Position numbers and translations under genes: made by a program
NCBI RefSeq assembly: GCF_002923755.1
Contig: NZ_PGFZ01000007.1
Span: 109,704 to 173,703 of the forward strand
DNA from: Methylovulum psychrotolerans
GTDB taxonomy: Bacteria > Pseudomonadota > Gammaproteobacteria > Methylococcales > Methylomonadaceae
Direction of reading: 5' to 3'
Length of the DNA stretch: 64,000 bases
Shown here: positions 1 through 64,000 of the stretch, in pieces
Layout: the number at the start of each line of letters is the position of its first letter
Numbering within the stretch: the stretch's first letter is position 1
Notes under the pieces: generated by a model
Database searches by the model: none
The model's input: the letters and a program-made list of their open reading frames with translations, nothing else
What the model was told of the DNA's origin: nothing

Positions 1-827
1 AATGGTGCAAACGATACTTATGTCGATAAGCATCTTGAGAAAAAACTAGGATATTTTCCAGTCCTATTCATTGAAGCTTCGAGGCTTATACGCACAGAAA
101 AACAAGAAGGCTTTCGGCATAAAGAAGTTATTATCCATACTGTAAAAATATATGCCATTGAGTTGCAGCAAGCCATTAAATCGGTAATGGCGGATTATGC
201 CAAGAAAACCCAAGAATTGGAGCAGACGTTTCCGTTCCGATTGCTAAAAACGACTGTCCATTACAGCGATGAGCAATTAAAAGCCCATTTCAATACTCTG
301 CAAGATACGCGGCAGAAATTAAGGGCTATAGGCCTGTTACCCATAAGTGATGCTGGAAATTTAGATGCCGCCTCTATTGATAGCTTAGAAGCCCAGCACA
401 GGGCAGTGATGGATCTTTATGTCAAAGACAGCGAGGAAAAGCTGGAGGTTTTAGCTCCGTTGAGCCAAAAAATTCAGCTGTTGCTGAGTATCATCAACAG
501 CAAGTTTCAGGGCAAAGAACTGCGTATTGACGAACAACAAGGCTTGGTGGTGATCGGCAAGGAAGGCGAGATTGATCTTGCCTTGCTGTCATCCGGTGAG
601 CAACACGAATTGGTGATGTTTTACGACCTGATTTTTAAAGTCGAACCGGATACCTTGGTGATGATTGATGAGCCTGAGCTATCCCTTCATATATCATGGC
701 AGCATAAATTTATTGACGAGTTAAAGAAAATCGTTGAGCAAGCCAAGTTTGATGTGCTTATTGCCACCCATTCGCCGACGATTGTCGGACAAAACTCACA
801 TTTGATGGTGGGTTTGGATGTTCATGG

Positions 828-831
<4 letters not shown>
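1..831 (+). CDS. AAA/ABC-type ATPase, C-terminal part (5' end outside window)
   Basis: The reading frame is open from the first base, so the gene begins upstream of the window and only about 276 C-terminal residues are visible. They carry the second half of an SMC/RecF/OLD-like ABC ATPase: an ABC signature (LLSSGEQ, near base 590), a Walker B with catalytic glutamate (TLVMIDEPELS, near 655) and an H-loop (IATHSPT, near 770). The Walker A part is missing because it lies upstream. The stop overlaps the next gene's start (ATGA at 828-831), implying translational coupling. ATPases of this kind paired with DUF4435 proteins are typical of anti-phage modules such as PARIS (AriA). That assignment is inference, since the N-terminal half cannot be read. 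Confidence 0.8.
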
Positions 832-3057
<2,226 letters not shown>

Positions 3058-3176
3058 TAGCCAACATATCGGATAATTGGCAATAAGCCGATTGTCTTAG
3101 GCGTAAAGTGTAATGGCACGGGTTTCATCTGCTTGAGGGTAGGTGGAGGTCGTGCCAGTTTGCCAAAGTCTGGGAG

Positions 3177-3219
3177 CAGCCTGTCTTATACGCTAGCGTT
3201 AGGCGCATAAGACAGGCTG
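3177..3219 (+). terminator. 13-bp palindrome between eno and ftsB, possible terminator
   Basis: A perfect inverted repeat has arms at 3177-3189 and 3207-3219 around a 17-nt loop. It is followed by a short T-rich stretch (TTCTTATT). It lies 120 bp after the eno stop and about 50 bp before ftsB. It may attenuate readthrough from eno; the T-tract is weak, so a dispersed palindromic repeat is an alternative. Confidence 0.4.
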
Positions 3220-3271
3220 TTCTTATTCAGGCGTAATTTTTGTTGTGGTCTATTCTAAAGGTCGTCCGTTA

Positions 3272-3544
3272 ATGAAGGTTCTGTTCGTTATCATCGTGCT
3301 GCTGATTGCGCATTTTCAATACCGTTTATGGGAACCTAAGAATGGCAGTCTTGCGCAATTACAAAATCGTGAACAGGATTTGGAAGAATTGAAGGCGCAG
3401 GTTGAAGAAAAGAAACAGCGTAATGAGGCACTTTACGCGGAAGTTGAAGATTTACGCAAAGGCCAAGAGGCCTTAGAAGAACGCGCCCGGGATGAATTGG
3501 GTATGATCCGCGCGGATGAGACCTTTTTTCAGGTCTTGGAATAG
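3272..3544 (+). CDS. ftsB: cell division protein FtsB
   Basis: This is a 90-residue bitopic membrane protein of the divisome that bridges FtsL and FtsQ during septal peptidoglycan synthesis. A single N-terminal membrane segment (about residues 3-16, VLFVIIVLLIAHF) is followed by a periplasmic leucine-zipper-like coiled coil (about 25-65). The C-terminal ARDELGMIRADETFFQVLE contains the conserved ARxELGMI motif. The ATG at 3272 puts the membrane segment at the very N-terminus; an upstream in-frame start at 3245 would add nine residues and lacks a good ribosome site. It sits after eno as in many gammaproteobacteria, but ispD, often next, is absent. Confidence 0.92.
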   Translation: MKVLFVIIVLLIAHFQYRLWEPKNGSLAQLQNREQDLEELKAQVEEKKQRNEALYAEVEDLRKGQEALEERARDELGMIRADETFFQVLE

Positions 3545-3775
3545 GTGGCCTAGTTTGTCCTACTGGCCTCATAGTTGCCGTCACCTAACATAGCCAAGTC
3601 CTTTTGCCAGACAAGGGTTTTGGTGATGTTCCCCGTGTCGCCGTGTACCTTGCGCGGTATTTTTCAGCACAGGCAATCCCCCTATACACCCCCCTTTCCC
3701 CGAACCACACTTTGCCGAATGTCGGCGTGACTGACAATAAAGCCAATATTATCGCTAGCATAGGAGCTTGCCGTT

Positions 3776-4591
3776 ATGTTCAACCCATTTTATAAGCCGC
3801 TCATCATGGGGATTTTAAATGTTACCCCTGACAGTTTTTCCGATGGTGGCCGTTATAGCGATATAGCCAGTGCGGTTCAACAAGTGGAAAAGATGCTCGC
3901 CGAAGGGGTGGATATAATTGATGTGGGTGGTGAATCGACCCGCCCAGGGGCGGAACTGGTGGCGGCGGACGAACAGATCCGCCGCGTGGTGCCGGTGATT
4001 ACGGCTATCCGCGAGTTTACCGATACCCTGATTAGTATCGACACCACTTCCTGCAAAGTCGCTAGTGCGGCTTTGGCGGCGGGGGCAAATATGATTAACG
4101 ATGTGTCGGGCGGGCGGCAGGATACCGATATGTTTGCTGTAGCCGCCGCCGCCGCTGTGCCGATTATTATTATGCACAGCCAAGGTACGCCGAAAACTAT
4201 GCAGGATAGCCCTTATTATGAAGATGTGGTGCGCGAGGTGCTGGAGGCGTTGCAAGAACGTATCGAGACGGCCTTACATGCGGGTATTAAAAAAGATAAT
4301 ATTGCTATCGACCCTGGCATAGGCTTCGGCAAACGCAAGCAGGATAACCTTGATTTGCTGGCGCATTTGGATGTCTTTGTGGCGTTAGGTTTTCCGGTGT
4401 TATTGGGGACTAGCCGCAAACGCTTTATGGGCAGTATTTGCGAAGTGGCGGAACCTACCGAATTGGTCACCGCCACCGCCGTGACGACAGCCTTAGGGGT
4501 GATGGCGGGGGTAAAAATGTTCCGCGTCCATGATGTTAAAGAAAACCGTCAGGCGGCGGATGTCGCGTGGGCAATCAGGCAGTGTGGCTGA
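3776..4591 (+). CDS. folP: dihydropteroate synthase
   Basis: FolP condenses p-aminobenzoate with 6-hydroxymethyl-dihydropterin diphosphate in folate synthesis. The 271 residues carry both family signatures: IMGILNVTPDSFSDGG at the N-terminus and DIIDVGGESTRPGA at about 46-59. Also visible are SIDTTS, NDVSGG, IDPGIGFGK (pterin pocket) and LLGTSRKRF with the conserved SRK. A start four codons before YKPLIMG is used here; the ATG in LIMGILNVT is a possible alternative but would trim the first strand. It stands alone between ftsB and a repeat-rich region; glmM, a common partner, is not present. Confidence 0.96.
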   Translation: MFNPFYKPLIMGILNVTPDSFSDGGRYSDIASAVQQVEKMLAEGVDIIDVGGESTRPGAELVAADEQIRRVVPVITAIREFTDTLISIDTTSCKVASAALAAGANMINDVSGGRQDTDMFAVAAAAAVPIIIMHSQGTPKTMQDSPYYEDVVREVLEALQERIETALHAGIKKDNIAIDPGIGFGKRKQDNLDLLAHLDVFVALGFPVLLGTSRKRFMGSICEVAEPTELVTATAVTTALGVMAGVKMFRVHDVKENRQAADVAWAIRQCG

Positions 4592-4679
4592 GCGTATTGG
4601 CTAACAGCCACCCTTCGACAAGCTCAGGGCGGACGGTTAATCCTAAAACCGAAAACTTGACCGTTTGAAGTATAGGTGG

Positions 4680-5154
4680 TCATTGCGCCTCAGCGTGTTC
4701 AACCCCACCCCAGTCCTCCTTTTCGCAGGGTGGGGAGCGAATGGCTTCCCCGTCGTAGAAGCGAAAATTAGGAGGCCCTATGGGGAGGGCAGTACTTTCC
4801 GATTTAGCACGTTCCTGAGAGGCTTTAGGCGGTGCTGGCGTGGCTTTCCGAATAGCTTTGATGGGGCTGATGAGCGGAGGGGCTCGCAGCGGTTTTTCGG
4901 CTAGTAGGGGAAATTCCGCCGGTATGCCGATACAATAGGCTTTCGTGGCCCCATTCGTTGTAGCTGTGTACCCAGCCCATGACAGTTTGGTGGTTCCGGC
5001 CTGTTTCGCGGCTGATTTGGGTCGCGTTTTTGCCTTGGCTGATTTCGAACAGTGCCAAAAACCGCTCGCGTGTCCGTGGATGTTCGCTGTTCAGGGCAAG
5101 GTTGCGCAAAAATTCCGGGGATTGCCCCCATTTCTCGTAGTTTATGGCTAGCAT
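4680..5154 (-). pseudogene. remnant of an IS630-like transposase N-terminal (helix-turn-helix) region
   Basis: The readable part from 5154 down to 4825 contains a helix-turn-helix/winged-helix region (about residues 25-75: RERFLALFEISQGKNATQIS, then TVMGWVHSYNEWG and SLLYRHTGG). This resembles the N-terminal DNA-binding half of IS630-family transposases. The frame then runs into Pro/Ser-rich sequence and stops at 4825. A neighbouring frame starting at the TGG (about 4910) continues with PLLAEKPLRAPP down to a stop at 4680, so a one-base deletion near 4910 is likely. No DDE catalytic domain is found, so it is not a working element. No clear terminal repeats were seen. Confidence 0.55.
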
Positions 5155-5207
5155 TTTCTAGTCCGGCTCCTATGATTTCTAAAGAAAACAGCCTGCCCAA
5201 TCCGTGT

Positions 5208-5242
5208 GCCGCCACCATGCCAGACATGGGAATGGTGGCGGC
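5208..5242. repeat. 11-bp palindrome downstream of dabB
   Basis: Perfect inverted arms GCCGCCACCAT (5208-5218) and ATGGTGGCGGC (5232-5242) surround a 13-nt loop. It lies about 60 bp past the dabB stop on the minus strand. It has no adjacent T-run, so it is more likely a mobile palindromic repeat or RNA 3'-end stabiliser than a strong terminator. Confidence 0.45.
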
Positions 5243-5261
5243 TACCGATAGGTTTGTGGAG

Positions 5262-5291
5262 ACCCACGACGCGTAACAAGGCTTCGTGGGT
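5262..5291 (-). terminator. 8-bp hairpin just after dabB stop
   Basis: Inverted arms ACCCACGA (5262-5269) and TCGTGGGT (5284-5291) lie 11-40 bp beyond the dabB stop, reading on the minus strand. The position fits a 3' end for the dabAB transcript, but there is no T-tract. The GTGGGTT/AACCCAC style of hairpin is also common as a dispersed repeat in proteobacteria. Confidence 0.35.
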
Positions 5292-5301
5292 TACAGACGG
5301 C

Positions 5302-7215
5302 TTACTTATCTGATTTAAAAATAGCCTGCAAGGCGGTGATTTCCGTATGGTTACAGATTTCGGTAGGGCGGCCCATGCACAAGCGTAAGAACACCCGTGC
5401 CGCCGCAATACCGTTGATGACGAAAGAAATGGCGATTAACGCCGCTATCCAGGCGAATTCGCTACTGGCATGGTACAACAATAAGTCTTCGCCGATAAAG
5501 GCAGGGGTAATCGGAAAGCCCACCAAACCCAAAAAGCTTAAAAACAACAGCAAAGCCAAGCTAGGGTGGGTTTCTGACATGGCACGGTAAGCAAAAGGCG
5601 CGTCGGCAAAGCGTTCTTTACCCGGCAGTTTGCTTAATACGATCAGGCCTAATAACCATGAAGGCACAATGCCTGTCATAAACAGCAGGATGTCGAATTG
5701 GGCGCTAGGTTGCAGCAACCATACCGATGTCGCCGCTAACAGGCAACTCATTGCCACCGCATTCCAAACGTGGATAAAGCTATGTTTTTGGCTAAAGGCA
5801 CTGAGCGAGGCTAAAACCATTGCCAAGGCGACCGGAATGGCCAGATAGGTGCTCTCCAGCCAACCTAAGCCGACCAATGCGCCAAACAGGGCGCATACGC
5901 CTGTGCCGACCGCCGCTTTCTGCCACAGTTTAGAGCGGTTGATGGTGGCACCGATATTTTTCAAGGGTTCCCATAACACTGAGCGGACTAAGCGCTCCAA
6001 ATTACCTTCTTGTAAGGCAAAGACATATAAGGTGTTTTGCAGCACTTCGGGTAAGGTATCACGCACCGAAACGGGAAAACGTGCCTGCATGGCAGTGGTT
6101 TTAAAGCCCATATCGGTATCCATAGCCCCTTCCACCCGCAGCATGTGGGCGACAATAGAGGGCGAAACCAATAACTGGTAGCAACGCAAAAAGGCATTGC
6201 CTAAAAAGTGCAGCAATACCAAAGTCTCCAACCCTAAGGCCAGTTCCATAAACATAATGCCGACTTGGGTGATGGAGGCATAAGCAATTTGGCCTTTGAT
6301 ATTCGATTGGGTCTTTTCGGAAATGCTCGCCACCAGTACGGTTATCAGGCCGATACCAAAGACCATCAGGCGGGTGATGATGTGGTAGCTCCAAATCGGA
6401 GTGGTGCGCAATAATAAGAACACACCCAAATGCACGGATAAAGCCCCGTAGAAAATCGCGCTGGAGGGTGTAGGTCCTTCCATGGCCCTAGGCAACCAAA
6501 AACAAAACGGGAATTGCGCCGATTTGCCGCAGGCGGCGATAAAAATCAGCAAAGACATCAGCATTAAGGCCGGATAGCTGGCGGGCGAGGGGGCGGTATG
6601 TTCAAACAATACCGACAATTGGCTGAAATGGTCGCTGCCATGGAACAGCAAATGGCTCATCCACGCGCCCAGCAACAGGCCAATATCGCAAAAACGGTAC
6701 ACGGTATACGCGCGTAAGGCGTTGCGCACGGGCTGGATGCGGTGGCGGTAAAAGGCGATCAATAAGAACGACGAAATACCGACAATTTCCCAACCGGCGA
6801 ACAGCATGTCGATAGAACCCGCCAGAATGACCATGTTCAGGCCAAACGCAAAGCCGAAAATGGTCAGAAAAAAGCGTTTATAGCCGGATTCACGGTGCAG
6901 ATAGTAACGGCAATAGCGGACGATAATCGAGAAAATCACCCAAATGGCGAACAGGTAGGCCGCACCTATGCCATCGAGGAAAAATAGGATAGGAAACTCG
7001 TAGCTGCCGTGTGCGTAAAGCTCGAACCATTCAAATTCGTAATCGGCAAAGCCGTGCATACCCCAAGTGACCAGTAATGCCAGAATGCTCAAACCCAGCG
7101 CGTGGGTTACCCAAAAGCTGAGGGCGGCAATGGTCTTTTCCGTTTTGCCAAACAAGGCAATCAATAATAAGCCTGCCAACGGTAAAAACTGGCAGGTTAA
7201 TAACAAGACATTCAT
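5302..7215 (-). CDS. dabB: DabB: membrane subunit of DAB inorganic-carbon accumulation complex (NuoL/MrpA-like)
   Basis: This is a 637-residue polytopic membrane protein of the proton-translocating NuoL/ND5/MrpA family. Many hydrophobic helices are visible, with the antiporter-type core GPTPSSAIFYGALSVHLGVFLLLRT and a late LSFLGLVGFPITPAFIGEDLLL loop. Its ATG overlaps the stop of the upstream DabA gene (bases 7212-7215), so the two are translationally coupled. Pairing with a DUF2309 protein is diagnostic of DAB complexes, in which DabB is thought to couple cation flux to vectorial CO2 hydration by DabA. Taken alone it could be labelled NADH-quinone oxidoreductase subunit L, but no other nuo genes are present. 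Confidence 0.88.
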   Translation of the reverse strand: MNVLLLTCQFLPLAGLLLIALFGKTEKTIAALSFWVTHALGLSILALLVTWGMHGFADYEFEWFELYAHGSYEFPILFFLDGIGAAYLFAIWVIFSIIVRYCRYYLHRESGYKRFFLTIFGFAFGLNMVILAGSIDMLFAGWEIVGISSFLLIAFYRHRIQPVRNALRAYTVYRFCDIGLLLGAWMSHLLFHGSDHFSQLSVLFEHTAPSPASYPALMLMSLLIFIAACGKSAQFPFCFWLPRAMEGPTPSSAIFYGALSVHLGVFLLLRTTPIWSYHIITRLMVFGIGLITVLVASISEKTQSNIKGQIAYASITQVGIMFMELALGLETLVLLHFLGNAFLRCYQLLVSPSIVAHMLRVEGAMDTDMGFKTTAMQARFPVSVRDTLPEVLQNTLYVFALQEGNLERLVRSVLWEPLKNIGATINRSKLWQKAAVGTGVCALFGALVGLGWLESTYLAIPVALAMVLASLSAFSQKHSFIHVWNAVAMSCLLAATSVWLLQPSAQFDILLFMTGIVPSWLLGLIVLSKLPGKERFADAPFAYRAMSETHPSLALLLFLSFLGLVGFPITPAFIGEDLLLYHASSEFAWIAALIAISFVINGIAAARVFLRLCMGRPTEICNHTEITALQAIFKSDK

Positions 7216-9875
7216 GATGCTCTCCGCAATTGATGGACCGGAATCGTGGCTTTTTGCCCTTGGGTAATCGTTTCCGAATAAGCGGCGGACGGTATGTCGG
7301 TCTGTTCAGAAAAATCCACAGCTTCCCAACCCGTGCTGAAATAATAGGATAATTCACGGCTGTCGGGATGGCAGGCCACCAACCGCACCCAATCATTATC
7401 CAGCCATTCCATTAAGGACGGGCCTAATTTGGCGAAGGCCTTATCCAGCACTGGCGTGGTTTGCTCAATCACAATCAGCAAGCGGGCCGGTTCGTGGACT
7501 TCAATCATTTGCGACGGTAAGCCAGTACGCAAATCGCCTTCCACGCCGTTGGCGACCCCCAGCAGGCCGATGACGTTATGCGGTAACTTGGTGCCCGCCC
7601 CATAAATCGAATTGTCGATGCGCGAGAACAGATACTCCAAATTGATGCCGCCGCAGACCGGAATAATGGCCGAGAGGATTTTGACAATCAGCACACCTTC
7701 GGGGTCGGAAGCCGGATTGTATGAATGCAAAAACGCCCGGCGGTCCATAAACAGGTCTTGCGTCAAGCTGCGGCGGCCAACAATGCTGTACAAATTATTG
7801 GAGTGGTTCAGCTCAGGGCGTGGTTCAAAAATAGAGGTGGCGCGGGCAATCACATGGTCGTGGGCTTCTTTGCGCGCTTGCGATTGCGGCTCGGTCTTAA
7901 ACAGGCGGTAACGTTCCAAGGCATTGCTTTCCAGTGCTTCTTTTGGCAGGGCTTGTGGCCCTAATTCAAACCAGCGGCAACGCTCCAGGGCATTTTTATC
8001 TAAAGCTTCCTGCATGGCTTGCTGGAACACCGCCAATTTGTCGATAGCCGCTTGCGAATACAAGTGTTTATCAAAATAAGTGATTTCATCACGGCTGGTA
8101 TTGTGCAAGGCGGGGACAAAATAAGTGCTGTCGGGGATATGGATACCCCGCTCGCTTAAGATGGCCCGGACATTGGCATGGTTGGCCATCCAGGCAAACG
8201 CCCGTGCATTGGGCGCACCCGGTTTACCTGAGCAGGCGCCGCAATCGTAAGCGGCAAAATGCGGATTGTTGGTGCTGCTGGAACCGTGCGCGACAATCAC
8301 GACTAAGGGCGCAAAATTTTGGGTCAGGCCAATATTGCGTAACAGCCCTTCGATTTTGTCGGCCATTTCTGGGAAAGAAAAGCCCAGCATCTGCCCGTCT
8401 TCGGTCGGTTCGTCGGTTTCGCGCAACAGATGCAAATGGGTATGGGCATCGCTGACTTCACTGAGTTTTTTGATTTTCAGCAATTGTGAACCTGGGCGGA
8501 ACACATCCCAAGCCATCCGGGCGGCGTAAGCCATGCCTAAAAATTGTGTGACCAGCAGGCTGCGTAACAGCGAATGGCGGTTAATATGCAGATTGGAAAG
8601 CTCGGCGTTGACTTTGGGTTTTGGCGCTTCCGGTTTCAGGTTCGATTCTAAAATCAGATGCTTGGGGCTAATAATATTGGGGCATTGTGCCACCGGGTAG
8701 GCATCGTCAAAGCCTTGGTAAAGAAAGTCGATACCAAAAAAACCGGCGGCTCCAAAAGTCTCAATACCTGTATGAGTTTCTTCCAAGTGCCGGCGTAAGG
8801 AGCATTCGCGGTCATCAATACAAAAAAAGGCTTGGGCGACCGGGGCGGATTTGTCCGCTTCGGCAGGTTCGGTCGGTTTTAAGGCCGCCAACAGTTCGGC
8901 ATGGAGCGAAAATTCCATCGCCTCGTGCCAGATTTTCAGGCGCAAGGGGATGGTGATTTTTTCTTCATAATCGCTGAGCAGCAGAAAATCACCGGAATTT
9001 GGCAAGTCACTAATTTTTATGGCCCGTCCGGCGAATTTTTTCTGGACGACGGCAAGTTCTGCCATCAGTTCGACGGCAAACATTTCTTTTAAAGAAATTT
9101 GGCGGCGTTGCAGCAAAATTTTGGGGTCCAGTTCAATCAGCCGCACCATACCTGCCCAACCAGGATGGGACAGCAGCAACTCCAGCAGATATTGCTCATA
9201 CAGGGCTTCGTCGCCGACGATGGCCTCAAGACAGCTTAAAATCACTTCTTCGGGGTCAAGGTCTAATAAACCGACCACGCTGGCTTCGTTGAAAGGATAC
9301 AGCGGGATAAAGCTATTTTGCGCCAGCCTTTGCACACATTGCCAAAAACTTTCGCCGGGTTTTGCCAGTGTCCAACGGCTAATGCCTTGGTCAAGAAAAT
9401 TAGCCAGCAGCCGGAATATGATCGGATGTACTAAAGAATTTAAGTCAACTTCCAAATGGGTCAGCCAACGGTTGCGGATACCGTGGTTAGCCAACGATAC
9501 AGGCGGATAGTGGACGCTATCGTCGGCGATAAACAGCCGTTCGCGTAAAGCTTGTGCGCCCGATTCGCTACACTCGGAGTGGGCGATGGCCCAGTCGATA
9601 GCGAAATCTTTAATCCGCCCATCTCGGTATAACTGCTGGTAGTCGGCTAAAGGCAAATAACTGCGTGCGCCAAACACTTTTGCCGCAATCGCCACGCCTT
9701 TGTGGAAAGGATGGTGTTGCACGGCATGTAAGGTGTTGTGGTGGATAAAATCTTTAATCGGCCCTTGGGTGGGCAACCAGTGGGCGATGTTGTCGATAGC
9801 AGTATCAAGATCAAACGGCCCTTCGCCGATTGGCGAAGTATGATGCTGGATCGAGTAAGAAGGTGTGGCTGTCAT
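7212..9875 (-). CDS. dabA: DabA: DUF2309/UPF0753 zinc protein of DAB inorganic-carbon complex
   Basis: This is an 887-residue DUF2309 protein, the beta-carbonic-anhydrase-like subunit that with DabB accumulates inorganic carbon as bicarbonate. The expected zinc-site residues are present: Cys352 and Asp354 in FFCIDDREC, His530 in VIVAHGS and Cys545 in YDCGACSG. The 15-residue His-to-Cys spacing matches the characterised Halothiobacillus protein (C351, D353, H524, C539, recalled from the literature). The N-terminus has the family motif KDFIHHNTLHAVQHHPFHKG. An unusual tandem duplication of about 23 residues (623-645 and 646-669) is described in the findings. It is first in a two-gene operon with dabB. 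Confidence 0.93.
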   Translation of the reverse strand: MTATPSYSIQHHTSPIGEGPFDLDTAIDNIAHWLPTQGPIKDFIHHNTLHAVQHHPFHKGVAIAAKVFGARSYLPLADYQQLYRDGRIKDFAIDWAIAHSECSESGAQALRERLFIADDSVHYPPVSLANHGIRNRWLTHLEVDLNSLVHPIIFRLLANFLDQGISRWTLAKPGESFWQCVQRLAQNSFIPLYPFNEASVVGLLDLDPEEVILSCLEAIVGDEALYEQYLLELLLSHPGWAGMVRLIELDPKILLQRRQISLKEMFAVELMAELAVVQKKFAGRAIKISDLPNSGDFLLLSDYEEKITIPLRLKIWHEAMEFSLHAELLAALKPTEPAEADKSAPVAQAFFCIDDRECSLRRHLEETHTGIETFGAAGFFGIDFLYQGFDDAYPVAQCPNIISPKHLILESNLKPEAPKPKVNAELSNLHINRHSLLRSLLVTQFLGMAYAARMAWDVFRPGSQLLKIKKLSEVSDAHTHLHLLRETDEPTEDGQMLGFSFPEMADKIEGLLRNIGLTQNFAPLVVIVAHGSSSTNNPHFAAYDCGACSGKPGAPNARAFAWMANHANVRAILSERGIHIPDSTYFVPALHNTSRDEITYFDKHLYSQAAIDKLAVFQQAMQEALDKNALERCRWFELGPQALPKEALESNALERYRLFKTEPQSQARKEAHDHVIARATSIFEPRPELNHSNNLYSIVGRRSLTQDLFMDRRAFLHSYNPASDPEGVLIVKILSAIIPVCGGINLEYLFSRIDNSIYGAGTKLPHNVIGLLGVANGVEGDLRTGLPSQMIEVHEPARLLIVIEQTTPVLDKAFAKLGPSLMEWLDNDWVRLVACHPDSRELSYYFSTGWEAVDFSEQTDIPSAAYSETITQGQKATIPVHQLRRAS

Positions 9876-10267
9876 CGCATGAAACCTGCAAAGTGAAGCG
9901 GAATTGCTATAAACCTTAGATAAGCATAATGTGTGCCTGAATTTAAGCTATTGATTGTTATATTTGTTTTTTAGAAACCTGATAGCTATTGGTGGTATTG
10001 CCCCTATTGGCGGTTTATTTCAACCAAATGTGGTGGTTGCTGGCATTAAGGCGGGTGATTTGGCGTGGTGTCAGGCAATGCCTGATGGGATGGCGCTAAG
10101 AATTAAGCGGCGTTAAATTAAGCTGAGCCACCTTGTTGATTTTTACGGTTAAGGCCTATACTGTTAGCCGTAACGTCAACACGAGACTTAATTTATGTCA
10201 GCTATGACTGCGCGACCGTCTAAAAAAATTTTCAATCGCTATTGTGCGATGAAATAGGGGACTGATA
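9876..10267. other. intergenic region between divergent dabA and the TPR gene
   Basis: About 390 bp should hold the divergent promoters for dabA (leftward) and the TPR gene (rightward). No clear -35/-10 pair was identified. A run at about 9975-10117 reads without stops for some 45 codons but has no credible start or recognisable motif. A 20-codon open frame (ATG 10195, stop 10257) ends 10 bp before the TPR gene and could be a leader peptide. Confidence 0.4.
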
Positions 10268-12067
10268 ATGGTCTTGACGCTGGCCGAAGAAGAGCAATGG
10301 CAGGAATTTAGCCGTCATGTCGAATGGGCGGAGCGGTTTTGCCTGATTATCTTGTTTGTTGAAGACGCGCTGCTGGCAGGGCAGTTCCTGCAACGCTTGC
10401 AGAACCAACTGCAAGGCCAAGTCTCTAGCTTGCATATTCTTAAGCCCTCGCGCCCTGAAAGCTTAGCCGCTGATATTTTTGAGGATTTGCGGCGTTGTTT
10501 AGTGCCGCATACCATCGTGCCGTGCTGGCTGGAATTGCATCAACACCGCTCGCCGGAATGGCAACGGGCTTTGGATAATTTTTTCGCCCGTTTTAATGAA
10601 AACCGCGACCGTATCCGCCGTGACTATCCGTGTCCCTTTATCATCCTTTTACCTGTAGCGTACAAAAGCCGCTTGCGGGAAATAGCCCCTGATTTATGGT
10701 CGGTCAGAAACCATACCGATGAATTGCGGCTTAGCCAACAGGCACCAGTTCGGCGTAGTTATCATGAGTATGTCACGCCCAAATCCGGCGCAACACCGTT
10801 AACAGTGAGCGAACAGGCCTTAATGAGACCGGAAATCCGTGAATGGCAGCGGGTGCAGTCTCTGGAGATGGCGGATGATGAGCGGTTTTTGGTGACGATA
10901 GATGCATTTGATGAGGCCTTAGAGTCTGGGCAATGGGCGTTGGCTGAGGGTCTAGCCCAGCAATTGCTTACCCTTAGCCATAATATACTGGCCGATGAAG
11001 GCGAAACGACCTCGGCTTTGCGTAAGCTGGGTATCGCTTTAGATGGATTGGGGAATATAGAAAAAACAATGGGGCGTTATGATGCCGCTTATCAAGCTTA
11101 TGTCAGCTGTTTACAGATTGACCGCGAATTAACCACAAATGCCAATCCCCAAATATTGCGGGATTTAAGTGTCTCGTTGGGCAAGGTAGCCGATATTGAT
11201 AGTATTTTAGGCCGTTATGATGCCGCTTATGAGGGTTATGCCGAAAGCTTGCAGATTTGCCGAGGGTTAAAGGATTGCTTGGGCGATAGTCCCCAAGCAT
11301 TGCGGGATTTAAGCGTCTTGTTAAACAAAGTGGCTGATATTGATAAGATATTAGGCCGCTATGATGCCGCCTATAAGGACTATGCCGAAAGTTTGCAGAT
11401 TCGCCGAGAGTTAAAAGACCGCTTGGGCGGCAGCCCAGAAGTGTTGCGGGATTTAAGCGTCTCATTAGACAGGGTTGCCGATATTGATAAGATTTTAGGC
11501 CGTTATGATGCTGCCCATACAGGCTACGCCGAAAGCTTGCAAATTCGCCGAGGGTTAAGGGATGGCTTGGGCGATACTCCCGGAGTGTTGCAGGATTTAA
11601 GCGTCTCATTAGACAGAGTTGCCGATATTGATAAGATTTTAGGCCGCTATGATGTCGCCTACAAAGGCTATGCCCAAAGCTTGCAGATTCGCCGAGGATT
11701 AAAGGATAGTTTAGGTGAAACTCCCGAAATGTTGCGGGATCTAAGCGTCTCACTAGAAAAAGTGGCCGATATTGATAGCATCTTGAACCGTTACGAGGTC
11801 GCCTATAAGGGTTACACTGAAAACTTACGGATTTGCCGAGAGCTAAAAAATAGGTTCCGGGTAACACCTCAAATTCTCCGGGATTTAGGCATTGCTCTTG
11901 AAAAACAGGCGGATTGTCTGTGTCGTTTAGGACGTGACGGACAGGCCTTAGCGGCATATCAGGAATGTTTGCCTTTATTGGAGCGCTTGCAAGCTGCGCT
12001 CAGTTACGATGAGTATCCAGAACGCATTGCCAAGATAAAACAAGCGATTGCCGATTTAGATAAGTAA
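10268..12067 (+). CDS. tetratricopeptide-repeat protein with near-identical 48-residue repeats and an unassigned N-terminal domain
   Basis: The protein has 599 residues, starting at an ATG preceded by AGGGGAC. Residues 1 to about 215 form an unassigned alpha/beta-looking domain (FCLIILFVEDALLAGQFL, later PCPFIILLPVAYKSRL). It has the flavour of P-loop/STAND N-termini but no Walker A. Residues of about 250-570 are TPR-like: seven units of about 48 residues built on the pattern LRDLSVSLxKVADIDxILGRYDAAYxGYAESLQI. Units 2-5 are almost identical. There is no signal peptide or membrane segment, so it is likely cytoplasmic and a protein-interaction scaffold. The function is unknown. It is convergent with the following phosphoesterase gene. 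Confidence 0.75.
   Translation: MVLTLAEEEQWQEFSRHVEWAERFCLIILFVEDALLAGQFLQRLQNQLQGQVSSLHILKPSRPESLAADIFEDLRRCLVPHTIVPCWLELHQHRSPEWQRALDNFFARFNENRDRIRRDYPCPFIILLPVAYKSRLREIAPDLWSVRNHTDELRLSQQAPVRRSYHEYVTPKSGATPLTVSEQALMRPEIREWQRVQSLEMADDERFLVTIDAFDEALESGQWALAEGLAQQLLTLSHNILADEGETTSALRKLGIALDGLGNIEKTMGRYDAAYQAYVSCLQIDRELTTNANPQILRDLSVSLGKVADIDSILGRYDAAYEGYAESLQICRGLKDCLGDSPQALRDLSVLLNKVADIDKILGRYDAAYKDYAESLQIRRELKDRLGGSPEVLRDLSVSLDRVADIDKILGRYDAAHTGYAESLQIRRGLRDGLGDTPGVLQDLSVSLDRVADIDKILGRYDVAYKGYAQSLQIRRGLKDSLGETPEMLRDLSVSLEKVADIDSILNRYEVAYKGYTENLRICRELKNRFRVTPQILRDLGIALEKQADCLCRLGRDGQALAAYQECLPLLERLQAALSYDEYPERIAKIKQAIADLDK
11156..11875 (+). repeat. five 144-bp in-frame tandem repeats inside the TPR gene
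   Basis: Units start at 11156, 11300, 11444, 11588 and 11732. Each encodes 48 residues beginning LRDLSV or LQDLSV and containing VADID and GYAES or close variants. The DNA is very similar between units (for example the stretch encoding ADIDKILGRYD recurs). A degenerate unit precedes them and another follows from 11876. Confidence 0.9.
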
Positions 12068-12090
12068 AGTTGGCCTATCATGGCATCCGC

Positions 12091-13116
12091 TCAATTGCCG
12101 TCCACCATCATCGGCTGAAAACTAAATACGTTCGGGTTGCTGGCATCCACTTGCACTTGCACCCAATGTAAATTAGGGCTGCCGAAGGTTTCGACGCGGG
12201 TGAGGTTTTTGAGCAGATGGGCAGAATCGGCCAAGGGCTTGTCCACTTTATAAAAATGGGTGTCGCCGTGCGTCAGCACCACTTGGCCGTTAAAGGCTTT
12301 GGTTTCGGCAATTAAGGTGGCCAGAAACGCATCATAACCATCAAAGCCTGCTTTTTGCCGCTCGTTTTCCGTGTCGGTTTCAGGCAGGTCAAAACCGGGA
12401 TCGGCTTGGATGATGACCATGAGGCCGACCGCCTGTTGTTGGCGGGCAATGGCGAAGGATGCGCGTAAAAACGCGATATTGGCAGCATCACGGGCGCGGT
12501 ATTCGGCGTTGTCGGCAGTACAATCGGCTTCGGTTCTGGCACTTTTGGGGTTGAGGCAATGCCCGTCATGGACTTTGTTATTATTGCTGCCGGGCATATT
12601 GAGGCCGACGAAGACCACACTGCCTTGTTGCCAGCGGACGTTTTCCGCATACAGTCCGCCCGCCGCGCCTTGGCGTTGCAGGGGGATTTTGTTTTGCCCA
12701 AAGCTGAACGCCTCGGCGAATAAGGTTTTGCGCAGATAATCCAGCCGCTCTAGGGCGTTATAGCCGCCATTATTGCGGCGGTGGCAGTCCGTCCATTCAT
12801 TATCGCCCGGCACATAAACGGTAGGTGCTTGGAGTTTGTTAAATAAGGTTTTGACTTCCAGGCCAATCGCGCTGTCTGTGCAAAGGGAGGCACCGTCTTT
12901 GGTATCGCCGTCATAAACGGTAAACGCCAAGTGCGCCGCGTTCATGCTGGCAAGCAAGCGGGTCATTTTCTCGCCGTCTTTCGCCCCGTCACCGTTGCGG
13001 GTATAGGGCATGTCGCCCCAGAGTGCGAAGCTATAGGTATTGGGGGCTTTGACTTGGCAACTGGTGGCGATTATCAGTAGCGTAATGGCTAGGGCAGGGC
13101 GGGGGGTTGTGGGCAT
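12091..13116 (-). CDS. calcineurin-like metallophosphoesterase-type protein, probable lipoprotein
   Basis: The 341-residue protein has an N-terminal export signal ending in a possible lipobox (LLIIATSC, Cys about 19), which suggests a membrane-anchored periplasmic protein. The body has metallophosphoesterase-like blocks in order: FALWGDMPY (about 31-39), VYDGDTKDG (about 67-75), VPGDNEWTDCHR (about 97-108), IQADPGFD and LTHGDTHFY (about 285). These supply Asp, Asn and His ligands for a binuclear metal site. The substrate cannot be told. It is convergent with the TPR gene, 23 bp away, and followed upstream by a small membrane-protein gene on the same strand. Confidence 0.7.
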   Translation of the reverse strand: MPTTPRPALAITLLIIATSCQVKAPNTYSFALWGDMPYTRNGDGAKDGEKMTRLLASMNAAHLAFTVYDGDTKDGASLCTDSAIGLEVKTLFNKLQAPTVYVPGDNEWTDCHRRNNGGYNALERLDYLRKTLFAEAFSFGQNKIPLQRQGAAGGLYAENVRWQQGSVVFVGLNMPGSNNNKVHDGHCLNPKSARTEADCTADNAEYRARDAANIAFLRASFAIARQQQAVGLMVIIQADPGFDLPETDTENERQKAGFDGYDAFLATLIAETKAFNGQVVLTHGDTHFYKVDKPLADSAHLLKNLTRVETFGSPNLHWVQVQVDASNPNVFSFQPMMVDGN

Positions 13117-13121
13117 AGCTG

Positions 13122-13469
13122 TTAGGTTTTTGGAAACAAGTAAGCGGAAATGGTGAACATGATCGAACCTAATTGCACCGTCGCCGCCCCTATCAGCGTC
13201 ATAATCACATTACTGTTAATAAGCCGTTGGTCGGCATTTGCCAAGCCAGTAAAGACTAAGCAAAAATCAATTGCCATAGCAATGCCTACAATTAACAAAA
13301 CATATTTGTTGATGGTCTTAAACAGTGGCAATATTTCTTCTGTCATCATTTTGCGTAGCGCGTCGTTAGCCTTAATTGAATTGGCTTGCGCTTCTTCTAT
13401 TATTTTGCCCTATCGATAATCAAGCTCTACATCATCAACACGTTGGGCTGATTCGTCGGCATCGCTCAT
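13122..13469 (-). pseudogene. small two-helix membrane protein gene interrupted by an in-frame TAG
   Basis: From the ATG at 13469 the frame encodes MSDADESAQRVDDVELDYR, then TAG (bases 13410-13412). It continues in the same frame with GKIIEEAQANSIKANDALRK and on through two membrane helices (YVLLIVGIAMAIDFCLVF and VIMTLIGAATVQLGSIMF) to TAA at 13122. The uninterrupted part from the ATG at 13349 is 75 residues but has no ribosome-binding site. The ATG at 13469 lies 4 bp after the stop of the preceding small gene, typical of operon spacing. A nonsense mutation is the simplest reading; reinitiation at 13349 could still give a shortened membrane protein. No family was recognised. Confidence 0.65.
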
Positions 13470-13473
13470 AAAG

Positions 13474-13686
13474 CTACAATCCTATAAACTTAATGGTTTT
13501 AGCTTCGCCGGATGCGTCTTTTTTAAAGATAATTTCGCCTTTTTTGGTGGATTCCCTTATGTAGTCGGCAATTTGCAGGGCAGTAGCCACTGCTTGCGAA
13601 CTGCTTTCTATACCCAATTCTTTTTTGAAATGCTCAAGGATTTCTTGGTCTTGATCGGTTAAGGTGATGGTTGATCTAAATGCCAT
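13474..13686 (-). CDS. small protein, ribbon-helix-helix-like
   Basis: The 70-residue protein starts MAFRSTITLTDQDQEILEHF and continues SSSQAVATALQIADYIR. A short strand with two helices and a Ser-rich turn resembles a ribbon-helix-helix DNA-binding fold, but the match is by eye only. A good ribosome site (AGAGAGG) precedes the ATG. Its stop is 4 bp from the start of the interrupted membrane-protein gene, so the two form one transcription unit. Its role is unknown; autoregulation of this small operon is a possibility. Confidence 0.55.
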   Translation of the reverse strand: MAFRSTITLTDQDQEILEHFKKELGIESSSQAVATALQIADYIRESTKKGEIIFKKDASGEAKTIKFIGL

Positions 13687-13991
13687 TATCGGTTGCCTCT
13701 CTCTTTGTTTTCGGGTTTTTGAGAAAATTTAACTGCCCAGCCTCTTGCCTCGCGGAAGTTTTCTATCATATTAATAGAATATACAAAATAAATCCCAAGC
13801 CCCCAGTTAGCGGGTGTGTGCGCTTTGGCCGCGCTGTTTCCGGTTAAAGCGGGTTTTACAGGGATTTTACCACCTTTTTCTGCCTGTCCGGCATCCGTTA
13901 TAATGGCGGTTTTCAGGCGTTAGGTACATCCCTATCGTTGCCGCCTATGTTATCCTACTGGCAATTTTTTATAACCCGTTAATCGTTAATT
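13687..13991. other. intergenic region between divergent small operon and cca
   Basis: About 305 bp without a gene. It must contain the divergent promoters for the leftward two-gene unit and for cca. I saw an AT-rich stretch (about 13760-13795) but no convincing promoter pair, terminator or repeat. Confidence 0.4.
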
Positions 13992-15224
13992 ATGGAAATA
14001 TATCTCGTCGGTGGCGCGGTGCGTGATAAATTGCTTAACCTGCCTGTGACCGAGCGCGATTGGGTAGTGTTGGGCGAAACGCCGGACAGTTTGCTTAAGC
14101 AAGGATTCCGGCCAGTGGGCAAGGATTTTCCGGTGTTTTTGCATCCCGACACCCAAGAAGAATACGCGCTGGCGCGGACGGAGCGCAAAACCACGCATGG
14201 CTATAAGGGCTTTAGTGTTTACACTGCGCCGGATGTGACTTTGGAAGAAGATTTGATCCGCCGTGATTTGACCATTAATGCGATGGCGATGACTCCCGAC
14301 GGTCGGGTGATAGACCCGTATCATGGCCAGCGTGATTTGCAGCAACGGGTGTTCCGCCATGTTTCGCCCGCATTTGCCGAAGATCCGGTGCGGATTTTGC
14401 GGGTGGCGCGGTTCGCCGCCCGTTACAGCACGTTAGGCTTCACTTTGGCCCCGGAAACCTGCGAGCTGATGCAGGCGATGGTGGCGGCAGGGGAGGTGGA
14501 TTATCTGGTCTCTGAGCGGGTGTGGGCGGAGTTGTTTAAGGCGTTGAACGAAACCACCCCGGCGGCGTTTTTTACCACCTTAAAAGCCTGTGGGGCGTTG
14601 GCGCGGATTTTCCCTGAGTTGGATAACCTGTTCGGGGTGCCGCAGCCGCCCCAGCATCATCCCGAAATTGATACGGGGGTGCATAGCCTGATGTGTTTGG
14701 AGCAGGCGGCGTTGTTGTCGCCTAGCCCTGAGGTACGCTTTGCGGCTTTGGTGCATGATTTGGGCAAGGCTTTGTCGCCGAAAGAAGACTTGCCGCACCA
14801 CAACGGCCATGAGGCTAATGGCTTGCCGCTGTTAGAAGCGATGTGTACGCGCTTGCGCATTCCTAACGGCTTTAAGGCCTTGGCGCAACAAGTGATGCAA
14901 TACCATACCCATTGCCATAGGGCGGCGGATTTGCGGCCAGGGACGTTGACCGACACGCTGGCGGCTTTGGGGGCGTTTAAGCCCGCCAATGCCTTGGAGA
15001 GTTTTTTATTGGCCTGTGAGGCGGACGCGCGTGGGCGCACGGGCTTTGAAAACCGTCCATATCCACAGGCGGGCTTGTTCCGCGCTGCCGCCAAGGCGGC
15101 GGTGTCGGTGGATATTTCGGCGATTGTCGGCGGTACATTGCAAGGGGCGCAAATCGGCGAGGCGATACGCCAATTAAGAATCCGTGCGGTGACGGAGGCT
15201 ATCCACGCTTATGCTTTGCTGTAA
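13992..15224 (+). CDS. cca: multifunctional CCA-adding tRNA nucleotidyltransferase with HD domain
   Basis: The enzyme adds or repairs the 3'-CCA end of tRNAs. Residues 1 to about 140 form the class II nucleotidyltransferase head, with IYLVGGAVRDKLL, the catalytic DWVV (GGxVRD plus DxD-type motif) and RRDLTINAMA. The RVARFAARYSTLGF region follows. The second half contains an HD phosphohydrolase motif (FAALVHDLGKAL, about 253-264, and HNGHEANGLPL), found in the proteobacterial multifunctional form of about 410 residues, as here. The ATG follows a region with no strong Shine-Dalgarno, but the N-terminal motif fixes the start. Confidence 0.96.
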   Translation: MEIYLVGGAVRDKLLNLPVTERDWVVLGETPDSLLKQGFRPVGKDFPVFLHPDTQEEYALARTERKTTHGYKGFSVYTAPDVTLEEDLIRRDLTINAMAMTPDGRVIDPYHGQRDLQQRVFRHVSPAFAEDPVRILRVARFAARYSTLGFTLAPETCELMQAMVAAGEVDYLVSERVWAELFKALNETTPAAFFTTLKACGALARIFPELDNLFGVPQPPQHHPEIDTGVHSLMCLEQAALLSPSPEVRFAALVHDLGKALSPKEDLPHHNGHEANGLPLLEAMCTRLRIPNGFKALAQQVMQYHTHCHRAADLRPGTLTDTLAALGAFKPANALESFLLACEADARGRTGFENRPYPQAGLFRAAAKAAVSVDISAIVGGTLQGAQIGEAIRQLRIRAVTEAIHAYALL

Positions 15225-15265
15225 AATGCCCCGCTTATTTTTTTAATCTATTTGAAGTTAATGCT

Positions 15266-15748
15266 ATGCCCTCTTTTGATATTGTTTCTGAATTTGATAA
15301 ACATGAGTTAAAAAACGCGGTCGATCAGGCCAGCAAAGAAGTGGATACCCGCTTTGATTTTAAAGGCACGGATTCGTCGGTGACGTTAACCGATGAGAAA
15401 ATTGTCATGGTGTCGGAGTCTAACTTCCAGTTACAGCAGATTTTTAGCATCGTCTGCGCCAAACTCAGCCGACGCGGGATTGATATTGCTTGTATGGAAC
15501 TTGGCGATGCCAAAGGTAGCGGCAAAGCCATGCGCCAAGAAATCACTTTAAAGCAAGGCCTAGATTCGGCGATGGCGAAAAAAATCGTCAAATTGATTAA
15601 GGACAAGAAACTGAAAGTGCAAGCGGCGATTCAAGGCGAGCAAGTGCGGGTAACCGGAAAAAAACGCGATGATTTGCAGGAGGTTATTCAGATGCTGCGT
15701 GACGAGAAGCTGGAAGTGCCGTTGCAGTTTGAGAATTTTCGGGAGTGA
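15266..15748 (+). CDS. YajQ-family nucleotide-binding protein (UPF0234/DUF520)
   Basis: The 160-residue protein has the full family pattern: MPSFDIVSEFDKHELKNAVDQASKE, TRFDFKGT, a central SRRGID block and the C-terminal VRVTGKKRDDLQEVIQMLR. YajQ-type proteins are small cytoplasmic proteins with two RNP-like folds. Some bind cyclic di-GMP (reported for Xanthomonas); whether this one does is not visible. It lies 41 bp downstream of cca, so the two may be co-transcribed. Confidence 0.93.
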   Translation: MPSFDIVSEFDKHELKNAVDQASKEVDTRFDFKGTDSSVTLTDEKIVMVSESNFQLQQIFSIVCAKLSRRGIDIACMELGDAKGSGKAMRQEITLKQGLDSAMAKKIVKLIKDKKLKVQAAIQGEQVRVTGKKRDDLQEVIQMLRDEKLEVPLQFENFRE

Positions 15749-15954
15749 CGGACGCGCAGCCCAGACAAGGTGGCCTGTACGGTGGATTTTTGTGCGGGGC
15801 ATGGTCTATTGTTGTGCATAAAGTCGGCATAGTATGCCCCTTTGTTTGGCTAAGTGTTGCCTTTAAACGCTTGGAGGCTAGGGGGCTGCTATTTTTGTGA
15901 TATACCTCACAAAAATATTGCATTTTAAGATAAACGGGGTTAGTCGTCTTGGTG

Positions 15955-16170
15955 ATTTGCCCACAGCAAAAATCAAGCACTTAAGCGGAGCTTGCCGATC
16001 CGCCATCTATTGCCATATATAATATAACTCTATGATAAATAAAAATAATAAAATTGGCTTATATTTATACAATTTAACAAAACTGTAACAAAAACCGCCA
16101 TTAAGCGTTAATTTTTACAAGTAATCCACAGAGTTATCCACAGGTTTTGTGTATAACTTTTTTAGCGGCC
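15955..16170. repeat. module 1: AT-rich segment plus DnaA-box cluster
   Basis: The module starts with TTGCCCACAgcAAAAATCAA, then very AT-rich DNA (about 16010-16085). DnaA-box-like sites follow: TAATCCACA (16122-16130, one mismatch), TTATCCACA (16134-16142, perfect to TTATNCACA) and, in inverted orientation, TGTGTATAA (16148-16156, complement of the perfect box TTATACACA). It is repeated about 310 bp further on. Confidence 0.75.
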
Positions 16171-16261
16171 ACTGTTTGCCGCCGCCAGCGGCTATTCTTG
16201 CCCCAAACTGGGTCAAGAAAAAAATGTAGGGCTTTTTAGGCGAACGGTTTTGATTCAACAA

Positions 16262-16478
16262 TAGTTGCCCACAGAAAAAATCAAAGACTTGGCGTGTGTT
16301 CACAGATAAGCCCATGATAATTTTTTGTAAATGCAACTGATTGATATTTCTTATTTTTATGAGATTGATCGATATTTGTACAATCTGACAAAACACTAAT
16401 AAAAACCGTGCTTAACCCGTAAAGCCGACATTTTGTCCACAAAGTTATCCACAGCTTTTGTGTATAACTTTTATGGCC
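16262..16478. repeat. module 2: second copy of the DnaA-box module
   Basis: This is a diverged direct repeat of module 1 at an offset of 307-311 bp. It shares the opening TTGCCCACAgaAAAAATCAA, the TATTTrTACAAT..CAAAAC stretch and the closing box cluster: TTGTCCACA (16433-16441, one mismatch), TTATCCACA (16445-16453) and inverted TGTGTATAA (16459-16467), then GGCC. The box spacing is the same as in module 1, though the flanks have diverged. Confidence 0.75.
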
Positions 16479-16819
16479 GATTAGGTGCGGATAAATGCCG
16501 CTGTTAACGGCAATTTACGCCTGTTTATAAGCCCTGTTAATGGTTTCCTGTATTTTTGTCCGCGTTTTAGGTTAAAATAGGCGGCTTTCAAAGCTGGACG
16601 TATGAGAAGCAACGGTGACTTTAAAAACGCTATCTCATTGGCTTTGGACGACTGCATCTGGCCTGCGCATTTCTCGATGCAATGGTGTCTTAAGCGTCAC
16701 CTACAAGGCTGTGGTTATGGTTGTCCATTAGTCCCAGTCCGAACCAAGCCCTCTTGAGTTTTAAGGTTCATGAGTGGTCACCCAAAAGTTTTTTATGCCC
16801 AACCTTTCAGAGTAAACAC

Positions 16820-18907
16820 ATGACAGAATTATCGCATTACAGAAATATCGGTATTTTCGCGCACGTCGATGCCGGTAAAACCACTACCACCGAGCGGATT
16901 TTAAAGCTCACCGGTAAAATTCATAAAATCGGTGAAGTGCACGACGGTGCGACCACCACTGACTTTATGGATCAAGAACGTGAACGTGGTATTACCATCC
17001 AATCAGCGGCAACCACTTGTTTCTGGAAAGACTACCGTTTCAATATCATTGATACTCCAGGTCACGTTGACTTTACTATTGAAGTATATCGTTCTTTAAA
17101 GGTATTGGACGGCGGTATTGGCGTGTTCTGCGGTTCTGGCGGTGTCGAACCCCAATCTGAAACCAACTGGCGTTATGCGAACGATTCGAAAGTATCGCGG
17201 GTTATTTATATCAACAAGTTAGACCGTATTGGTGCTGACTTCTACCGCGTTGTTAAGCAAGTAGAAGAAGTATTGGGCGCTAAACCTATTGTTATGACAT
17301 TGCCTATTGGCCGTGAAGATGAATTCGTCGGCGTGGTCGATGTGTTAACTCGCCAAGCGTGGATCTGGGATGATTCTGGGGATCCAATGAACTACACCAT
17401 CCAAGACATTCCTGCCGATATGGTTAAGGATGCCGAAATGTGGCGCGAAAAGCTGATTGATTCGGTTGCCGACCAAGACGACGATGTCATGGAAAGATAT
17501 CTGGAAGGCGAAGAGCCGACTATCGAAGAAATTAAAATGTGCTTGCGTAGAGGCACTATTAAGATGGACTTCTTCCCGACTTTCTGCGGTTCATCTTTCA
17601 AAAATAAAGGTGTGCAGTTGGTTCTGGACGGTGTGGTTGATTATCTGCCTTGCCCAACCGAAGTTCAGCCACAGCCTGAAGTGGATTTGGAAGGTAACCC
17701 GACTGGCGAATTTGCTACTGTGGATGCTAGCAAACCCTTACGCGCTTTGGCGTTTAAGATTATGGACGACCGTTTCGGCGCGTTGACTTTCTTGCGCATC
17801 TATTGCGGTAAATTGGAAAAAGGCACCTCGGTGCTGAACACATTTACCGGTAAAACTGAGCGTATTGGCCGTATCGTCGAAATGCATGCCGATACGCGTA
17901 ATGAGTTGGAATCTGCGCAAGCGGGCGACATTGTTGCCGTATTGGGTATGAAGAACATCCAAACTGGCCATACCTTGTGTGACCCTAAGTTCCCTGCGAC
18001 ATTGGAGCCTATGGTATTCCCTGATCCTGTTATCTCGTTGGCGATTTCGCCTAAAGATAAGGCCGGTTCAGAAAAAATGGGTATTGCTTTAGGTAAGATG
18101 ATCCAAGAAGATCCGTCTTTCCACGTTGAAACTGACGAAGACAGCGGCGAAACCATTCTGAAAGGTATGGGCGAGCTGCATTTGGATATTAAGGTTGATA
18201 TTTTAAGACGTACGCATGGCGTTGACGTTCTTGTCGGTAAACCACAAGTCGCGTACCGTGAAACCATCACCAAAGCGATTGAAGACGATTATACCCACAA
18301 GAAACAATCCGGCGGTTCCGGCCAATACGCGAAAATCAACTATAAAATCGAGCCAGGCGAGCCAGGTAGCGGTTTTGTGTTTGAATCAGCGGTAACCGGC
18401 GGTAACGTGCCACGCGAATACTGGCCTGCGGTGGAAAAAGGCTTTAAGAGTATGCTTGATAAAGGCGTACTGGCTGGCTTCCCTTGCTTGGATTTGAAAG
18501 TCATTCTGACAGACGGTGGTTTCCATGCGGTTGACTCCTCATCCATCGCTTTCGAAATCGCGGCAAAAGCGGCGTTCCGCCAATCAATCCCTAAAGCGGG
18601 CCCGCAATTGATTGAACCGATCATGAAAGTGGACACGTTCACCCCTGAATCTCATGTCGGTGACGTGATCGGTGACCTTAACCGTCGCCGTGGTATGATC
18701 AGATCACAAGATCCAGGCATCACCGGTGTCCGCATTAAGTCTGATGTGCCGTTGAGCGAAATGTTCGGCTACATCGGCGATTTGCGTACTATGACCTCAG
18801 GCCGTGGCCAGTTCTCTATGGAGTTCTCGCACTACATGCCATGTCCGAAAAACGTCGCTGACGAAGTGATTAAAGAAGTCAACGAACGCAACAAAGCAAA
18901 AGGCTAA
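16820..18907 (+). CDS. fusA: translation elongation factor G
   Basis: This ribosomal translocase GTPase has about 695 residues. GTPase motifs are visible: AHVDAGKT (G1, about 14-21), ERGITI (G2 region), DTPGHVD (G3) and NKLD (G4). Domain IV and V signatures follow ([20 protein letters not shown], then [12 protein letters not shown]). The ATG at 16820 is chosen because [21 protein letters not shown] is the normal EF-G N-terminus; the open frame extends upstream to a TTG at 16721, which would add 33 unrelated residues. It is not next to rpsL, rpsG or tuf, so it may be a second EF-G copy (EF-G2 type) rather than the str-operon gene. Confidence 0.93.
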
Positions 18908-18920
18908 TTGGTCTTAAGTG

Positions 18921-18956
18921 GCCGGGTGGCTAATCCCGCCCGGCTATCGCTTTTTT
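18921..18956 (+). terminator. rho-independent terminator after EF-G
   Basis: A GC-rich 9-bp stem (18921-18929 with 18936-18944, one G-U pair) has a 6-nt loop and is followed within 7 nt by TTTTTT (18951-18956). It starts 13 bp after the EF-G stop. Confidence 0.7.
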
Positions 18957-18972
18957 ACAATCTCCTTGCAGG

Positions 18973-19039
18973 ATTTAGCTAAAATAACCTCCTCCGTGGG
19001 CTTGTCGCTCAACAGGGGCGAGTTTATTTTCAGCTAAAT
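18973..19039 (+). promoter_or_regulatory. long imperfect stem-loop ahead of the H4MPT-cluster ATP-grasp gene
   Basis: Arms at 18973-18987 and 19024-19039 pair over 15 bp with a single bulged base (C19031). The 36-nt loop contains its own 6-bp stem (19005-19010 with 19016-19021). It lies between the EF-G terminator and the ATP-grasp start. A structured 5' leader is plausible; no known riboswitch class was recognised. Confidence 0.35.
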
Positions 19040-19092
19040 TCTTATGGCATCCGCTCTAGCGGCAGGATGTAACCCAACCTTTTTCCGACATC

Positions 19093-19980
19093 GTGGGCAG
19101 AATAGCCATTTTTACCGATGACCCAGGCTGGCACGGCAAACAGCTCCAACAGGCGTTTGCTGAGCGTGGGTTTGACAGCAAGTTTATCTCCCTAACCGAA
19201 TGCCGTTTGCGCATCGCCCCAGACCAACTGCCTGTGCTGATCCCTCAGTTTGAAAACGCTTTGCCGGATGCGGTTTTTGTGCGTGGCGTGCCCGGCGGGT
19301 CACTGGAAGAGGTGGTGCTGTATTTGGACATACTCCATGCCTTAAAAGTCTTGGCTATCCCGGTTTACAATAACGGCCATGCCATAGAGCGCAGTGTCGA
19401 TAAGGGTATGACCAGCTTTTTGTTGCACCATGCCGGTTTGCCGACTCCCTTAACGTGGGTATTGCGGGATAGGGAAGCGGCGTTGGCCTTGGCTGAGCAG
19501 GAATTAAGCAACGGTCATTTGCTGATCAGCAAGCCTTTGTTCGGCTCGCAAGGCGAAGGTATCCGCCGTTTGGAAAAAATGACCGACTTGTTCTGGTTAA
19601 CCGCCAGCCGGGGCGTGTACTATTTGCAGCGCTTTGTCGAATGTGCGGGCGAAGGCTTTTCTGACCATCGGGTGTTTGTGATTAATGGCCGCGCCGTTGC
19701 CGCCATGCAGCGGCGCGGTAAGTTCTGGCTGAATAATGTCGCGCGTGGGGCGAGTTGCGCCCCGGTCGTCCTCAATGCCGATTTGGCGGAGTTGGCGGTA
19801 AAAGCCGCTGAGGCGTTGGCGATGGACTACGCTGGGGTGGATATTATTGAAGACCGGGCAGGGCAGTACACCATCATCGAAGTCAACAGCATCCCGGCTT
19901 GGAAGGGCCTGCAAAGCGTCTGCGAGGTGAATATCGCCGCCTTACTGGCCGATGATTTGCTGGGCAGGTGCTTGGCTTGA
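19093..19980 (+). CDS. RimK-like ATP-grasp ligase of the H4MPT/fae cluster
   Basis: This 295-residue ATP-grasp protein has an N-terminal RIAIFTDDPGWHGKQLQQAF, then AIERSVDKGMTSFLLHHAGLPTP and LLISKPLFGSQGEGIRRL (ATP-lid region). It ends with FVINGRAVAAMQR and YTIIEVNSIPAWKGLQ (metal-binding Glu/Asn). RimK-type ligases add amino acids such as glutamate to carboxylates. In methylotrophs a protein of this kind is encoded near mch/fae and is needed for tetrahydromethanopterin-linked C1 metabolism; a role in making the cofactor side chain is inference. The start is a GTG without an obvious Shine-Dalgarno; there is no in-frame ATG upstream before a stop. Confidence 0.8.
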   Translation: MGRIAIFTDDPGWHGKQLQQAFAERGFDSKFISLTECRLRIAPDQLPVLIPQFENALPDAVFVRGVPGGSLEEVVLYLDILHALKVLAIPVYNNGHAIERSVDKGMTSFLLHHAGLPTPLTWVLRDREAALALAEQELSNGHLLISKPLFGSQGEGIRRLEKMTDLFWLTASRGVYYLQRFVECAGEGFSDHRVFVINGRAVAAMQRRGKFWLNNVARGASCAPVVLNADLAELAVKAAEALAMDYAGVDIIEDRAGQYTIIEVNSIPAWKGLQSVCEVNIAALLADDLLGRCLA

Positions 19981-20077
19981 CGGCTCTGCTTAGTTGCCCA
20001 AGCGGCCAATAAAGCCAGTTCTCTCCTTTAGGTTATTTCCCCTTAATGGCACAACGTTTTAATCCCCTCCTTAAATC

Positions 20078-20923
20078 ATGACTTTATCTCCCGCCCGTTT
20101 GGCAGCGTGTTACCGGCAAGCGTGTGAGCTTGAGTTGCAGGCGTTCAAGCCCGGCAATGTCAGTGTCTACGCGGATGGGCATGATATGACTGTCGCCGAT
20201 TTTCGCCTCAGTGCCGAGGTCAGTGCCGCGCCGTTATGCTGCCCTGATTACAGCTTAGGCGAGAAAATCTATTATGCCGTGAAGGCCACCCGCGCTGCCG
20301 TGGGCTGTAATACCAATTTAGGAATCATCCTCTTAGCCGCTCCCTTAGTGCAAGCGGTGCTGAACAACACAGGCCTGGGGCTGCGTGATGCCCTTAGGCA
20401 AGTGTTGGACAGCACCACGGTCAGCGATGCCGATTGGGTGTTCCGGGCTATAGCCCTTGCCGCCCCCGGCGGATTAGGTGAGGCCGAACAACAAGATGTG
20501 CATACTGGCGCGACCGTGACCCTAAAAGCCGCCATGCAGCTTGCCAGTGGCAAAGACCGCATAGCCCTGCAATACCTTACGGCTTATAAAGATATTTTTG
20601 ATTTTGCCTTACCAACCTACTATAATGGTAAAAATGTATGGAAAAGCAAAAGCTGGTCAGCGGTAGTGGTTTATACAACGATGTTAAGCCAATTTCCTGA
20701 CAGCCACATCGAAAGAAAATATGGTAACCAGTATTCCCAGATGATTAGGCAAACCATGGCGCGGCTCACCCAGGCGCTGGAAATCCCAGACCCTCAACAG
20801 GTGTTGCCTTTGCTTTACCAAACGGATGCGGCACTAAAAGCCCAACGAATAAATCCGGGCACCACAGCAGATATGACCGTAGCAACGTTGCTGGCGGTAC
20901 TTTTACAGGAAGAGTGGGCATGA
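20078..20923 (+). CDS. CitG/MdcB-like triphosphoribosyl-dephospho-CoA synthase family protein of the H4MPT cluster
   Basis: The 281-residue protein has the CitG-family landmarks KPGNVSVYADGHDM (about 25-38), CNTNLGIILLAAPL and DVHTGATVTLKAAM. True CitG makes a prosthetic-group precursor for citrate or malonate lyase, but none of those genes is here. In methylotrophs a CitG-like gene lies between the ATP-grasp gene and fae and is thought to act in tetrahydromethanopterin synthesis or function. The gene order here is the same. The exact reaction is unknown to me. It is about 100 bp upstream of fae. Confidence 0.78.
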   Translation: MTLSPARLAACYRQACELELQAFKPGNVSVYADGHDMTVADFRLSAEVSAAPLCCPDYSLGEKIYYAVKATRAAVGCNTNLGIILLAAPLVQAVLNNTGLGLRDALRQVLDSTTVSDADWVFRAIALAAPGGLGEAEQQDVHTGATVTLKAAMQLASGKDRIALQYLTAYKDIFDFALPTYYNGKNVWKSKSWSAVVVYTTMLSQFPDSHIERKYGNQYSQMIRQTMARLTQALEIPDPQQVLPLLYQTDAALKAQRINPGTTADMTVATLLAVLLQEEWA

Positions 20924-21028
20924 CTCTATCCATCAAGAATTTGTTTTCAAAGACAAATAACAAGACACAGACGGTGTCAAAATTCGCTTAAACCTTTCAA
21001 CCTTTTTCTTCACAGGGGAAAAACAAAA

Positions 21029-21547
21029 ATGGCAAAAATTACTAAATTGTGCGTTGGTGAATCATTAGTTGGCGACGGCAACGAAATCGCTCACATCGAC
21101 TTGATCATTGGCCCAAGAGGTTCAGCTGCTGAAACTGCTTTCGCAACTGCTTTGACTAACAACAAAGACGGTTTCTCTACTCTGTTGGCTGTTGTTGCTC
21201 CTAACCTGATGGTTAAACCTGCGACTATTTTGTTCAACAAAGTCACTATCAAAGGTTCTAAACAAGCCGTACAAATGTTTGGCCCAGCACAACGTGCTGT
21301 TGCTATGGCTGTTGCTGATTGTGTTGAAGACGGCACTATCCCAGCTGACGAAGCTGACGACCTGTTCATCTCTGTTGGTGTATTCATCCACTGGATGGCT
21401 GAAGACGACGCGAAAATTGAATCTTTCAACTACGCTGCAACTAAAGAAGCTCTGAAACGCGCTGTAGACGGTTCACCAACCGCTGCTGAAGTTGTTGCTG
21501 CTAAAAAAGACGCAAAACACCCATTCGCTGTTAACAACGAAGCGTAA
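21029..21547 (+). CDS. fae: formaldehyde-activating enzyme
   Basis: Fae catalyses condensation of formaldehyde with tetrahydromethanopterin to methylene-H4MPT, the entry to the H4MPT oxidation pathway and main formaldehyde detoxification in methylotrophs. At 172 residues it has the family length and opens [31 protein letters not shown]. It contains the proposed catalytic His in AHIDLIIG and the conserved [20 protein letters not shown] strong ribosome site (AGGGG) precedes the ATG. The uniform codon choice (many GCT, GTT, AAC, CTG) suggests high expression. A strong terminator follows. This gene is the best indicator of the organism's C1 lifestyle. Confidence 0.98.
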
Positions 21548-21569
21548 GCTTTTTCGTTTAACGGATGTT

Positions 21570-21601
21570 AAAAATACCTCAGTCCGCTGGGGTATTTTTT
21601 T
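21570..21601 (+). terminator. rho-independent terminator of fae
   Basis: The stem AATACCTCAG / CTGGGGTATT (10 bp, one wobble) has a TCCG loop and is followed directly by a run of T. It starts about 25 bp after the fae stop. The A-rich side lets it act for the convergent gene as well. Confidence 0.85.
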
Positions 21602-21642
21602 GCCTTAAGGAAAGGGGGCGTAGGTCTCCTGCCCGCTGCCGC

Positions 21643-22344
21643 TTACGTCCTGTCTGTATTTAAGCTCAGCAAATCCCCCCGCCCAATCGCCCCCGAATGT
21701 AAAGCGCTCGCCACCAAGGCCTGCTTGATCCCTAACACGCTTAAGGCCTGCAAATCGGCCAAATTGCGCACCCCGCCCGCCGCAATAAAGCGGTGCTTGG
21801 GGTAAGTGTCACAAAACGCCCTAAGCCGCGCCATGTCCGGCCCTTGGTCGCTGCCCACCTTCGCCAAGGTCATAATAATAATGTCCTCAGGCCAATACTG
21901 CGCCCCTGCAAACAGTTCCGCCGCCCCCAACGCCTGCCCCGTCGGCGAATAATCCAAAGACAACACAAAACGCCCGCCAAACGCCTTTAACTCGCTAAGG
22001 GAGCCGTCGGTATAAGACTCGCTGCCCAGCACGGGCAGATAATTGCTATAAGGCGGTAAGTCTTGGGCGTGTTGATAGCCCTTATCCACCCAAAATGTTA
22101 GCTGCGGGAAAGCCGCCAGCACCTGCGCCAGTAACGCATCATGATGGCCTTGGCGGGTAATCGCGTCTAAATCGGCGATGTAAAAGGTGTCGAAATCAGC
22201 CAAGCTTAAGAAGGCTTCTAGGACGGCGAAAATATCCGCCGAGGGGCAGAGGGGGGAGTGGATGGGCTGGTAATGCGCCCGGTCGCCTTGTTTGGCGTGG
22301 ACGACTTGTTGGTTTTTTAGGTCTAGGACGGGGATGGGGGTCAT
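21643..22344 (-). CDS. HisA/HisF-like TIM-barrel protein of the H4MPT cluster
   Basis: The 233-residue protein resembles phosphoribosyl-isomerase barrels: PIPVLDLKNQQVVHAKQGDR at the N-terminus (HisA-like first strand), FYIADLDAI (strand 2-3), and FIAAGGVRNLADLQAL with ALVASALHSGAI at the C-terminus (phosphate-binding glycines). No other histidine genes are nearby. HisA-like proteins of unknown reaction are encoded beside fae in methylotroph H4MPT clusters, so a role in H4MPT metabolism is more likely than histidine synthesis. It is convergent with fae, sharing the terminator region. Confidence 0.75.
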   Translation of the reverse strand: MTPIPVLDLKNQQVVHAKQGDRAHYQPIHSPLCPSADIFAVLEAFLSLADFDTFYIADLDAITRQGHHDALLAQVLAAFPQLTFWVDKGYQHAQDLPPYSNYLPVLGSESYTDGSLSELKAFGGRFVLSLDYSPTGQALGAAELFAGAQYWPEDIIIMTLAKVGSDQGPDMARLRAFCDTYPKHRFIAAGGVRNLADLQALSVLGIKQALVASALHSGAIGRGDLLSLNTDRT

Positions 22345-22758
22345 GAGGCGATATAGTATTTTGGGTTACTGACTGACGTGATAAGCACTTAATCTATAAA
22401 GATATTTGTATTTTTCTGTTAACGGGTAACGTTGCCCCTGTTGTTGAATCCTAGCCAGAATAGCGATGTTTTGGGATAATCGTTGCGTTTGTATCTGGTG
22501 TTCTAGGCCGCTCAATGGGTTATTAAAACAACAGCATGAAATCAATGCGTAAGTAAGGCCTTACTGATTTTAGCTGCCCCAAAGGCCTGCTGGTAAATGC
22601 CAAATTTATTTCTTAGCTGTGAAGATACCGATAGGACTTTAGAGTTACCTAGGCCATTTGTCAATCATCGCTTATCCTACGCCTTTAGCCCGCACGAATG
22701 CGACACAGCTTCCGGTACTCTCGCGTTAGCCCTCTTACCCACTCAGGAACACCTGCTC
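22345..22758. other. intergenic region upstream of the DUF3313 lipoprotein gene
   Basis: About 410 bp. The DUF3313 frame is open back to 22597, but the signal peptide and ribosome site place the real start at 22759, so this stretch is treated as non-coding. It should hold the promoter of the leftward HisA-like gene and that of the lipoprotein gene; none could be defined. Confidence 0.4.
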
Positions 22759-23388
22759 ATGAGACTTGTTTTTTCTGTATCCGCGTTACCGCTACAACGT
22801 CCCTTAACCCTATTAGCGGTAGCGTTGCTTTCTGCCTGTGCTGCCCAAGAAACCACCCATACGGGTTTTTTAAGCCATTATGAGCAGTTGCAGCCGACTA
22901 AGGATAATGGCAGTGATTTGGTTTTTAAGGCGCAGCCGTTATCGAAATATGTCGCGTTTATGGTTGATGCGCCGGTGTATATGCCGGGGTCTAAGTCGGA
23001 TAAGGATGTCAGTGCGGAGGATGTGACGGAGATTAAGACCGAATTCCGGGAGGCGGCGATTGATGCGTTTTCCGAACGCTTCCATTATACGACTGAGCCT
23101 GGCCCTTATGTGCTACGGGTTAAGCTGGCGATTACCGGGATTGACAGGCCGCCGTATTGGTTTAAGGTGGGAAAGTTTTATATGGTGCCGCCGTTTGCTA
23201 ACGGTGGGGCGAGTAGTGAGGCGGAAGTGGTGGATGCGGTGACGGGGCAGCGGTTGGCGGCTTTGGCGACGTATCGGAATGCCGATCCGTTACATGGCGG
23301 GGTGTTGGGGTATTTTACCCGTTATGGCCATGCCAAAAGTGTGTTGGCGGGGCAGGCGGAACGGTTGTTGGCGTTGTTGCCTAAGTGA
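22759..23388 (+). CDS. DUF3313-type outer-membrane/periplasmic lipoprotein
   Basis: The 209-residue protein has a lipoprotein signal ending in the lipobox LLSAC (Cys about 27) and a body of the DUF3313 type: GFLSHYEQLQP right after the anchor, then YVAFMVDAPVYM, and the C-terminal EAEVVDAVTGQRLAALA. Function of the family is unknown. ATG 22759 is selected because AGGAA lies 9 bp upstream and it starts the signal peptide; the frame itself is open 54 codons further upstream. Confidence 0.8.
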   Translation: MRLVFSVSALPLQRPLTLLAVALLSACAAQETTHTGFLSHYEQLQPTKDNGSDLVFKAQPLSKYVAFMVDAPVYMPGSKSDKDVSAEDVTEIKTEFREAAIDAFSERFHYTTEPGPYVLRVKLAITGIDRPPYWFKVGKFYMVPPFANGGASSEAEVVDAVTGQRLAALATYRNADPLHGGVLGYFTRYGHAKSVLAGQAERLLALLPK

Positions 23389-23449
23389 GGTTGACGGCTT
23401 AAATCTACTGCTTAGGAACGTGCATAAAATAACCTCGGCATAAGCATTT

Positions 23450-23501
23450 TTGGAGCGCGGGCATCTTGCCCGCCCTTGCGGGCAAGATGCCCGCGCTCCA
23501 A
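23450..23501. repeat. perfect 24-bp hairpin repeat
   Basis: Arms 23450-23473 and 23478-23501 are perfectly complementary with a CCTT loop. The sequence is GC-rich (GCGCGGGCATCTTGCCCGC motif). It lies in the 247-bp gap between the DUF3313 gene and the convergent rarA. This is a REP-like dispersed palindrome or a bidirectional 3'-end structure; there is no T-run. Confidence 0.75.
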
Positions 23502-23635
23502 GCCGCGTACCTTTTAACGTTTGCCTACATTATTTCCTACCCATTCCTAAGCCACAAAGGCCTCTCATGGTTCGACAAGACTTACCGCGAGTAGCTCCTG
23601 TAGCTTGATCTTTTGCCCTTTGTTATCTCAACTTA

Positions 23636-24946
23636 TCAAAGCTTGCCCGCCTGCTTGTCCAGTTCCCTTAAGTGCTTGAGCTTTTCGCTGATTTTTATTT
23701 CCAGACCCCGGTTGACGGGTTCGTAGTAGCGGGTGTCGGGCAGTCCGTCGGGGAAGTAGTGTTCGCCGGCGGCGTAGGCTTCGGGTTCATTGTGGGCGTA
23801 GCGGTAGGCTTTGCCGTAGTCCAAGGCTTTCATCAATTTGGTGGGGGCGTTCCTTAAGTGGACGGGAACGGGCAAGCTGCCGTGTTGTCGGGCATCTTGC
23901 ATGGCGAGTTGGTAAGCTTTGTAGACGGCGTTGCTTTTCGGGGCGCAGGCTAGGTAGACCACGGCTTGGGCTAGGGTCAGTTCGCCTTCGGGGCTGCCTA
24001 GGCGTTCTTGGGCTTCCCAGGCGTTGATGGCGATTTGTAGGGCGCGGGGGTCGGCGTTGCCTATGTCTTCGGAGGCCATGCGGACGATGCGCCGGGATAG
24101 GTAAGTAAGGTCGCAGCCGCCATCAATCATGCGGCACAGCCAATATAAAGCGCCATCCGGCGAGCTGCCGCGCACGGCTTTGTGCAGGGCGGATATTTGG
24201 TTGTAAAACTCGTCGCCCTGTTGGTCGAAGCGGCGGACTCCGCCGGATAGGACTTCTTGGGCGATGTCAGAGCCTATATCGTGGCGTTGCTCTGCGCCCG
24301 CCAGTTCGACGGCGATTTCTAAGACGTTGAGCAGGCGGCGGGCATCGCCGTCGGCGGCTTGGGCAAATTGTTGCCGGACGGCGGTATCCATGGTGATATT
24401 GAGTGTGCCCAAGCCGCGTTCGGGGTCGCTGAGGGCTTGGGCTAAAACCTGTAGCAAGTCGTCGCTGCTGAGGGCGTTGAGGACGTAAACCCGGGCGCGG
24501 GACAGCAAGGCGTTGTTGAGGGCGAAGGAGGGGTTTTCGGTGGTCGCGCCGACAAAGTAGATGGTGCCGTCTTCGACATGCGGTAAGAAGGCATCTTGTT
24601 GGGCTTTGTTAAAGCGGTGCACTTCGTCGACAAACAGCACGGTGCGTTTGTTTTGGCTGTGTTGGAGTTTTTTAGCCTCGTCAACGGCGGCGCGGATGTC
24701 TTTTACGCCCGATAACACGGCGGATAGCGGCATTAACACGGCATCGGAGTGCTGGGCGATCAGGCGGGCGAGGGTGGTTTTGCCGGTGCCGGGCGGCCCC
24801 CAGAAAATCATCGAGTGCAAACGCCCGGACAAAATCGCTTCATACAGCGGTTTGCCGGGTTTGAGCAAATGCGCTTGGCCGATGTATTCGCCCAAGGCGC
24901 GTGGGCGCATACGGTCGGCTAGGGGTTGCAGGGCAGGTTCGAACAT
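23636..24946 (-). CDS. rarA: replication-associated recombination protein A (MgsA/RarA AAA+ ATPase)
   Basis: This clamp-loader-like AAA+ ATPase works at stalled or damaged replication forks. The 436 residues show LADRMRPRALGEYIGQAHLL, Walker A GPPGTGKTTLAR (about 50-61), Walker B VLFVDEVHRFNKAQQD, sensor-1 VGATTENPSFALNNALLSRARV, and the C-terminal tetramerisation domain with EDIGNADP. It is 5 bp downstream of lolA on the same strand, a conserved gammaproteobacterial pair. Confidence 0.96.
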   Translation of the reverse strand: MFEPALQPLADRMRPRALGEYIGQAHLLKPGKPLYEAILSGRLHSMIFWGPPGTGKTTLARLIAQHSDAVLMPLSAVLSGVKDIRAAVDEAKKLQHSQNKRTVLFVDEVHRFNKAQQDAFLPHVEDGTIYFVGATTENPSFALNNALLSRARVYVLNALSSDDLLQVLAQALSDPERGLGTLNITMDTAVRQQFAQAADGDARRLLNVLEIAVELAGAEQRHDIGSDIAQEVLSGGVRRFDQQGDEFYNQISALHKAVRGSSPDGALYWLCRMIDGGCDLTYLSRRIVRMASEDIGNADPRALQIAINAWEAQERLGSPEGELTLAQAVVYLACAPKSNAVYKAYQLAMQDARQHGSLPVPVHLRNAPTKLMKALDYGKAYRYAHNEPEAYAAGEHYFPDGLPDTRYYEPVNRGLEIKISEKLKHLRELDKQAGKL

Positions 24947-24951
24947 GGGGT

Positions 24952-25581
24952 TTATTCGGAAAACACGTCAACGCCTTTAGGGGCTTCAAATTTGAATAGG
25001 GTCGGGTTGATGGTCGGGTTGTGCTTGATATTGCTGAAGTAGATGCGGGTCAGTTGCCCGAAGTTATCGCTCAATTCCATGCCGCTCAAGTCGCCTTTTT
25101 CTAAGCCGATGGTCAGGTATTTGAAGCTGCTGTCCTGACTTTTCGGCAATAGCTTGATCCATTGCAGGTCGCCGTCCACACCTTGCTGTTCCATGGTGTA
25201 GTTGTCTTCCAGGACGATGTCGCCGCTCAGTAACAGGGCAGGGGTGGAGCCTACCGAGTCGCCCAGTTTTTTTACCGTGACTTGTTCGAGGTCGGTGTCG
25301 TAAAACCAGACTTTGCCGTCTGTAGAGATGATTTGTTGTTGGAAGGGTTTTTGGTAATCCCAGCGGAATTTGCCGGGGCGTTGCAGATAGAACACGCCAT
25401 AAGTGGTTTGCGCGGGGTTGCCCGCTTCGTTGATCAGCACTTGTTTAAAGTCGGCGGTAAGCGAGCGGGTTTTAGCCAAAAAGGTTTTCAGTTGTTCTAC
25501 GGGCTTGGCTTCGGCAAACGCGGCGGCGGGCAGGGCTAAGCTTAGGGCGATAATAGCGGTGCGGAAAAAGGCGGTCGTCAT
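24952..25581 (-). CDS. lolA: outer-membrane lipoprotein carrier protein LolA
   Basis: LolA is the periplasmic chaperone that ferries lipoproteins from LolCDE to LolB. The 209-residue precursor has a Sec signal peptide (cleavage after AFA, about residue 23), then VEQLKTFLAKTRSLTADFKQ and the conserved FYLQRPGKFRWDYQKPFQQ and IISTDGKVWFYDTDLEQV strands. It is directly upstream of rarA; ftsK, often found before lolA, is not adjacent here (mrcB is). Confidence 0.95.
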   Translation of the reverse strand: MTTAFFRTAIIALSLALPAAAFAEAKPVEQLKTFLAKTRSLTADFKQVLINEAGNPAQTTYGVFYLQRPGKFRWDYQKPFQQQIISTDGKVWFYDTDLEQVTVKKLGDSVGSTPALLLSGDIVLEDNYTMEQQGVDGDLQWIKLLPKSQDSSFKYLTIGLEKGDLSGMELSDNFGQLTRIYFSNIKHNPTINPTLFKFEAPKGVDVFSE

Positions 25582-25679
25582 TAGGCGGTTCTCGTTAAAA
25601 AAGGTGGCACGGGCGTTAGGTTAGCCGCCCGTTTTTTGGCTGGCGGGTCACGCCAGCCTGTTTCGGATGTCAAGGCTAT

Positions 25680-28031
25680 TTAATCGGGTATAAAGCGTTC
25701 AAATTGTTCGGTCCAGGGCTGTTCCTCTTCTTCTTCGGGTGCGGCTTCTGGGGCGGCCCGTTCACAGGTGCGCCGGGCCGGTTCGGAGCCGGCGATAAAG
25801 GGGTATTCGCGCCCCCGCCCGCAGGCATCGGCGGCGACCATGCGGATATTTTCCGGTTTGTTCAGCACCACAGGTTCGGTGGAGATTTGCCGCATTAACG
25901 CTAGCCAGACGGGTAATGCTCCGGTCGCCCCAGTCAGGCCTATCGGTTTGTTGTCATCGCGGCCGACCCAGACCACTGACAGAAAGTCGCCGGTATAGCC
26001 CGCGAACCAACTGTCTTTGGCATCGTTGGTGGTGCCGGTTTTGCCTGCCAGGCCGTAATCCTTTGGGAAGACTTTATAAGCGGGCGAGCCCGTACCTTCG
26101 CGCATGACTTCTTGCAGTATGGTGTTGACGATATAGGTCGCGTCGGGGTCGACGGTTTCCTTCACGTTAAACGGATAGCTTTGCAGGTGCTTGCCGTCGG
26201 TGGAAATGACCGCGCGGATGGTGGAGATGGGGGTCAAAAAACCGCCGCCCGCGATGGTTTGGTACATTTGCGTGACATCTAGCGGAGTCAGCCCGGAAGA
26301 GCCTAGGAGCATGGACGGGTAGAGGTCGATTTCTTTATTGATCCCCAGTTGTTTTAAGGTTTTGGCGGTTTTGGCTATGCCGATATCCATGCCGATGCGG
26401 ACGGTGGCGAGATTATACGACTTTGCCAGGGCTTTATGGAGAGGGACGCTGCCATGTTCGCGGTGGTCGTAGTTCTTCGGTATCCAGTCGCTGCCGCTTT
26501 GGCTGCGGACGACGATGGTGCTGTCGCTGATGGCGGTGGTGATGGTGTATTTTTTCGGGTTTTCCAGTGCGGTCAGGTAAATGGCAGGCTTGATTAATGA
26601 ACCGATGGGGCGCACGGCATCAAGGGCGCGGTTAAAGCCGCCTTCGGCGTTTTCGCGGCCACTGACTAAGGCGACAATTTCGCCGCTGTCTTTGCGGGTG
26701 ACGACGATGGCTGTTTGCAGGTCATTGGCTTTGGGTTGCTTTTCCAGTTCGCGCAATTTAACGGCGGCGGTCTTCTCGGCGGTTTCTTGGATTTGCGTAT
26801 CTAAGGTGGTGAAGATTTGCAGGCCTTCGGAGGTAAGGTCTTCCTCGTGATAGGCGGCCCTTAATTGCCGTTTGACCAGATCCAAAAAACCCGGATAGCG
26901 GTTGTTAGTGTGGTGTTTGCGCGGGATAACGCTTAAAGGCTTGGCTTTGGCATCCATCGCTTGGCGTTCGGTGATGAACTGTTGCTCGGCCATTTCGTCA
27001 AGGATGAGGTTGCGCCGTTGCAGGGCATGTTCGGGATAGCGGCGCGGATCGTATTCGGAGGGGCCGCGCACTAGGGCGACCAGCAAGGCCACTTGATCCA
27101 GAGGCAGGTCTTTTAAGCTGTTGCCGAAGTAAAATTCGCTGGCTAAGCCAAAGCCGTTGACGCTGTTCGGGCCGTCTTGGCCTAGGTAAATTTCGTTTAA
27201 ATAGGCTTCCAGAATGGCTTTTTTAGGGTAGCGGTATTCTAGGATAAAGGAGATGAAGATTTCCCTGACTTTGCGTTGCAAGCTGCGTTCGGAGGTTAAG
27301 AAAAAGTTTTTCGCCAATTGTTGGGTGATGGTGCTGCCGCCCTGCACCATGTAGCCGGTGCGCAGGTTGACCCACATGGCTCTGGCGACACCGCGCGGCG
27401 ATACGCCGAAATGGTTGTAAAAGTCACGGTCTTCCGAGGCCAGCAAGCCTTTAATGAGCGCGTCCGGGGCTTCTTCGAGCTTAATCAGGATACGGTCTTC
27501 TTTGATGGTGGGGTAGAAGTTACCGATTTGCACCGGATCCATGCGCAAGATGGGGATGTCTTTCAGCTCTTCGTTATCGCTGGCGGTCGCCAACGGCAAA
27601 ATGGATTCTATGCCGGTTTCGTTAAAACTGACAACGATGCTTTGGCTGTTTTGGGTATCGTCCCAGAAGGTGAATTGCCGCGTTTTGATACGGACTTGCT
27701 GCTTGTCCCGGCTGTAAGAGCCTTCTAACGATAGGCGCGGGTCTTTGCGGTAGTGCAAATTTTGCAGCAATTCTTCCAGTTTTTCCGCCGTTAAGCTGTA
27801 ACCTGGGTAAAGTTCGACCGGATCGGCGTAGACCCGCGCCGGCACCGCCCAGCGTTTGCCGTCAAATTGTTGGCGTACGTCGTAGTCGAGATAGGTCAGG
27901 TAGCTCATGAGGGCGAAGCCGCTGGCGGCGCAACTGACCAATAAAAGATGTCTAAACCAATGCGGGCGGTTTTTTTTGGGTTTCTTTTTGTTTGCGTAGC
28001 GGACGCGGTTTTTAGTGGGTTTTTCTGCCAT
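25680..28031 (-). CDS. mrcB: penicillin-binding protein 1B (bifunctional glycosyltransferase/transpeptidase)
   Basis: This class A PBP has 783 residues. A basic cytoplasmic tail (about 1-28) is followed by one membrane helix (HLLLVSCAASGFALMSYL) and a UvrB-like UB2H-type region before the GT51 glycosyltransferase. The GT51 domain has the catalytic Glu in LLASEDRDFYNHFG, then QGGSTITQQLAKN and the second Glu block EAYLNEIYLGQ. The transpeptidase motifs are SLIK (SxxK), SYN (SxN) and KTGTTND (KTG). It polymerises and cross-links peptidoglycan. The presence of the UB2H-like region and length point to PBP1B rather than PBP1A. Confidence 0.93.
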   Translation of the reverse strand: MAEKPTKNRVRYANKKKPKKNRPHWFRHLLLVSCAASGFALMSYLTYLDYDVRQQFDGKRWAVPARVYADPVELYPGYSLTAEKLEELLQNLHYRKDPRLSLEGSYSRDKQQVRIKTRQFTFWDDTQNSQSIVVSFNETGIESILPLATASDNEELKDIPILRMDPVQIGNFYPTIKEDRILIKLEEAPDALIKGLLASEDRDFYNHFGVSPRGVARAMWVNLRTGYMVQGGSTITQQLAKNFFLTSERSLQRKVREIFISFILEYRYPKKAILEAYLNEIYLGQDGPNSVNGFGLASEFYFGNSLKDLPLDQVALLVALVRGPSEYDPRRYPEHALQRRNLILDEMAEQQFITERQAMDAKAKPLSVIPRKHHTNNRYPGFLDLVKRQLRAAYHEEDLTSEGLQIFTTLDTQIQETAEKTAAVKLRELEKQPKANDLQTAIVVTRKDSGEIVALVSGRENAEGGFNRALDAVRPIGSLIKPAIYLTALENPKKYTITTAISDSTIVVRSQSGSDWIPKNYDHREHGSVPLHKALAKSYNLATVRIGMDIGIAKTAKTLKQLGINKEIDLYPSMLLGSSGLTPLDVTQMYQTIAGGGFLTPISTIRAVISTDGKHLQSYPFNVKETVDPDATYIVNTILQEVMREGTGSPAYKVFPKDYGLAGKTGTTNDAKDSWFAGYTGDFLSVVWVGRDDNKPIGLTGATGALPVWLALMRQISTEPVVLNKPENIRMVAADACGRGREYPFIAGSEPARRTCERAAPEAAPEEEEEQPWTEQFERFIPD

Positions 28032-28489
28032 GACACCTGGTGCTGAAAGGGGTTTTATTATCTATGCCGTTCATTATACACGGATAATGGGGTAACTAGA
28101 GGGCTGATGATGGCAGGGGTAGCTTAACGTTGGCTGAAGCGGTGTTGCCTGTCAGGTTTATTGGCGCATGTTGCTTCGTTGTCATGCTTTACCTAAGCCC
28201 TTGTTTATAGAGCCGTCGCCCAACCTTTTTCATTAGGGCTGGGAGGCGGGTTTTTATGTAGCGTTTTGTTTTTTATCTGTTTAACGGTTTTTTTTATCGT
28301 CTGTGTTCTGAATGGGGTGTTTTAAGGTAAAAAAGGCGGGTGGCCAGTAAAACGGCTAAGATTAGCATTTGTATCCGGTCAAATCACTATCAATTTACTG
28401 CAATTTTTGCCGCAATCAGATATAATCTCATATTAAACAAACATTTCCCCCGCGCATTCGCGCTTTCTCTATTCCAACAAGGTAAATCC
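28032..28489. other. divergent intergenic region mrcB / DEAD-box helicase with -10-like box
   Basis: About 460 bp without a gene. A perfect TATAAT at 28421-28426 lies 64 bp before the helicase ATG and could be its -10; the -35 side (around 28398) is weak. The helicase frame is open back to 28340, but the helicase N-terminus starts only at 28490. Long untranslated leaders are typical of CsdA-type cold-shock genes. Confidence 0.4.
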
Positions 28490-30289
28490 ATGCTCAATGA
28501 TGTTTCTACATTACCCTCTTTCCGTGATTTGGCGCTGACAGAATCGGTGCTCAAGGCACTGGAAGATGTCGGTTATGAAACACCTTCGCCGATTCAGGCA
28601 CAAGTTATCCCACACATGCTCGCAGGAAAGGATGTATTGGGACAAGCACAAACAGGCACCGGGAAAACCGCTGCGTTTGCGTTGCCAATTTTATCGCGCA
28701 TCGATCTTAAGCAAAAAGATCCGCAAGTGCTGGTGTTAGCTCCGACCCGTGAACTGGCTATCCAAGTAGCCGAAGCTTTTCAACGTTACGCCGCCCATTT
28801 AAAGGGATTTCATGTCCTGCCGATTTATGGCGGGCAAGATTACAGTACCCAGTTGCGGCAATTAAAACGCGGTGCGCATGTCGTGGTCGGTACGCCGGGC
28901 CGTGTGATGGACCACATGCGCAAAGGCACATTGAATTTGGATGGCCTGACTACGTTGGTGTTGGATGAGGCCGATGAGATGTTGCGCATGGGCTTTATTG
29001 ATGATGTCGAATGGATTTTGGAACAAACCCCGGATGAGCGGCAAATCGCGCTGTTTTCCGCCACCATGCCGACGGTCATCCGCAAAATCGCCCAAGAATA
29101 TCTGTATGAGCCCGAACAGGTCACGATTAAGGTGACGACGGCTTCGGCGGAAAATATCCGCCAACGCTATTGGGTGGTCAGCGGCATCCATAAATTAGAT
29201 GCCTTGACCCGTATCTTGGAAGTCGAGACTTTCGACGGCATGATTATTTTCGTCAGGACTAAGACGGCGACCGTCGAGCTGGCGGAAAAATTGGAGGCGC
29301 GGGGCTATTCGGCGGCGGCGATTAACGGTGATATGTCGCAAGCGTTGCGTGAGCGGGCGATCAATAACCTGAAAAACGGCAAGCTGGACATTCTGATTGC
29401 CACCGATGTCGCAGCACGGGGTTTGGACGTTGACCGTATCACCCATGTCGTCAATTATGACATCCCTTACGATACCGAATCTTACGTCCACCGTATTGGC
29501 CGTACTGGCCGTGCGGGCCGTACCGGTGACGCGATTTTGTTTATCGCCCCGCGCGAGCGCAAATTGTTGCTGAACATTGAAAAGGCGACTAAGCAAAAAG
29601 TCGAGGAAATGGGCTTGCCGTCTACGGAAGTCATTAACAATAAGCGTATTTCCCGCTTTAAGCAAAATATCACCGATACCTTGGCGGCGGAAGAGTTGAG
29701 CTTTTTCAGCCAATTGGTTGAGCAGTACCAGCAGGAACATAATGTCTCGGCGCTGGAGATTGCCGCCGCTTTGGCTAAGTTGGTACAGGGCGACACGCCG
29801 TTGTTAGTGCAAAACTTGCCGAAAAAAGCGCGTGAGCGTGATGATGCGCCAATGCGTAGCGACCGTGAAGACCGTCCTAGAAGAGACCGTGACCGGGGCG
29901 ATAGGGGCGACCGTGAGCGCGCACCGCGCCGTGATTTTGGCGGCTCTGATATCGAAATGGAAGTGTTCCGCATCGAAGTCGGCCATGCCCATGGTGTCAA
30001 GCCAGGCAATATCGTCGGGGCGATTGCCAACGAGGCGGGTATTGACGGTAAGCACATCGCACGGATTAAAATCGAAGAAGATTACAGTACGGTCGAGTTG
30101 CCTGCGGGTATGCCGAAAGAGCTGATCCAGGACTTGCGTAAAGTCCGTGTGGCCGGTCAGCCTTTGAACATTTCCAAAATGGAAGCGGGTGCTGGCAGGT
30201 ATGCTGATGATGGGGCAAAAAAAACCGATAAAACCAAAAAACGTGTCGGCTCACCTTCCAGACGTGCTAAGCCAAAAGCGGAAGAATAA
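28490..30289 (+). CDS. deaD: ATP-dependent DEAD-box RNA helicase (DeaD/CsdA type)
   Basis: The helicase has about 599 residues with all motifs: Q-motif region (GYETPSPIQ), AQTGTGKT (I), PTRELA (Ia), TPGR (Ib), DEAD (II), SAT (III), ATDVAARGLDV (V) and HRIGRTGRAGR (VI). After the core come an Arg/Asp-rich linker (about 455-485), a DbpA/CsdA-like RNA-binding domain (VFRIEVGHAHGVKPGNIVGAIANEAGI) and a Lys/Arg-rich tail. CsdA-type helicases unwind structured RNA during ribosome assembly and cold stress. ATG 28490 (with AAGG upstream) begins the helicase proper; upstream codons in the open frame are unrelated. Confidence 0.95.
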   Translation: MLNDVSTLPSFRDLALTESVLKALEDVGYETPSPIQAQVIPHMLAGKDVLGQAQTGTGKTAAFALPILSRIDLKQKDPQVLVLAPTRELAIQVAEAFQRYAAHLKGFHVLPIYGGQDYSTQLRQLKRGAHVVVGTPGRVMDHMRKGTLNLDGLTTLVLDEADEMLRMGFIDDVEWILEQTPDERQIALFSATMPTVIRKIAQEYLYEPEQVTIKVTTASAENIRQRYWVVSGIHKLDALTRILEVETFDGMIIFVRTKTATVELAEKLEARGYSAAAINGDMSQALRERAINNLKNGKLDILIATDVAARGLDVDRITHVVNYDIPYDTESYVHRIGRTGRAGRTGDAILFIAPRERKLLLNIEKATKQKVEEMGLPSTEVINNKRISRFKQNITDTLAAEELSFFSQLVEQYQQEHNVSALEIAAALAKLVQGDTPLLVQNLPKKARERDDAPMRSDREDRPRRDRDRGDRGDRERAPRRDFGGSDIEMEVFRIEVGHAHGVKPGNIVGAIANEAGIDGKHIARIKIEEDYSTVELPAGMPKELIQDLRKVRVAGQPLNISKMEAGAGRYADDGAKKTDKTKKRVGSPSRRAKPKAEE

Positions 30290-30343
30290 GCCGATAATAA
30301 GGCCGGCGGGTTTAAGCCGGACAGAATGATCTGGTGGTGCGGT

Positions 30344-30367
30344 AGCCCTTCCTTAACAAGAAGGGCT
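30344..30367 (+). terminator. hairpin after deaD
   Basis: Arms AGCCCTTC (30344-30351) and GAAGGGCT (30360-30367) form an 8-bp stem about 55 bp after the deaD stop. No U-tract follows, so it may only stabilise the 3' end. Confidence 0.35.
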
Positions 30368-30405
30368 GTCCGTGAGTGTCGTTTGGCGCATCAGGAGTAA
30401 GGGTA

Positions 30406-30433
30406 GGGGGCTAAAATTAGGTTTTTAGCCCCC
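30406..30433. terminator. strong bidirectional hairpin between convergent deaD and dnaQ
   Basis: Perfect 11-bp arms GGGGGCTAAAA (30406-30416) and TTTTAGCCCCC (30423-30433) have a 6-nt loop. Downstream on the plus strand is a T-run (TTGTTTTTG). The right arm ends on the first base of the dnaQ stop codon, so it can serve both genes. Confidence 0.6.
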
Positions 30434-31164
30434 TATTGTTTTTGTGGCCAAAGACAAAGGCCGCTGGCCTTGGTAATGGCTTCTAGCCGTTGCTGATGTT
30501 CGGCCTGTTCTATATCACTGCACGCAATAACAGCCAAGGGCGGACGGTCGCTGGCGACGCGCCGCTCGTTTTGCGGCAGGTGTGCGGAACTGCTGGCGGC
30601 GGGTTCGTCCAATAATGAGGCTTGTCCGCCGGTCATCAGCAAGAACACGTCGGCGAGAATTTCCGAGTCCAATAACGCCCCGTGCAATTCGCGGTGGCTA
30701 TTGTCTATGCTATAACGCTTACACAGGGCATCTAAGCTGTTGCGTTGGCCTGGATGTTTTTTTCTGGCAAAGGCTAAGGTGTCAAACACTTTGCAATAAG
30801 CATCCAGTTTGCTTTTGCCCGCTCCTTTTAGCAAGGCCAGTTCGTGGTTCAAAAAGCCTACGTCAAACGGTGCGTTATGGATAATCAGCTCCGCACCCTC
30901 AATAAAAGCGATAAATGCCTCAACAATGTCGGGAAACCGTGGCTTATCCTGTAAGAATTCGTTAGTGATGCCGTGGACAGCGATGGCGCCGTCATCAATT
31001 TTGCGGTCAGGATTCAGATAATAGTGGAAGTGCCTACCGGTCAGCCGACGGTTGACCAACTCGACACAGCCTATTTCAATCACCCGATGGCCTTCTTGCG
31101 GATTAAGCCCGGTGGTTTCGGTATCCAGTACGACTAAGCGGGAAGCAAACTTATGGGTGGCCAT
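30433..31164 (-). CDS. dnaQ: DNA polymerase III epsilon subunit (3'-5' proofreading exonuclease)
   Basis: The 243-residue DnaQ-type exonuclease has Exo I VVLDTETTGLNPQEGHRVIEIGCVE (DxE), Exo II HNAPFDVGFLNHE and Exo III HGALLDSEILADVFLLMTGGQ (HxxxxD), at the usual positions of an epsilon subunit. A short C-terminal tail follows for polymerase binding. It acts with the alpha and theta subunits in replication. The rnhA neighbour often seen in gammaproteobacteria is absent here. Confidence 0.95.
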   Translation of the reverse strand: MATHKFASRLVVLDTETTGLNPQEGHRVIEIGCVELVNRRLTGRHFHYYLNPDRKIDDGAIAVHGITNEFLQDKPRFPDIVEAFIAFIEGAELIIHNAPFDVGFLNHELALLKGAGKSKLDAYCKVFDTLAFARKKHPGQRNSLDALCKRYSIDNSHRELHGALLDSEILADVFLLMTGGQASLLDEPAASSSAHLPQNERRVASDRPPLAVIACSDIEQAEHQQRLEAITKASGLCLWPQKQ

Positions 31165-31506
31165 GGCTTTTCCTCAGTGTGTGAAAGGGTTAGTGATTTA
31201 TTGTGTGGCATTATAGTTTTAAAAAAAGACTTATTATAAGGAGTGAGTGTTAAAAATATAGGGAATTTCACTTGCCAGAAGTAGTTATCCTTACTATTAT
31301 TATAGGTTAATAGTCCCTGTTTCAGGAGACGCCCGGAACTGCCCAGCGGATTATTACCCGTCCGGCCTTGCGGGTACGGCTGGCCTGTACGGGTGCGGGC
31401 GTTGTTTTGCCATAAGGATGGGCTATGACCAAGCTTGCCTGTTGCTTTTGTCAGATAAGGCACATTATAGTGTGCTATAACTGAGCTTTGGTATTAAGGA
31501 ATTGCA
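31165..31506. other. divergent intergenic region dnaQ / thiD
   Basis: About 340 bp. A short palindrome-like GCACATTATAGTGTGC (about 31459-31474) near thiD could be an operator or promoter element. The GC-rich patch at about 31335-31410 has partial inverted repeats. The conserved TPP-riboswitch pieces (CTGAGA, ACCCTTTGAACCTGA-like) are not present, so thiamine control by a THI-box is not supported. Confidence 0.4.
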
Positions 31507-32298
31507 ATGAACCCTTCCCGTCCTATAGTCTTGTCATTTTCCGGTCATGATCCGAGTGGCGGGGCCGGCATACAAGCCGATATTGAAACCCTGGTCAGCC
31601 ACCAGTGCCATGCGGTCAGCGTCATTACCGCGTTGACTGAGCAGGATACGCGTAATGTTAAAAGGCTGATACCGCAATCGTCGGAAAATATTATCAGCCA
31701 AGCAAAAACCTTGTTAGATGACATGGCGGTAAACGCCTTTAAGATTGGCCTGATCGGTCATCATGAAACGGCGTTGGCGATTTATGCCATTCTGAAGCAA
31801 TACCCGGATATCCCGGTCATTTTGGATCCGGTGTTAGCGGCGGGCGGCGGAGCGGATTTGAGCAATGACCGCCTGATCGCCACGGTCGTGGACTTGCTGC
31901 TGCCCTGCACCACGGTACTGACCCCTAATAGCGAAGAAGCGCGTAAATTGGCTAATCTGGAAGATTTGTCGGAGTGCGGTTTGTCGTTGTTGGAGGCGGG
32001 CAGCGAGTATGTGCTGATTACCGGTACGCATGAGTCCACACCTAGCGTCCAAAACCAATTGTTCCATGATGAGCGCTGTTGGGAGACTTATACTTGGGAA
32101 CGCCTGCCGGCCAGTTACCACGGTTCCGGTTGCACCTTGGCGACCAGTATTGCCGCCCTGATGGCGCATGGCTTGTCGCCCATACAGGCGGTGCTGGAAG
32201 CGCAGGAATATACTTGGAACTCATTAAATACCGCGTATCAGACCGGCAAAGGCCAATATAACCCTAACCGTTTTTTCTGGATGGAAGACGACGTATGA
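31507..32298 (+). CDS. thiD: hydroxymethylpyrimidine/phosphomethylpyrimidine kinase
   Basis: ThiD phosphorylates HMP and then HMP-P to HMP-PP for thiamine synthesis. The 263-residue ribokinase-fold protein opens VLSFSGHDPSGGAGIQADIETL (substrate-binding Gly-rich turn). It contains ILDPVLAAGGG, LTPNSEEARKL and the anion-hole region YHGSGCTLATSIAA with the catalytic Cys-Thr stretch. Its stop overlaps the thiE start by 4 bp (32295-32298), so the two are coupled. Confidence 0.95.
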   Translation: MNPSRPIVLSFSGHDPSGGAGIQADIETLVSHQCHAVSVITALTEQDTRNVKRLIPQSSENIISQAKTLLDDMAVNAFKIGLIGHHETALAIYAILKQYPDIPVILDPVLAAGGGADLSNDRLIATVVDLLLPCTTVLTPNSEEARKLANLEDLSECGLSLLEAGSEYVLITGTHESTPSVQNQLFHDERCWETYTWERLPASYHGSGCTLATSIAALMAHGLSPIQAVLEAQEYTWNSLNTAYQTGKGQYNPNRFFWMEDDV

Positions 32299-32906
32299 TG
32301 CTCCCCCGCCGTGGCTTGTATGCCATCACCCAAACCGGCCAACCTGCCGCTACCCTGCTTGATGATGTGGCGGCGGCGATTCGCGGCGGCGCTGCGGTCG
32401 TCCAGTACCGTGATAAGCATCCCACCGACGCGTTGGCGACGGCGACGGCTCTGGTGCAACTTTGTCATGCGCATCAAGTGCCGTTGCTTATTAATGACGA
32501 TATAGGCCTGGCGGTCGCCGTTGCCGCCGATGGGGTGCATTTGGGTAGGGATGACGGCGATATTGCCCAAGCGCGGGCACAATTGGGGGCTGCCGCCATT
32601 ATTGGCGTATCTTGCTATAATAGCGTTGACAGGGCAGTGGCGGCTCAGCGGCAAGGCGCGTCTTATGTGGCTTTTGGGCGGTTTTTCCCTTCTGCCTCCA
32701 AGCCCCTGGCCGCACCTGCCAGTATTGATAGCTTATATCACGCCAAGCAGGCGTTGCAGATACCTATTGTCGCCATAGGCGGCATTTTACCGGACAATGG
32801 CGGGGCGTTGTTGGCCGCTGGGGCGGATTTACTCGCCGTCATCGGTGGCTTGTTCGATCAGCAGCCGGAGCTTGCCGCCCGTGCTTATAGCGCATTATTT
32901 GCCTGA
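32295..32906 (+). CDS. thiE: thiamine-phosphate synthase
   Basis: ThiE joins HMP-PP and the thiazole phosphate to give thiamine phosphate, the step after ThiD. The 203-residue TIM barrel shows GLYAITQ, VVQYRDK (pyrophosphate-binding Arg/Lys), LLINDDIGLAVAVAADGVHLGRDD, IIGVSCYNS, YVAFGRFFPSASK and VAIGGI. It has the standard length. Confidence 0.95.
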   Translation: MMLPRRGLYAITQTGQPAATLLDDVAAAIRGGAAVVQYRDKHPTDALATATALVQLCHAHQVPLLINDDIGLAVAVAADGVHLGRDDGDIAQARAQLGAAAIIGVSCYNSVDRAVAAQRQGASYVAFGRFFPSASKPLAAPASIDSLYHAKQALQIPIVAIGGILPDNGGALLAAGADLLAVIGGLFDQQPELAARAYSALFA

Positions 32907-32960
32907 ATAATCGGCGGCCGGGATGCCTTTTGCCGCTTAATTTTGTCTTAAAGTGAGAAA

Positions 32961-32989
32961 TTGACATTTTTTAAAAGAGATTAACTAAG
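32961..32989 (+). promoter_or_regulatory. possible sigma-70 promoter of adk
   Basis: A perfect -35 hexamer TTGACA (32961-32966) is followed by AT-rich DNA with only a weak -10 (around TAACTA, 32982-32987, short spacing). A further TTATAA occurs at 32995-33000. It is about 100 bp before the adk start. Confidence 0.35.
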
Positions 32990-33031
32990 AAGTGTTATAA
33001 AATATCGAGTTATACTTTTATCCGCCGATAA

Positions 33032-33727
<696 letters not shown>

Positions 33728-33745
33728 AAGCCGCAGATAGCCAGC

Positions 33746-33783
33746 CCGCCGCACCCATCTCCCTGAGCGGAGGGGTACGGCGG
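33746..33783 (+). terminator. hairpin between adk and leuC
   Basis: Arms 33746-33756 and 33773-33783 pair over 11 positions with one mismatch (CCGCCG with CGGCGG, then ACCC with GGGT). The downstream sequence is only weakly T-rich. It may terminate adk transcription or form part of the leuC leader; no leucine-rich leader peptide was seen. Confidence 0.4.
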
Positions 33784-33845
33784 TTGGTTGCAGGCCGCCT
33801 TTATTATTAACCTCGCCGTTTACGGCACCATCATTCGGAACAGTT

Positions 33846-35258
33846 ATGCCGGGTAAAACACTTTATGACAAGTTATGGGAAGATCACGTCGTCTATACGG
33901 AAGATGACGGGTCGGCGCTGATTTATATTGACCGTCATTTGCTGCATGAGGTCACGTCGCCGCAAGCGTTTGAAGGTTTGCGTCTGGCGGGTCGCCAGCC
34001 TTGGCGGGCGGACAGGAATTTGGCGGTTGCCGACCATAATGTGCCGACCACCGACCGCGATCAAGGCATTGCCGATCCTATTTCGCGCCTGCAAGTGGAA
34101 ACCTTGGACAGTAATTGTGCTGAGTTTGGCATCACCGAATTTACTATGCACGATGCCCGGCAGGGTATTGTCCATGTCATAGGGCCTGAGCAAGGTGCGA
34201 CTTTGCCGGGCATGACCGTGGTCTGCGGTGACTCGCATACCTCCACGCACGGTGCATCAGGCGCGTTGGCGTTCGGCATCGGTACGTCGGAAGTTGAGCA
34301 TGTGTTGGCGACCCAATGTTTGGTACAGAAGAAAGCGAAGAACTTTCTGATTAAGGTCAACGGCTTGGTAGGCCCTGGCGTGACGGCAAAGGATATTGTT
34401 TTGGCTATCATCGGTAAGATAGGTACGGCCGGAGGCAATGGCTATACTATCGAATTTGCTGGCGAGGCGATCCGCGCCTTATCGATGGAGGGGCGGATGA
34501 CCGTCTGTAATATGGCCATAGAGGCGGGGGCACGGGCAGGTTTGGTCGCAGTCGACGACACGACGATTGACTATTATTATGGCCGCCCTTACGCCCCTAA
34601 AGGTGGCGACTGGTTTATGGCGGAGCGTCTCTGGCGGGATTTGCATTCCGATGCGGATGCGCTGTTCGATAAGGTGGTCGAATTGGAAGCCGCCGCTATT
34701 TTGCCGCAAGTCACTTGGGGCACGTCACCGGAATTGGTGGTGGCGGTGGACGGGCAAGTGCCTGACCCTGCTTTGGAAGCCGATGCCGTCAAGCAGCAAA
34801 GCATGGTCCGCGCCTTGCAGTATATGGGCTTGTCCGCTGGGCAAGCGATTACGGATATTGCTGTAGATAAGGTTTTTATCGGTTCTTGCACCAATTCGCG
34901 TATTGAAGATTTACGCGCGGCGGCGGCGGTTGCCCAAGGCAGGACAAAGGCGGCGACGGTTAAACTGGCGATGGTCGTTCCGGGTTCCGGGTTGGTCAAG
35001 CGGCAGGCCGAGGCGGAGGGTTTGGACAAAATCTTTTTGGCGGCAGGTTTTGAGTGGCGTGAACCGGGTTGTTCGATGTGTTTGGCGATGAATGCTGACC
35101 GTCTGGATGAGGGTGAGCGTTGTGCGTCGACCTCCAACCGCAATTTTGAAGGCCGTCAAGGTTATGGCGGGCGTACCCATTTGGTGAGTCCGGCGATGGC
35201 GGCGGCGGCCGCTATCGCGGGGCATTTTGTTGATGTCCGTCAATGGTTGGACGTATAA
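33846..35258 (+). CDS. leuC: 3-isopropylmalate dehydratase large subunit
   Basis: With LeuD it isomerises 2- to 3-isopropylmalate in leucine synthesis. The 470-residue aconitase-family protein begins [14 protein letters not shown] and contains [33 protein letters not shown]. The 4Fe-4S ligands are visible in FIGSCTNSR (Cys about 346) and GCSMCLAMN (CxxC, about 407-410). It is first of the leuC-ecn-leuD-leuB-asd block. Confidence 0.97.
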
Positions 35259-35273
35259 ATCGGAGCTAAGGCT

Positions 35274-35387
35274 ATGCACAGGCTACTGCTGTTATTGATC
35301 GCCGTTTTGGGTTTGTCCGCTTGCAATACCATGCATGGTATCGGCAAGGATTTGGAAAAGCTCGGTTCGGTAATCAGCCGATCTTGA
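35274..35387 (+). CDS. entericidin-like small lipoprotein (37 aa)
   Basis: A 38-codon gene lies between leuC and leuD: a hydrophobic signal ([14 protein letters not shown]) with the lipobox LSAC at Cys17 and a short polar tail [18 protein letters not shown]. Its G-x-G-K-D pattern matches entericidin A/B lipoproteins. The ATG has GGAG 8 bp upstream. Entericidin-family genes are commonly found at this place between leuC and leuD in proteobacteria (recalled). Whether it is toxic to the cell envelope, like Escherichia EcnB, is unknown. Confidence 0.8.
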
Positions 35388-35428
35388 TCGGTTTAGTTTT
35401 AAATAAATTCATTTACTGTAATATTACT

Positions 35429-36064
35429 ATGCAAGCATTTACCTTATTGAACGGTCTGGTCGCGCCGCTGGACCGCGCTAATGTCGATACCGATGCCATT
35501 ATCCCCAAGCAATTTCTTAAGTCGATACGCCGCGCCGGCTTTGGCCCTTATCTGTTTGACGAATGGCGTTATCTGGATCACGGTGAGCCGGAGATGGATT
35601 GTAGCCAGCGGCCATTGAACAAGGATTTTGTCCTGAACCTGCCGCAATACCAAGGGGCGCAAGTTCTGTTGGCGCGGGAAAATTTTGGCTGCGGCTCATC
35701 GCGCGAACATGCGCCGTGGGCATTGGAGGATTTTGGTTTCCGGGCGGTTATCGCGCCTAGTTTTGCCGATATTTTTTATAATAATTGCTTTAAAAATGGC
35801 GTGTTGCCTATCGTTTTACCGGCGGCGGCGGTGGACGGGTTGTTTCAAGAGATAAGCGGCGGCTATCGCTTGCTGATTGATTTGGCTGCTCAGCAAATCA
35901 CCACGCCTTCAGGGTTGAAGATTGGCTTTGATATTGACGATAACCGCAAATACCGTCTGCTGAACGGCCTTGATGATATTGCCTTGTCATTGCAGCACGC
36001 CGATGCGATTGCCGCCTATGAAGCGGCGCGGGCCAAACGGGCACCGTGGCTGTTTGTGGCTTAA
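35429..36064 (+). CDS. leuD: 3-isopropylmalate dehydratase small subunit
   Basis: LeuD is the swivel subunit partnering LeuC. The 211 residues begin [30 protein letters not shown] and include the family block [16 protein letters not shown] and [17 protein letters not shown]. The open frame extends 36 codons upstream into the entericidin-like gene in another frame; ATG 35429 is chosen because it begins the conserved N-terminus. Confidence 0.96.
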
Positions 36065-36086
36065 TTTACCAAAATAATGGATAGAT

Positions 36087-37175
36087 ATGACAAATAAGAT
36101 TGCAATATTGCCGGGTGATGGCATAGGGACAGAAATCGTTGCCGAAGCGGTTAAGGTGTTGGACTTTTTAAATGCCGATATGGCGTTAGGCTTGGAGTTT
36201 GAGTATGGACTGATCGGTGGGGCGGCGTATGACGCGCATGGCACGCCGTTTCCTGAACAAACCTTGGCGTTAGCAAAACAGGCGGACGCTATTTTATTGG
36301 GGGCGGTCGGCGGCTATAAATGGGAGTCGTTGGACATTGCCGTGCGCCCTGAAAAAGGTTTGTTGGGATTGCGTTCGGAATTGCAGCTGTTCGCGAATTT
36401 GCGCCCGGCTATTTTATACCCGCAATTAGCCGCGGCTTCCACGCTCAAGCCTGAAGTGGTCGCCGGTTTGGATATTATGATTATCCGCGAATTGACCGGG
36501 GGCATTTATTTTGGCCAGCCGCGTGGGGTCAGGTTACTGGAAAATGGCGAGAAGCAAGGCTACAACACTTTAGTGTATAGTGAGTCGGAGATCCGCCGCA
36601 TTGCCCATGTCGCTTTTCAAACTGCGCAAAAAAGACAGGGCCGGCTTTGTTCGGTCGATAAGGCCAATGTTTTGGAATGCACCGAGTTATGGCGGCAGGT
36701 GGTGACGGAAATCGGCAAGCAGTATTATCCTGAAGTCGGGCTTAGCCATCTGTATGTCGATAATGCCGCGATGCAGCTGGTGCGTGCGCCAAAACAATTT
36801 GATGTGTTAGTGACCTCTAATATGTTTGGTGATATTCTTTCTGATATATCGGCCATGTTGACCGGTTCTATCGGCATGTTACCTTCGGCTTCTTTAGATG
36901 CCGCCAATAAAGGTATGTATGAGCCTATTCATGGTTCTGCGCCGGATATCGCGGGTAAAGGTATCGCTAATCCGTTGGCAACCATTTTATCGGTGGCGAT
37001 GATGTTACGGTATACTTTCAACCGTAGTGATGCGGCAGGGCGTATCGAACAAGCGGTTAATGCGGCTTTAAACGCTAATATCCGCACCGCTGACATTTAT
37101 TCCGACGGTATGCAAAAAGTCAGCACTTGCGCTATGGGTGATGCCGTCATTTCTGCTTTACAAGAGGGTGCCTAA
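36087..37175 (+). CDS. leuB: 3-isopropylmalate dehydrogenase
   Basis: LeuB performs NAD-dependent oxidative decarboxylation of 3-isopropylmalate. The 362 residues open [22 protein letters not shown]. They contain [10 protein letters not shown], the substrate-binding [33 protein letters not shown] and [24 protein letters not shown]. The metal-binding aspartates are in VDNAAM and GDILSD. The stop shares one base with the asd start (TAATG), implying coupling. Confidence 0.97.
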
Positions 37176-38197
37176 TGACCAAACTGTATAATGTTGCCGT
37201 AGTGGGCGCGACCGGAGCGGTCGGCGAAGCCATGTTGGCTATTTTGGAAGAACGTAACTTTCCGGTCGGCGAGGTTTACGCGCTAGCGAGCAGCAATTCG
37301 GTCGGTAAACGTATCCCGTTTAAAGGCAGTTCTTTGCCGGTGCAAGATTTGGCGACATTTGATTTTTCTAAGGCGCAAATTGGCCTGTTTTCGCCAGGTG
37401 CGGCGGTGTCGGCCGAATATGCCCCCAAAGCGGCGGCGGCGGGCTGTATCGTTATAGATAATACTTCACAGTTTCGTTATGATGACGATATCCCTTTGGT
37501 AGTGCCTGAGGTTAATCCCGAAAAGGTCGCCGATTATAAAAATCGCGGCATCATCGCTAACCCCAATTGCTCGACTATTCAAATGTTGGTGGCTTTAAAG
37601 CCCATTTATGATGCCGTGGGCATTGAGCGCATCAACGTCTGCACTTATCAGGCCGTTTCAGGTACGGGTAAAGAGGCGATTGAGGAACTGGCCAAACAAA
37701 CCTTGGCTTTGCTGAATATGCAGCCGATCAACAGCCGGGTTTACCCTAAACAAATCGCTTTTAATGTCTTGCCGCAGATTGACGTGTTTCTTGACAACGG
37801 TTATACCAAAGAAGAAATGAAAATGGTCTGGGAAACCCAAAAAATACTGGGCGACCCTAACATTAAAGTGAATGCCACAGCGGTGCGGGTGCCGGTTTTT
37901 TATGGCCATTCCGAAGCGGTGCATATTGAAACACGCGATAAAATCGATGCTGCCACAGCGCGGGCTTTGTTGTTAAAAGCCCCTGGGGTGACGGTTATTG
38001 ACGGGCGTGCGGACGGCGCTTATCCGACTGCGGTAACCGATTCTTCAGGTCATGATGACGTGTTTGTCGGACGTATCAGGGAAGATATTTCCCACCCTAA
38101 AGGGCTGGATTTATGGGTGGTGGGCGATAATGTCCGCAAGGGTGCGGCGTTAAATAGTATACAAATTGCCGAAGTGCTGGTAAAAATTCACATCTAG
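37175..38197 (+). CDS. asd: aspartate-semialdehyde dehydrogenase
   Basis: Asd reduces aspartyl phosphate to aspartate semialdehyde, the branch point to lysine/diaminopimelate, threonine and methionine. The 340 residues contain NVAVVGATGAVGEAML (NADP fold), the catalytic Cys in IIANPNCSTIQM (about 132), TYQAVSGTGKEAIEEL and the substrate-binding HSEAVHIET. The leuB-asd-fimV order is typical of pseudomonads and related gammaproteobacteria. Confidence 0.97.
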   Translation: MTKLYNVAVVGATGAVGEAMLAILEERNFPVGEVYALASSNSVGKRIPFKGSSLPVQDLATFDFSKAQIGLFSPGAAVSAEYAPKAAAAGCIVIDNTSQFRYDDDIPLVVPEVNPEKVADYKNRGIIANPNCSTIQMLVALKPIYDAVGIERINVCTYQAVSGTGKEAIEELAKQTLALLNMQPINSRVYPKQIAFNVLPQIDVFLDNGYTKEEMKMVWETQKILGDPNIKVNATAVRVPVFYGHSEAVHIETRDKIDAATARALLLKAPGVTVIDGRADGAYPTAVTDSSGHDDVFVGRIREDISHPKGLDLWVVGDNVRKGAALNSIQIAEVLVKIHI

Positions 38198-38266
38198 TCT
38201 AAGATTAGTTTAACATTTGACTGTTCATGGTAAGAGACTGTGATAACTATTTTGAAGGAGAGCGGT

Positions 38267-41017
38267 GTGCGTAATTTAACTAAAACTTTAGCGGTCGTAT
38301 CGTTTTTGCTGCCGGCTAGTGCCTATCCCTTGGGGATAGGAGAGATTAAATTGCACTCAGCCCTTAATCAAAATTTGGATGCTGAGATTGCGTTGGTCTT
38401 ATCCGCAGGCGAGAAAGCCAGCGATATTAAGGTTGCTTTGGCGCCTCCTGATAAATTTGATGAAACGGGCATACCTTGGAGTTATTTCTTATCCAAGCTG
38501 AAATTTCAGACTATTGTTACTGACGGTAACCGGGTGGTTATTAAAGTTGCTTCACGCGAGGCTTTAAAAGAACCTTTCTTGGATTTCTTGTTGCAGGTCA
38601 GTTGGCCTAAAGGCGAATTGTTCCGTGAATTTACGGTTTTGGTTGATCCGCCGGCGGAATATGCCCACGCGGCCACACCGCTGACGCAGGCGGCGGCAAG
38701 CTATGCACCGTCCCAGCAATATAGGCGGCAAGAACAGCCGCCGGTTGTCCAGCAGCGGCCACGCAAGTCCCGGCCAAGAGTGACCGCCAGCGGTAATGGC
38801 GGACGTTATGGGCCGGTGGGGCGACATGATAATTTATGGAAGATTGCCGAAGGCTTGAGTAGGGAGACAGGCGCTTCTGTTGAACAAATGATGGTGGCGT
38901 TGTACGAGGCTAATCCGGGGGCTTTTTATAAAGCCAATATAAACGCTTTGGCAAATGGCAAGACCTTAACCATACCGAGCCGTGAAGAGGTTCTAAAACT
39001 TTCCCAAGCGGATGCTTTGGATGAGTTCAATCGGCAGATGGAGGCTTGGCGAAGCCCTTCTTCGGTGCCGCGTGTGAGCGCAAGTGAGATAGCCGAAGCT
39101 GAAGCCGCCAGTAACCAACTGACGTTGAGCGCACCCGCCCAAGACTCGGTAGGGCAAAATGCGTCTGTCCCGCCAGCCGGCCAAACGGCAGGCAATGCGG
39201 ATAAGGGGGCAAATGCCCGTCCGAATACTGCTGACCAAGGTTCGGCGGATGCGGCGATAGCGGCAAAACTCGACCTGCTAGAAAAGCAAATAGCGGCTAT
39301 GCAGGCGCAGATAGCCTTGAAAGACGAGCAGCTTGCCGCCTTGCAGAGCCGTACGCAAGTGCCTGAGGCTCCTGCACCGGCCACAACTGCGCCGCCAGCG
39401 GTTGTGACGCCGCCAACGGTTACGCCTGCGAACATCCCGCCCGTTACATCTGCGGAGCCTAAGCCGGCCCCAACACCGGCGCCTGTTGCCAATGTTACGC
39501 CCACCCCACCGCCGGGGGCAGTCCCCAATAAGGCGGTCGAGCCGCCCAAAACTGCGCCGGTGAAGCCGCCTGTACGCCGGGTCGCGCCAGTCCAAGTGCC
39601 TGAGCAAAGCACACCGCTTTGGATGTATTTAGGCATCGGTATGCTGGGGCTTAGTGCGTTGGGGCTTGCGGCTTGGTTTTGGTTGCGCCGCCGACAAACG
39701 GATAATCAAGATTTGTTTGATGTGACGGGCATCTCAAAGCGTCCGAAACAAGACCCTACTTTATTCGCCGATGATGAGCAAAACATCAGCGATAGTGGCG
39801 ATATGTCGGACAATCTGTTTGTCAGCGATTTTAATAGCGGCGAATTTGATGTTTTCGATATGGATCAAGCGGAAATTGACCCCATTTCCGAAGCGGATGT
39901 CTATTTGGCCTATGGGCGTTACCAGCAGGCCGAAGAGCTGATGCGCCATGCCATTGATGAGCAGCCTAGCCGTGATGAATTTAAGCTGAAGTTACTGGAG
40001 ATTTTTTATGCCCATGAAGATCGGGCGGCGTTTGAGAAATACACCGGGGAGCTTGTTAATGAGGGCAAAATAGACGAACCCGCGTTCTGGAGTAAAGTCA
40101 CCGAAATGGGTAGTGAAATCTGTCCCGATTCGATGTTTTTTGCCGGGCCGGAAACGGCGGTGGCCGAATCGAAAAAGATGGCCGCTGTTAGCGACGAGCA
40201 GGTCTTTACTCAAGTGGCGGACAGTAAGTCCGATGAAATGGATTTTGACCTGACTTCATTTGAAGAGCTGTTCTACAGTGATGAGGAAAGCAATACGGCC
40301 AATCCTTTGTTTGATCTTGACAGTGATATCAGTAAATCGCTTGCGCCGGTTAAGGGGCCAGAACCGGAAGAAGAGGCCAAAGCCAATAATGACAGTCTCG
40401 ATTTTGATTTTACCGCCTTGTCATTTAATGTGCCTGCCCAAGATGCGGTTGCCAAAGAACCCGAAGCCCCTGCGGCCGAGAATCTGGCCGATGAATTTGA
40501 AAGTTTCGACTTTACCCCGGCGCCATCGGTAAAAAGTCCAGCCACCGAAACTAAGATTGCCGAAAAAACCGATACCGATGATTTTTCGAGTTTGGATTTT
40601 GATTTCAGTTCTATAGAAACCAGTATAAAAGGCGATAATAGCGGTATTACGTTTGAAACCTTACAACCTAGCCGTGCCGAAAGCTTTGAGGAAAGTTACC
40701 GGACACTGGAGTTCTCAATTGATGAGCCGCTGGTGCCGGAGCCCCCTCAGCCAGCCTTGTTTCAGGATGAATCGTTAAGCATCAATTTAGACTTTAATAA
40801 GCCTTCGTTGGGGATTAGTGATCAGCAACGTATTGAAAGCTTTGGGGTTGCCAATCTGTCCGAAATGGACGAAATGGAAACCAAGTTAGACTTGGCGATG
40901 GCCTATATTGATATGGGTGATAATGATGCTGCCATGGAGATTGCCCTTGAGGTGTTGGAAAAAGGTACGCCGGAGCAACAAATGATCGCTAAGGCCTTGT
41001 TGGAGAACTACCAATAG
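38267..41017 (+). CDS. fimV: FimV-family peptidoglycan-binding membrane protein
   Basis: The protein has about 916 residues. A signal peptide (to about residue 20, PASAYP) is followed by the FimV N-domain (LGIGEIKLHSALNQNLDAEIAL). A LysM-like region (YGPVGRHDNLWKIAEGLS) precedes a coiled coil (LDLLEKQIAAMQAQIALKDEQLAALQ), a Pro/Ala/Thr-rich stretch and one membrane helix (MYLGIGMLGLSALGLAAWFWL). The cytoplasmic tail is acidic and closes with the FimV C-terminal TPR-like domain (EMETKLDLAMAYIDMGDNDAAMEIALEVLEKGT). FimV supports type IV pili, polarity and cyclic-AMP control in Pseudomonas. GTG 38267 is preferred (AAGGAG 6 bp upstream); an in-frame GTG at 38240 is less well placed. Confidence 0.92.
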   Translation: MRNLTKTLAVVSFLLPASAYPLGIGEIKLHSALNQNLDAEIALVLSAGEKASDIKVALAPPDKFDETGIPWSYFLSKLKFQTIVTDGNRVVIKVASREALKEPFLDFLLQVSWPKGELFREFTVLVDPPAEYAHAATPLTQAAASYAPSQQYRRQEQPPVVQQRPRKSRPRVTASGNGGRYGPVGRHDNLWKIAEGLSRETGASVEQMMVALYEANPGAFYKANINALANGKTLTIPSREEVLKLSQADALDEFNRQMEAWRSPSSVPRVSASEIAEAEAASNQLTLSAPAQDSVGQNASVPPAGQTAGNADKGANARPNTADQGSADAAIAAKLDLLEKQIAAMQAQIALKDEQLAALQSRTQVPEAPAPATTAPPAVVTPPTVTPANIPPVTSAEPKPAPTPAPVANVTPTPPPGAVPNKAVEPPKTAPVKPPVRRVAPVQVPEQSTPLWMYLGIGMLGLSALGLAAWFWLRRRQTDNQDLFDVTGISKRPKQDPTLFADDEQNISDSGDMSDNLFVSDFNSGEFDVFDMDQAEIDPISEADVYLAYGRYQQAEELMRHAIDEQPSRDEFKLKLLEIFYAHEDRAAFEKYTGELVNEGKIDEPAFWSKVTEMGSEICPDSMFFAGPETAVAESKKMAAVSDEQVFTQVADSKSDEMDFDLTSFEELFYSDEESNTANPLFDLDSDISKSLAPVKGPEPEEEAKANNDSLDFDFTALSFNVPAQDAVAKEPEAPAAENLADEFESFDFTPAPSVKSPATETKIAEKTDTDDFSSLDFDFSSIETSIKGDNSGITFETLQPSRAESFEESYRTLEFSIDEPLVPEPPQPALFQDESLSINLDFNKPSLGISDQQRIESFGVANLSEMDEMETKLDLAMAYIDMGDNDAAMEIALEVLEKGTPEQQMIAKALLENYQ

Positions 41018-41509
41018 GGATGCTCTATTAAAATTCAGATGGTTTAACGCATAAAAAAGCCCTTTATTGGGCTTTTTTATTGTTTGTCTTACCCATCTGA
41101 TAGGATTTTTGGTTAAAATGGCGCTACATTTTTGCAATAGGCCAAACTATATGGCTTGTGGGATTTGTTACCGCCCCGCCTATTTTTGCCTATGGCTTTG
41201 CCTTAGGCTAAACCTGTTTAAATAACGGTAGTTTTTGTTTGAAAAATGTCTTTATCACTAATAAATATGGGGGGAGGGATAAAACGTCATGCCGCCCGGG
41301 TGCTTTGTGGTTAAATGGGGCTTAAAACGGTGGCTTTTGACGGTAAATATCCGAGGAAAACGTATTTTACGCGATTAGGTTTAGGGATAAGATGTAAGGT
41401 CGGCCTACAAACTCTGTTAGAATTTGTTTTATACAGCACATATTAAGGCGGCAAGGCATAATAGCCTGCCGAAACCGGATTACAAATAACATTATGGTAG
41501 GTTAGTAAA
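41018..41509. other. intergenic region between fimV and the exopolysaccharide locus
   Basis: About 490 bp. After the fimV terminator no gene is seen. It should hold the promoter of the exopolysaccharide locus. I looked for a sigma-54 promoter (GG-N10-GC), expected if a PrsR-type activator controlled it, and did not find a convincing one. A small imperfect hairpin (about 41450-41473) precedes the TPR lipoprotein gene. Confidence 0.4.
41053..41078 (+). terminator. rho-independent terminator of fimV
   Basis: Stem AAAAAAGCCC / GGGCTTTTTT (41053-41062 with 41069-41078) has a 6-nt loop and a T-run in the right arm, 36 bp after the fimV stop. The symmetric A and T tracts would allow action in both directions. 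Confidence 0.85.
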
Positions 41510-43933
41510 ATGAACGATATTCGTCACGGTAGTAGAAAAACGCTGATAGCCAGTGCTATTTTTGTTGCCTTATTATTGGCGCAGGGATGTGACAAGAAGG
41601 AAGATGGTAAAGAGCATTTGCAAAAAGGCATCGAGTATCTCAATAAGGGCGAATATGACAAGGCTAAGCTGGAGTTGGAAACCTCCAGCCAATCGGATAA
41701 AGATACGGCCCAAACCTATTATTATTTGGCTTTGTTGGATGAAAAAAACCAACAGTATAAGTCCATGAAGGAAAATCTTGTCAAAGCGGTTGAGTTGGCC
41801 CCTAAGCATTGGGAGGCACGGATTAAGCTGGGTAATGTGCTGTTGCTATTGGGCGAGCCTGTCAGGGCGCAAGAACAGGCCGATTACATTTTGCAAGAGA
41901 ATGCGCAAGATGTGAAAGCGCAAACCTTAAAGGCCTCGGCTTTTATCAGCCAAAAAAAACCTGCGGAGGCGTTGGCGTTGTTAGAGGCCATTTTGGCGAA
42001 AGAGCCGGCCAATGCCGAGGCTTTATCGCTAAAATCATTGCTGTTTATGGAGAAGGGGGATTTGCATACCGCCCTTGAATTGATCGACCAAGCGATTAAG
42101 GCGGATCCGAAAAGTATCGCCATTTATTTATTTAAAATCCAAATCCATACTAAAGCCAAAGATACGGACGCGGTGATTGCCGACTATAAAAATTTAATCA
42201 CCTTATTCCCTGATAATAAAGATTTTAAAGTGATGTTGGCTAAAATCTATACGCAGACTGAGAAGAAACAGGAGGCGGAGGCGTTAATCCGTCAGTTAAT
42301 TGGCCAAATGCCTGATGATATCCGCCCTAAAGTGTTGTTGCTGGATTTTTTGGCGCAAATTTCCCAAGAAAAGGCGATGGCTGAATTTCACCAATTTATC
42401 GCGCAAGCAAAAGATCAGCCTAAAGTCTTGCTGGATTTTGCCAATTGGATGGCTTCGCGGAAGAATTATGCGGAAGCCAATAAGGTGTTGAACCAAGTGA
42501 TCGCGTCAGAAAAAGACAGTAAGGTCGGTTTTGCCGCAAAAACCATGCTGGCAAAAAACGTGCTCGACGATAAGGATTACGATGCCGCCAATAAAATCAT
42601 CGACGAAATTTTGGAAGCTAAACCAGATTACGATAATGCCAAAATCTTACGCGCACGCTGGTATATTGCCAAACAATTGACGGATGAAGCGATTGATATG
42701 CTCAATAAGCTGGCTTTTGCCAAGCCTAATTCCGACGAAGTGTTGTATTTATTGGGGCAAGCCCATCTTATTAAAGGCAATAAATCCGAAGCGGATAAGG
42801 ATTTTGCCAAAGCCTTGGAATTGAATCCGGCAAATTTCGAAGCCTTAGTCTATGTTTATGATAAGGCGCTGGCGACGAATGATGTTAAGTATGCGAAAGA
42901 TATCTTGAAAAAAGCCCTGAAATTCAAACCGGATAATCTGGTGTTGCTGGAAAAGCTGGGTAAGATTAATTTATCGGAACATAATTGGGAAGAAGCCAAG
43001 CTGATTGTCCAACAAATTAATAACGTCGTTAATCCGTTATCTAAAGATTTGGCGGCGTTTTTGTTGGGGCAAGTCTATCAAGGCCAAGCGGATTATCCTA
43101 AGGCGATTGGTATTTATAAAGAACTGTTGGCTAAGTACCCCGAAAATAGTGATGCCTTGATCAGTTTAGGGCGCAGCTATGAAGCCTTGAAAAAACGCCC
43201 TGAAATGATTGCTTACTTAGACGGGGTGCTTGCGAAAAATCCCAAAAACCTAGCGGCGGGGATCTTATTGGCTGAATTGTATGGTTTGGATAAAAATTTC
43301 GCTAAAGCGACAGCGCTCGTTAAGGATCTGATTGATAAAGACCCTAATATTCCCAAATTGTATGCCATGTTGGCGAATATAAAATTGGCTGAAAATAATA
43401 ATCAGGGGGCTATCGCAGTTTATGAAGACGGTCTGAAAAAGAATGCCGAAAGTGTCGAACTGTCATTGGCATTGGCTTCCTTGTATGAGAGCAATAACCG
43501 GCATGACTCGGCGGCTAAGCTTTATGAGCAGTTGTTGGAAAAAAATCCGCGTTTGGATGTGGCGATTAATAATCTTGCCTCTATTCTGAGCGATAATGAT
43601 AGCGATAAGGCCAATTTGGATAAAGCCGCACGTTTGGCTGAGACGTTTAAAGATTCCGAGCAAGCTTATTTTAAAGATACCTACGCGTGGATATTGATTA
43701 AGCAAGATAAAGTTACTGAAGGTCTGAATCTGCTTAACCAGATAGTGTCGGCAGTACCCGATGTGCCGACTTTCCGCTACCATTTAGGGGTTGCTTACCA
43801 TAAAAATGGTAATGTCAGTTTAGCCATTTCGGAATTGAAGCAAGCTTTGGAATTGGCAAAAACCAAAGGTAACTTCCCTGATAAAAAAGCCGCCGAGGCG
43901 TTGTTGGCCGAGATCGCTAAGACTGCACATTAG
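41510..43933 (+). CDS. prsT: PrsT-like TPR lipoprotein of the PEP-CTERM/exosortase system
   Basis: The protein has 807 residues. A lipoprotein signal with lipobox LLLAQGC (Cys about 27) is followed by about twenty TPR units throughout (for example EHLQKGIEYLNKGEYDKAKLEL near 35-56). Large TPR lipoproteins of this length and N-terminus are the PrsT component of exosortase-A loci, where they are thought to take part in polysaccharide or PEP-CTERM protein export at the envelope. It is the first gene of the locus. The exact role is not established. The symbol is by context and architecture. Confidence 0.8.
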   Translation: MNDIRHGSRKTLIASAIFVALLLAQGCDKKEDGKEHLQKGIEYLNKGEYDKAKLELETSSQSDKDTAQTYYYLALLDEKNQQYKSMKENLVKAVELAPKHWEARIKLGNVLLLLGEPVRAQEQADYILQENAQDVKAQTLKASAFISQKKPAEALALLEAILAKEPANAEALSLKSLLFMEKGDLHTALELIDQAIKADPKSIAIYLFKIQIHTKAKDTDAVIADYKNLITLFPDNKDFKVMLAKIYTQTEKKQEAEALIRQLIGQMPDDIRPKVLLLDFLAQISQEKAMAEFHQFIAQAKDQPKVLLDFANWMASRKNYAEANKVLNQVIASEKDSKVGFAAKTMLAKNVLDDKDYDAANKIIDEILEAKPDYDNAKILRARWYIAKQLTDEAIDMLNKLAFAKPNSDEVLYLLGQAHLIKGNKSEADKDFAKALELNPANFEALVYVYDKALATNDVKYAKDILKKALKFKPDNLVLLEKLGKINLSEHNWEEAKLIVQQINNVVNPLSKDLAAFLLGQVYQGQADYPKAIGIYKELLAKYPENSDALISLGRSYEALKKRPEMIAYLDGVLAKNPKNLAAGILLAELYGLDKNFAKATALVKDLIDKDPNIPKLYAMLANIKLAENNNQGAIAVYEDGLKKNAESVELSLALASLYESNNRHDSAAKLYEQLLEKNPRLDVAINNLASILSDNDSDKANLDKAARLAETFKDSEQAYFKDTYAWILIKQDKVTEGLNLLNQIVSAVPDVPTFRYHLGVAYHKNGNVSLAISELKQALELAKTKGNFPDKKAAEALLAEIAKTAH

Positions 43934-44053
43934 GCGGGCGGCGGGCGGATTATCCGTGTGGCGGTCGCTTGCTCTTGTGTGCCCGTTTATCTTGGTGTGA
44001 ACGGCATCGCCGGGATTTTATTTATTGTAGTACGGATTGATTAGGAGATCATT

Positions 44054-45064
44054 TTGAAAATACTGGTAACAGGTGTGGCAGGATTTATAGGCTCCACGTT
44101 GGGCTTGAGGTTGTTGGCACGCGGTGACGAAGTGGTGGGTATTGATAATCTTAATGATTATTATGATGTCAATTTAAAGCTGGCACGTTTGGAGCGCTTG
44201 CAAGCCCATAGCAATTTCACGTTTATCAAACTGGATATTGCCGATAGGGCAGGGATGGAGGCGTTGTTTGCCAAAGAAAAATTCCAACGGGTCATGCACT
44301 TGGCCGCCCAAGCGGGCGTGAGGTATTCGTTGACGAATCCCCATGCTTATATTGATGCCAATATTGTCGGCTTTATGAATGTGCTGGAAGGCTGTCGGCA
44401 TCATCAGGTGGAGCATTTGGCTTACGCTTCGTCCAGTTCAGTGTATGGGGCAAACACCAATATGCCGTTTTCCATCCACCATAATATCGACCATCCGGTT
44501 TCCCTTTATGCCGCAAGCAAAAAAGCCAATGAACTGATGGCGCATACTTATAGCCATCTGTATCGGTTGCCGACGACGGGGCTGCGGTTTTTTACCGTTT
44601 ATGGGCCATGGGGCAGGCCTGACATGTCGCTGTTTTTGTTTACCCGCAGCCTGTTGGAAGGCAAGCCGATCGATGTCTTCAATTATGGCAACCACCGCCG
44701 CGATTTTACTTATATTGACGACATTGTCGAAGGGGTTATCCGGGTTATTGACCGGCCGGCGCAAGCCAATCCGCACTGGTCAGGCCAAGACCCTGATCCG
44801 GGCACGAGTACGGCACCCTACCGTGTGTATAATATCGGCAACAATAATCCGGTGCAATTATTGACCTTTATTGAAACGCTGGAAAAATGCTTGGGTAAGA
44901 CGGCAATCAAAAATCTGTTGCCCTTACAGCCAGGCGATGTGCCGGATACTTATGCCGATGTTACCGATCTGGTGCAGGATTTGGATTATAAGCCCGCAAC
45001 GTTGTTGGAAGACGGGATACGCAATTTTGTTGAGTGGTATAAAGACTTCTATAGGATTAGCTGA
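44054..45064 (+). CDS. NAD-dependent epimerase (UDP-glucuronate/UDP-sugar 4-epimerase type)
   Basis: This 336-residue short-chain dehydrogenase has the NAD motif GVAGFIG at the N-terminus, the active-site triad with YAASKKANE (YxxxK, about 151-155) and SSSSVYG. Length and sequence ([19 protein letters not shown]) resemble UDP-glucuronate 4-epimerases of capsule loci. The start is a TTG with AGGAG 6 bp upstream. It provides a sugar nucleotide for the polysaccharide. Its stop overlaps the next start by one base (TGATG). Confidence 0.88.
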
Positions 45065-46356
45065 TGAATGCGCATGGCAGAAAAATTTCGGTGATAGGCC
45101 TAGGGTACGTCGGTTTGCCGGTGGCCGTTGAGTTTGGCAAAAGCCAGCAGGTGATAGGTTTCGACATTAATGCCGTCCGCATTAATGAGTTGCGGCAAGG
45201 GATAGAACGCACCCATGAAGTGGCCGCCGCCGAATTGGCTACCACCGATATTTTATTTACCTGTGATGCGAATGACTTAAAAAAAGCGGATTTTCATATC
45301 ATTGCCGTGCCCACTCCGGTCAACCAGGCTAAACAGCCGGATTTGTCGCCTATGTTGAGCGCCTCAAAAACCGTTGGCCAGCAACTTAAAAAAGGCGATA
45401 TTGTGGTCTATGAGTCCACGGTCTATCCCGGCGCGACTGAAGAAGATTGTATTCCGGTTTTGGAGCGGGAATCGGGTTTGCGCTGGGGAACCGACTTTGC
45501 CGTAGGCTATTCGCCTGAACGCATTAATCCGGGCGACAAGGTGCATACCTTTAAAACTATTACGAAAGTGGTGGCAGGTGACAGTCCGGCAACGCTGGCG
45601 ATAGTGGCCGCTGTTTATGAGTCGGTGGTCACCGCCGGTGTGCATAAGGCCACGACGATTAAAGTCGCGGAAGCGGCCAAGGTTATTGAAAACACCCAAC
45701 GGGATTTGAACATTTCCTTGATGAATGAATTGGCGCTGATCTTTAACAAAATGGGCATCGACACGAAAGATGTGCTGGCGGCGGCGGCGTCAAAATGGAA
45801 TTTTTTGCCCTTTGAACCCGGCTTAGTGGGGGGGCATTGCATTGGTGTCGACCCTTATTATTTGACTTACAAGGCGGCTACCTTAGGCTATACGCCGCAG
45901 GTGATTTTATCAGGACGCAGCATTAATGATAGTATGGGCGGCTTTATCGCCAGTCAGACGGTAAAAGAACTGATTAAGTCGGGGCGTTGTGTCAAAGGCA
46001 GTATTGTCACAGTATTGGGCTTTACCTTTAAAGAAAATGTCCCCGATATCAGAAACACCCGTGCTATTGATATTATTAGGGAATTGCAGGATTACGGCAT
46101 TGAGGTGCAGATTTTTGACCCTATGGCGGATGCCCATGAGATTATGGAAGAGTATGGCGTTGCGGTGGTTGCCGATGAAAGCGGCTTAAAGCCGGCTCAC
46201 GCCGTCTTATTGGTGGTTCCGCACCAGTATTTTATGGCTAAGGATTGGGCGTATATCTCCGGGCTATTAGCAGGGCAAACCGGTGTGGTGATTGATGTTA
46301 AGGCGAAGTTGGATAGGGCGGCAATTCCCCCGAACATCTCCTTATGGCGGCTATAA
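45064..46356 (+). CDS. UDP-N-acetylhexosamine/nucleotide-sugar dehydrogenase (TviB/WbpO type)
   Basis: The 430-residue UDP-glucose/GDP-mannose dehydrogenase family protein opens KISVIGLGYVGLPVAVEFGK (NAD fold). It has VPTPVNQAKQPDLSPM, YSPERINPGD and the catalytic Cys in GLVGGHCIGVDPYYLT. It oxidises a UDP-sugar C6 alcohol to a uronic acid. The closest look-alikes are TviB/WbpO enzymes acting on UDP-N-acetyl sugars; substrate identity is not visible. It is coupled to the epimerase, so the pair may make a uronic acid and its C4 epimer. Confidence 0.9.
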   Translation: MNAHGRKISVIGLGYVGLPVAVEFGKSQQVIGFDINAVRINELRQGIERTHEVAAAELATTDILFTCDANDLKKADFHIIAVPTPVNQAKQPDLSPMLSASKTVGQQLKKGDIVVYESTVYPGATEEDCIPVLERESGLRWGTDFAVGYSPERINPGDKVHTFKTITKVVAGDSPATLAIVAAVYESVVTAGVHKATTIKVAEAAKVIENTQRDLNISLMNELALIFNKMGIDTKDVLAAAASKWNFLPFEPGLVGGHCIGVDPYYLTYKAATLGYTPQVILSGRSINDSMGGFIASQTVKELIKSGRCVKGSIVTVLGFTFKENVPDIRNTRAIDIIRELQDYGIEVQIFDPMADAHEIMEEYGVAVVADESGLKPAHAVLLVVPHQYFMAKDWAYISGLLAGQTGVVIDVKAKLDRAAIPPNISLWRL

Positions 46357-46399
46357 AGGTGCTGTGCTGGCAACGTATAATTATTGAGTTTTTTGCATT

Positions 46400-47164
46400 A
46401 TGAGGCGAAAGGTGTTTTTTTTACAGACCCGAACATGGCTACTACCCCTGTGTGTGCTTTTACTGTCGGCTTGCGGGCATCTACCGCAATTGGCGCAGGA
46501 TGATGATGCCGCGATTCCTTCCGATTATACTTACATCATCGGCCCAGGAGACAGCATCAACATTTATGTGTGGGGCAACCCTGACATATCAACGACGGCG
46601 ACTGTCAGGCCTGACGGTAAAATCACCATACCTTTGGCTGAAGACCTTACCGCCAGCGGCAAAACGCCCTCCCAGCTTGCCCGTGTGATGGAAAAATCCT
46701 TGGCAAAGTATGTCCGTGACCCGCAGGTGGTGATTATGGTCAGCGGTTTTCAAGGTGTTTATAGCCAACAAGTGCGTATCATCGGACAATTAAGCGGCGG
46801 CTCTGGCGGCAGCGGCAGCAGCGGCGGTATCGGTAGCGGTTCTAGTGGGGGAGGCATCAGTAGCGGCGGCGGTTTAAGCGGTTCGTCCGGTATCGGTGCC
46901 AGCGGTGGTGCGGGTGGTGGATCACGTTTTTCTGCCCGCGCTTTCCCCTATAAAAAAGATATGACTTTATTGGATTTGATGATTCAGGTCGGTGGGCTAG
47001 GCCAATATGCCGACGGCAACAGAGCCAGCATCATCCGCAATATTAATGGTGACATGCAGCAGTTTGGGATCAGGATTGACGATCTGATTGAAGATGCCGA
47101 TTTGTCGGCGAACGTAAAGATTTTGCCGGGCGATATTGTTATTATCCCTGAGGCATTTTTTTAA
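46400..47164 (+). CDS. Wza-like polysaccharide export lipoprotein with Gly/Ser-rich insertion (XrtA-associated type)
   Basis: The 254-residue protein has a lipobox LLLSAC (Cys 25) and a Poly_export (BexD/Wza) domain (YTYIIGPGDSINIYVWGNPDISTTATVRPDGKI in part, about 43-77). The SLBB-like strand VRIIGQ (about 125-130) is followed by about 47 residues of almost pure Gly and Ser (131-177). The domain resumes with AFPYKKDMTLLDLMIQVGGLGQYADGNRA. It is the outer-membrane export channel component. The insertion is unusual for this family and sits inside the SLBB region. Confidence 0.88.
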   Translation: MRRKVFFLQTRTWLLPLCVLLLSACGHLPQLAQDDDAAIPSDYTYIIGPGDSINIYVWGNPDISTTATVRPDGKITIPLAEDLTASGKTPSQLARVMEKSLAKYVRDPQVVIMVSGFQGVYSQQVRIIGQLSGGSGGSGSSGGIGSGSSGGGISSGGGLSGSSGIGASGGAGGGSRFSARAFPYKKDMTLLDLMIQVGGLGQYADGNRASIIRNINGDMQQFGIRIDDLIEDADLSANVKILPGDIVIIPEAFF

Positions 47165-47210
47165 CGGCCTAAGGCTATCTTCTCCAGTAACATTCTTAGT
47201 AAAAAAAACT

Positions 47211-48785
47211 ATGCAGCAGCAATTGACAGAACTCCTTTTCTATTTAAGAGGAACCTTAAGATATAAATGGATGGCCATTATTTTGGCATGGATCATCTGT
47301 ATGGTGGGCTGGTTAGTGGTTTTGGCCATGCCCAGGCTCTATACGTCCGAAGCCAAGGTGCATGTCGAGACGGCCACTATGCTGAGGCCGTTGATGCGGG
47401 GCATGACGGTCGAGTCGGATGTCAGGACGTTGCTGCGGGTTATGCAGCAGTTGATGTTCACTAAAAGTAATGTCGAGCAGATCATCCATTTATCAGATTT
47501 GGAAAAACAGGTGAAAACCCCCCGCGATCAGGAAGAGTTGATCGAGAAGCTGAAGAAAAGCATTAAGATCAGTGCGGTTGGCGACGATATTTTTACCATA
47601 AAATATGAGACTTACAGCCCGGACTTGGCAAAAAGTGTCGTGCAGGCGGTTTTGACGGTGTTTTCTGAACAGACACAAATTTCTACGATTGCTGGGGCGG
47701 ACACTGCCCACCATTTTATAGACCGGCAGATTCAGGAATATGAGGCCCGCCTGCGTAATGCCGAAAAGGCAAAAGAAAATTTTATGCGTTCTAATTTGGG
47801 GATGTTGCCTAACCAAGGCAGTAACCAAGTAGAGCAAATGCACGCTCTCACCGTGGCCTTGGAAGAGGCGAAGCTCACCTTAGATGAAGCCAATTCAAGA
47901 AAACAGGCCTTAAAAGTCCAATTGGACGAAGCCTTGGTGGCGGGTGACGATGAATGGGGCGATTTGGCAGGGCAGCAATCGACGGTAGAAGATGAAAAAA
48001 TCGCCGAGCTTAAGATACGCCGTGACGATTTGTTGATTAAATATACGCCTAACCATCCTGAAGTGGTGCATTTGGAAAAAACCATTAAAGATTTGGCAAA
48101 AATTAATGCCGCAAAGAAAGCCAAGCAGAGCCAGGCGGGTGGGCTTGACAGTTCGGTGATGACCAACCCTTATACCCAATCCATAAAAATTGCCTTGAAT
48201 GAAGCCGAAGCGAATGTCGCTTCCATCCAGTCACGGGTCAATATTTTGGAAAAGCGCTTGGAATTGATGCAAAGCGAGTGGAATACCCGGCTCTCGGTGG
48301 ATACGGAAATGCAAAATCTAAACCGTGATTATACGGAAATTAAGAAAAACTATGACCAATTGCTGTCTAGCCGCGAGCAGGCCAGTTTATCTAAAAAGGT
48401 CGATGACCAAGCGGAATCGTTAAAATTTAAGATTGCCGACGCGCCTGATAAGCCTTTAACGCCTTCATCGTTGCCACGGCCTATCATGCATTCGGTGGTT
48501 TTTGTGGTGGGCTTAGGGGTAGGTTTCGGGCTAGCCCTGTTGATTTATATCGTCAGGCCTTCAGTAATGACGACGGCACAGCTGAGGACATTGACAGGCT
48601 TGCCAGTTTTGGGCAGTGTGTCGATGAAGCTGAGCGAGCGGGAAAACAAAAAAAATAAGAAGGAGTTGTTCAGATACAGTTTTTCGACTTTCGGGTTAGT
48701 GGTCGTTTATATCTGTTTTATGATGATTGATATTTTGCATATTGATATGTCTCGTGTGGTCAGCATGTTGCAGCATATCATCTAA
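47211..48785 (+). CDS. XrtA-associated polysaccharide chain-length determinant (Wzz/GNVR type)
   Basis: The protein has about 524 residues. An N-terminal membrane helix (MAIILAWIICMVGWLVVLAM, about 20-39) is followed by the Wzz domain (LYTSEAKVHVET) and a long periplasmic coiled coil (about 160-400). A GNVR-like LNRDYTEIKKNYDQLLSSREQA and a Pro-rich SLPRP motif come before the second helix (VVFVVGLGVGFGLALLIYI). A third helix lies near the C-terminus. Such proteins set polysaccharide chain length with the partner kinase encoded next. The ATG at 47211 is chosen for length and topology, though no clear Shine-Dalgarno is present. Confidence 0.85.
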   Translation: MQQQLTELLFYLRGTLRYKWMAIILAWIICMVGWLVVLAMPRLYTSEAKVHVETATMLRPLMRGMTVESDVRTLLRVMQQLMFTKSNVEQIIHLSDLEKQVKTPRDQEELIEKLKKSIKISAVGDDIFTIKYETYSPDLAKSVVQAVLTVFSEQTQISTIAGADTAHHFIDRQIQEYEARLRNAEKAKENFMRSNLGMLPNQGSNQVEQMHALTVALEEAKLTLDEANSRKQALKVQLDEALVAGDDEWGDLAGQQSTVEDEKIAELKIRRDDLLIKYTPNHPEVVHLEKTIKDLAKINAAKKAKQSQAGGLDSSVMTNPYTQSIKIALNEAEANVASIQSRVNILEKRLELMQSEWNTRLSVDTEMQNLNRDYTEIKKNYDQLLSSREQASLSKKVDDQAESLKFKIADAPDKPLTPSSLPRPIMHSVVFVVGLGVGFGLALLIYIVRPSVMTTAQLRTLTGLPVLGSVSMKLSERENKKNKKELFRYSFSTFGLVVVYICFMMIDILHIDMSRVVSMLQHII

Positions 48786-48806
48786 AAATTTGCTAGGGAT
48801 TATGTA

Positions 48807-49787
48807 ATGAGTATTATTGAAAAAGCGCTAAACAAAGCCGACCAACAGGAGAGCGGGTCTGATGCTGCCGCCGATTTGTCGGCGGATGTCCAGCCTGTCG
48901 CTTACGGAAATGCCGATATGCCGCCGGATAAGCCGATGTCCACCAGCAATGATTTAGGATTTAGAAAAAGGGAAAGCTTTAAGGGGACTCAGGAGCGGGT
49001 TGAAATTGATTGGGTAAGATTGGCGGAAATGGGCTTTGTTACCCCCAGCGATGTCAACACCAAAACCATAGAAGAATACCGTAATATCAAACGCCCTCTG
49101 GTTTACAATGCGTTTGGTGCGGGCAGTGTCGGTATTGCCCGGTCTAATTTAATTTTGGTGACCAGCAGTGTGCCGGGCGAAGGCAAAACCTTTACCGCGA
49201 TTAACTTGGCTTTGAGTATCGCGAACGAGCGCGATAAAAAAGTTTTGTTAATTGACGCGGATGTCGCCCGGCCATCGGTATCGAAAACCTTAGGGATTAA
49301 TTCGCCGTCTAGGTTAGGCTTGATCGATTATCTGGAAAACGAAAATATCGCCTATTCGGATATTGAATTGTTAACGAATATGCCGGGCTTGCGCATCATT
49401 CCGGCGGGTAAGCTGCATAAATATTCGACCGAGTTATTGTCCAGCAATAAGATGGTTTTGTTTGCCGAAGAGCTGAGTAACCGTTACCCTGACCGTATCG
49501 TTATCTTCGATTCGCCGCCACTGTTAGCGGCAACCCAAGGCGAGGTGTTGGCGAAACTGGTCGGGCAGGTGGTGTTGGTGGTGGAGGCCGAGAAGACTTT
49601 CCAAAGCATGGTGTTGGAGTCGGTCAATAAGCTTTCCGCCTGCGATGTGGTGTTATTGGTGTTTAACAAAACCTTAATCAGCTTGAGTGATGGCTATTAT
49701 TATGGTTATGGCTATGGCCAATACGCTACGAATAGTTACACGAGCGGCCCAGGCGGTTCTGCTGGCCCTAATAATTCTGGCAGTTAG
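48807..49787 (+). CDS. XrtA-associated tyrosine autokinase (BY-kinase)
   Basis: The 326-residue cytoplasmic BY-kinase has Walker A SSVPGEGKTFTAIN (about 112-125), Walker A' VLLIDADVARPSV and Walker B RIVIFDSPPLL. The C-terminal tyrosine cluster GYYYGYGYGQY (about 296-306) is the expected autophosphorylation site. The N-terminus MSIIEKALNKA is typical of the exosortase-locus subtype. It pairs with the chain-length protein encoded 21 bp upstream to control polymerisation and export. Confidence 0.9.
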   Translation: MSIIEKALNKADQQESGSDAAADLSADVQPVAYGNADMPPDKPMSTSNDLGFRKRESFKGTQERVEIDWVRLAEMGFVTPSDVNTKTIEEYRNIKRPLVYNAFGAGSVGIARSNLILVTSSVPGEGKTFTAINLALSIANERDKKVLLIDADVARPSVSKTLGINSPSRLGLIDYLENENIAYSDIELLTNMPGLRIIPAGKLHKYSTELLSSNKMVLFAEELSNRYPDRIVIFDSPPLLAATQGEVLAKLVGQVVLVVEAEKTFQSMVLESVNKLSACDVVLLVFNKTLISLSDGYYYGYGYGQYATNSYTSGPGGSAGPNNSGS

Positions 49788-49800
49788 TGGTTCCGCTTAG

Positions 49801-51483
49801 GTGATGAATGCCTATTTTGTCAAGCAAGGAGGGGCATGGCTTGTGGGTGTCCTGCGCCTTAAGCGACGGTTTATCCCCGCATCCGTCCAGCCTTACCAAG
49901 CTTATGGAGCACCGCTTAGCAAGCTGTTAAGCGACTGCAACACTTTGCCTAAACCCCTCCCTAATGCAGTCAGGACTGCCCGATGGATAGCATGGTTGCC
50001 CTGCGCTTTTTGTAACCTTGCCTACGCAGCCAATTGGACGGCTTACCCAACCTTACAGGCCCAAGAAATTTATTCTGATAACGTCACGCTAGCAAAGCCG
50101 GGTTCGGAAACGGGGGCTTTTGTCAGTGACGTTAGTCCTGGGCTTTATGTGTCCAGGCAGTCGGGCCGCGATTTGCTTAACCTTAATTATCGCTTGCAAA
50201 ATTTATATAATGCGGCGGGCAATAATGATGTGACGACGTTTAACCAATTACAGTTTAACGCCAACCATACCTTTATACCCAATAGGTTTTTTGTTAATGC
50301 CAGCAGTTCTATCAGCCAGCAAAATATCAGTAATGCCCGCATAGCGGCTGATAATATATCGGGAGGCGGTAGTCGGGCTAACGTCAACACCTTTAATATT
50401 GCGCCGACGTGGACACCGCATTTTGGCCATTATGCATCGGGCACGGTCGGCCTCAATCTCAGCACCGTCACTACCGATGTCGGAACGGCAAGCTCAGGCA
50501 CTTCGACGGCGGCGCTGTCCGACACAGTAAACTATGGGGAAAATATCCAAATAAACAGCGGCACGGCATTCAAGCGGATAAGCTGGAATTTGGCGTTTAA
50601 TAATCTGGATAATGAGCGGGTGACCGGCAACAATGTCAGTTTCCAAAGTTCCAGCCTGACGCTACGGACCCATTTGAACCGTTATTTTAATCTGTTTGTC
50701 CAAACGGGTCAGAGCAACAATAGCTTCCAAAGCGCCAACACCGGCACGACCAACGGGGTGTTTTATACCGCCGGGGCGCAGTGGCTCCCCAGCCGGCATT
50801 ATAGCCTTGAGGCCGGTTACGGCAATAACGCTTACGTCACCTTAAGCTTAAACCCGACGCAGCGGTTAAGCTGGGTCACGACGTTTAGGGACAATGCAAT
50901 TGGCCTTAATGCAGGCCAAACGTGGCAAACCGCCCTCAATTACCGTACCCAACGCAGTAATTGGTCGTTAACCCATAATAATGCCACTACGACCACTCAG
51001 GCCTTGTTGTTGCAGCCCCAGTTGGTCACTGTTGACCTTAATCCCGACCCGTTAGTGCAACAGTTGCAGCAATTTATCATCAATTTGCCGACGCTCACTG
51101 ACCAAGTGATTGTTACCCAGACCTGGGCGTTATCGGTATCGTTCAGGACAGGTAAAAGCACTATTTTTGCCAGTGGTTCCGACCAAATACGGAGCTACCA
51201 AACCATCGGCAATAAGGAAGATGTCACGGCACTCAATGCGGGTTGGAATTGGCAGTTCGGGCCTAAAACCAGTCTTTACGCCAGTCCTGGTTGGCAGTTA
51301 ATTGAGCGGGGCGGCGTGGCGCAACGGGATAACCGTTATGATTTTGCCGTGGGCGTAAACCGGGCACTGAGCCAGCGCATTAATAGCCGGATCGAATTTC
51401 GCCATATTGACCAATCCTCGGCGCTCAACACCAATAACTTTCAAGAAAACCGCGCGACAGCCAGTTTGTTTATGAGATTCTGA
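49801..51483 (+). CDS. PEP-CTERM-system outer-membrane beta-barrel protein (TIGR03016-like)
   Basis: The protein has 560 residues, mostly alternating amphipathic strands with many Asn, Thr and aromatic residues, ending in F (SLFMRF), as for outer-membrane barrels. A signal-peptide-like segment (RTARWIAWLPCAFCNLAYA, about 58-76) precedes ANWTAYPTLQAQEIYSDNVTLA. The GTG/ATG start gives an unusually long pre-signal stretch; no alternative in-frame start near the signal was found. It sits between the kinase and the ATPase gene, as in exosortase-A loci. It is likely an outer-membrane component of polymer export. Confidence 0.75.
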   Translation: MMNAYFVKQGGAWLVGVLRLKRRFIPASVQPYQAYGAPLSKLLSDCNTLPKPLPNAVRTARWIAWLPCAFCNLAYAANWTAYPTLQAQEIYSDNVTLAKPGSETGAFVSDVSPGLYVSRQSGRDLLNLNYRLQNLYNAAGNNDVTTFNQLQFNANHTFIPNRFFVNASSSISQQNISNARIAADNISGGGSRANVNTFNIAPTWTPHFGHYASGTVGLNLSTVTTDVGTASSGTSTAALSDTVNYGENIQINSGTAFKRISWNLAFNNLDNERVTGNNVSFQSSSLTLRTHLNRYFNLFVQTGQSNNSFQSANTGTTNGVFYTAGAQWLPSRHYSLEAGYGNNAYVTLSLNPTQRLSWVTTFRDNAIGLNAGQTWQTALNYRTQRSNWSLTHNNATTTTQALLLQPQLVTVDLNPDPLVQQLQQFIINLPTLTDQVIVTQTWALSVSFRTGKSTIFASGSDQIRSYQTIGNKEDVTALNAGWNWQFGPKTSLYASPGWQLIERGGVAQRDNRYDFAVGVNRALSQRINSRIEFRHIDQSSALNTNNFQENRATASLFMRF

Positions 51484-51485
51484 CC

Positions 51486-52442
51486 ATGTATGACGGATTT
51501 TATAAATTAACCAGAAAACCGTTCCAGCTCAATTCGGATAACGACTTTTTTTTTAAAAGCGAAGTGCATAAAAGGGCGTTGGCCTATATGCGTTATGGTT
51601 TGACCCAAGGGGAAGGCTTTATTGTCATTACCGGAACGCCGGGGACAGGTAAAACCATGCTGATAAAGCAGTTGCTGGGCAGTATTAATCCGCAAAAAGT
51701 CACTTATGGCGTTATTGTCTCGGCTCAGGTAGGGGCAGAAGATATACTGAAAGTGGTGGCGGCAGCCTTAAATTTGTCTTATCAAGAAGATGATAAAGCC
51801 ACGTTGTTGGGTAAATTGGAGCAGTTTTTTGCCGCTGAGGCCGCACAAGGCAAGCGGGTGCTGCTGATTGTTGACGAGGCGCAAAATTTGCCGAAAAATT
51901 CCTTGGAAGAATTGCGTATGTTGGCAAATTTTGAACGGGGCGGCAAAACCTTGTTGCAGTTGTTCTTGCTAGGGCAAAACCAGTTTAATAAAACCTTGGC
52001 CCAATCCGATATGGAGCAGTTCCGGCAGCGGGTGGTGGCGACTTATCAGCTTAAGCCGCTGGATGAAGAGCAGGTGAAAAATTACATTCTGTTCCGGTTA
52101 AAACGGGCGGGTTGGCAACAGTCGCCGCATTTTTCCGATGTTGCTTTTGAGGAGATATTTGCGCATTCTAAGGGTATCCCAAGAAAAATCAATACCCTCT
52201 GTGAGCGTATCATGATGCTGGGTTTTCTTGATGAATTACAGGTGATTGACCAGGCTGTGGTGCAAACGGTACTGGCTGACATTGCCGAAGAAGAACTGGA
52301 TGATGGGGAAGTGGGAGCGCTTCCAGCCAATGTCAACGCCGCTATTGCGGGCAGCTTGGAGGCGCGGGTCGCCCGCTTGGAGAACCTGCTTGCTGATCTG
52401 CATAAGGTGCTGGCGGCTTACCAGCCCCTACCAGAGGAGTAG
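51486..52442 (+). CDS. XrtA-associated ExeA-like AAA ATPase
   Basis: The 318-residue protein begins MYDGFYKLTRKPFQLNSDNDFFF, the ExeA-like start. It has Walker A GTPGTGKTMLIKQLL (about 47-61), Walker B VLLIVDEAQNLPKNSLEELRML and a C-terminal helical domain with IPRKINTLCERIMM. It ends with a short coiled coil. This ATPase is a constant member of exosortase-A polysaccharide loci; its target is unknown. It starts 2 bp after the barrel gene stop. Confidence 0.88.
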   Translation: MYDGFYKLTRKPFQLNSDNDFFFKSEVHKRALAYMRYGLTQGEGFIVITGTPGTGKTMLIKQLLGSINPQKVTYGVIVSAQVGAEDILKVVAAALNLSYQEDDKATLLGKLEQFFAAEAAQGKRVLLIVDEAQNLPKNSLEELRMLANFERGGKTLLQLFLLGQNQFNKTLAQSDMEQFRQRVVATYQLKPLDEEQVKNYILFRLKRAGWQQSPHFSDVAFEEIFAHSKGIPRKINTLCERIMMLGFLDELQVIDQAVVQTVLADIAEEELDDGEVGALPANVNAAIAGSLEARVARLENLLADLHKVLAAYQPLPEE

Positions 52443-52488
52443 CCACCGCTTTTTACACCGCACCAATTCTTTTAAAACTGCAACGGTA

Positions 52489-53328
52489 ATGATTGTGACC
52501 CTTAAAAACGCTATGACTGTCGATGTGGAAGATTACTTCCAGGTCTCCGCTTTTGAACCCTATATTGCTAAAAACCAATGGGATGCGCTGCCGCACCGGG
52601 TCGCTAACAATACCCATCGGGTGTTGGACTTATTTGCCGCCCACGGCATTAAGGCGACTTTTTTTACCCTCGGCTGGGTTGCCGAGCGTTATCCCGATGT
52701 GGTTAAGCGTATCGTCGCCGAAGGTCATGAGCTGGCGTGCCACGGTTACGAACATATCCGTGTCACCGAGCAAACACCCGCCCAGTTCCGTGCCGATGTG
52801 GCCAAAACTAAATTGATATTGGAGGATCTGGGTGGGGTGGCGGTAAATGGCTACCGTGCCGCCAGTTATTCGATCAATGCCAGTAATTTGTGGGCACTGG
52901 ACATTTTGCAGGAAGAAGGCTTTGCTTACAGTTCGAGCATTTATCCGGTCAAGCATGATCTTTATGGGATGCCTGACGCGCCGCGTTTTCGGTATGAGCC
53001 GCTTGCCGGACATCCTGATTTTAAGGAAATCCCTATCACCACGTTAAAAATCGGTGCGAAAAACCTACCGTGCGGTGGCGGTGGGTTTTTTCGGTTTTAT
53101 CCTTATGCCGTATCAAAATGGGCGTTCCGACGGGTTAACCAAGCGGAACAGCAAGCGGCTATTTTTTATTTCCATCCCTGGGAAATCGACCCGGAGCAAC
53201 CGCGCCAATCCGGCTTAAACCTCAAAACCCGCACCCGCCATTATCTTAACCTTCAGCGTATGGAAGGCCGTATCAAGCAACTGTTACGCGATTTTGAATG
53301 GGATACGATGGCGAAGGTGTTTTTATGA
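52489..53328 (+). CDS. XrtA-associated polysaccharide deacetylase
   Basis: The protein has about 279 residues with the NodB fold: AMTVDVEDYFQVSAF (catalytic Asp), GIKATFFTLGWVAERYP, HELACHGYEH (metal-binding His pair) and GYRAASYSI. The C-terminal DUF3473-like part includes GGGGFFRFYPY and FYFHPWEIDPEQP. It removes acetyl groups from the exopolysaccharide or its precursor. ATG 52489 is the only start that gives a normal N-terminus; upstream codons belong to the ATPase gene in another frame. Its stop overlaps the FemAB start (ATGA). Confidence 0.88.
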   Translation: MIVTLKNAMTVDVEDYFQVSAFEPYIAKNQWDALPHRVANNTHRVLDLFAAHGIKATFFTLGWVAERYPDVVKRIVAEGHELACHGYEHIRVTEQTPAQFRADVAKTKLILEDLGGVAVNGYRAASYSINASNLWALDILQEEGFAYSSSIYPVKHDLYGMPDAPRFRYEPLAGHPDFKEIPITTLKIGAKNLPCGGGGFFRFYPYAVSKWAFRRVNQAEQQAAIFYFHPWEIDPEQPRQSGLNLKTRTRHYLNLQRMEGRIKQLLRDFEWDTMAKVFL

Positions 53329-54362
53329 AGCAGGCCAGTACGATGATACACACTTTAGATGCCGCCAATTTTGCCCGTTGGGATGCGTTTGTCAATCAGC
53401 ATCCTGAGGCGACGTTTTTTCATTTGTCCGGTTGGAAAACGGTGATCGAACAGGCTTTTGGTCATAAAACGTATTTTTTGTATACCGAAAACGCCGGGGC
53501 AATCACGGCCATTTTGCCGTTGGTGCATGTTAATAGCTTGTTGTTTGGCAATAGCTTGGTCTCTACGGCTTTTTGTGTCTATGGCGGCATTATTGCCACT
53601 GACCCGGCCGATTATGCGGCCTTAGATGCCGAAGCTTGCCGCTTGGCGCAGCAGTTGGGGGTGGATGCCTTAGAAATGCGCCACCGTGAACGTAAGCATC
53701 CTGAGCGGCCTTATAAAGACTTGTATGTCACCTTCCGTAAGGCTTTAGACCCGGACGTAGAGAAAAACATGTTGGCGATTCCCCGCAAACAGCGGGCGGT
53801 GGTCAGAAAAGGCATAGAAGCGGGTCTGACCAGCACCATAGACGAGGATGTCGAACGCTTGCATCTGGCGTATTCGGAAAGCGTCAGGAATTTAGGCACG
53901 CCCGTGTTTTCGAAAAAGTATTTCCGTACCTTAAAGCAAGTGTTCGGTGCGCAATGCGAGGTGTTGAGCATTGAGCATGACGGTAAGCTGATTGCCAGTG
54001 TGATGAATTTCTATTTCCGCGATGAGGTGTTGCCGTATTATGGCGGCGGTACGGCCTTGGCACGGGATCTGAAAGGCAATGACTTTATGTATTGGGAAGT
54101 CATGCGCCGGGCGGTCGAAAAAGGCGTAAAAATTTTTGATTATGGGCGCAGTAAAATCGGCACGGGATCTTACAGTTTTAAGAAAAACTGGGGCTTTACG
54201 CCGGAGCCGTTGTTTTATGAATTTTTTCTGGTGAAAGCGACCGAATTGCCGGATATTAACCCGCTGAACCCCAAATACCAGTTTTTTATTGCCGCTTGGA
54301 AACGCCTGCCGTTACCTGTCAGCCAAATGCTAGGGCCGTGGTTATCGAGAGATTTAGGGTAG
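53325..54362 (+). CDS. XrtA-associated FemAB-related protein
   Basis: The protein has about 345 residues with a GNAT/FemAB-type fold: a first half containing FFHLSGWKTVIEQAFGHKTYFLY and a second half with SVMNFYFRDEVLPYYGGG and IFDYGRSKIGTGSYSFKKNWGF. FemAB proteins transfer aminoacyl groups; in this locus the substrate is unknown and may be the polysaccharide. The ATG at 53325 overlaps the deacetylase stop by 4 bp, so it is preferred over an upstream in-frame start at 53298. Confidence 0.85.
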   Translation: MKQASTMIHTLDAANFARWDAFVNQHPEATFFHLSGWKTVIEQAFGHKTYFLYTENAGAITAILPLVHVNSLLFGNSLVSTAFCVYGGIIATDPADYAALDAEACRLAQQLGVDALEMRHRERKHPERPYKDLYVTFRKALDPDVEKNMLAIPRKQRAVVRKGIEAGLTSTIDEDVERLHLAYSESVRNLGTPVFSKKYFRTLKQVFGAQCEVLSIEHDGKLIASVMNFYFRDEVLPYYGGGTALARDLKGNDFMYWEVMRRAVEKGVKIFDYGRSKIGTGSYSFKKNWGFTPEPLFYEFFLVKATELPDINPLNPKYQFFIAAWKRLPLPVSQMLGPWLSRDLG

Positions 54363-54366
54363 GGCG

Positions 54367-55557
54367 ATGGAGAATTTGCTGTTTTTGGCCCACCGTATCC
54401 CTTATCCGCCCAATAAGGGCGACAAAATCCGTTCCTACCATTTTTTAAGCCATTTAGTGGCCGAATTTACGGTCTATCTGGGGACGTTTATTGATGATCC
54501 GCACGATTGGCAATATACCCCAATGGTGGATGCCTTGTGTGCCGAAACCTGTTATCAGGGCTTGCAACCGTTGCCTGCGAAAATCAAAAGCCTGCAAGGT
54601 TTGGTGGTGGGGGAAGCGTTAAGTTTGCCCTATTACCGTAATGCCGCGATGCAGGCGTGGGTCGATGCGACAATTAAAGCCCATGCCATTAATAAAGTGC
54701 TGATTTTTTCCTCGGTGATGGCGATGTACATCCGGCCTGAGCATGGCGTAGAGATGGTGGTGGATCTGGTCGATGTCGATTCTGACAAGTGGCGGCAATA
54801 TGCGGAAAAAAAACACGGCCTGGCACGTTGGATTTATCAGCGTGAGGCGAGGTATTTGCTGGCTTATGAGCGGCGCATAGCCGCTGTGGCGAAAGCCTGC
54901 TTGCTGGTGTCCGAGCAGGAGGCGGCTTTGTTTAAGGCCTTGGCACCGGAAGTTGCCGAGAAGGTGGGTTTTGTCAATAATGGGGTCGATACCGGCTATT
55001 TTGCGCCACAGCATGGCGCGGTGTCGCCGTATCAGGCCGACGCGCAAGTGCTGGTGTTTACTGGGGCGATGGATTATTGGGCGAATGTCGATGCCGTGGT
55101 CTGGTTTGCCGAACAGGTGTTCCCGCGCTTGCAAGCCCGATACCCGCAAGTGGTGTTTTATATTGTCGGCAGTAAGCCCAGCAAAGCAGTGCTGGAATTG
55201 GCCAATAACCCTGCCATTATCGTGACCGGACGGGTTGATGACGTGCGGCCTTATGTGGCGTATGCGCGGCTGGCCGTCGCCCCGCTGCGTATTGCCCGTG
55301 GTATCCAAAATAAGGTGTTGGAGGCGATGGCGATGGCGAAGGTGGTGGTCGCCAGTCATGCGGCGATGGAAGGCATTCCGTATCCTAGCGATGCCGAGGT
55401 GGCGGTCAGTGAGGATGCCGGGCAGATGCTGGCTCAGCTTAGCGGTTATTTACAAGTGCCTGTCACCGCTCCCGCTTTGGTTAACCGCGAGTTTGTCGTC
55501 GCCCATTTCAGTTGGCAGCAAAATGTCCATAAACTTGCCGCGCTCATCCAGGAGTAA
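54367..55557 (+). CDS. glycosyltransferase, XrtA-locus type 1 (TIGR03087-like)
   Basis: This 396-residue GT-B glycosyltransferase opens ENLLFLAHRIPYPPNKGDKIRSYHFLSHL, which is typical of the exosortase-locus family. It continues VGFVNNGVDTGYF and LVFTGAMDYWANVDAVVWF. The donor-binding part is VAPLRIARGIQNKVLEAMAMAKVVVAS (family 1/4). It adds a sugar to the growing lipid-linked unit; donor unknown. It is 4 bp downstream of the FemAB gene and 3 bp before the next transferase. Confidence 0.88.
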   Translation: MENLLFLAHRIPYPPNKGDKIRSYHFLSHLVAEFTVYLGTFIDDPHDWQYTPMVDALCAETCYQGLQPLPAKIKSLQGLVVGEALSLPYYRNAAMQAWVDATIKAHAINKVLIFSSVMAMYIRPEHGVEMVVDLVDVDSDKWRQYAEKKHGLARWIYQREARYLLAYERRIAAVAKACLLVSEQEAALFKALAPEVAEKVGFVNNGVDTGYFAPQHGAVSPYQADAQVLVFTGAMDYWANVDAVVWFAEQVFPRLQARYPQVVFYIVGSKPSKAVLELANNPAIIVTGRVDDVRPYVAYARLAVAPLRIARGIQNKVLEAMAMAKVVVASHAAMEGIPYPSDAEVAVSEDAGQMLAQLSGYLQVPVTAPALVNREFVVAHFSWQQNVHKLAALIQE

Positions 55558-55560
55558 GCC

Positions 55561-56706
55561 ATGCCGCAACCCCCTTTAATCGTCCATATCATTTACCGTT
55601 TAGGCGTAGGCGGCTTAGAAAATGGCTTGGTTAACCTGATTAATGCCATGCCGCCCGAGGCTTACCGCCATGCTATTGTCTGCTTGAAAGACAGCACCGA
55701 TTTTAAGTTACGTTTGACCCGCGCTGATGTCGCCGTGTATGAGTTGCACAAACGCGAGGGTCAAGATTGGCACTCTTTTGTCGCCCTGTACCGTTTGCTG
55801 AAAAAGCTCCGGCCCAGTATTGTGCATACCCGCAACTTGGCGGCGATTGAATACCAGATTGCCGCTTTTTGCGCCGGTGTGCCTGGGCGTGTCCACGGCG
55901 AACATGGTTGGGATGTGTTCGATCCGAATGGCACGAATGTCAAATATCAATGGGTTAGAAGGGTATTAAAGCGTTTTATTCACCGTTTCATCCCCTTATC
56001 GCGGCATTTGGAAAGCTATTTGCTAGATAAAGTTCATGTCACCCCACGCAAAATCCGCCGTATTATCAACGGTGTCGACACCCGCATTTTTTACCCGCGC
56101 ACGGGAGCTAGGCAAACTCTGGACGGTTGCCCGTTTGCGTTGACTGACGACGAATTGGTGATTGGCACGATTGGCCGTATGCACGGCGTGAAAGACCAGA
56201 TTACGTTAGTGAAAGCGTTTATCTTGGCCTGCCAAGGTGCCGAAGCCGATAGCCGCCATTTAAGGTTGGTCATTATCGGCGACGGGCCGTTGCGGGCAGA
56301 GGCGGTGGCCTTGTTAGAAGCGGCGGGGGTAGCCGGGCAAGCGTGGTTGCCGGGGGCGCGTGACGATATCGCCGAGATTAACCGCCGCTTGGATGTCTTT
56401 GTTTTGCCTTCGCAAGCCGAGGGTATTTCCAACACCATTTTGGAGGCGATGGCCAGCGGGTTGCCGGTACTGGCGACGGCGGTCGGCGGCAACCCCGAAT
56501 TGGTGGTGGACGGTGTGACTGGCCGCTTGACTCCCGCTAACAATGCCGAGGTGATGGCGGCGCATTTGCTGGCCTATAGCCACGATGCCCAGATGCGCCA
56601 CGAACAGGGGCGGCAAGGGTATCAGCGGCTACAGGAACACTTTTCCTTAGCGGCGATGGTGGCGAACTACCAAGCGGTCTACGATTCATTTTTTCAAAAG
56701 GAATAA
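55561..56706 (+). CDS. glycosyltransferase, XrtA-locus type 2 (TIGR03088-like)
   Basis: This 381-residue GT4-family transferase opens PLIVHIIYRLGVGGLENGLVNLIN. It has VHGEHGWDVFD, IINGVDTRIFYP and the donor-site block FVLPSQAEGISNTILEAMASGLPVLATAVGGNPELV (E-x7-E). It belongs with the previous gene. Its stop (56704-56706) is followed directly by the MITE-like element that separates it from the amidotransferase gene. Confidence 0.9.
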   Translation: MPQPPLIVHIIYRLGVGGLENGLVNLINAMPPEAYRHAIVCLKDSTDFKLRLTRADVAVYELHKREGQDWHSFVALYRLLKKLRPSIVHTRNLAAIEYQIAAFCAGVPGRVHGEHGWDVFDPNGTNVKYQWVRRVLKRFIHRFIPLSRHLESYLLDKVHVTPRKIRRIINGVDTRIFYPRTGARQTLDGCPFALTDDELVIGTIGRMHGVKDQITLVKAFILACQGAEADSRHLRLVIIGDGPLRAEAVALLEAAGVAGQAWLPGARDDIAEINRRLDVFVLPSQAEGISNTILEAMASGLPVLATAVGGNPELVVDGVTGRLTPANNAEVMAAHLLAYSHDAQMRHEQGRQGYQRLQEHFSLAAMVANYQAVYDSFFQKE

Positions 56707-57024
56707 CTGACGTTACGCAGTAACGTCGCTTTACTCCCGTTTGCCGCGCCGAGCATCGCAGGTTTTGTCGGGATAAGCCCGAAGGGGCGCGGCAGGGATG
56801 CCGCGCGTCGGCAAGTGGGCAGGAGCCCACTTTGCCGACCCCCGACAAAACCGAGAAGCGCAGGAAGAAGCGGCAATCGGGCCGCCTTTTCTTTGGATAC
56901 TTTCTTTTGGCGGAGCAAAAGAAAGTATCTCGCCTTCGGGTGCGAGAACCCGATTAAAAAATCGTCGCGACAGCGACTCATCGCTATATTTTTCAATATC
57001 GCAAAAATGACTGCGTAACATCAG
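56707..57024. mobile_element. 318-bp MITE-like element with terminal inverted repeats and target duplication
   Basis: The ends are CTGACGTTACGCAGT (56707-56721) and ACTGCGTAACATCAG (57010-57024), inverted copies with 14 of 15 matches. The flanks carry the direct repeat AGGAATAA(C) (56699-56706/7 and 57025-57032/3), an 8-9 bp target duplication. Inside are several hairpins: a 12-bp long-range stem (56761-56772 with 56841-56852) enclosing two more (56787-56806 and 56809-56837), and a 13-bp stem (56897-56909 with 56916-56928). There is no coding gene inside. Removing it restores tight spacing of the two flanking genes. Confidence 0.8.
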
Positions 57025-57036
57025 AGGAATAACATT

Positions 57037-58929
57037 ATGTGCGGAATTGTCGGCATTTTTGATTTGCAAGCCAAGCGCGACATCAACCGGGATTTGCTGT
57101 CACGGATGAATGAGACCCAGTTTCATCGCGGCCCCAATGAAGGCGGCATCCACACTGAGGCGGGGCTAGGGTTTGGCCATCGGCGCTTGTCCATTATCGA
57201 CTTAAGCAGCGGCCAGCAGCCGATGATTAGCCGCGATAATAATGTCGTGCTGACCTTTAACGGCGAAATTTACAATTTTATGGAACTGCGCCAAGAGCTG
57301 GAAGCCTTAGGCTACCGCTTCCAGACCCATTGTGACACGGAAGTGATTTTATATGGCTGGCAAGCGTGGGGCGAAGCCTGTGTCGACCGTTTTCGGGGCA
57401 TGTTCGCCTTTGCTATCTGGGACAGGCCGCAACAGACTTTATTTTTGGCGCGTGACCGTTTGGGTGTTAAGCCGCTGTTTTATGCGCAGTTGCCGAACGG
57501 GCAATTCATTTTTTCTTCTGAGTTAAAAGCCCTGAAAGAACACCCCGATTTACCGAAAGAATTCGATCCTACCGCCATTGAAGAGTATTTTGGCTTTGGC
57601 TATATACCCGATCCAAAAACCATTTATAAAAATGTTTATAAACTGGAGCCGGGATTTTGCCTAACCTTAAAGCATGGGCAAAGCCAGTACCGCCCGCGCC
57701 AGTATTGGAACGTGAAATTTGCCGTCGATACCGCGCCGCGTAGTGAGCAGGATATTGGTGCGGAACTGATTGAGCGTTTCCGCGAAGCGGTCAAAATCCG
57801 TATGGTTGCCGACGTGCCGCTGGGCGCATTCCTGTCCGGCGGGGTAGACTCCAGCGCCGTGGTGGCGATGATGGCGGGCCTGTCGCCTGATCCGGTCAAT
57901 ACCTGCTCCATTTCGTTTGGCGATCCGGCTTATAACGAAGCCAAGTTTGCTGCGCAAATTGCCGAACGCTACCACACCGCGCATCGGGTTGAGCAGGTTG
58001 ATCCCGATGATTTCAGCTTAATAGACCAACTGGCGGGGCTGTATGACGAGCCTTATGCCGACAGTTCGGCGTTGCCGACGTATCGGGTCTGTGAGCTGGC
58101 GAAAAAACAAGTTACGGTGGTGTTGTCGGGTGACGGCGGTGACGAGAATTTGGGCGGCTACCGCCGCCACCGTTGGCATACTTATGAAGAGCAAATGCGC
58201 TCATGGTTGCCGGATAGCATCAGAAAACCGGTCTTTAGCACCTTAGGCCGCATTTATCCCAAAGCCGATTGGGCACCGAAAATCTTCCGCGCCAAATCTA
58301 CGCTGGAATCGATAGGCCGCGATTCTGTCGAAGGTTATTTCCATAGTGTGTCGGTGATGTCCAACGAATTGCGCGGCAAGCTGTTCAGTACGCAACTGAA
58401 AAGCGAATTGCAGGGCTATCAGGCGGTTGACGTGTTCCGCCAGCATTTGCGCAATGCCCCGACTGACCAGCCTTTATCGCAAGTGCAATATTTAGATATT
58501 AAAACCTATTTGCCCGGTGATATTCTGACTAAAGTTGACCGCGCCAGCATGGCGCACGCGCTCGAAGTGCGGGTGCCTTTGCTGGATCATAAGCTGGTGG
58601 AATGGTTAGCGGGTGTGCAACCGGAATTGAAGCTGAAAGGCCGCGAAGGCAAATATATTTTTAAAAAAGCCTTGGAAAATTATCTGCCCGACGATATTTT
58701 GTACCGCCCGAAAATGGGCTTTGGTGTGCCGCTGAATGCCTGGTTTAAAGGGCCGTTAAAAGACAAGGTGCAAGCGGCTTTATTAGGCGAAAACATGCAG
58801 CAATGCGGTTTATTTGACCCTGCCATGCTCCAAAATATCGTCAGCCAACATCAAAATGGTTTGCGCGATTACAGCGCCCCGATTTGGTCATTGCTGATGT
58901 TTGAGGCATTTTTACGCAATAACGGCTAA
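57037..58929 (+). CDS. asparagine-synthase-like amidotransferase 1 of the exosortase-A system
   Basis: The 630-residue glutamine-dependent asparagine synthase family protein has the catalytic Cys2 in MCGIVGIFD after processing, HRGPNEGG and NGEIYNF (glutaminase domain, about 1-200). The synthase P-loop FLSGGVDSSAVVAMM lies at about 265-279, with VLSGDGGDENLGGY. A family with this architecture is a constant part of exosortase-A polysaccharide loci, where it is presumed to amidate a sugar acid. Housekeeping asnB is an alternative, but the context favours the locus role. The ribosome site AGGAAT lies in the right-hand target duplication of the inserted element. Confidence 0.9.
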   Translation: MCGIVGIFDLQAKRDINRDLLSRMNETQFHRGPNEGGIHTEAGLGFGHRRLSIIDLSSGQQPMISRDNNVVLTFNGEIYNFMELRQELEALGYRFQTHCDTEVILYGWQAWGEACVDRFRGMFAFAIWDRPQQTLFLARDRLGVKPLFYAQLPNGQFIFSSELKALKEHPDLPKEFDPTAIEEYFGFGYIPDPKTIYKNVYKLEPGFCLTLKHGQSQYRPRQYWNVKFAVDTAPRSEQDIGAELIERFREAVKIRMVADVPLGAFLSGGVDSSAVVAMMAGLSPDPVNTCSISFGDPAYNEAKFAAQIAERYHTAHRVEQVDPDDFSLIDQLAGLYDEPYADSSALPTYRVCELAKKQVTVVLSGDGGDENLGGYRRHRWHTYEEQMRSWLPDSIRKPVFSTLGRIYPKADWAPKIFRAKSTLESIGRDSVEGYFHSVSVMSNELRGKLFSTQLKSELQGYQAVDVFRQHLRNAPTDQPLSQVQYLDIKTYLPGDILTKVDRASMAHALEVRVPLLDHKLVEWLAGVQPELKLKGREGKYIFKKALENYLPDDILYRPKMGFGVPLNAWFKGPLKDKVQAALLGENMQQCGLFDPAMLQNIVSQHQNGLRDYSAPIWSLLMFEAFLRNNG

Positions 58930-59073
58930 GGCCGGGGTGATAAGTAAGCCATGACCCTGAAAGCGACGAAATTTTTTCTGCTGGGTGGCGGAATGAGGTA
59001 AATGCCACAACGGCACTTAAAAGCGCTATACTGTTTTTATCAGTAACCTTTTAATGAGTTTCGCCTAGCTGCT

Positions 59074-59460
59074 ATGACTAAAGCCAAAGAAACCCTCGTC
59101 CACTGGCTGTCTGATGTCGAAGAGCATGATTATCCGGCGGCGGCTTCTTATCTGACGCTTATCTACGAGGCGGATAGGGTTGCCGACATCGTTACCCGGC
59201 TAAAACACGCCGCGCTTATCGAGTTTAAAGCCAAGGACATTTTTCGCGCCTCGCAGCTTTCCTTATTGGGTGTCAGCAACTCGCATGTCGAAAAAGACAA
59301 GAAAAAGATCAATAAAGGCAAAGGCTTGTCGCCTTTGTTGTTGGTCAGGGACCCGCGCAGCGCGAAGGTGGTCATCGCCGATGGCTACCATCGCCTGTGC
59401 GCCATTTACGGATACGACGAGGATGCCTTGATTTTGTGTAAAATTGTCTCTGCGGTTTAG
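59074..59460 (+). CDS. ParB/Srx-like domain protein of unknown function
   Basis: The 128-residue protein has a C-terminal half that looks like a ParB/sulfiredoxin-type fold: KDIFRASQLSLLGVSNSHVEKDKKKINKGKGLSPLLLV in part, then VVIADGYHRLCAIYGYDED, with the G-Y-H-R motif typical of that fold. It is too short to be a chromosome-partitioning ParB and lacks its helix-turn-helix. It ends 6 bp before the SulP gene, so they probably share a transcript. No function is assigned. Confidence 0.65.
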   Translation: MTKAKETLVHWLSDVEEHDYPAAASYLTLIYEADRVADIVTRLKHAALIEFKAKDIFRASQLSLLGVSNSHVEKDKKKINKGKGLSPLLLVRDPRSAKVVIADGYHRLCAIYGYDEDALILCKIVSAV

Positions 59461-59466
59461 CGGCTA

Positions 59467-61119
59467 GTGAAGCTAACGCCCCGTTTACCCGCGCTATGGC
59501 TCGCCGATATGGTGGCGGGTTTTTCGGTCGCCAGTATCTTATTGCCCGAAGCTATTGCATACGCCGCCATTGCCCATTTGGGCATCCAGCAGGCAATCAC
59601 GGCCTTATTGGTCGGCTTGGGCTGTTACGCTTGTTTAGGCGGCAGCCCTTACGCGATTGTTGCCCCCACGTCCTCGGCGGCGGCATTGATGGCGGCGGTG
59701 GTGCTGTCTTTGCGCCCGCCCGATGCGGTTACTGCTACCGCTTTTGGTGTGGCATTGGTGATCCTGACAGGCATCGGTCTGTTGGCTTTTGCCAAAGCCA
59801 AACTGGGGCGGCTGTCGGCTTTCGTTTCCCGTCCCGTCTTGCATGGCTTCTCGTTTGCGTTGGCAATCACCATTATCATTAAGCAATTGCCCATTCTGTT
59901 GGGTGTACATGTCCAAGCGAGCAACCCTTTCCATATTGTGATTGATCTGGCCACCCATGCCGGGCATTGGAGCTTATGGAGCGCGTTGGTCGGTGGCGGG
60001 GCTTTGGTATTCTTGGCTATTTTAAAGCGTTGGCCTAGTGTGCCGGGGGCTTTTGTGGTCTTGCTGTCCGGTATTGCCCTAAGCCATTGGGTTAATCTGG
60101 CCGATTTTAAGGTTGCGGTGGTCGGTGCGGTCAGTATTACCCCACCCGGCTTGTCCTGGCCGCATTTAGCTACGGACAGATGGTTAGATTTGGCGGAATT
60201 GGCCTGCGGTTTACTCGTGATTATTGTTGCCGAATCGTGGGGCAGTATCCGCAGCATCTCCCTTAGTCACGGCAATACCGTGGAGCCTAACCGCGAGTTG
60301 TTTGCGCTGGGCGCTGCCAATCTTGTTTCGGGCTTACTGCAAGGGATGCCGGTCGGAGCAGGATTTTCCGCCAGCACCGCTAACGAACAGGCGGGGGCAA
60401 CCAGCAAATGGGCGGGGGCGATGGCGGCGGTTATCCTATTGTTGGTGGTCGTTTTTGGTCAGGTCTGGATAGGCGAAATCCCCGAACCGATTGTCGCAGC
60501 GGCGGTCATCAATGCCTTAAGCCATGCCGTTAACCCCCATTTCCTCTTCCATTTATGGCGGCTAGGCCGTGACTACTACTTGGCCTTGGCGGCAGTCGGC
60601 GCAGTTTTGGCCTTTGGGGTTTTGCACGGTATGCTTGCGGCCATTGGCTTATCGCTGGCTTCGGCGATACGCTCATTCAGTCAAGCGAAGGTCAGTGAAT
60701 TGGCGGGGCTGGGGCATTCGCATGATTATGTCGACAGGGAAAATCATCCCACCGCCCAACCTCATCCTAAGCTGTTAATCCTACGCCCCGAAGAGCCGCT
60801 GTTTTTTGCCAGTGTCGAAGGGGTATTGGCAGAAATTAATCGGCAGTTAAGCCTGCGCCAAGATGTGCAGATTCTTATCATCAGCCTTGAGCAAAGTGCC
60901 GACCTTGACAGCACGGCGGCGGAATGCTTGGTCGAGTTAGCGAACGCGCTTAAACAGCAAGAGAAAATGCTTTTGTTGGCGCGGGTTAAAGACCCCATCA
61001 GGGAGCTATTGCTGGAATTGGGGGGGCGGCAATTTCACGGTAAACTGTTTTGGAGCGTCGCTGATGCGGCGGTGGTTGCCCAAAAATATACCGTTAAGGT
61101 TTTTGGGCAAGTGGGCTAG
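59467..61119 (+). CDS. SulP-family anion transporter with STAS domain
   Basis: This 550-residue membrane protein of the SLC26/SulP family has about 10-14 helices starting at LADMVAGFSVASILLPEAIAYAAIAHLG (the SulP signature around residues 12-40). It has GMPVGAGFSASTANEQAGATS, and a cytoplasmic STAS domain at about 440-540 (LLILRPEEPLFFASVEGVL, SADLDSTAAECLVELANAL). SulP proteins move sulfate, bicarbonate or related anions; some (BicA) import bicarbonate. The substrate cannot be read. The start is a GTG 6 bp after the preceding stop. Confidence 0.9.
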   Translation: MKLTPRLPALWLADMVAGFSVASILLPEAIAYAAIAHLGIQQAITALLVGLGCYACLGGSPYAIVAPTSSAAALMAAVVLSLRPPDAVTATAFGVALVILTGIGLLAFAKAKLGRLSAFVSRPVLHGFSFALAITIIIKQLPILLGVHVQASNPFHIVIDLATHAGHWSLWSALVGGGALVFLAILKRWPSVPGAFVVLLSGIALSHWVNLADFKVAVVGAVSITPPGLSWPHLATDRWLDLAELACGLLVIIVAESWGSIRSISLSHGNTVEPNRELFALGAANLVSGLLQGMPVGAGFSASTANEQAGATSKWAGAMAAVILLLVVVFGQVWIGEIPEPIVAAAVINALSHAVNPHFLFHLWRLGRDYYLALAAVGAVLAFGVLHGMLAAIGLSLASAIRSFSQAKVSELAGLGHSHDYVDRENHPTAQPHPKLLILRPEEPLFFASVEGVLAEINRQLSLRQDVQILIISLEQSADLDSTAAECLVELANALKQQEKMLLLARVKDPIRELLLELGGRQFHGKLFWSVADAAVVAQKYTVKVFGQVG

Positions 61120-61173
61120 CAGCTGCGAGGCCTTTTAGCTTGCTAAACCGCTTGGCCTCGGTTTGGGTAGGTT

Positions 61174-61536
61174 TTAGGAATGCGTTTGTTTGCGCAAACG
61201 GTCGGCCAAAACCCGCATGACGTTTAGGGCGAAATACGGATGCTCTTGGATAAGGAAGTTGAAGTATTTTTCCGTAACGGCGACTACTTCGCAGTCGGTT
61301 TTGGCAATGGCGTTGGCATAGCGGATTTTGTCGTCAATCAAGGCCATTTCACCAAAAATATGCCCTGCGCCTAAGGTGATTAATAGTTTGCCGTCCAAGA
61401 TGATGTCCACTTCACCGGATTTGATGTAGTACATTTCTTCGCCGACTTCTCCGGCGGAGAATATCGTTTGTCCGGCAGCAAAAAGTTTGGTGTCTTTGTT
61501 GCTGTTTAAGATGTTGAAGTTGGGGGGTAATGACAT
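61174..61536 (-). CDS. cyclic-nucleotide-binding-domain protein
   Basis: The 120-residue protein is a single Crp-like cNMP-binding fold: FAAGQTIFSAGEVGEEMYYIKSGEVDIILDGK in part, GAGHIFGEMALIDDKIRYANAIAKTDCEVVAV (phosphate-binding cassette with FGEMAL). It has no helix-turn-helix, so it is not a transcription factor. The usual Arg of the cassette is replaced by a Lys-Ile-Arg stretch, so nucleotide binding is possible but unproven. It is convergent with sulP and could regulate a partner, perhaps the transporter; that is only inference. Confidence 0.8.
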   Translation of the reverse strand: MSLPPNFNILNSNKDTKLFAAGQTIFSAGEVGEEMYYIKSGEVDIILDGKLLITLGAGHIFGEMALIDDKIRYANAIAKTDCEVVAVTEKYFNFLIQEHPYFALNVMRVLADRLRKQTHS

Positions 61537-61581
61537 GGGGAATCCTTAATTATTATTGTATGGGGAAACGCTTTGTTGTAG

Positions 61582-62005
61582 TTAAATAATTTCAATACGC
61601 TTTCTGATGCAAACGTCTATAAAATCACGCGTATTAAATGTAGCAAGATAATCGATTTTTGTATTGTTATCATCCAGCATTAGGCGGATTAGGCAATCGG
61701 TCATACTGAGCGGTCGTTGCCGCCGCAAAGATGAGCTAAGGGAAAGCTGGAAGGCCGCGTCCCGGAATTCTTCATCGTTAATAAATTGTAACGTTAGGCC
61801 GTTGTAGAAAATGTTCAAATTGCTGTAATGCTAGCGTGTTTTTGACAAATTTGGTACAGAGGGTTTCGTAAGCAATAGGCCATGGCACGGCTATGGTTAG
61901 CAGTTCCAATAGATCGGCTTTTTCTTGGCCTTGCGGGTAATAAGCGTCTTTGCTATCAAAAATGGCATACCATACGCCCGTATCGACGAGGACTGTCCCT
62001 ATCAT
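61582..62005 (-). pseudogene. PIN-domain toxin/RNase gene split by a frameshift
   Basis: The first part (62005 to 61778, 75 codons) has MIGTVLVDTGVWYAIFDSKD (first Asp) and the mid Glu in AYETLCTKF. It reaches NVTIY then TAA. A second frame (readable to 61582) carries NDEEFRDAAFQL, the third acidic site LSMTDCLIRLM and the last strand YLATFNTRDF, the rest of a PIN domain. Deleting one T near base 61780 would join them into one protein of about 140 residues. It overlaps the upstream gene by 1 bp (TAATG). A short truncated PIN product could still be made but lacks two catalytic acids. Confidence 0.75.
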
Positions 62006-62331
62006 TAAGCCCCGTCATCCGTTTGCTCTTCGGTGGCATCGGCAAAGCCTAGCCAAGGTGAGGCTTTCCGTCCGCCAAACAGAAAAGTCCCTTTGATGGT
62101 TTGGGTGTCGCTATTTTGATAAATGACGTACAGTCGGGAGCGTTTATCCAACTGGACAGCTTGCGCAAGATCCGCTTTTAGGTCATCGCGCAAGCTGTCG
62201 GTATAGTCATAAATAAAATGGGCGATATTATCGCCGCATTCTTTCGCCTGATGCTTATCTAACCAAGCATACAGCCCTTCGTAGTCACCTCGGACACCAA
62301 GGTCATAAGAAAGCCAAATTGCTTGCTTCAT
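62005..62331 (-). CDS. small protein upstream of PIN gene, candidate antitoxin or partner
   Basis: The 108-residue protein begins MKQAIWLSYDLGVRGDYEGLY and contains WLDKHQAKECGDNIAHF. It ends in a strongly acidic tail. It has no helix-turn-helix, ribbon-helix-helix or membrane segment. Its stop shares a base with the PIN start, a layout typical of toxin-antitoxin modules in which the antitoxin comes first. The family was not recognised with certainty, and an antitoxin role is inference from position only. Confidence 0.6.
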   Translation of the reverse strand: MKQAIWLSYDLGVRGDYEGLYAWLDKHQAKECGDNIAHFIYDYTDSLRDDLKADLAQAVQLDKRSRLYVIYQNSDTQTIKGTFLFGGRKASPWLGFADATEEQTDDGA

Positions 62332-62381
62332 AATGTTTAACCTCCCGTTATGGGAATGAATGGTTTAATGGCATTGCAAGT

Positions 62382-63563
62382 TTACAAGCCCCGCAACAAA
62401 TCCCTTTTTATATCACCGATATTTTCCAAGCCGACCGAAACCCGCACTAAACCGTCTTTAATTCCTGCCGCCGCGCGGGCTTCGGGGCTTAAGCGCCCGT
62501 GGGTGGTGGTGGCCGGATGGGTGATGGTGGTTTTAACGTCACCCAGATTGGCGGTGATGGAGAGCATTTGCGTCGCGTCTATCAGCCGCCACGCCGCTTC
62601 CTTACCGCCCGACAATTCAAAACTGACAATGCCGCCGAACTGGCTTTGCTGGCGTTTGGCGAGTTCGTGTTGCGGATGGGAAGGCAAGCCGGGGTAGTGG
62701 ACTTTGGCGACACTGGGCTGTTGTTCCAGCCATTGCGCTAAGGCAAGGGCATTGTCGCAATGGGCTTTCATGCGGATAGCTAATGTCTCTAAGCCGGATA
62801 AGAATACCCAGGCGTTAAACGGGCTCATGGTTGCACCGCCTGTCCGTAGGTACGGGTAGACGGACTTTTCGATAATCTCTTCACTGGCGATGACCGCGCC
62901 GCCGACACAGCGGCCTTGGCCGTCGATGTATTTGGTCGCCGATTGGACGACAATATCCGCCCCCAAGGCCAAAGGCCTTTGCAGGGCAGGGGTGCAGAAA
63001 CAGTTGTCCACTATCAGCAAGCTGCCGTTTTGGTGCGCCAGTTCGGCCAGCTCGGTAATGTCGGCAATCCCGGTTAAGGGGTTAGAGGGCGTTTCCAGAA
63101 ATAAAAACCGGGTGTTAGGCTTTAGTGCCGCCGCCCACGCCGCCGTGTCGGTCAAATCGACAAAATCGCAACTGACCCCAAACTTGCCGAAATAATTTTC
63201 AAACATTAGCACGGTATTGCCAAATACGCCGCGCGAGCAGAGGATATGGTCGCCACTTTTCAGCAAGCTCATTCCCACTGCCATAATCGCCGCCATGCCG
63301 GAGGCAAACGCTAAGCAACGTTCACCTTGTTCCATTAACGCCAAACGTTGTTGGAAGGCGTTAACGGTGGGGTTGGTAAAGCGCGAGTAGATATTGCCGG
63401 GCTTTTTGCCGGTAAAGCGCAAAGAGGCTTCTTCGGCGCTGGCAAACACATAGCTGGAGGTGGGGAAAATCGCAATGCTATGCTCATCTTCGGCGGTGCG
63501 GTGATGGCCGGCCCTAATGGCTTGGGTTTCTATGGAATAGTCGTTCCAGTCAATATCGTTCAT
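62382..63563 (-). CDS. metZ: O-succinylhomoserine sulfhydrylase
   Basis: This 393-residue Cys/Met-metabolism PLP enzyme forms homocysteine from O-succinylhomoserine and sulfide. Visible are the substrate region TQAIRAGHHRTAEDEHS, IYSRFTNPTV, the cofactor stacking part FASGMAAIMAVGMSLL, IVDNCFCTPALQRPLALGAD and the PLP-lysine motif VVQSATKYIDGQGR (Lys about 205). The form without the usual cystathionine-synthase features and the GQGRCVGGAV block favour MetZ. It fits a direct sulfhydrylation route to methionine. Confidence 0.92.
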   Translation of the reverse strand: MNDIDWNDYSIETQAIRAGHHRTAEDEHSIAIFPTSSYVFASAEEASLRFTGKKPGNIYSRFTNPTVNAFQQRLALMEQGERCLAFASGMAAIMAVGMSLLKSGDHILCSRGVFGNTVLMFENYFGKFGVSCDFVDLTDTAAWAAALKPNTRFLFLETPSNPLTGIADITELAELAHQNGSLLIVDNCFCTPALQRPLALGADIVVQSATKYIDGQGRCVGGAVIASEEIIEKSVYPYLRTGGATMSPFNAWVFLSGLETLAIRMKAHCDNALALAQWLEQQPSVAKVHYPGLPSHPQHELAKRQQSQFGGIVSFELSGGKEAAWRLIDATQMLSITANLGDVKTTITHPATTTHGRLSPEARAAAGIKDGLVRVSVGLENIGDIKRDLLRGL

Positions 63564-63759
63564 AATTGTTCGGGATAGGGTGGAAAATCGGCAGATTTTA
63601 CCACTGATTTGCCAAACGGGCGGCGAATCGCTGTGGCGAGGGCTGGCCGTGGTTGCTAAGGCTTGGGCTTTTGTTGGGTTTGGCGGTGGCTTAGCCTTGT
63701 TTTTTTTGGCATTTTTCCTGACAATGTTTATAGCAGACTTATTTTAGGGGAGTGTTTTT

Positions 63760-64000
63760 ATGTCGCAAGTACGACAAACGCCGATACCGACACCTAGGGT
63801 GACGGAAGCCGATTATTTACACGCCGAACAACTTGCCGATACCCGGCATGAGTTTATTGACGGTGTGGTCTATGCAATGGCGGGGGCTGGTTATAATCAT
63901 AATTGTATTGCCGCCAATATCGCGCGTAAATTGGGTAATCATCTTGAGGGCACACCTTGTGCGACGTTTATTGCTGATATGAAAGTGCGCTTGGGTAGGG
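63760..64000 (+). CDS. Uma2-family (DUF820) putative endonuclease, N-terminal part
   Basis: The gene is cut by the window end; 80 residues are visible. They match the Uma2/DUF820 N-terminus: TEADYLHAEQLADTRHEFIDGVVYAMAGAGYNHN (in part), followed by NIARKLGNHLEGTPC and IADMKVRLG, the strand leading to the nuclease acidic residues. Uma2 proteins have the restriction-endonuclease-like fold and are abundant, often in many copies, in cyanobacteria and some methylotrophs; function is unknown. A ribosome site (AGGGGAG) precedes ATG 63760. Confidence 0.8.
   Translation, partial: MSQVRQTPIPTPRVTEADYLHAEQLADTRHEFIDGVVYAMAGAGYNHNCIAANIARKLGNHLEGTPCATFIADMKVRLGR

Follow-up and report, generated by a model that had tools for sequence, protein, structure and literature searches.

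We find that the intergenic space upstream of fusA in Methylovulum psychrotolerans probably holds two DnaA-reactivating sites of DARS type in tandem, a reading drawn from site arrangement and from comparison with E. coli and related genomes. DARS convert ADP-DnaA back to ATP-DnaA, and this recharging of DnaA has been worked out in E. coli. For the two M. psychrotolerans units, each about 200 bp long, we infer the same activity from their layout, which on the minus strand runs from a three-box core through a Fis-like site, an IHF-like site and an inverted IHF consensus to a weak fourth DnaA box (box IV). We call this unit a new DARS variant, here doubled upstream of fusA.

The pair lies in a 64,000-nt stretch of contig NZ_PGFZ01000007.1 (hereafter 'the window'), in the gap of 1,071 bp (15749-16819) between the end of yajQ (15266..15748, plus strand; NF003819, 227.6 bits, cut-off 146) and the start of fusA, encoding elongation factor G (16820..18907, plus strand; TIGR00484, 958.2 bits, cut-off 659.4). 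The first-pass annotation, made from the letters of the window, had described a gene-free spacer of 1.07 kb between cca and fusA; the length stands, but it is yajQ that adjoins the gap on the left, and cca lies further out. The two minus-strand ORFs of the gap (98 and 93 aa) had no family match in NCBIfam at E 1e-5 or in Pfam at E 0.01, and we reject an RNA gene, as an Rfam search of 15500-17000 gave zero matches up to E 1. A promoter scan of the gap was uninformative (1 site, 2.9 expected). Both modules are thus intergenic, as DARS are.

Each module contains, in plus-strand order, a one-mismatch DnaA box (16122, TAATCCACA; 16433, TTGTCCACA), then after 12 nt a perfect box TTATCCACA (16134 and 16445, plus strand), and after another 14 nt an inverted perfect box TTATACACA (16148 and 16459, minus strand). 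The paired modules had been reported by the first-pass annotation; the boxes are where it placed them, and they are not a chance pattern: exact TTATNCACA occurs eight times in the window against 1.89 expected, with eight or more in none of 100 shuffles, and the three-box geometry (≤ 4 mismatches of 24) is found twice in the window but in none of 20 random order-1 windows. The modules form a 119-nt direct repeat with 74% identity, 311 nt apart, and a further 26-nt repeat (88%) lies at 15957 and 16265, with a spacing of 308 nt. At these same two positions lies a weak fourth box, TTGCCCACA, with two mismatches, which had gone unmentioned. The AT-rich segments noted earlier to the left of each module are present as well, and contain the Fis-like and IHF-like sites.

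Read along the minus strand, the core of copy 1 (16122..16156) consists of box I TTATACACA, box II TGTGGATAA after 14 nt and box III TGTGGATTA after a further 12 nt, which is the spacing and orientation of E. coli DARS1, with one mismatch of 24. Beyond the core come a Fis-like site at +51 (16056..16070, minus strand, one mismatch), an IHF-like site TATCATAGAGTTA at +84 (16025..16037, minus strand, one mismatch), a second, inverted IHF consensus at +138 (15971..15983, plus strand, perfect) and the weak box IV TGTGGGCAA at +156 (15957..15965, minus strand, two mismatches). Copy 2 repeats this plan: a core on the minus strand at 16433..16467 (box I TTATACACA, box II TGTGGATAA, box III TGTGGACAA; one mismatch of 24), a Fis-like site at +51 (16367..16381, minus strand, one mismatch), a perfect IHF consensus TATCAATCAGTTG at +86 (16334..16346, minus strand), a perfect inverted IHF consensus at +141 (16279..16291, plus strand) and box IV TGTGGGCAA at +159 (16265..16273, minus strand, two mismatches). 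Outside the cores, the sites to be read with caution are therefore both Fis sites and the first IHF site of copy 1, with one mismatch each, and both box IV sites, with two.

The core that DARS share is described as comprising three equally spaced boxes, with box I opposed to boxes II and III (PMC5742627), and the head-to-head pair I/II is given as characteristic of DARS and functionally essential (PMC10380432). In the window we find the three boxes, the opposed box I and the spacing (14 and 12 nt) and orientation of E. coli DARS1 (bioD-uvrB, core L140:2108-2142). According to PMC4585315, DARS1 works without protein factors, whereas the window units carry putative Fis and IHF sites; the 140 nt after the DARS1 core contain neither a forward IHF site with ≤ 1 mismatch nor an exact reverse IHF or Fis site. 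The three-box core of DARS2 (rppH-mutH, core L141:2136-2170; three mismatches of 24) is likewise similar to that of the window, and the two share IHF and Fis consensus sites, an intergenic location and further DnaA boxes beyond. At DARS2 we matched two IHF sites 3 bp apart, each with one mismatch (+58, inverted, and +74), and then a perfect Fis consensus (+110), in agreement with the layout given in PMC4245941, in which IBS1 and IBS2 are 3 bp apart and shift experiments put IBS1-2 between the core and FBS2-3. The order of sites is thus core-IHF-IHF-Fis in DARS2 but core-Fis-IHF-IHF-box IV in the window, and we therefore do not file the window pair as DARS2, even though IHF and Fis sites stand beside the core in both; the spacing also differs, the neighbours are yajQ and fusA rather than rppH and mutH, and two units stand in tandem. 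Compared with the +74 site of E. coli, the window IHF site is shifted away from the core by about one helical turn, which may mean that the phase of the bend is kept.

The spacing of these sites is strongly constrained among related modules. A 721-bp blastn query around the finding matched 50 of 61 genomes, often at several places per genome, and the loci fetched yielded 36 distinct modules with ≤ 4 core mismatches, all from the same family as M. psychrotolerans (three mirror matches were dropped). IHF sites with ≤ 1 mismatch stand at +84 to +86 in 32 of the 36, 23 of them perfect, with an average of 0.06 at offsets beyond the top six; at 16 of the 21 non-tandem loci yielding modules from blastn the match that found the locus ended before the IHF site. 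A Fis site with ≤ 1 mismatch is found at exactly +51 in 31 modules (only six perfect; the next best offset has four), and the Fis hallmark G-N13-C at +51 in all 36. Box IV with ≤ 2 mismatches occurs at +155 to +172 in 32/36 modules (15 with ≤ 1 mismatch), compared with at most 7/36 in other windows of that width. The inverted IHF site (≤ 1 mismatch) is less general, being present at +138 to +142 in 16 modules and elsewhere in at most two. All nine tandem-type units, from our genome, G013, G015, G019 and G006, have it, always 18 nt before box IV, while the fusA-side units at L020, L022 and L027 are without inverted IHF and without box IV. The family alignment, window modules included, also contains a conserved block GGTTTTTATTACAGTTTTGTTAAATTG at about +24 to +50, between the core and the Fis site, which fits none of the DnaA, Fis and IHF consensus sequences; its right part is visible in loci from across the class too. 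In G006, three R1 matches (see below) stand in a row at the fusA locus of this congener (C52:5093-5878), so that unit number varies from one to three.

R1, a sequence profile built from 34 modules, matched 59 of 61 relatives (E 0.01), 319 of 370 genomes of the class (E 0.001), a tally that may include core-only or origin matches, the full plan having been checked in the 27 top-scoring loci, and 156 of 249 genomes in a draw from the phylum, where the best score outside the class was 45.3 bits. The boxes are conserved in relatives, and the lack of conservation that the first-pass annotation had named as counting against its proposal does not apply. Of the 27 best-scoring new class loci, 25 had the Fis site at +51 and 23 had IHF at +85/86, two features that belong to the R1 model and are so favoured in these loci; box IV, which is outside the model, was at +167 to +170 in 22, with other offsets averaging 0.05. 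In M. psychrotolerans itself only the two window units exceed 45 bits (97.6 and 95.9), followed by matches of 44.3 bits (positions 2-119) and of 35.8 bits and below, including one that spans positions 3-136 at 25.5 bits. E. coli DARS1 was matched by R1 in positions 3-52 only. Separately, genomes of family f188 (same phylum, other class; 1.6-3.1 Mb) have up to nine R1 matches each, many nearly full-model.

Scanning named genomes for boxes II and III plus IHF recovered at least 118 stretches, 80 of which were listed and gave 81 matches, mostly in beta- and gamma-proteobacteria by title (Methylotenera, Polynucleobacter, Psychrobacter, Massilia, Comamonas, Legionellales and others). Box I was present at the DARS position with ≤ 2 mismatches in 54 of the 81 matches listed, compared with two or fewer at each slid position, leaving 27 of those listed without a recognizable box I. 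A Fis site with ≤ 1 mismatch preceded the IHF site by 33 nt in 32 of the matches listed and by 34 nt in 12, with no double counting. As 22 of the 81 listed are near-uniform, with IHF at +82 and mostly from Methylotenera and its kin, they are not independent. One stretch with the pattern (L258, JACSSB010000124.1) is on a contig labelled Phycisphaerales, where a binning error is likely.

As for the proteins concerned, the M. psychrotolerans genome encodes IhfA and Hda above cut-offs and a Fis-type ORF of 99 aa that scores 81.7 bits, below the cut-off of 99. G032 has neither a Fis hit nor the element. We do not use the co-occurrence of Fis with the element as evidence, given that G002 has a Fis hit and no element, while the fragmented genomes G001, G009 and G013 have the element without a Fis hit.

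One gene, priA, recurs as a neighbour of the element. A gene coding for PriA adjoins it at 17 of 30 family loci, 15 of 35 class loci (27 from the class search and eight from the phylum draw) and 23 of the 80 named loci listed; other neighbours are hrpA, purA, dnaE, fusA and more. Including the rest of the at least 118 stretches, 72 loci had a PriA match, with a core (≤ 4 mismatches) in 54 and none in 18. The core had the same orientation in 54/54 measurable loci, mostly 60-140 bp upstream of priA; 46 of these cores lay upstream of the priA start, and for the other eight, where PriA was matched only from residue 172 or later, the start is extrapolated. In E. coli, the priA-rpmE region contains no core (best, nine mismatches of 24). 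The tandem units have fusA beside them in all genomes but G015, whose fetched stretches reach only hrpA. DnaA and DnaN were found beside the element at none of the 30 family, 35 class and 80 listed named loci (flanks of 1.5 to 8 kb at most), which rules out that the R1 matches at those loci are copies of oriC.

Such linkage raises the question of whether the units are rather DnaA-controlled promoter regions of the adjoining gene (fusA here, priA in many relatives). The single orientation and short distance to priA are what this would lead one to expect, and E. coli DARS1 and DARS2 themselves are placed in the promoter regions of uvrB and mutH (PMC5835720). Here, though, about 370 bp separate fusA from the nearer core, units also occur near dnaE, purA, hrpA and others, and the fusA loci L026, L030 and L038 contain no exact TTATNCACA in the stretch fetched, so that fusA does not always depend on this motif. 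We consider promoter control unlikely to be the explanation, noting that it can be compatible with DARS-type sites. Quite improbable, in our estimate, is passive titration, or a datA-like site, in which the boxes would only sequester DnaA or, together with IHF, promote ATP hydrolysis and so inactivate it. The first-pass annotation had suggested a second DnaA-binding locus, and was right in kind; its datA-like titration comes near, but the box geometry is that of DARS. The window does have perfect DnaA boxes, with IHF sites between the box groups, and E. coli datA likewise combines DnaA boxes with one IHF site outside oriC (PMC5742627). A sink, however, could do without a fixed opposed pair and without Fis and IHF sites placed at exactly +51 and at +84 to +86, respectively, and opposed boxes I/II are given as characteristic of DARS (PMC10380432). 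As described, datA stimulates ATP hydrolysis, which would set it apart from DARS-type units. That the feature is a dispersed mobile repeat which happens to carry DnaA boxes is very improbable: there are several loci per genome, tandem copies and, at +24 to +50, a block that is conserved without resembling any known site, but the spacing of DnaA, Fis and IHF sites is fixed among diverged copies, and the linkage to priA, in one orientation, recurs in class-level loci.

To a replication origin, chromosomal or left by an integrated replicon, we give almost no credence, although DnaA boxes beside AT-rich DNA had made the region a candidate origin in the first-pass annotation. Both dnaA and mnmG are on another contig (C23) than the window (C67), and an oriC in the window is ruled out by this location, by GC skew and by the box cluster at dnaA-dnaN (C23:80749-81346), where 11 exact boxes lie within 600 bp and both genes are confirmed by family models. 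Boxes are common to that oriC and the window, but those of oriC are mostly in one-orientation runs and its best R1 match is of 26 bits (positions 17-83), whereas the window boxes are opposed and form no array; C67 has just 12 exact boxes in 294 kb, four of them in the feature. An mnmG-linked origin is ruled out too, as the 4.8-kb mnmG locus of M. psychrotolerans contains zero exact boxes. GC skew, the check that had been suggested, changes sign at dnaA-dnaN in the complete, sampled genome of the congener G019 and not at the finding: the four 20-kb pieces from 1.20-1.28 Mb are negative overall and the four from 1.28-1.36 Mb positive, with seven boxes at 1281130-1281561, directly after dnaA. Further out in G019 this pattern continues, except for slightly positive values at 1 bp, 0.94 Mb and 1.00 Mb and values around zero at 1.40-1.6 Mb. 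On C67 the skew is positive in 15 of 15 pieces over 294 kb, with no sign change. We reject a plasmid origin, as there was no match to the feature among the 72,556 plasmid records of PLSDB, and the earlier idea of remains of an integrated replicon is not supported either, given this result, the core genes at both sides and the R1 matches in 59/61 relatives. The G019 tandem pair lies about 80% along the arm that leads from dnaA to the point facing it on the circular chromosome (worked out by hand from coordinates), compared with the mid-arm position of DARS2 in E. coli. We claim no position rule, because distances to dnaA scatter in the complete relatives G029, G027, G041, G055 and G056; the M. 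psychrotolerans genome is in 97 contigs.

If the units are DARS-type sites, then by analogy with E. coli DARS1 and DARS2, ADP-DnaA would sit head to head on boxes I and II, aided by box III, and bending by Fis and IHF would bring the flank into contact with the core and perhaps with box IV. ADP would then be released and DnaA would rebind ATP, so that more ATP-DnaA would be available when replication next starts from the dnaA-dnaN origin.

DARS outside E. coli are not new as such, since DARS1- and DARS2-like sequences have already been published for many proteobacteria (PMC10380432). In the openly licensed PMC literature, represented here by partial texts, we found no description of the core-Fis-IHF-box IV order, of the priA link or of a tandem pair. 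The fixed plan in most sampled class genomes, the other order of Fis and IHF and the priA link suggest that recharging is old and widespread, with the E. coli layout as one of its versions, and that non-enteric bacteria could be studied at ready-made target sites. There is also a caution for origin-finding programs, as DnaA boxes can cluster like this next to AT-rich DNA without marking an origin. A more far-reaching scenario, which we offer tentatively and regard as rather doubtful, is that the priA-upstream core-Fis-IHF-box IV unit is the ancestral recharging site of the Gammaproteobacteria, broadly taken to include the Betaproteobacteria, tying the energy state of DnaA to PriA restart. E. 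coli DARS1 and DARS2 would then have been derived after its loss, the +24 to +50 block might serve a further partner or hold weak DnaA sites, and the unit would have moved to the fusA region and doubled in the methanotroph lineage.

Elsewhere in the M. psychrotolerans genome, the partial R1 match of 44.3 bits (C89:81600-81717; L101:8601-8718) adjoins a TraN-like conjugation gene (435.6 bits; cut-off 603), so that this organism may have a DARS-type core on a plasmid-like or integrative element. At C5:35312-35334 (L100:8313-8335) there is a symmetrical pair, TTATCCACA-N5-TGTGGATAA, followed after about 150 nt by a gene that resembles TamA/BamA but scores below model cut-offs. Within the window, a gene for formaldehyde-activating enzyme lies at 21029-21547, which points to a Methylomonas-like methanotroph, and a 599-aa ORF at 10268-12067 has several near-identical repeats of about 45-50 residues that by eye appear TPR-like.
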